A DNA stretch of 21,292 nucleotides from a virus. A program made the position numbers and the translations under genes. Shown here piece after piece: positions 1 to 21,292 of the stretch (the stretch's first letter is position 1; each line of letters opens with the position of its first letter). The notes beneath the pieces are model-generated. The model was not told the DNA's origin, searched no databases, and was given only the letters and a program-made list of their open reading frames with translations. The stretch is taken from positions 1 to 21,292 of the IMG/VR virus record IMGVR_UViG_3300005916_000021, one strand, 5' to 3'.

Positions 1-315
1 CGTGGCGCTGATTTACGTGGCGCTAATTTAAGTGACGCTGATTTACGTGGCGCTAATTTAAGTGGCGCTAATTTAAGTGGCGCTAATTTACGTGGCGCTG
101 ATTTAAGTGACGCTGATTTACGTGGCGCTAATTTAAGTGACGCTGATTTAAGTTACGCTGATTTACGTGGCGCTAATTTAAGTGGCGCTAATTTACGTGA
201 CGCTGATTTAAGTGGCGCTAATTTAAGTGGCGCTAATTTAAGTGGCGCTAATTTACGTGACGCTAATTTACGTGGCGCTGATTTAAGTGACGCTGATTTA
301 CGTGGCGCTAATTTA
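1..315 (+). repeat. 15-bp tandem repeat, 21 units
   Basis: Twenty-one back-to-back 15-bp units of the form (C/A)GT-G(G/A)C-GCT-(G/A)AT-TTA, with one TAC in unit 11, lie inside the pentapeptide gene. Only unit positions 1, 4-5 and 10 vary; all other positions are invariant. The array begins before the window. Near identity at silent positions points to recent expansion or continuing homogenisation rather than old divergence. Confidence 0.95.
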
Positions 316-513
316 GACTATTCAAGCGGTATCCCTTTTTGGTGTGGTGGAACAAAGGTAAAAATAGATAGACGTATATCGCTACAATTACTATATCATT
401 TTTACAACCAACAGCATGAAGATGAAGAAATAAAAGAAGCTATTAAACCACTTAAAAGGCTGGCGCAAGAATTTCACGAAAAACACCAGAAAGAAGCACC
501 TAGAATTAAATAA
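1..513 (+). CDS. Pentapeptide-repeat protein, 3' part only
   Basis: The reading frame is open from the first base of the window and ends with TAA at 511-513, so the start lies upstream. The first 105 residues are 21 consecutive A(D/N)LXX-type pentapeptides ([20 protein letters not shown] and similar), which in this family fold into a right-handed quadrilateral beta helix. Leu is always TTA and Ala always GCT, so the DNA itself is a 15-bp tandem repeat. A 65-residue non-repeat tail follows, with an aromatic/Cys stretch (PFWCGG) and then a charged, probably helical end. Pentapeptide proteins include DNA mimics that bind gyrase, but most have no known role and I cannot assign one. In this position it is likely an accessory phage cargo gene. 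The family call is secure; function is open. Confidence 0.85.
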
Positions 514-595
514 GCGTGAGCATGAAGACCCAGGACAGGCGCAAAAGCGTGAGCGGCAGTTATATAGAGAAAAAACTTTATAGGGGGTGATGGTT

Positions 596-802
596 ATGAA
601 GAAAACATATTTTTCTGCTGGTACTTTTAGGCATTATTTTGGTGGTGGTGGTGGAACGTTTAGGATGTTAAGCACTGTAGATATACGTTGCCCTGCTGGT
701 AAAGTAATTGACTCAATACAAAAGTCTAAAGAGAATGAACTTTTTGCAGAAGTGCAAATAACGTCATTTAATATTGTGGATATAATTGCTGACACTGTTT
801 AA
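596..802 (+). CDS. Small hypothetical protein, 68 aa
   Basis: I do not recognise this family. ATG at 596 is chosen over GTG 587 and ATG 590 because the strong AGGGGGTG at 582-589 sits 6 bases before it and would overlap the earlier starts. The protein opens MKKTYFSAGT and has a five-glycine run at residues 16-20. The rest alternates beta-like hydrophobic residues (MLSTVDIRC, EVQITSFNIVDIIADTV). There is no signal peptide or membrane segment. It sits between a cargo-like pentapeptide gene and the VRR-NUC gene, in the accessory part of the phage. The good ribosome-binding site and protein-like composition support it being translated. Confidence 0.6.
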   Translation: MKKTYFSAGTFRHYFGGGGGTFRMLSTVDIRCPAGKVIDSIQKSKENELFAEVQITSFNIVDIIADTV

Positions 803-861
803 TGGGGCCGCATGAACTACACACAAGTGTGGATGGATAACCGAGCAGAAAGAGGAGTGTG

Positions 862-1236
862 ATGAAAAATGAGCAAGAGGAATATCACGCACAATGTGCA
901 ATTTTCGATTGGGCAAACTTGGAAGTTAACCGCCTGCCCGATCTTGAATTTATGTTCTCAACGCTTAACGGTGTGCGGTTGACCATCGGACAGGCTACAA
1001 AGGCAAAACGTAGCGGTAATAAAAAGGGTGTGCCGGATATATGGCTACCTGCAAAGCGTGATAAATATAGCGGCCTTATTATTGAGCTGAAAAAAGTAAA
1101 AGGTGGTGTCGTGTCAAAGGAACAGAAACGGTGGATTGAATATTTACGCACTCAGGGATATTGTGCTTTAGTATGCAGGGGAAGTGAAGTGGCTATTGCC
1201 GAAATTAAATACTATTTGGCGGGGGTTGTGGAATGA
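862..1236 (+). CDS. VRR-NUC domain nuclease
   Basis: This is a 124-aa stand-alone VRR-NUC protein of the PD-(D/E)XK nuclease superfamily. The visible core runs in the usual order: Glu/Gln-rich N-terminus with FDWA (residues 15-18), NG at 36-37, GVPDIW at 56-61 (metal-binding Asp59), IIELK at 73-77 (Glu75 and Lys77), then SKEQKRW with Gln88 and a Gly-Tyr turn (99-100). Stand-alone VRR-NUC proteins of phages can cleave branched DNA such as Holliday junctions; that substrate is inferred from the family. GAGGAG at 852-857 precedes ATG 862; GTG 859 is a less likely start. It lies just upstream of an SNF2-type helicase, a common phage pairing suggesting a joint role in recombination or in resolving DNA before packaging. 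Confidence 0.88.
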   Translation: MKNEQEEYHAQCAIFDWANLEVNRLPDLEFMFSTLNGVRLTIGQATKAKRSGNKKGVPDIWLPAKRDKYSGLIIELKKVKGGVVSKEQKRWIEYLRTQGYCALVCRGSEVAIAEIKYYLAGVVE

Positions 1237-1269
1237 TTGAACTTGCTATACAAATGAAACGGGGTGGGC

Positions 1270-2634
1270 ATGGAATATCTTAAGTATCTACAAGATAAGC
1301 GGCATTGTTCTGGCAACGATGGATTTGATTCGTTGTTTATACCAGACTATCTGTTTGACTTTCAAAAGCATACCGTTGAGTGGTCATTAAAAAAAGGGCG
1401 GTCTGCCGTGTTTGCTGATTGCGGGATGGGTAAAACTATAATGCAATTAGTATGGGCACAGAATGTAATTGAAAAAACAAACAAGCCCGTTTTAATTCTT
1501 GCACCGCTTGCCGTTTCATATCAAACACAAGAAGAAGCTACAAAGTTTAACCTTGATTCTGAAGTTTCAACACAACCAGAAAAAGCAAAAATATATATTA
1601 CCAATTATGAAAAGTTGGATAAATTTAACCCGCATGATTTTGCAGGCATTGTGTGTGATGAAAGTTCAATATTGAAAAATTTTAACGGTTCAATAAAAAG
1701 CTCAATCAATCAGTTTGCAAGAAAGATAAAATATAGATTGCTTTGTACGGCAACAGCAGCACCAAACGATTATATTGAATTTGGAACGTCAAGCGAAGCG
1801 TTAGGGTATTTAGGATACATGGACATGCTGAACAGATTTTTTAAGAATCAGCAAAATAATTCTGCAATGCGTAGTTTTTATGGTGAAGCCCCTAAGTGGC
1901 GTTTCCGTGGGCATAGTGAGCGCCCGTTCTGGCAATGGCTTTGTTCCTGGTCGTTGGCATACCGCAAGCCCTCTGACTTAGGTTTTAATGATGGTGATTT
2001 TATTTTAAAACCACTAAGCGAAAACAAACATTTTATAGATAATACAAAACCGCTCGATAATATGCTTTTTTCTTTTGCGGCATCAACATTGCCAGAGCAA
2101 CGGCAAGAATTGAGGCACACATTAAAAGAACGGTGCGAGCTTGCTGTTGACATTGTAAGAGGCAAAGAAGATCAATCAATAATATGGTGTCACTTAAATG
2201 AAGAGGCCGACTGGTTGCGTGTTAATTTAGGAAATGATTGTGTTGAAGTTAGCGGTAAGGATAAAGACGAAAAGAAAATTGAAAAGTTTTCGCAGTTCAC
2301 GCATGGCAAAGCTAAGGTATTGATTACTAAGCCTAAAATTGGTGCATGGGGGTTGAACTTTCAAAATTGTAATCATATGGTTTATTTTCCATCACATTCA
2401 TATGAACAATATTATCAGTCGGTTAGGCGCTGTTGGCGGTTTGGTCAAAAAAAAGAAGTAACGGTTGATATTATTACAACTCCAGGCGGCGAAAAAGTAT
2501 TAGACAATCTTCAAAGAAAATCAGATCAAGCAGTAAAAATGTTTGATAATTTGGTTGCAGAAATGAATAATGAAAAGGCAATACTTGCCATTGATAAATT
2601 TAAAACTGAACAGGAGGTTCCGACATGGCTGTAA
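1270..2634 (+). CDS. SNF2-like DEAD/DEAH-box helicase
   Basis: This 454-aa superfamily 2 ATPase has a full set of motifs: Q-like FQKHTVEW (31-38), Walker A CGMGKT (51-56), Walker B CDESS (129-133, DESS in place of DEAH), motif III TAT (160-162), motif V KIGAWGLNF (356-364) and motif VI QSVRRCWRFGQ (383-393), the SNF2 type. It is expected to translocate on double-stranded DNA using ATP; no separate DNA-reading domain is visible. ATG 1270 is preferred over GTG 1264 because GGGGTGG lies just upstream, though spacing is short. It overlaps the methyltransferase start by 10 bases, so the two are probably translationally coupled. Likely roles are replication/recombination or remodelling with the VRR-NUC partner. 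Family confidence is high, cellular role uncertain. Confidence 0.9.
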   Translation: MEYLKYLQDKRHCSGNDGFDSLFIPDYLFDFQKHTVEWSLKKGRSAVFADCGMGKTIMQLVWAQNVIEKTNKPVLILAPLAVSYQTQEEATKFNLDSEVSTQPEKAKIYITNYEKLDKFNPHDFAGIVCDESSILKNFNGSIKSSINQFARKIKYRLLCTATAAPNDYIEFGTSSEALGYLGYMDMLNRFFKNQQNNSAMRSFYGEAPKWRFRGHSERPFWQWLCSWSLAYRKPSDLGFNDGDFILKPLSENKHFIDNTKPLDNMLFSFAASTLPEQRQELRHTLKERCELAVDIVRGKEDQSIIWCHLNEEADWLRVNLGNDCVEVSGKDKDEKKIEKFSQFTHGKAKVLITKPKIGAWGLNFQNCNHMVYFPSHSYEQYYQSVRRCWRFGQKKEVTVDIITTPGGEKVLDNLQRKSDQAVKMFDNLVAEMNNEKAILAIDKFKTEQEVPTWL

Positions 2635-3599
2635 TCAATCAAGAAATAAATGAAAAGTATGCGATTTATAATGGTGACTGCATAGAGGTTATGCAAGATA
2701 TCCCGGATAGCAAAATACATTTATCCGTTTATAGTCCGCCGTTTGGTGGTCTGTATAATTATTCAAGTAGTGAGCGCGACCTTTCAAACTGCGTTGACTA
2801 TGATTCTTTTTTTGAACACTATCGGTATGTTGTCAAACATATTGAACGTATTACAATTTCTGGCAGAATTTCTGCTGTGCATTGTACTGATGTTTCGTCT
2901 TCTAATTCTGGCAAGGATTATCTTACAGACTTCCCTGGCGACATTATAAGATTACATCAAGATTGCGGGTTTGATTATATCGGGCGGCACACAATATGGA
3001 AAGAGCCTTTATGGGTACGCAACCGGACAATGCAACACAACCTATCCCACATAACAATCGTTAAAGACGGTGTGTATGGTGGCGTTGCTTCAGCTGATTA
3101 TATGCTAATTTTTCGTAAAAAAGGGGAAAGCGTTGAGCCTGTAAAACATCCAACAGGACTCAATTATTATGCAGGTCAATGCCCGGTTCCTAAAGACATT
3201 GAAAAGCATCGGAACCATGTTGGAGATCAAAAACTTAATCGTTATTCTCATTGGATATGGCGGCGGTATGCTTCAAGCGTTTGGGATGATATAAACATGG
3301 GTCATGTTTTGCCTTTTCAGGATTGCAAAGAAGAAGATGACGAAAAGCATGTACACCCATTGCAACTTGACGTTATTGACCGAGTTGTAACATTGCGTTC
3401 CAATGAAGGTGAAACAGTGTTTACTCCGTTTATGGGTGTTGGCAGTGAAGTATACAGCCCCGTATGCTTGGGACGCAAGGGTATAGGCGTTGAGCTTAAA
3501 GAATCATATTACAGACAAGCTGTACAAAACATGAAAATTGCAGCAGGGAGTATAAATCCAACCAAGGAAAACATGCTTTTTAATAGTGATGAGTTGTAA
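2625..3599 (+). CDS. Orphan DNA methyltransferase (N4/N6 amino class)
   Basis: This 324-aa protein has the beta-class order of amino-methyltransferases: catalytic motif IV SPPF at 37-40 first, motif X-like HPLQLDVIDR at 244-253, and SAM-binding motif I TPFMGVGS at 267-274 followed by GIGVEL (286-291). SPPF/SPPY is typical of N4-cytosine enzymes, whereas DPPY/NPPY marks N6-adenine, so N4-cytosine is favoured but not proven. Motif I begins with Thr where Asp is usual (DPFxGxGS). No restriction endonuclease is adjacent, so it most likely modifies phage DNA to resist host restriction or to mark it. AGGAGG 7 bases before ATG 2625 is a strong ribosome-binding site, located inside the helicase gene. 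Confidence 0.88.
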   Translation: MAVINQEINEKYAIYNGDCIEVMQDIPDSKIHLSVYSPPFGGLYNYSSSERDLSNCVDYDSFFEHYRYVVKHIERITISGRISAVHCTDVSSSNSGKDYLTDFPGDIIRLHQDCGFDYIGRHTIWKEPLWVRNRTMQHNLSHITIVKDGVYGGVASADYMLIFRKKGESVEPVKHPTGLNYYAGQCPVPKDIEKHRNHVGDQKLNRYSHWIWRRYASSVWDDINMGHVLPFQDCKEEDDEKHVHPLQLDVIDRVVTLRSNEGETVFTPFMGVGSEVYSPVCLGRKGIGVELKESYYRQAVQNMKIAAGSINPTKENMLFNSDEL

Positions 3600-3798
3600 T
3601 AAAATGGAATATTTTTCAGTACCCAAACCGCAGAAATACAAGAACAAATCAGATAATAGCTAAGCAGGAGCGCAGGGAGAGAAGAAACGTAATGAATAAT
3701 CAACTTGACAAAACCAATTGAAAAGACTATGGGTGAGGGTATATAGACCTCTTGAAAATGTTGCTACATAAAAAAGGAACTGTGCATGAGAGTTGAAA
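3600..3798 (+). other. 199-bp stretch with no convincing gene
   Basis: Between the methyltransferase and small terminase no reading frame looks complete. ATG 3604 opens a 19-residue ORF (to 3663) starting MEYFSVPKPQKYKNK, which reminds me of the basic N-terminal lead of phage HNH endonucleases commonly found here; no HNH core follows, so it may be a remnant. A perfect TTGACA occurs at 3705-3710, but the best hexamer 17 bases on is TATGGG, a poor -10, so a promoter is only possible. No terminator hairpin was seen. Confidence 0.35.
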
Positions 3799-4398
3799 AT
3801 GGGTAAGAAGAAAGCTCGTAAAAAACAATTAACACCTAAAGACAAGATTTTTGTTTTAGAATATCTGGTTGACCTTGACCCGCATCGTGCTGCTATTGAC
3901 GCAGGGTATAGAGAGTCAGTGGCACGGACTAAGGCATATCAGTGGGTTAGTAATAGTGAGTTAAAGCCGCAAGTCTATGAAGCTATCCAAAAAGCAATGG
4001 ATAAACGGGCTGACAGGATTGAAATATCATCCGATAAGGTACTACAGGAAATTGCCAAGCTCGCATTTAATGACCCCCGCAAATTGTTTGATGATGATGG
4101 TAGGATTAAACCCATATCGGAATTGGATGAAAACACGGCGGCATGTATATGCGGCATAGAAATGTTTCATAAAGTTGTTGGTGATGACAAGGACGGTATG
4201 GCGGTTTTAACTAAAATCAAAATATCAGACAAGGGGCAGAACCTTGAACGGCTTGGCAAGCATTTAAAGTTGTTTACTGAGAAAGTTGATTTATCAAGCT
4301 CAGACGGGAGCATGTCACCAAACAAGCCCCTATCTAACGATGAACTAATTGTGGAGCTGAAAAAAAGAAATATGCCAGAGTCTTATTTTGAAGGCTAA
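3799..4398 (+). CDS. Terminase small subunit (Terminase_2 type)
   Basis: This 199-aa protein matches the small-terminase pattern: a basic start (MGKKKARKKQ), then LTPKDKIFVLEYLVDLDPHR and AAIDAGY, a helix-turn-helix-like DNA-recognition region at about residues 11-60. A central region with DKVLQEIAKLAFNDP follows, and an acidic, helical C-terminus (LSNDELIVELKKR) probably contacts the large subunit. It would recognise the packaging site and regulate the motor ATPase. ATG 3799 is used; TTG 3793 is in frame but less likely. The ribosome-binding site is weak (GAGAG). Its end overlaps the large terminase by 11 bases if the TTG start there is real. Position directly before the large subunit agrees with the call. 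Confidence 0.85.
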   Translation: MGKKKARKKQLTPKDKIFVLEYLVDLDPHRAAIDAGYRESVARTKAYQWVSNSELKPQVYEAIQKAMDKRADRIEISSDKVLQEIAKLAFNDPRKLFDDDGRIKPISELDENTAACICGIEMFHKVVGDDKDGMAVLTKIKISDKGQNLERLGKHLKLFTEKVDLSSSDGSMSPNKPLSNDELIVELKKRNMPESYFEG

Positions 4399-5908
4399 CA
4401 TTATATCAAAAATAAAGCCCGCCCCCACAATAGAGATGCTTGACCTGATTGAAGCCAGGATGAGCCACGAGGCTAACGAGAATTTCTACAAGTTTAGGCA
4501 GTTCATGGCTTCAGCATTCAAGAAGAAGGGTCTTAAGCTCGGATGGTTTCAGCGCGAAGTCTGCTATGCGTTAATGCAGTTTTTTAATGACTTCAAGGCA
4601 GGCAAGCGCCCAATACTTCTAATCGAAACGCCCCCACAGCACGGCAAGTCACACATGGTGGTCGATTTTATCGCGTGGGTATTAGGCCATGACCCTTCCT
4701 TACAAGTAATTTACACCTCTATATCTGAGCGTTTAGGTATACGTGCAAACCTGAGATTACAGCGGATATTCGACTCAAATAAATATCAAAACTGTTTCAG
4801 AGATTCACGTATAGGGACGAACAACGTAGTTACAATTTCAAATCAACAACTAAGAAACCGTGAAATGTTAGAGATGATAGGGCATGATGGTTCGTTCAGG
4901 AATACTACTATCAACGGTCAGATAGTCGGCGAGGGTCTTGATATTGGAGTAATTGACGACCCACTAAAAGGCAGAGAACAGGCAAACAGTAAAACAATCC
5001 GAGACAAAACATGGGACTGGTTAACAGATGATTTTTTCACACGGTTTTCTGAATATGCGGGATTTATCGGTATAGCGACTTCATGGCACATCGACGGCCC
5101 CCTTGAACGTCTTGCAAAGAAGAATCCCGACATAAAGATTTTGAAATATCCTGCAATAGTTGAGAGCCTGCCATACTCACGCACGCACGCTGATATGGAG
5201 AACAGGAAAGAAGGGGATGCCCTTTTTCCTAAACTTAAAAGCAAGGAGTTTTTGTTAGAGCGCCAAAAGTTAATGGCTTTACTATCATGGCAGAGCCTAT
5301 ATCAACAGAACCCACAACCATTAGGCGGCAACCTGATAGACGGCAGTTTGTTCACACGGTATAAGGTTGCCCCGATTATCAAGTACCGGATAATATACGG
5401 CGATACGGCCTTAAAAACAGCAGAGGCAAACGACTACAGCGTACTTGAAGAGTGGGGAAAAGGGGAAGATGGTAAAATATACCTGCTGAATTTAAGAAGA
5501 GGTAAATGGACAGCCCCGGTGCTTGAGAAAACCCTTGAAGATTTTTGGTCAGAATGTGCGGCACGTGATTTAAATCTGTTCGGCACACTTCGCAAGGTAA
5601 AGATTGAGGACAAAGCAAGTGGGACTGGACTAATTCAGGGCATAAAGAAAAAGAATAAAATTCCCATTGAAGGCATCCCCAGAAGTGTTGACAAATACAC
5701 AAGATGGTGCGATGTTTCAGGATATCAAGAAAGCGGTTATGTTTGCTTGCCAGATAATGCGCCGTGGGTCAGTGGCTTTATTGCAGAAAACGAAGAATTC
5801 ACAGCAGACGACTCCCACCGATACGATGACCAGATTGACCCGATGATGGATGCCATAAAGGAAATGCTTGCAGGGAACACCCTTGATATTTGGGAAAACT
5901 TGGCATAG
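4388..5908 (+). CDS. terL: Terminase large subunit
   Basis: This 506-aa packaging motor has an N-terminal ATPase and a C-terminal nuclease. Walker A is TPPQHGKS (81-88), Walker B LDIGVIDD (184-191), and the coupling motif IATSWH (229-234). The RNase H-like nuclease shows YGDT with Asp339, IEDKASGTG with Asp408, and YDDQID with Asp480/481/484, the usual three acidic positions. It cuts concatemeric DNA and pumps it through the portal using ATP. The start is uncertain: TTG 4388 overlaps the small terminase and has only a weak AGAG upstream; ATG 4436 would remove 16 residues but also lacks a clear ribosome-binding site. Overlap favours coupled translation from TTG. Confidence 0.93.
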   Translation: MKANIISKIKPAPTIEMLDLIEARMSHEANENFYKFRQFMASAFKKKGLKLGWFQREVCYALMQFFNDFKAGKRPILLIETPPQHGKSHMVVDFIAWVLGHDPSLQVIYTSISERLGIRANLRLQRIFDSNKYQNCFRDSRIGTNNVVTISNQQLRNREMLEMIGHDGSFRNTTINGQIVGEGLDIGVIDDPLKGREQANSKTIRDKTWDWLTDDFFTRFSEYAGFIGIATSWHIDGPLERLAKKNPDIKILKYPAIVESLPYSRTHADMENRKEGDALFPKLKSKEFLLERQKLMALLSWQSLYQQNPQPLGGNLIDGSLFTRYKVAPIIKYRIIYGDTALKTAEANDYSVLEEWGKGEDGKIYLLNLRRGKWTAPVLEKTLEDFWSECAARDLNLFGTLRKVKIEDKASGTGLIQGIKKKNKIPIEGIPRSVDKYTRWCDVSGYQESGYVCLPDNAPWVSGFIAENEEFTADDSHRYDDQIDPMMDAIKEMLAGNTLDIWENLA

Positions 5909-5957
5909 AATAAGGACATAAAATTATAAACGGCAAAATTCTGGAGGGATGAGCCAT

Positions 5958-6227
5958 ATGGAAAATCAAACAGATGAAATTAAAGAACTTAAAAAGAAAC
6001 TACGGGAAAGAGCAAAACAGGCAACGCGATTTAGAAAAACAATAAGAGATCAAACTAGTCAATTAGTGTCAGTGATTACAGATAGAAATGCAGCGGTAGA
6101 AAGCGCGGAAATATGGAGAGAGTATGCTTATTCAGAAGCACTACAATATCAAAAACGGATTAGAAATTTAAAACTAAACATATATGAACAATTTGGATGT
6201 TTATCGTTTTTCACATTAAAACATTAA
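5958..6227 (+). CDS. Small coiled-coil protein, unknown function
   Basis: I do not recognise this 89-aa protein. ATG 5958 is chosen because GGAGGG (5943-5948) is 9 bases upstream; ATG 5949 directly abuts that site and would be too close. Residues 2-80 are strongly charged and helical (EIKELKKKLRERAKQ, then repeated Arg/Glu/Gln), consistent with one long coiled coil, and the last ten residues are hydrophobic (CLSFFTLKH). It is inserted between large terminase and portal and is more A/T-rich than either, so it looks like an added gene rather than part of the core packaging set. A packaging accessory role is possible but unsupported. Confidence 0.6.
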   Translation: MENQTDEIKELKKKLRERAKQATRFRKTIRDQTSQLVSVITDRNAAVESAEIWREYAYSEALQYQKRIRNLKLNIYEQFGCLSFFTLKH

Positions 6228-6240
6228 ACAGGAGTACACA

Positions 6241-7863
6241 ATGTCAAATAAGAAAAATAGAAAGCGCGCGCCGAAACCAGCAGCCGACAGCAAAGCCCCA
6301 GCCCTTGACGGTTTTACTTCATATGCAGCCAAGCTGGGAGCGCAGCCGAACAGCGGGAACCTGCTGAGTCAAGCAAGTTACCAGACAGCTAAACGATTCA
6401 GCAAGGCAGAGCTTGACGCAGCATATCGTGGTAGTTGGATAGTCGGCGCGATTATTGACATGATTGCAGAGGACATGACCCGTGAGGGCATTGAGATAAA
6501 CGGACTTGAACCCGATGAAATAAGCCTGATTAAAACCGCACAGACTCGCATGAAAATAGCGAAGTCATTGAACGACGGTATAAGGTGGGGAAGGCTTTAT
6601 GGCGGCGCTGTTGGTGTGCTTCAGGTTTCAGGGGCAAAATTAGGGACACCGCTTGACATTAACCGGATCGCACAGGGCGGTTTCAAAGGTGTGGCAATCT
6701 ATGACCGTTATCAGATTGACCCGATACCAAATAAGATAATCAAAGAAGGTCCCGAGATCGGAATGCCTGAATTTTATCGCATGACAACAGGGCATAATGT
6801 AAATGAGGAAATACATCACAGCCGTGTCCTTCGATTTATAGGCGTTGAGCTGCCCTGGGAAGCAATGGAAGCAGAGCAGTTTTGGGGCGCGTCTGTAATA
6901 GAACGGATATACGACCGACTGATTGCATACGATACGGCGACATTTGCAACAGCAAACTTACTTACAAAAGCCCATTTAAGAACCATAATGTTAGACGGCT
7001 TACGTGAAATTATGGCTGCTGGTGGCGTAGCAGAAGAGAACCTTTTTAAATGGGTAGGGTGGCTTTCCTACATGCAGAACTCCGAAGGCATCACGCTCCT
7101 TGATAAGAACGATGACTCCAAAAGCGAGAGCTATACTTTTGCCGGCCTTGAAGGTGTGCTGGGAAAATTCGAGCAGCAGTTATGCGGCGCTGCTGGCATA
7201 TCTGGCACAAGACTATTCGGGATGCCGCCTGTTGGTTTCAACTCAACGGGCGAAAGCGATACCCGTAACTACTATGATACGGTTAAAAGCGCACAGGAAT
7301 CACGCCTACGCGACCCGCAGCACACAATACTTGCATGTACCTATCAGTCAGAATATGGCAAGCCCTTGCCCGATACCGTCACGTTTTCATTCGTTCCACT
7401 GTGGCAGCTTTCAGCGGTTGAAAAAGCCGACATTGCACAGAAAAATGAAACGACTGTTCAAGGCGCAGCAGACAGCGGGATCATTGATCAAGCGACAGCC
7501 CTCAAAGAGTTGAAAGCAAGTAGCGAAACGACCGGCACATTTTCAAACATCACGCAGGAACATATTGATGAGGCAGAAGAAGAACCGCCCGAAGCAGTAG
7601 AACTTGAACCGGGTGCAGAGGTTCAACCATCAGAGCAGGGAGAACTTGAAGCCGAGCCTGCTGATGCTGTTTCGCTTAATGGCGCACAGGTAACGTCAAT
7701 GGTTGCAATAGCCGGACAAATTGCAAGTGGTGAGCTGTCACGCGAGAGCGGACTTGAAATTCTCACGGTTGCTTTCCCCATAAGCCTAGCACAGGCACAA
7801 AAGATTATCGGGCCTGTTACTGTGGAAGCCAAAGCAGCGGAAGAGAATACCGTTGATATTTAA
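6241..7863 (+). CDS. Portal protein (DUF1073 family)
   Basis: This 540-aa protein forms the dodecameric ring at one capsid vertex through which DNA passes. The core is recognisable as the DUF1073/phage portal type: SYQTAKRFSKAELDAAYRGSWIVGAIID (46-73), RWGRLYGGA (115-123), the SRVLRFIGVELP segment (194-205), QFWGASVIE (213-221) and the conserved GMPPVGFNSTGESDTRNYYD (327-346). An acidic, Pro/Glu-rich linker (about 440-476) leads to a C-terminal helical tail beginning SLNGAQVTSM, which many portals of this class share. The N-terminus is basic (KKNRKRAPK). AGGAG precedes ATG 6241. It sits immediately after terminase and before the gpF-like gene, the expected place. Confidence 0.92.
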   Translation: MSNKKNRKRAPKPAADSKAPALDGFTSYAAKLGAQPNSGNLLSQASYQTAKRFSKAELDAAYRGSWIVGAIIDMIAEDMTREGIEINGLEPDEISLIKTAQTRMKIAKSLNDGIRWGRLYGGAVGVLQVSGAKLGTPLDINRIAQGGFKGVAIYDRYQIDPIPNKIIKEGPEIGMPEFYRMTTGHNVNEEIHHSRVLRFIGVELPWEAMEAEQFWGASVIERIYDRLIAYDTATFATANLLTKAHLRTIMLDGLREIMAAGGVAEENLFKWVGWLSYMQNSEGITLLDKNDDSKSESYTFAGLEGVLGKFEQQLCGAAGISGTRLFGMPPVGFNSTGESDTRNYYDTVKSAQESRLRDPQHTILACTYQSEYGKPLPDTVTFSFVPLWQLSAVEKADIAQKNETTVQGAADSGIIDQATALKELKASSETTGTFSNITQEHIDEAEEEPPEAVELEPGAEVQPSEQGELEAEPADAVSLNGAQVTSMVAIAGQIASGELSRESGLEILTVAFPISLAQAQKIIGPVTVEAKAAEENTVDI

Positions 7864-7874
7864 AGAGGCATAAA

Positions 7875-8714
7875 ATGGCAAGAAAAACCATACGAAAGCG
7901 GAAACGCCGGGACCCCTGGGCTAATCCTATCGGCATTGAGCGAGAATATGAGATGGCCCTTGCCAAAGTAGGCCGAACCATTGGCGACCTTATCACTATG
8001 GGTATGCCTGAGACAGACGGCACGATAACGGCTGACTCAGTGGGCGGATTACGCCCTACAAAGGACGCACCGGACAGCTGGGAAGCATGGAGCCTTCGGA
8101 TTAATTCGAGCCTTACAGCTTATCAGGAAGCGTTAACACCGTGGGCTGAGCGAATAAGCAGTCGCATGATTGGCAGGATTGACAACGATGCCCGCCGTGC
8201 TTTTGAAATGAACGCTAAAGGAATCAGCAAAGGGATCCGCGGAACATTGGCGCAATCGGCAGCAGGCGCGAAAACCCTTGAACTTCAACAGGCACAAGTC
8301 GCGCTTATTAAAAGCCTACCAATGAAGGCGGCAGAACGGGCGCAGAAATTAAGCCGCGAGATCGCAACCGGAGGCCGCAGATTTTCTGAGATCGAAGCAG
8401 ACATAAAGGCAAGCGGTAAAATAACGGAAGGCCGCGCCCGATTGATTGCCCGCACCGAAACAGCAAAGGCAAACGCGACATTAACTCAGGCCAGAGCGCA
8501 AGCCGTTGGAAGCGCTGGTTATTATTGGCGGTCTGCTGAAGATGGGGTGGTCAGAGAATCACATCAGGAAATGGCGGAGCGTAGCGACAAAGGCGAAATT
8601 TTCTCATGGGACACGCCGCCCACATTATCAGATGGCGAACAGCACCACCCCGGAGAGTTTCCGAATTGCCGATGTTATGCAGAGCCGGTATTACCGCCGA
8701 TAAACGAAGTATAA
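7875..8714 (+). CDS. Head morphogenesis protein, Mu gpF-like
   Basis: This 279-aa protein ends in a Phage_Mu_F domain. The diagnostic parts are ARTETAKAN at 192-200, the GYYWRSAEDGVVRESHQEM segment (215-233), and the Cys/His-bearing end HHPGEFPNCRCYAEPVLP (257-274). The first 160 residues are basic at the start and then mostly helical. Proteins of this family are minor head components associated with the portal and needed early in head assembly; some may be ejected with DNA. AGAGG precedes ATG 7875, 11 bases after the portal stop, so both belong to one operon. Confidence 0.9.
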   Translation: MARKTIRKRKRRDPWANPIGIEREYEMALAKVGRTIGDLITMGMPETDGTITADSVGGLRPTKDAPDSWEAWSLRINSSLTAYQEALTPWAERISSRMIGRIDNDARRAFEMNAKGISKGIRGTLAQSAAGAKTLELQQAQVALIKSLPMKAAERAQKLSREIATGGRRFSEIEADIKASGKITEGRARLIARTETAKANATLTQARAQAVGSAGYYWRSAEDGVVRESHQEMAERSDKGEIFSWDTPPTLSDGEQHHPGEFPNCRCYAEPVLPPINEV

Positions 8715-8750
8715 ACTCGGAGCATATAATCACAGGGGGGGATACATAGC

Positions 8751-9149
8751 ATGAAATCATCATATTCTAAGTTTCGAGCGTGGGACGTTGTTAGGCAAGA
8801 ATATATATCCAAAACAGAAATGGTTTTATTAATGGCTGATGGAACTCCTGTTTGGCTTGCCGAAAATACTGTTGAGCCGTTTGAAAACGATATAATTGTA
8901 GAACACTTAACTGAATTACACGACATAAAAGGTAGAGAGATTTATGCGGGTGATATGATTGATTTAAGTAGAGATGAATTCCCTGACGATACCCCAAATC
9001 CGATGGAAGTTGTTTTTATTGACGGTGCTTTCAGGCGTAAATATAGCAGTTGGCGAGAAGGTCTACCATACCCGATATTATGCCAAAGAGAAATACAGGT
9101 CATGCACTTTGAAGTTATCGGGGACATTCACCACAGGGATACCGTATGA
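8751..9149 (+). CDS. YopX family protein
   Basis: This 132-aa protein has the YopX pattern: an N-terminal KFRAWDV (residues 7-13), a central HDIKGREIYAGDMIDL (57-72), and a C-terminal FEVIGDIHH (119-127). YopX proteins are common in phages and mobile elements and their function is unknown. Start ATG 8751 has a strong run of seven G about 12 bases upstream. The gene is A/T-richer than its flanks and lies between two core head genes, so it looks like an insertion. Its stop overlaps the next small gene as ATGA. Confidence 0.85.
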   Translation: MKSSYSKFRAWDVVRQEYISKTEMVLLMADGTPVWLAENTVEPFENDIIVEHLTELHDIKGREIYAGDMIDLSRDEFPDDTPNPMEVVFIDGAFRRKYSSWREGLPYPILCQREIQVMHFEVIGDIHHRDTV

Positions 9150-9313
9150 CTCAAAAAATCCGATATATTGAAAAGCGGCCAGACGTGAAAGCCGAAGTGT
9201 TAAAAGCATTCGACAGCTTGGATATTATCAGGCCCGGCGACACCGGACAGATCATTGTCCACATGAACTGCGGCGGGATTACTAAAATTACCAAACAGAC
9301 TGAGATTAAATAA
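9146..9313 (+). CDS. Small hypothetical protein, 55 aa
   Basis: This short frame overlaps the YopX stop codon (ATGA at 9146-9149), the arrangement of a coupled gene pair. It encodes 55 residues beginning MTQKIRYIEKRPDVKAEV, with a helical first half and a beta-like second half (GQIIVHMNCGGITKITKQ). I do not recognise the family. No membrane segment or signal peptide is present. The coupling and balanced composition support translation; it probably travels with the YopX gene as one inserted unit. Confidence 0.6.
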   Translation: MTQKIRYIEKRPDVKAEVLKAFDSLDIIRPGDTGQIIVHMNCGGITKITKQTEIK

Positions 9314-9326
9314 ATATAAAAAAGAC

Positions 9327-9355
9327 TTGACAGCATATCCGTAATATGCTTAATA
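9327..9355 (+). promoter_or_regulatory. Candidate sigma70-type promoter with internal dyad
   Basis: A perfect TTGACA box lies at 9327-9332. The -10 is weaker: CTTAAT at 9349-9354 (16-base spacer) or TTAATA at 9350-9355 (17-base spacer) with TG in the extended -10 place (9347-9348). Between the boxes is the inverted repeat AGCATAT-ccgta-ATATGCT (9332-9350), 7-bp arms with a 5-base centre, well placed for a repressor or activator to block or gate the promoter. Function is inferred from layout only. Confidence 0.5.
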
Positions 9356-9361
9356 AGAAAA

Positions 9362-9457
9362 CAAATAGCAGTACCGGCTAGAATTTAACCGCGACACGCG
9401 GAACTAAATACTCCGGCAAGGAACCCACCACAATGGGATGACTTGCCGGTTTTTTTT
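9362..9457 (+). ncRNA. Predicted structured leader RNA or small RNA
   Basis: A transcript from the promoter above would begin near 9361 and reach the terminator at 9457, giving about 96 nt with no coding frame. Nested pairings can be drawn by eye: AGUA 9370-9373 with UACU 9409-9412, UAG 9379-9381 with CUA 9404-9406, and CCGCG 9389-9393 with CGCGG 9397-9401 over a 3-base loop. CCGGC occurs at both 9374-9378 and 9413-9417; either copy can pair with GCCGG 9445-9449, so a terminator/anti-terminator choice is possible. It matches no riboswitch I know. Confidence 0.4.
9413..9457 (+). terminator. Rho-independent terminator just before the protease gene
   Basis: CCGGCAAG (9413-9420) pairs perfectly with CTTGCCGG (9442-9449), and eight T follow directly (9450-9457). 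The 21-base intervening stretch can itself form CCCA (9424-9427)/TGGG (9434-9437). The U-tract ends 9 bases before ATG 9467, so the terminator fills the place where a ribosome-binding site should be. Confidence 0.85.
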
Positions 9458-9466
9458 GGTCAAAAA

Positions 9467-10651
9467 ATGGCACGACAATATTACACAACTGCAAGACTAT
9501 CTGAAAATCAGGAAAAAACGCCTGAAGGGTATCTGGTTTGCGCCAATGTGCCGATTGCCAGAACCGGAGCGCTGATTTATACCGCCGCAGAACTCGACGA
9601 CGCTATAGACGCTCCTGCTGGTAGGGTTGTGGTTTCAAGAACCCCCGATGTCCTGTTTGCAGCCCAGACAATAGCGAGTTTTGAAGGTAAGCCCGTAACA
9701 TTAATGCACCCTGAAGAAATGCTGACCCCTGAGAACTGCAAGGAATATCAGGTCGGCACAATTCAGAACGTTCGGGCAGGCGACGGGCAAGATCAATTAA
9801 TTGCAGACCTTTTAATCACAGACGCGGAGGCCATATTTGCAATTGAGCAAGGCTTGCGTGAAGTATCACTCGGTTATGATGCCGAATATGTAGAGGACGG
9901 CCCCGGCATAGGACATCAGAGCGCAATGATAGGCAATCATTGTGCTTTAGTCCCAGCAGGTCGTTGTGGGCCAGAATGTGCCATTCAAGATAAACAATCA
10001 ATCAAGGAGAAAGAGATCATGACACCATTGGAGAAACTTAAAGAAAAGATCAAGGGTATTTTTGCATCCTTTGACAGCGCAATTGATGAACTGAGTTTGG
10101 AGGCCGATGCGGAAGAGGAAAAAAAGGTTGATGATACTAAACCAGATGCCAAAGAAGAAGAAAAACCGGCGGAGGATGTAGCAGACAAAGAAGAAGAAAA
10201 GGAACCTGCATTTGATGCCAAGTCAGCCATTGACGGCATTATGCAGAAAATCGCAGACATCGAAACCGCCGTGGCTAAATTGCAACCGCCTGAGAAGAAA
10301 CCGGATGATGAAACCACCGACGCACAGCCCGACGCGCAGACCCTAGCCCGCGCTGAAATTCTCGCTCCCGGTATTCAGGCAACCGCAGACATTCAGCCCG
10401 CCGCCCTGAAAGTCGCATACGGAACCAAAGACGGCAAGGTGATTATTGACCGCCTGAGTGGTGGCGAAGCACCTGCATTTGACAGTGCTGCCCTTTTCAT
10501 CGGAGCCGCTGAATTGATGACAGAGGTCCGCAAGGCTGAATTTGCCGACACGAAAACGAAAACAGGTACCAAAGATACAAAAATTCTTGACCAACACGCC
10601 CACTTTGCAGCGCGGGCAAAAGAAGTATATAAGCTCCCGAAATTTAACTAA
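9467..10651 (+). CDS. DUF2213-type prohead protease fused to scaffold
   Basis: This 394-aa protein has an N-terminal DUF2213 domain (about 1-175) opening MARQYYTTARLSENQEKTPE. It resembles herpesvirus/U35-type prohead proteases: candidate catalytic residues are His81 (TLMHPEE), Ser134 (REVSLGYDAEY) and His158 (GNHCALVPAGRCG). Residues 185-394 look like a scaffold: helical start (MTPLEKLKEKIKGIF), a Lys/Glu-rich middle, a coiled-coil-like segment and a structured end. It would guide capsid assembly and cleave the scaffold and perhaps the capsid. ATG 9467 fits the family start, but no Shine-Dalgarno is seen, only GGT after a U-tract; TTG 9443 lies inside the terminator stem and is rejected. An internal start at 10019 is listed separately. 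Confidence 0.82.
   Translation: MARQYYTTARLSENQEKTPEGYLVCANVPIARTGALIYTAAELDDAIDAPAGRVVVSRTPDVLFAAQTIASFEGKPVTLMHPEEMLTPENCKEYQVGTIQNVRAGDGQDQLIADLLITDAEAIFAIEQGLREVSLGYDAEYVEDGPGIGHQSAMIGNHCALVPAGRCGPECAIQDKQSIKEKEIMTPLEKLKEKIKGIFASFDSAIDELSLEADAEEEKKVDDTKPDAKEEEKPAEDVADKEEEKEPAFDAKSAIDGIMQKIADIETAVAKLQPPEKKPDDETTDAQPDAQTLARAEILAPGIQATADIQPAALKVAYGTKDGKVIIDRLSGGEAPAFDSAALFIGAAELMTEVRKAEFADTKTKTGTKDTKILDQHAHFAARAKEVYKLPKFN
10019..10651 (+). CDS. Predicted internal-start scaffold protein (nested)
   Basis: Inside the protease gene, AAGGAG at 10004-10009 lies 9 bases before ATG 10019, in the same frame. This is a far better ribosome-binding site than the one upstream of the full-length gene. 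The product would be the C-terminal 210 residues: a helical basic start, an acidic/Lys region, the coiled-coil-like DGIMQKIADIETAVAKLQ, and a conserved-looking end with HAHFAARAKEVYKLPKFN. This copies the lambda C/Nu3 arrangement, in which scaffold is made from an internal start of the protease gene in larger amounts. The site falls precisely at the domain boundary. Translation is inferred. Confidence 0.6.
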   Translation: MTPLEKLKEKIKGIFASFDSAIDELSLEADAEEEKKVDDTKPDAKEEEKPAEDVADKEEEKEPAFDAKSAIDGIMQKIADIETAVAKLQPPEKKPDDETTDAQPDAQTLARAEILAPGIQATADIQPAALKVAYGTKDGKVIIDRLSGGEAPAFDSAALFIGAAELMTEVRKAEFADTKTKTGTKDTKILDQHAHFAARAKEVYKLPKFN

Positions 10652-10684
10652 AAAACAACACCACAACGCAAGGAGTACAGAACT

Positions 10685-11446
10685 ATGAGCAACCAAGTAA
10701 TCACAAACAGTATGCCCATCGGTCGCGCCGGTGCGATAACCAGAAGCGGAAACGTTGCAATTGAATCTTTTTTACAGTCAAGCACGCTGCCCCTGTTGGG
10801 CTATGGTCTGCCCTTTGCAATCGACACAAGCGTTATTACCGGAATCGTGGACACGCATAGCGCTTCGGACGTTGCTGGTTTTTTGTGCCGTCCATACCCG
10901 CAGCTTGCCGCAAGCAATGAAGACATCGGAACCGCAACCCCTCCCGTTTATCCTGCTATTTTGAGCGGTCTTAAATCGGGCTATATTGCCGTTGCGTTGC
11001 AGCACGGTACGTCAGCCAAAGGTGGCAAGGTTTTTGTCCGCTTGGCAGCAACCTCAAGCACCCGTATTCAAGGTGGAATAGAAGCAGCCGCAGCCGCAGC
11101 CGTAACCGACCCGGCTATTGACGGAACAGGAACCGGCACAATCGCTTGTACTATTGACGATGCCGCAGTCATTGTTCCCGGAACCTATGTTGTAACCGTG
11201 CTGACAACTTCAGGCACCGCAGCAGTTTCCGTTATTGACCCCAACGGCAACCGCCTAAACGACGGTAAGATCGGTACCGCATATACCGCTCAAGGTCTGA
11301 CATTTACCATTACCGATGGTGGAACGATGACCGCAGCGGACACGTTTTCTCCGGTCGTTTCATTGACAACCGAAGCAATTCCCGGCGCGAAGTTCACAGG
11401 CATAACCGCCGCTGGCGCCGTTGCTGAAATCGCATATAACGTATAA
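10685..11446 (+). CDS. Structural cement / head decoration protein
   Basis: This 253-aa protein fits the phage structural cement (Gp24-like) pattern. Residues 11-130 are beta-rich with PIGRAGAITR, AGFLCRPYPQ and SGYIAVALQHGTSAKGGKVFVRL; a short C-terminus (about 232-253) ends AGAVAEIAYNV. Between them lies an inserted Gly/Thr-rich beta domain (about 147-228) of a type seen in other phage decoration proteins: GTGTIACTIDDA, VPGTYVVTVL, VIDPNGN and AYTAQGLTFTITDGG. It would stabilise or decorate the capsid lattice from outside. AAGGAG precedes ATG 10685. Location between scaffold and major capsid genes agrees. Confidence 0.75.
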   Translation: MSNQVITNSMPIGRAGAITRSGNVAIESFLQSSTLPLLGYGLPFAIDTSVITGIVDTHSASDVAGFLCRPYPQLAASNEDIGTATPPVYPAILSGLKSGYIAVALQHGTSAKGGKVFVRLAATSSTRIQGGIEAAAAAAVTDPAIDGTGTGTIACTIDDAAVIVPGTYVVTVLTTSGTAAVSVIDPNGNRLNDGKIGTAYTAQGLTFTITDGGTMTAADTFSPVVSLTTEAIPGAKFTGITAAGAVAEIAYNV

Positions 11447-11447
11447 T
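11439..11447 (+). promoter_or_regulatory. Possible weak promoter -10 before the capsid gene
   Basis: A perfect TATAAT (11442-11447) spans the stop codon of the cement gene, 40 bases before the capsid ATG. The best upstream box is TTGCTG at 11421-11426 with a short 15-base spacer, so support is weak. It could give extra capsid transcript, but chance occurrence is quite possible. Confidence 0.2.
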
Positions 11448-11486
11448 CGAAATCAAAAAAACGACTCTATACAGGAGAATTACAAC

Positions 11487-12476
11487 ATGAGCAAACAACG
11501 GATTATAAGTTTTAAAGATAACGCCACGGTTATGGATCGGGCAACACTCGACAGCACCGGCGTATTTTTTTCCACCGAGCTTGAGCGACTTGACCCGGTA
11601 TTGCATGAGCCAATGAGCGACTTTACTTTTGGTCGTGATATTGACATCACCGCACTGGACGTAGGCGATGAGACAACCGCATTCGACCGTATTGCATATA
11701 CTGCAATGGGTGGCCAGAACCCCGCCGGCAAGTCTTTTGTTTCCGGTCTGTCAACTGAGATCGGAAGCGTTGGCCTTGACAGTGAACGTGTTGCAGCAAA
11801 GACATTTTTGTGGGCTGAGTCAATCCGCAAGACTGTTGTTGAGCTTGCACAAGCGCAGAAAAATGGCCGCCCGCTTGACGTTTACATGATGAACTCTTTG
11901 AACACGAAATTGAACGTTGACAAACAGAACATGGTTTATACAGGCGACACGGATGCAGGCGTTAAAGGTCTTTGCAATTCATCTCTTGTAACCGAAGCTC
12001 AGGTGGCATTAAATGCCGCTGCTGGTTCAAGGTTGTGGACTGCTAAGAGCGACGACGAAATACTGATCGACATAAATGACATGCTTGCAGCAGCACACGT
12101 TGCTACCGGTTACACCATTTGTCCCTCGCGTCTTGGTCTGCCCCCGCTGAAGTTGAATTATCTGGCAACGCGGAAAATCGCAAACGCCACGATGAGCCTC
12201 GGTAAGTACCTGGCTGACAATTCGGTGTGTAATATTTACAACGGCAAGCCGCTTGAAATCGTCGGTATGCGCGAGCTTTCAGGAATCGCCACCGGCCCGA
12301 CTGATCGCATGGTTGCCTACAGCAAACGCGCCGACGTTGTGCGTCTGCCAATGAGCGCTCTGCTTTCAACGGCTGTACAGAACATTCTGCTCCACCAAGT
12401 AGTAGTTTATTACTGCCGGTTCGGCACTGTTGAATTTGTGAAGCCTGAAGCTGTCCGGTACGCATACGGATTCTAA
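11487..12476 (+). CDS. Major capsid protein (DUF2184 family)
   Basis: This 329-aa protein has the size and character of an HK97-fold major capsid protein of the DUF2184 type: FFSTELERLDPVLHEP near the N-terminus (28-43), TYDI-like FGRDIDI, a long helix (VAAKTFLWAESIRKTVVELAQAQ), the VDKQNMVYTGDTDAGVKGL region with its Gly turn, TICPSRLGLPPLK, and a hydrophobic C-terminus (FVKPEAVRYAYGF). It builds the icosahedral shell. ATG 11487 has AGGAG 10 bases upstream; an upstream in-frame start at 11421 lies inside the cement gene and is rejected. The gene is followed by a strong hairpin. Confidence 0.88.
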   Translation: MSKQRIISFKDNATVMDRATLDSTGVFFSTELERLDPVLHEPMSDFTFGRDIDITALDVGDETTAFDRIAYTAMGGQNPAGKSFVSGLSTEIGSVGLDSERVAAKTFLWAESIRKTVVELAQAQKNGRPLDVYMMNSLNTKLNVDKQNMVYTGDTDAGVKGLCNSSLVTEAQVALNAAAGSRLWTAKSDDEILIDINDMLAAAHVATGYTICPSRLGLPPLKLNYLATRKIANATMSLGKYLADNSVCNIYNGKPLEIVGMRELSGIATGPTDRMVAYSKRADVVRLPMSALLSTAVQNILLHQVVVYYCRFGTVEFVKPEAVRYAYGF

Positions 12477-12500
12477 CGATCACCCCAGCGGGACTCGCAC

Positions 12501-12540
12501 CGCATGGCCTAGTCAGCGCCCTCCCTGATTAGGTCATGCG
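12501..12540 (+). other. 16-bp stem RNA hairpin after the capsid gene
   Basis: CGCATGGCCTAGTCAG (12501-12516) can pair with CTGATTAGGTCATGCG (12525-12540) along all 16 positions, two of them G-U wobbles, around an 8-base loop (CGCCCTCC). No T-run follows, so it is not a standard intrinsic terminator. It begins 25 bases after the capsid stop and ends 31 bases before the next ribosome-binding site. A role in mRNA stability, partial termination or processing is inferred. Confidence 0.7.
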
Positions 12541-12583
12541 CCCGCACCCCCCCACCAACAAAACGGACGGCAGGAGAGGAACT

Positions 12584-13018
12584 ATGAAGATTACATTTAA
12601 AGCAACGTGGGAATTTTTACAGCATACCGGCAAACCGCAGGTATTCCGAGTAGGCACATGCGAAAACGCCCCGGCTGAGCTGCTTAATGACCCTGCATTT
12701 AACACTATTGTAGAACATGGTGGAATCATTATCCACGACACCGTTGAGAAAGTAGAGCAGGCCGAAAAGACAGCGCAAAGGTCTGCTAGTTTTTCCAAAG
12801 CCGCAGAGGATAAGTGGAAAGCAGAGCAGGAAACCGCCGCCAAAGATCGTGAAACAGCAGACGTAGAGCGCAAGGCAAAGGCCGAAGCAGAAAAAGCCGC
12901 CGAAGCTGAAAAGCAATCAAGCGCCATTACAGAAAAACGGGCCGAAAAAGCAAACCAGAAAAAAGCCAGAAAAGAAGAGAAGGCAGCCGCTAAGGCAGTC
13001 AAAAAGGATAAGAAATAA
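12584..13018 (+). CDS. Small head-region protein with charged helical tail
   Basis: This 144-aa protein has a compact N-terminal domain of about 55 residues (MKITFKATWEFLQHTGKPQ, VFRVGTCENAP, EHGGIIIHDT) followed by a long, uninterrupted Lys/Glu/Ala helix from about residue 56 to the end, finishing in a Lys-rich patch. The N-terminal part is of a kind often seen just after the capsid gene in phages; the function is not known to me. ATG 12584 is used because AGGAGAGG lies at 12572-12579; ATG 12536 sits within the hairpin and has no such site. Its TAA overlaps the next ATG by one base (TAATG). Capsid- or connector-associated function is likely from position. Confidence 0.65.
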   Translation: MKITFKATWEFLQHTGKPQVFRVGTCENAPAELLNDPAFNTIVEHGGIIIHDTVEKVEQAEKTAQRSASFSKAAEDKWKAEQETAAKDRETADVERKAKAEAEKAAEAEKQSSAITEKRAEKANQKKARKEEKAAAKAVKKDKK

Positions 13019-13380
13019 TGGATAACGCGTCTTTTCGCATAGCCTTTTCCGAATTCGCCTCCACAACAATCTACACAGACACGCAGGTTACCCAAGCGGG
13101 AACCCTAGCGGAACAGCTGGTAGACGACGAGCGATGGGGGGACATGCGAACTGACGCTGTTCATTTACAGGCCGCCCATATTCTGACTATTCGCAAAGCA
13201 GAGATTGCAGGTGGTGGGGCAGGCGGTGGCGGCCCAGTATCAAGTGAAGCTGTCGGCAGCGTTTCAGTTTCTTATGACATAAGCGCAATCGCAGCAGCCG
13301 GGCAAATGGCAGAAACCAGTTATGGTCGCCGGTATTTACAGCTTGCTCGTTTGATTTGCGCAGGTGGGTCTTTCGTATGA
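13018..13380 (+). CDS. DUF4054 head-tail connector protein
   Basis: This 120-aa protein matches DUF4054: FRIAFSEFA at residues 6-14, a helical middle with GTLAEQLVDDERWGD (28-42) and LQAAHILTIRKA (50-61), a flexible Gly-rich loop (AGGGAGGGG, 64-72), then GSVSVSYD and a C-terminal helix with YGRRYLQLARL. In this family the protein acts as a head-completion adaptor fitting below the portal. Start ATG overlaps the upstream stop (TAATG) and its own stop overlaps the next start (ATGA), so it is in the middle of a tightly coupled string. Confidence 0.82.
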   Translation: MDNASFRIAFSEFASTTIYTDTQVTQAGTLAEQLVDDERWGDMRTDAVHLQAAHILTIRKAEIAGGGAGGGGPVSSEAVGSVSVSYDISAIAAAGQMAETSYGRRYLQLARLICAGGSFV

Positions 13381-13865
13381 GCCAAAATAAAGGCTACAGA
13401 GTAACGATGGACAGAACTAGCCAAGTGGTTACTGACATTAATGTCCTGACAAAATCGGCGCTTATGATTGGCATACCGATGGATGAAAACGCCCGCGACG
13501 ACGGCCCCATAGGAAACGCCGCAATTGGATACATGAACGAACATGGAAGCGCAGCGGCAAATATACCGCCCCGGCCTTTTTTAGTACCCGGGGTTAAGGC
13601 GGTAAACCAAAAAACGTCTGCTGAGCTTGCAGCAGGAATAAGCAAGGGCCTTGACAATCCCGTAGCTATGGACAAGCACCTTGAACGGGCGGGCATGACC
13701 GCCGTTGCTTCAGTAAAAAAGCATTTAAAAGCACTTGGAAATTACAGCCCCGACAGCCCGACAGTAAAAGCAAGGCGGTCAAAAGGATTTAACGGAACAG
13801 GTGTATTGAGAGTAACAGGTCAGTTAATGAACAGCATTACATACGTAGCGAAGCGCGGAAAGTAA
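13377..13865 (+). CDS. Tail-completion / virion morphogenesis protein (HK97 gp10-like)
   Basis: This 162-aa protein carries the IPPRPFLVPG motif (about residues 63-72) preceded by NAAIGYMNEHGS, the hallmark of HK97 gp10-like and virion-morphogenesis neck proteins. The C-terminal half is basic and helical with NYSPDSPTVKARRSKGFNGTGVLRVTGQLMNSITY. These proteins join the tail to the filled head. ATG 13377 gives an ATGA overlap with the connector gene; the in-frame start at 13356 would lie deep in that gene, and ATG 13407 is an alternative that removes ten residues. Confidence 0.8.
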   Translation: MSQNKGYRVTMDRTSQVVTDINVLTKSALMIGIPMDENARDDGPIGNAAIGYMNEHGSAAANIPPRPFLVPGVKAVNQKTSAELAAGISKGLDNPVAMDKHLERAGMTAVASVKKHLKALGNYSPDSPTVKARRSKGFNGTGVLRVTGQLMNSITYVAKRGK

Positions 13866-13866
13866 A

Positions 13867-14238
13867 ATGGCAACGATTGACGTATCCAGAGTGTTGAGAA
13901 ACCCACGCTTTCAAAGCGCTATAACACTTATAACCAGAACGGCTGATGTAAGTGCAGCGGGCCGTGGAAGCCTTACAGAGAGTGAGACAGACATTCAAGC
14001 CGTTGTTCAACCAGCAAGCCCGCAGGATATACAAAAACTGCCAGAAGGCGCGAGACAGAGTGAAGCCATAACAGTTTGGGCGGCATTACAACTGCTTGCA
14101 ATGCGAAGCGGTGGTTATTCAGACGTTGTTATATGGAACAGTCAACGGTATGAAGTAAAGTCCGCCGAACCGTGGATGAATTATGGATCCGGCTACACAA
14201 AAGCAATAGCAACAAAGCAGGGAATTGGCAATGGCTGA
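13867..14238 (+). CDS. Head-tail joining protein
   Basis: This 123-aa protein starts MATIDVSRVLRNPRF and contains DIQAVVQPASPQDIQKLPEGAR (41-62), AITVWAALQL and a C-terminal SDVVIWNSQRYEVKSAEPWMNYGSGYTKAIA. That pattern is common to short beta-barrel neck proteins that sit between connector and tail in myoviruses. I recognise the family by these motifs but do not have a firm name for it. It starts one base after the preceding stop and overlaps the following gene by 8 bases. Confidence 0.7.
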   Translation: MATIDVSRVLRNPRFQSAITLITRTADVSAAGRGSLTESETDIQAVVQPASPQDIQKLPEGARQSEAITVWAALQLLAMRSGGYSDVVIWNSQRYEVKSAEPWMNYGSGYTKAIATKQGIGNG

Positions 14239-14821
14239 TAACACAAGCGCAACGGGCGGGTATCTTGCCCCGATAAACACCGAAGCCCAGGACACCGCCT
14301 TTGAGGACTTTTTTCACGGGGTACTTTCTGGGATTTCAGGTATTACCGGAGTATTAACGCGCCCGGCATGGCAGCAGAACCCGCCGCCCGTCCCGGAGCC
14401 TGACATTGATTGGCTTGCATTTTCAATTACAACCGATGAAGCCGCCGCAGGTAGTGCATATTTTGTACCGGACACCATTACAGAGGGAGAAGTAGAAAGC
14501 GAAGTAGTAAACGCATGGCGGGATGAAACAATCACGTTGAAAGTATCAGCATACGGGCCAAACGCGCAGGCAACCGCAAAGAGAGTAAGGGAAGGTCTAC
14601 AAATAGGACAGAACCGGGAAACGTTGAGAGCTTCAGGCGTGTCATTTTTAACAGCAAGCGATATAAGACACGTCCCGGAATTGGTAAATGAAAGATGGCA
14701 CAACCGCGCAGACATTGACCTTGAATTTAACCGCCAAACAAGGCGTACATATAGAATTTTATCGTTGATAAAAGCCGCAGGAACAATAAATGGCAATGAA
14801 TTTGAAACAGAAACCCCATGA
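14231..14821 (+). CDS. Neck / tail terminator protein (LIC_12616-like)
   Basis: This 196-aa protein fits the LIC_12616/neck-terminator group: AFEDFFHGVLSGISGITGVLTRPAWQQNPP-like opening (residues 23-50), IDWLAFSITT (58-67), a central RDETITLKVSAYGPNAQATAKRVREGLQIGQNRE region, and a beta-rich end with HNRADIDLEFNRQTRRTYRI. Such proteins cap the tail tube and bind the neck. ATG 14231 is preferred to TTG 14225; AGGG lies about 8 bases upstream. The start overlaps the previous gene. Confidence rests on motif order and on its place just before the sheath. Confidence 0.75.
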   Translation: MADNTSATGGYLAPINTEAQDTAFEDFFHGVLSGISGITGVLTRPAWQQNPPPVPEPDIDWLAFSITTDEAAAGSAYFVPDTITEGEVESEVVNAWRDETITLKVSAYGPNAQATAKRVREGLQIGQNRETLRASGVSFLTASDIRHVPELVNERWHNRADIDLEFNRQTRRTYRILSLIKAAGTINGNEFETETP

Positions 14822-14838
14822 ATAAGGGAGAGTAGAAA

Positions 14839-16323
14839 ATGGCTATAGAGCTAAACACATCACGACTTGTAAATGTTGACGTTATCGTGAGTCCGGTCGC
14901 AGCAGCGCGGCGCGGATTCGGTACTTTGCTCATAGGTGGCGATTCAGGAGTACTTGACCATTACGAGCGATTCCGGGCATACACTACCATTACCGGAGTA
15001 TTGGTTGATTACAGCGTTACCGATCCTGAATACTTGGCAGCCGCATTGTATTTTGGACAAAGCCCGAAACCTGATGATCTTATGATTTGCGGGATATACC
15101 CGACAGCGCAGGCAGGGTTTTTGAAATGCGGCGCGGTTGCAACCGCAGATCAGGCCGCACTATTGGCCGCCTTAAACCTTGTAACGGCAGGTGCGTTTAA
15201 AATTACAATAGACGCATCAGCAGCCGCCATAATTTCAACGCTTGATTTTTCAGCGGCAACCACATTGAGCGGATGCGCGGCAGTTATTGACACCGGCCTA
15301 ACCGGGGCGACTTGCTCATGGGACGGTACTCGGTTTATTTTTACATCAGCAACGACCGGCATAGATTCAGCCATTGCAGCCCTTGACGTAGCAGGGGCCG
15401 GGACCGAGATTAGCACCACAATCAAGGGAACCACGGCAACCATACTATATGCGGTTGCTGGTATTGTAGCAGAGACACCCGTTGAGAGCATCACTGAAAT
15501 GGCAGACCGCAACGGGTCATGGTATGGCCTTATGTTCGGCGTAACAACCCCGTTGACCGATGAGGAAAATCTTGCAATGGCGTTATATATCGAAGCCCTG
15601 ACCCCTGCCCGCGTTTTTGGAATAACTGAAACGGATACAAACGCCTTGAGTGCATTGTATACGTCTGACATTGCATATCAGATGGAAGCCCTTGCATACC
15701 GTCGCACCATAACATCATACAGTGCCAATGCCAACGCCATATCATCGGCATTTGGTCGTGCTTTCAGCGTGAATTTCAACGCAAACAGAAGCACCATTAC
15801 GCTGATGTATAAGCAGGAGCCCGGCATAACCGTTGAGAACCTTACAGAAACTCAGGCGCTCGCACTTGCAGGCAAACAGTGTAACGTATTCGCAGCATAT
15901 GGCAATGACACGGCGATTTTTCAGACCGGGCAAATGGCAAGCGGCGCATACTTTGACGAAGTTCACGGTCTTGATTGGTTTGCGGATGCCCTGCAGAACG
16001 CGCTCTATAACCTGCTTTATACCAGCACTACAAAGATACCGCAGACTGAAGCAGGCGCTAATCAGCTTGCAACAGAGGCAGCGAGTGTGTGTGAAGAGGC
16101 TATAAACAATGGTTTGATTGCTCCCGGGACGTGGAACGCTGATGGCTTTGGACAGCTTGAACGTGGCGACTACCTGCCCGACGGTTATTACATTTATATG
16201 CAGCCGATGAATGAACAGGCGCAGGCATTGCGCGAAGCACGCGAAGCCCCTGTTATGCAAATTGCCGTTAAGTTGGCAGGCGCGATACACACAATAGACG
16301 TTCAAGTAAACGTAAACAGATAA
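14839..16323 (+). CDS. Tail sheath protein (DUF3383 family)
   Basis: This 494-aa protein is a contractile sheath subunit. The N-terminus has RLVNVDVIVSPVAAARRGFG and the LLIGGDS segment, followed by an inserted beta domain (about residues 110-210) with FKITIDASAAAI and the TLDFSAATTLSGCA and WDGTRFIFTSATTG elements typical of DUF3383. The core resumes with VESITEMADRNGSWYGLMFG, and the C-terminus ends in GYYIYMQPMNEQAQALREAREAP and a last beta strand (IHTIDVQVNVNR) that links subunits in sheaths. Its presence makes the tail contractile. GGGAG precedes ATG 14839. Confidence 0.9.
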   Translation: MAIELNTSRLVNVDVIVSPVAAARRGFGTLLIGGDSGVLDHYERFRAYTTITGVLVDYSVTDPEYLAAALYFGQSPKPDDLMICGIYPTAQAGFLKCGAVATADQAALLAALNLVTAGAFKITIDASAAAIISTLDFSAATTLSGCAAVIDTGLTGATCSWDGTRFIFTSATTGIDSAIAALDVAGAGTEISTTIKGTTATILYAVAGIVAETPVESITEMADRNGSWYGLMFGVTTPLTDEENLAMALYIEALTPARVFGITETDTNALSALYTSDIAYQMEALAYRRTITSYSANANAISSAFGRAFSVNFNANRSTITLMYKQEPGITVENLTETQALALAGKQCNVFAAYGNDTAIFQTGQMASGAYFDEVHGLDWFADALQNALYNLLYTSTTKIPQTEAGANQLATEAASVCEEAINNGLIAPGTWNADGFGQLERGDYLPDGYYIYMQPMNEQAQALREAREAPVMQIAVKLAGAIHTIDVQVNVNR

Positions 16324-16338
16324 CAGGAGATTAAAACC

Positions 16339-16794
16339 ATGAGCGGAGCATATAGCTTTTTAGACGTAACAGCAACTATCTCAGGGCCGGGCGGCAGTGT
16401 TAATCTCGCCGCCGATGCCGGTATTTCGGATGAGGGGATACTGATTGAGGCTATTGACGATAAAAACACAATGACCATCGGCGCAGGTGGTGCAGGTATG
16501 CACAATCTGTCAGCCAGCAAAGCGGCAACGGTTAAAGTTGTCCTGCTGAAAACCAGCCCGACCAATTCAAAGCTACAAAAAATGTTTGAATACCAGACCG
16601 GCTCAAGTTCTACCCATGGACGTAACACGGTCACAGTCCGGGATTCTGCACGTGGCGACTTGCACAAATGCGAAGGCGTGGCTTTCAAGAAACAACCATC
16701 TGTTGGATATGCCAAAGAAGGCGCAACGCTTGAATGGATGTTTGACTGCATAAAATGGACGCCGTTGCTTGGAGTTGGAACGCCAGCAATTTAA
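16339..16794 (+). CDS. Tail tube protein (DUF3277 family)
   Basis: This 151-aa protein fits DUF3277, the inner tube subunit paired with DUF3383 sheaths: it opens SGAYSFLDVTATISGPGG, then LIEAIDDKNTMTIGAGGAGMHNLSASKAATV, KTSPTNSKLQKMFEYQTG, and ends with LEWMFDCIKWTPLLGVG. The protein polymerises in rings whose length is set by the tape measure. AGGAG lies 9 bases before ATG 16339. Gene order sheath-tube-chaperone-tape measure supports it. Confidence 0.88.
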   Translation: MSGAYSFLDVTATISGPGGSVNLAADAGISDEGILIEAIDDKNTMTIGAGGAGMHNLSASKAATVKVVLLKTSPTNSKLQKMFEYQTGSSSTHGRNTVTVRDSARGDLHKCEGVAFKKQPSVGYAKEGATLEWMFDCIKWTPLLGVGTPAI

Positions 16795-16826
16795 ACCGAT
16801 AACGCAATACGGGAGGGACACCGCAA

Positions 16827-17279
16827 ATGGAATTTAAAATAAAAGGAACCACCTACACGGCAGGCAAGCTCAACGCGGTTGCACAGTTTCATATTGTGCG
16901 CCGCATTCTGCCTGTTTTCTCCGGCCTTGCAGACATCCAGGGCGACATCAAATCAGCCAAAACATCAGAGGACAGAGAAGCCGCAGTATTTGAAAAGATA
17001 CTCCCGCCTGTTTTTGATGCGTTTTCTAAAATGACAGATGACGAATTTGAAACGGTTTTATATGGACTGCTTGCCGCGATCAAGAAAAAGGAACCCGGCG
17101 ACTGCGGATATTCGCCCGTAACAAACGGGAAGAGCCTTATGTACGATGACCTTACAATGCCCGACTTGGTGCAAATGGCAGCCAAGGCATTTCAAGCGAA
17201 CCTATCTGATTTTTTTCAAGGCCTGCCGTCGGATTTGAACGAAGCCCTGTCAAAACAAAGCGGCCCGCAGAATGGGTAG
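16827..17279 (+). CDS. Tail assembly chaperone, short form
   Basis: This 150-aa protein lies between tail tube and tape measure, the place of the tail assembly chaperones (gpG-like). It begins MEFKIKGTTYTAGKLNAVAQFHIVRRILPVFSGLADI in shortened form, with helical segments including VFEKILPPVFDAFSKMTDDEF and a C-terminal LTMPDLVQMAAKAFQANLSDFFQGLP. Chaperones of this class coat the tape measure before tube assembly and are not in the mature virion. Translation continuing in frame 0 ends at TAG 17277. A minority of ribosomes should slip to make the longer form listed next. GGGAGG precedes ATG 16827. Confidence 0.85.
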   Translation: MEFKIKGTTYTAGKLNAVAQFHIVRRILPVFSGLADIQGDIKSAKTSEDREAAVFEKILPPVFDAFSKMTDDEFETVLYGLLAAIKKKEPGDCGYSPVTNGKSLMYDDLTMPDLVQMAAKAFQANLSDFFQGLPSDLNEALSKQSGPQNG

Positions 17280-17446
17280 GGTTTCACGATGGCAGGGAAT
17301 GGTTGTACCGGCCCGCGACTAGGCAAATGTGCAAGTATGAAAGCATAATCAACGGAACACTAAGCCTTTTTGACATTGCAGAAATGAACGAAGCGTTAGA
17401 CATTCAGGACGAAAACGAAACCAGATTTTATAAGGCAAATGAATAA
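17216..17446 (+). CDS. Chaperone C-terminal extension made by -1 frameshift
   Basis: This frame has coding character but no usable start for its first part. It is open from just after TGA 17207-17209, and the only run with heptamer form T-TTT-TTT is at 17210-17216, where frame-0 codons are TTT TTT (Phe129-Phe130). Slipping back one base there gives 76 further residues, a 206-aa fusion: SRPAVGFERSP, then EWVGFHDGREWLYRPATRQ, MCKYESIINGTLSLFDIAEM and NEALDIQDENETRF. The later part resembles the DUF6889-type domain found at this position in other phages. This is the G/GT frameshift strategy of tail chaperones. The extension stops at TAA 17444-17446, overlapping the tape-measure ATG. A 6-bp stem (CCTGCC 17222-17227 with GGCAGG 17291-17296) could act as stimulator. 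Confidence 0.82.
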   Translation, partial: SRPAVGFERSPVKTKRPAEWVGFHDGREWLYRPATRQMCKYESIINGTLSLFDIAEMNEALDIQDENETRFYKANE

Positions 17447-19026
17447 TGGCAGGTAACGTTATAAAGCAATTCTTTGTTGGTCTTGGCTATGATGTAGACA
17501 CGGCAGGGCAAAAGGGATTTACAGACGGTATCGGTAAAGCCGGATTAGCGGTTGCCGGTTTGGGCGCCGCCACTTTTGCCGCCGCCGGTGCTATTACTGC
17601 ATTCGTTACAAGCGTAGCAAAAGAGCTTGACGTTATATCAGATTTGAGTAAGCGCACCGAGGTTGCAGCTTCAGTGATTGAAGAAATGGGGTATATCGCA
17701 AGCCTTACAGATTCAAGCGTGGGCGCGGTCAATGCAACGATTGATATGTTATCGCGAACCATTGGTGAAGCAGCGGCAGGACTTGGCCGTGGTATGACAA
17801 CATTCAAAGCACTTGGCATGGAGGCGAAACATTCAAACGGCGACTTGAAAACCACCGCCGAGGTCATGGAAGAAGTTAAAGAAAAGATCAAGGATTTAGG
17901 CCGGGGCGAACAGCTTGCAGTATTGCAGAAACTTGGCATTGACCCGACCATGATTTACATGATGACAAACAACGTTTCCGATTTGAGTGCAGAATTTAAA
18001 GCGCTTTATGCCGGGGTTGGGTATGACTCAGAAAAAGCCGCACAAACGTCCAGTGATTTTATGGATGTTCAATTTAAACTGAAAAAAGTATTCGACGTTT
18101 TAAAGAAAAGCCTTGCCGTTGAATTTATGCCACAGTTAATGCGATCAATGGAAGCAATCCGCAAAACAATGCTTGAGAACATGCCCCGGATTATTGCGGT
18201 ATTGAAACCAATTATGGGCGGTGTTTTAAAATTAGCAGGCATTTTATTTAGGCTTGGCAAAAGAGCAGCAGACGTTCTATCAGACATAATAGAGTGGCTT
18301 GACAAGGCAAGCGGGGCAACAAATATTTGGATAGTCGCAATCGGTGGAGTAATGGCTGCATGGAAGTTATTAAACCTTTCATTTTTACTAAGCCCGATAG
18401 GGGCGATACTTGCGCTTAGTGCAGCGTTACTGCTTTTATACGATGATTATATGACGTTTAAAGAGGGCGGAGAAAGCCTAATTGACTGGGGGAATTGGAC
18501 GCAAGAAATCGACGTGGCAATAGAAGCATTAAAACTTTGGTGGTCGGCGTTAGATACTTTTTACAGCGCCATACTTAATTTTTTTATTGCGTTCCATGCA
18601 GCCCTTGGCGGTGAAACCGGCATAGCCGTTGAAACTTTAAGTGAGATGTTTGATAAAATAAAAGTTTTTCTTGATAGACTACTTGGCTTTTTCGGAATCA
18701 CGTTTGATGGAATAGGTGAAATAGTTACAAACACGGTGGGGAAAATCATCGGTTTATTTGAAAAATTAATGTCGTTCAAGGGAATAAAAGGATTGCTTGA
18801 TAGCATTTTCGGAGAGGGTGGCAGTGGTTCGCGTGTAATTAGGGCAAACAAAATGCCCGACATACCAGCGGCAGCAGGAGCGAACAACAGCGGCGCGACG
18901 GTCAACCAGAATATCACAAACCAGATTCAAACAAGCGACCCTGAAGCAGCAGGCAGGGCAGTAGAAAGAGAAAGCAAGCGCGGTATATCTGACTTAGCGC
19001 GGAACACTCAAGCGGTGGCAATGTAA
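17446..19026 (+). CDS. Tail tape measure protein
   Basis: This 526-aa protein sets tail length. It has a Gly/Ala-rich hydrophobic segment at about 32-56, a helical central region (about 60-290), two further hydrophobic segments (about 293-309 and 316-332, the second running SPIGAILALSAALLLLY), then more amphipathic helices, and a flexible Gly/Ser/Asn-rich end with GATVNQNITNQIQTSDPEAAGRA. That end motif and the buried hydrophobic segments are typical of tape measures, which are released into the host envelope during injection. At 526 residues it is short, implying a short tail. ATG overlaps the chaperone extension stop (TAATG). Confidence 0.88.
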   Translation: MAGNVIKQFFVGLGYDVDTAGQKGFTDGIGKAGLAVAGLGAATFAAAGAITAFVTSVAKELDVISDLSKRTEVAASVIEEMGYIASLTDSSVGAVNATIDMLSRTIGEAAAGLGRGMTTFKALGMEAKHSNGDLKTTAEVMEEVKEKIKDLGRGEQLAVLQKLGIDPTMIYMMTNNVSDLSAEFKALYAGVGYDSEKAAQTSSDFMDVQFKLKKVFDVLKKSLAVEFMPQLMRSMEAIRKTMLENMPRIIAVLKPIMGGVLKLAGILFRLGKRAADVLSDIIEWLDKASGATNIWIVAIGGVMAAWKLLNLSFLLSPIGAILALSAALLLLYDDYMTFKEGGESLIDWGNWTQEIDVAIEALKLWWSALDTFYSAILNFFIAFHAALGGETGIAVETLSEMFDKIKVFLDRLLGFFGITFDGIGEIVTNTVGKIIGLFEKLMSFKGIKGLLDSIFGEGGSGSRVIRANKMPDIPAAAGANNSGATVNQNITNQIQTSDPEAAGRAVERESKRGISDLARNTQAVAM

Positions 19027-19595
19027 TGTCAGAACTTTTTAAAACAGATTTAGCGTCTTTTATACCAGAGCGATTAATCGGCGAATTTCAAGCGACCGTT
19101 ACCATTGAGGAAGCCGCCGACGATGAACTGGAAATCACAAGTCACCCTGTACAGCAGGGCGCAAATATAACGGATCATTCATACAAGAAAGCCGCAGGTA
19201 TTCGAGTAGCTGCGGTTTATTCAGATACCCCCGACGCACTACGGGAAAAATATACTGCTTTGCTTAAAATGCAAAGCGACCGCATACCAATTAAAGCAAT
19301 AACCGGCAAGCGCACATATAACAACATGCTGGTTAAAAGGGTCGGACAGGTCACAGACGGCAACGCAGAAAACACCTTGCAGTTAACCTTTGAGTTAATC
19401 GAAGTGTTTATAACTGCACTGGAGGTAACAACCTTACCGCCCCGCGCACAGCAGGCCCAGCCAGAGAAAACAGGAGCAACAGAGCAGGTAGGCAAAAAAC
19501 AGGCGGGAGCAGTAGACGGGCAAGAAGCAGAAAAAGCAAAAGCTGAAAAAGATAGATCTGCCCTAGATGTCTTTGTGGGCGGATTTTTTGGTTAG
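19026..19595 (+). CDS. Dit-like baseplate / distal tail protein
   Basis: This 189-aa protein lies directly after the tape measure and starts in the overlap TAATG. It has a Dit-like N-terminal core: ATVTIEEAADDELEITSHPVQQGANITDHSYKK in abbreviated order, then DALREKYTALLKMQSDRIPIKAITGKRTYNNMLVKRV and LTFELIEV. The last 50 residues are a Gln/Lys/Ala-rich low-complexity tail (about 140-180) ending VFVGGFFG. Such proteins form the ring that joins the tube to the baseplate hub. The N-terminal family call is good; the purpose of the low-complexity tail is unclear. Confidence 0.75.
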   Translation: MSELFKTDLASFIPERLIGEFQATVTIEEAADDELEITSHPVQQGANITDHSYKKAAGIRVAAVYSDTPDALREKYTALLKMQSDRIPIKAITGKRTYNNMLVKRVGQVTDGNAENTLQLTFELIEVFITALEVTTLPPRAQQAQPEKTGATEQVGKKQAGAVDGQEAEKAKAEKDRSALDVFVGGFFG

Positions 19596-19604
19596 GGATA
19601 AATT

Positions 19605-19928
19605 ATGGCAGATCAAGTTTATAAAATTCCAGTAACGAACATACCCCAACGTTTTGAAATAACGCTTTCGGGGACAGATTACATATTTGAAAACCGATAC
19701 ATGAGCGGGCTGAGCATGTGGGTATTTTCATTGATTGACGCAACCACGCTTGAAACGCTTATTTTAAATATGCCGATGGTATCAGGTGCGAACTTGCTCC
19801 GGCAGTTTGCTTATTTACTTATACCCGGTAGCTTAATTACTTTCACTATAGATGAACCGAACACCCCGCCCGCCCTTGCAACTTTAGGAGACGGCGCGTT
19901 CCTGTATTACATAATTGAGGCTGAATAA
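19605..19928 (+). CDS. Baseplate plug protein (Pam3 gp18-like)
   Basis: This 107-aa beta-rich protein fits the short baseplate plug family described from cyanophage-type simple baseplates: IPVTNIPQRFEITLSGTDY (8-26), RYMSGLSMWVFSLIDA (31-46), LILNMPMVSGANLLRQFAYLL and a final acidic ALATLGDGAFLYYII. It would close the tube lumen at the hub. AGGG lies upstream of ATG 19605, ten bases after the preceding stop, and its TAA is immediately followed by the next gene's GTG. Confidence 0.75.
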   Translation: MADQVYKIPVTNIPQRFEITLSGTDYIFENRYMSGLSMWVFSLIDATTLETLILNMPMVSGANLLRQFAYLLIPGSLITFTIDEPNTPPALATLGDGAFLYYIIEAE

Positions 19929-20861
19929 GTGGACACAATAGCAGGCTTACAATATATTAGGAAATTTAATCTGCTACTTGCAGGCGAAACCGGCGAAGGC
20001 TTGGACTTATCCGGGTTACACGTCAAATTTACTATAAGCAAATCAGACCAACAAACGCCAAACACCGCAGAAATAACCATATACAACATGGCACAGGCCA
20101 CAATCGAAAAGGCCAAAAAGGAATATACCAGAGTAGTTATTCAAGCAGGCTATGAGAGCAATTTTGGCGTGATTTTTGACGGTACAGTCAAGCAATATCA
20201 TGCAGGCCGGGAGAACGGCACCGATACATACTTGCAAATTTCAGCCGGAGACGGTGACGTGGCTTATCTTTATGCAGTCGTAAATGGCACATTGAGCGCA
20301 GGCGCTACACAAAAGGATCAAATGCAGCTTGCAGGCGTTTCAATGCAGCAACAGGGCGAAGTAGCCGAGGGATTCATCACAGAGGATGCCGTGGGCGCTG
20401 TCCTGCCCCGTGGGAAGACTTTCTACGGCCCAGCACGTGATTACCTTAGACAAAGCGCACGTTCAACAGAGGCAACGTGGAGCATTCAGGACGGTAAATT
20501 TCAGGTTTTAAAGATGGGCGAGCTTTTACCCGGCCAAGCAGTCGTTTTAAATTCAAAAACCGGGCTTATCGGAACCCCAGAGCAGACCAAAGACGGGATA
20601 AAAGGTAGATGCTTATTAAATCCTATGCTTAAAATAGGGATAAAGCTCAAGATTGACGAAACAAGCGTTCAGGCTGCCAAACTCCCGAACACTGGCAAAG
20701 ACGACCCGGTTAATAAAATGCCAAGCATAGCAGCAGACGGCGCATACCGTATTTTAAAAAATGATTTTACAGGCGATACCGGCGGTAATGATTGGTATTG
20801 CGATTTTATATGTATTGACGTTGACGAAACAGCACCGGCAGGGAAACAGGTGAAGGCATGA
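19929..20861 (+). CDS. Baseplate hub protein (gp44-like)
   Basis: This 310-aa protein has the hub pattern: LDLSGLHVKFTISKSDQQTPNTAEITIYNM in shortened form near residues 25-57, a beta-barrel with IQAGYESNFGVIFDGTVKQY (76-95), and later NGKF-like IQDGKFQVLKMG, LNSKTGLIGTPEQT and GIKGRCLLNPMLKIG segments. Hub proteins of this group form a trimer between the tube and the spike. It begins with GTG directly after the plug stop (TAA-GTG), with GAGG about 8 bases before. Its stop overlaps the next ATG as ATGA. Confidence 0.83.
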   Translation: MDTIAGLQYIRKFNLLLAGETGEGLDLSGLHVKFTISKSDQQTPNTAEITIYNMAQATIEKAKKEYTRVVIQAGYESNFGVIFDGTVKQYHAGRENGTDTYLQISAGDGDVAYLYAVVNGTLSAGATQKDQMQLAGVSMQQQGEVAEGFITEDAVGAVLPRGKTFYGPARDYLRQSARSTEATWSIQDGKFQVLKMGELLPGQAVVLNSKTGLIGTPEQTKDGIKGRCLLNPMLKIGIKLKIDETSVQAAKLPNTGKDDPVNKMPSIAADGAYRILKNDFTGDTGGNDWYCDFICIDVDETAPAGKQVKA

Positions 20862-21292
20862 CAACATCAAGAACAGAGCGCACTGGCGACTTAGAAGAAA
20901 CCATGCGCGGTATGTCAGACGGTCAGCAAGCGCAAATGTGGACAGCACTTCCGGGCATCATTACCGCTGTTGATTTAACAGCTCAGACCGTAACCGTTCA
21001 GCCTGCTATAAATGGCATTATTACAACGCCAGAAGGGGAAACAGAATCAACCACAATGCCGCTATTGGTAGATGTTCCGATTTGCTGGCCACGGGCGGGC
21101 GGGTTTGCTTTGACTTTCCCGGTTGCCGTAGATGACGAATGCCTTGTAGTTTTTTCAAGCCGTTGCATTGATGGATGGTGGCAATCAGGTGGCAATCAGG
21201 ATCAGGCCGAACAGCGTATGCACGACCTGTCAGATGGTTTCGCAATTTTAGCACCGACAAGTCAGCCGAAAAAACTTGAGAATGTAAGCAGC
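20858..21292 (+). CDS. Gp138-like membrane-puncturing spike, 5' part
   Basis: The frame opens at ATG 20858 (ATGA overlap with the hub gene) and stays open for 145 codons to the end of the window, so the 3' part is missing. Residues 30-100 match the Gp138 N-terminal OB-like domain: LPGIITAVDLTAQTVTVQP, LLVDVPICWPRAGGFALTFPV, DDECLVVFSSRCIDGWWQSGG. The segment HDLSDGFAILAPTSQP follows as in the family. The complete protein would have a beta-helical spike tip that pierces the outer membrane, which would suggest a Gram-negative host. Confidence 0.85.
   Translation, partial: MTTSRTERTGDLEETMRGMSDGQQAQMWTALPGIITAVDLTAQTVTVQPAINGIITTPEGETESTTMPLLVDVPICWPRAGGFALTFPVAVDDECLVVFSSRCIDGWWQSGGNQDQAEQRMHDLSDGFAILAPTSQPKKLENVSS

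Follow-up and report, generated by a model that had tools for sequence, protein, structure and literature searches.

Why should an intrinsic terminator lie in the middle of a phage head operon, immediately before the gene for the capsid protease? The locus occurs in the window (the whole 21,292-nt stretch that was analysed, positions 1 to 21,292 of IMG/VR record IMGVR_UViG_3300005916_000021), which is part of the contig of a contractile-tailed phage. Its genes all lie on the + strand, in the order terminase small and large subunits, portal, MuF, YopX, a 55-aa ORF, the promoter-leader-terminator element, DUF2213 protease, cement protein, major capsid protein (MCP), sheath, and baseplate genes. 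A second IMG/VR contig (G001, 26,177 bases) is identical to the window at every shared base, which argues against a local assembly error.

A previous inspection of the letters, hereafter the sequence-only reading, had proposed that the element is a regulated small RNA, an attenuator or riboswitch-like leader, or a late-gene antitermination checkpoint. All of the letters it quoted (TTGACA, an inverted repeat, the stem, T8, two copies of CCGGC, and GCCGG) are found where it placed them. The features of the locus are given below, together with what is kept in two related lineages, L099 and L100.

8751..9149, + strand: YopX-family gene between MuF and the conserved small ORF (Pfam YopX, E 1.3e-9); context, outside the conserved unit
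9146..9313, + strand: conserved 55-aa ORF directly upstream of the putative promoter; 71% and 49% identical in L099 and L100
9327..9332, + strand: -35 element TTGACA, found in the corresponding gap of each of the three lineages
9345..9355, + strand: putative -10 region TATGCTTAATA, non-consensus, with the shared core TRTRCT(T)AA
9361..9457, + strand: predicted leader transcript of ~97 nt, its start placed from the hexamer position and its end from the U tract
9389..9401, + strand: P2 hairpin, CCGCG-ACA-CGCGG; no pair lost in L099 or L100, four two-sided changes
9402..9412, + strand: linker AACTAAATACT, 11-12 nt in all lineages
9413..9449, + strand: terminator hairpin, an outer 8-bp P3 and an inner 4-bp P3b (CCCA/TGGG); three two-sided changes in P3 and five in P3b, no broken pair
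9450..9457, + strand: U8 tract of the intrinsic terminator, U7-9 in the relatives
9458..9466, + strand: nine-base spacer GGTCAAAAA before ATG 9467, no Shine-Dalgarno (SD); TGGnCAAAA conserved
9467..10651, + strand: DUF2213 head maturation protease gene, first after the terminator (Pfam DUF2213, E 1.2e-45; PHROG head maturation protease)

A strong terminator just before the protease start

The perfect 8-bp stem described earlier, with a U8 tract ending nine bases before ATG 9467, was confirmed from the sequence and is far beyond chance. Its arms are CCGGCAAG at 9413-9420 and CTTGCCGG at 9442-9449, and the hairpin has a predicted energy of -20.2 kcal/mol; in the shuffle test the terminator folds at -20.9 kcal/mol (z -4.75), with 0 of 200 shuffled sequences folding as well. 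No other strong U-tract terminator than that at 9413-9457 occurs in the contig. Hairpin energies in the window, L099, and L100 are -20.2, -21.0, and -20.6 kcal/mol, respectively, and these hairpins are among the strongest long-U-tract hairpins of each contig. The leader is noncoding, with stops in all frames and no leader peptide ORF, and helices P2, P3, and P3b recur in all three lineages.

The sequence-only reading was likewise correct that the protease gene lacks a Shine-Dalgarno. Anti-SD pairing at its start is only -2.4 kcal/mol, versus -5.8 to -10.7 kcal/mol for portal, MuF, YopX, cement, and MCP, making it the weakest among the neighboring head genes both in the window and in the L099 lineage. 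There is likewise no SD before the protease ATG of L100. In all three lineages the distance from the U tract to this SD-less ATG is 7-11 nt, a conserved spacing that ties the terminator to the protease.

Conservation of the unit in three lineages

A profile search of genome contigs yielded two deltaproteobacterial MAG prophage fragments, L099 and L100, whose proteases are 65% and 55% identical to that of the window; L099 also has near duplicates in two contigs of IMG/VR, L127 and L128. Conservation can be judged across only three independent lineages, which share the order 55-56-aa ORF, TTGACA, GC hairpin, 11-12-nt linker, two-tier terminator hairpin, U7-9, and SD-less ATG. The sequence-only reading had held that related phages without conserved or compensatory pairing here would count against it. 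Instead, no pair of P2, P3, or P3b is lost: relative to the window, the 17 pairs show 12 two-sided and 2 one-sided changes across the two other lineages, counted on arms that were matched by hand (MAFFT shifts the L100 helices by at least 1 base), a procedure that leans towards structure.

The 17 bases CTAAATACTCCGGCAAG, formed where the linker's CTAAATACT continues into the terminator arm, are identical in the window and L099, versus ~70% identity in coding DNA there and ~50% in the 5' leader. The linker sequence is not kept in L100. A covariance model of the element (R1) gives only a weak match (17.2 bits) at the expected place in L100. The same model retrieved no further copies from 395 genomes of the phylum.

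A conserved -35 element with a poor -10

The hexamer TTGACA by itself is common, with 23 occurrences on the + strand. A perfect copy is nonetheless present in each of the three homologous gaps, where 0.066, 0.043, and 0.050 copies per gap are expected, and the product of these genome-rate expectations for all three gaps is about 1.4e-4. The -10 of the putative promoter, by contrast, is poor at every permitted spacing. No acceptable hexamer lies 16-18 nt from TTGACA, and the best (CTTAAT/TAATAA) match only 3-4 of 6 positions, making the region non-consensus compared with host-type promoters, which are TTGACA-N17-TATAnT in two MAG genomes carrying related prophages. What the lineages share is the core TRTRCT(T)AA, placed 12-13 nt after TTGACA and occurring once per phage contig, although this uniqueness is partly by construction, the pattern having been derived from these same sequences. 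A simple promoter/terminator scanner listed neither the promoter nor the terminator because of its -10 and loop-length limits.

The inverted repeat between these elements (AGCATAT at 9332-9338 and ATATGCT at 9344-9350) had been described as operator-like. Its letters are as reported; its role as an operator was rejected. Perfect 7-bp dyads occur at chance level (6 observed in 26 kb versus about 10.8 expected from shuffles), and this one is unconserved, being absent from L099. A pattern search for TTGACA plus dyad returned two unrelated contigs, roughly the yield of chance.

A possible terminator gate before the capsid protease

We tentatively favor, with a probability of roughly 0.45, the view that this element works like the lambda pR'/tR' region or the AlpA system as a promoter-proximal intrinsic-terminator gate before the capsid protease. 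From the sequence we infer a transcription start, termination in vivo, antitermination, and timing that would combine as follows. The ~97-nt leader would start from a promoter at about 9327-9355, whose -35 is strong but whose poor -10 probably requires assistance by a phage factor. By default, RNA polymerase would halt at 9450-9457 and release a short structured RNA. Because the promoter stands before a strong terminator, it could contribute to downstream genes only through read-through, and only then would the protease, cement, major capsid, and tail genes be transcribed from it. The simplest route to read-through would be a phage processive antiterminator loaded at or near the promoter, following the logic of lambda Q, AlpA, or GafZ. 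The same terminator would uncouple the upstream low-copy genes (terminase, portal, and MuF) from the downstream high-copy genes.

Among the three options of the sequence-only reading, the antitermination checkpoint has the best support, since three lineages conserve TTGACA, leader, terminator, and SD-less start together, with covarying helices. In each of these lineages, sequence and fold place an intrinsic terminator between the putative promoter and the first gene. We write "works like" rather than "is" because we found neither a binding repeat nor a pause element common to the three lineages, and searches turned up no member of a known family of antiterminators. No repeat or motif is common to the three spacers between -35 and -10, where an antiterminator-binding element might lie, although cognate elements could differ between phages. 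A -10-like pause in the initial transcribed region is absent from L100 and is distant or weak in the window and L099. Q-type proteins need not resemble one another. Searches with PF06530 and PF03589, the known Q families, gave no match in the phage contigs, which are partial, or in the MAGs.

Three known systems offer useful comparisons. At the late gate of lambda, a short leader with an intrinsic terminator lies between pR' and the late virion genes, and Q, which has a counterpart in phage 21, serves as the antiterminator (PMC6606751). The element in the window would share this arrangement of promoter, short leader, intrinsic terminator, and virion genes. However, the lambda gate precedes all late genes, whereas the element described here sits inside the head operon before the protease, without a recognizable Q, a shared Q-binding repeat, or a pause element. 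In Pseudomonas aeruginosa, the terminator overcome by AlpA starts 54 nt after the transcription start and lies immediately upstream of alpB (PMC7969949). The corresponding distance here is ~52 nt, from the predicted start at 9361 to 9413, and the terminator is again immediately before the first gene, but AlpA governs lysis genes of a bacterial program. In the Caulobacter GTA cluster, GafZ is an antiterminator loaded at the promoter that relieves a terminator inside a virion-gene cluster (PMC11150451). That system resembles the arrangement proposed here in having promoter and terminator within such a cluster, and differs in that the Caulobacter terminator comes after the first gene and is made of three 150-bp GC-rich repeats.

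A more elaborate version of the gate seems quite doubtful to us. It would be a phage-specific checkpoint between low- and high-copy head genes that joins an unrecognized antiterminator, possibly encoded by the conserved 55-aa ORF, which lies beside the promoter as Q does beside pR', to the SD-less start fused to the terminator U tract. If true, one element would set both the timing and the stoichiometry of the virion genes. In each of the three lineages an ORF of this type precedes the promoter region, immediately so except in L100, where one more ORF intervenes. The 55-aa protein belongs to no known family, having no PHROG or NCBIfam match and no significant Pfam match. It is predicted with low confidence (pLDDT 70.8) to form one helix and a beta hairpin, a fold with no significant match in the PDB.

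For the majority of phages that infect uncultivated deltaproteobacteria, we know of no account of late-gene control. The promoter-leader-terminator unit before the capsid protease, with its covarying helices, is a concrete and testable cis element, and its study could expose a new family of antiterminators.

Terminators at the same junction in other phages

The strongest competing explanation is an ordinary intergenic terminator. Transcription of the upstream block, or of the 55-aa ORF, would end there, while expression further downstream would draw on leak-through or internal promoters; TTGACA would be fortuitous or part of a weak promoter, as the poor -10 might suggest. Indeed, in 15 of 79 non-redundant DUF2213 loci, L099 and L100 of this clade among them, an intrinsic terminator ends no more than 100 nt before the protease gene begins, versus 1.3 such loci expected from shuffles. 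Many of the terminators outside the clade come straight after the preceding stop codon. Twelve of these other loci were checked, and in none do the 260 nt upstream contain TTGACA or a sigma70-like promoter. In many DUF2213 phages a second cluster of intrinsic terminators immediately precedes the major capsid gene, at roughly +1600 to +1900 relative to the start of the protease gene, often in the arrangement hairpin-U6-spacer-SD-ATG.

Thus the junction terminator is recurrent, and, within the present sampling, the combination of promoter, leader, and terminator is peculiar to this clade. In the other DUF2213 phages that have such a terminator, its hairpin likewise lies some 25-100 nt ahead of the protease gene. 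These phages differ in having no promoter or leader in front where this was checked, and several of their proteases have an SD between the hairpin and the ATG. A plain terminator leaves unexplained the presence of TTGACA in all three gaps, the P2 hairpin, the fixed linker length, and the 17 noncoding bases that remain identical where coding DNA has diverged, and we consider it unlikely while still a serious contender. That terminators recur at both the MuF-protease and the cement-MCP junction points to a general means of keeping the expression of head genes apart, of which we found no description in the literature searched.

A small RNA or a fold-switching leader

The element also has the anatomy of a stand-alone sRNA gene. 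Such a gene, bounded by a promoter and a terminator of its own, would yield a ~97-nt RNA acting in trans on mRNAs of the phage or the host, and AACUAAAUACUCC, the conserved single-stranded linker that separates P2 from the terminator, could then serve as its seed. This explanation is rather improbable. The U tract keeps its distance from the protease ATG and replaces its SD in all lineages, and a free sRNA gene needs neither property; the candidate seed, moreover, changes in L100. Among the few lineages known, the element is found solely upstream of the protease, with no copy elsewhere in the 395 genomes, and the only other place in IMG/VR where the 17 nt recur exactly (L126) lacks a protease-leader context. 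Pairing of the linker's CUCC with Shine-Dalgarno sequences was considered separately and fails, as judged by eye, since L100 has no CUCC.

The sequence-only reading had suggested that CCGGC at 9374-9378 and at 9413-9417 could each pair with GCCGG at 9445-9449 to give mutually exclusive folds. The positions are correct, and the upstream copy does pair on paper with the 3' arm of the terminator, but the alternative fold is not competitive. In each lineage the probability of the terminator stem exceeds 0.99; giving up this stem costs 16.4-18.0 kcal/mol even in the best alternative folds, which leave the upstream CCGGC unused. Moreover, no positionally conserved antiterminator fold exists in L099 or L100, and Rfam 15 gives no family match at gathering or relaxed thresholds, in agreement with the earlier statement that no known riboswitch could be recognized. 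It is therefore very improbable that CCGGC 9374-9378, or some other element, rivals the terminator stem in an attenuator controlled by a ligand or by translation, the more so without a leader peptide ORF; if there is control at all, it must be exerted on the polymerase.

Variable genes around the element

The YopX-family gene, in the middle of the head operon, is missing from the corresponding position in L099 and L100, and the relatives carry other insertions at the junction between MuF and the small ORF. L100 has a 62-aa ORF in place of YopX. In the L099 lineage, the MuF gene itself carries an intein-like insertion (L176:1418-3148, also L099:1-1321; Pfam Intein_splicing E 6e-6, below the curated cut-off). 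These differences indicate that the variable genes are insertions and that the small ORF plus the element form the conserved core. At the beginning of the window, positions 1-330 contain tandem 15-base units (16 or more copies) that probably encode a pentapeptide-repeat protein at the contig edge.
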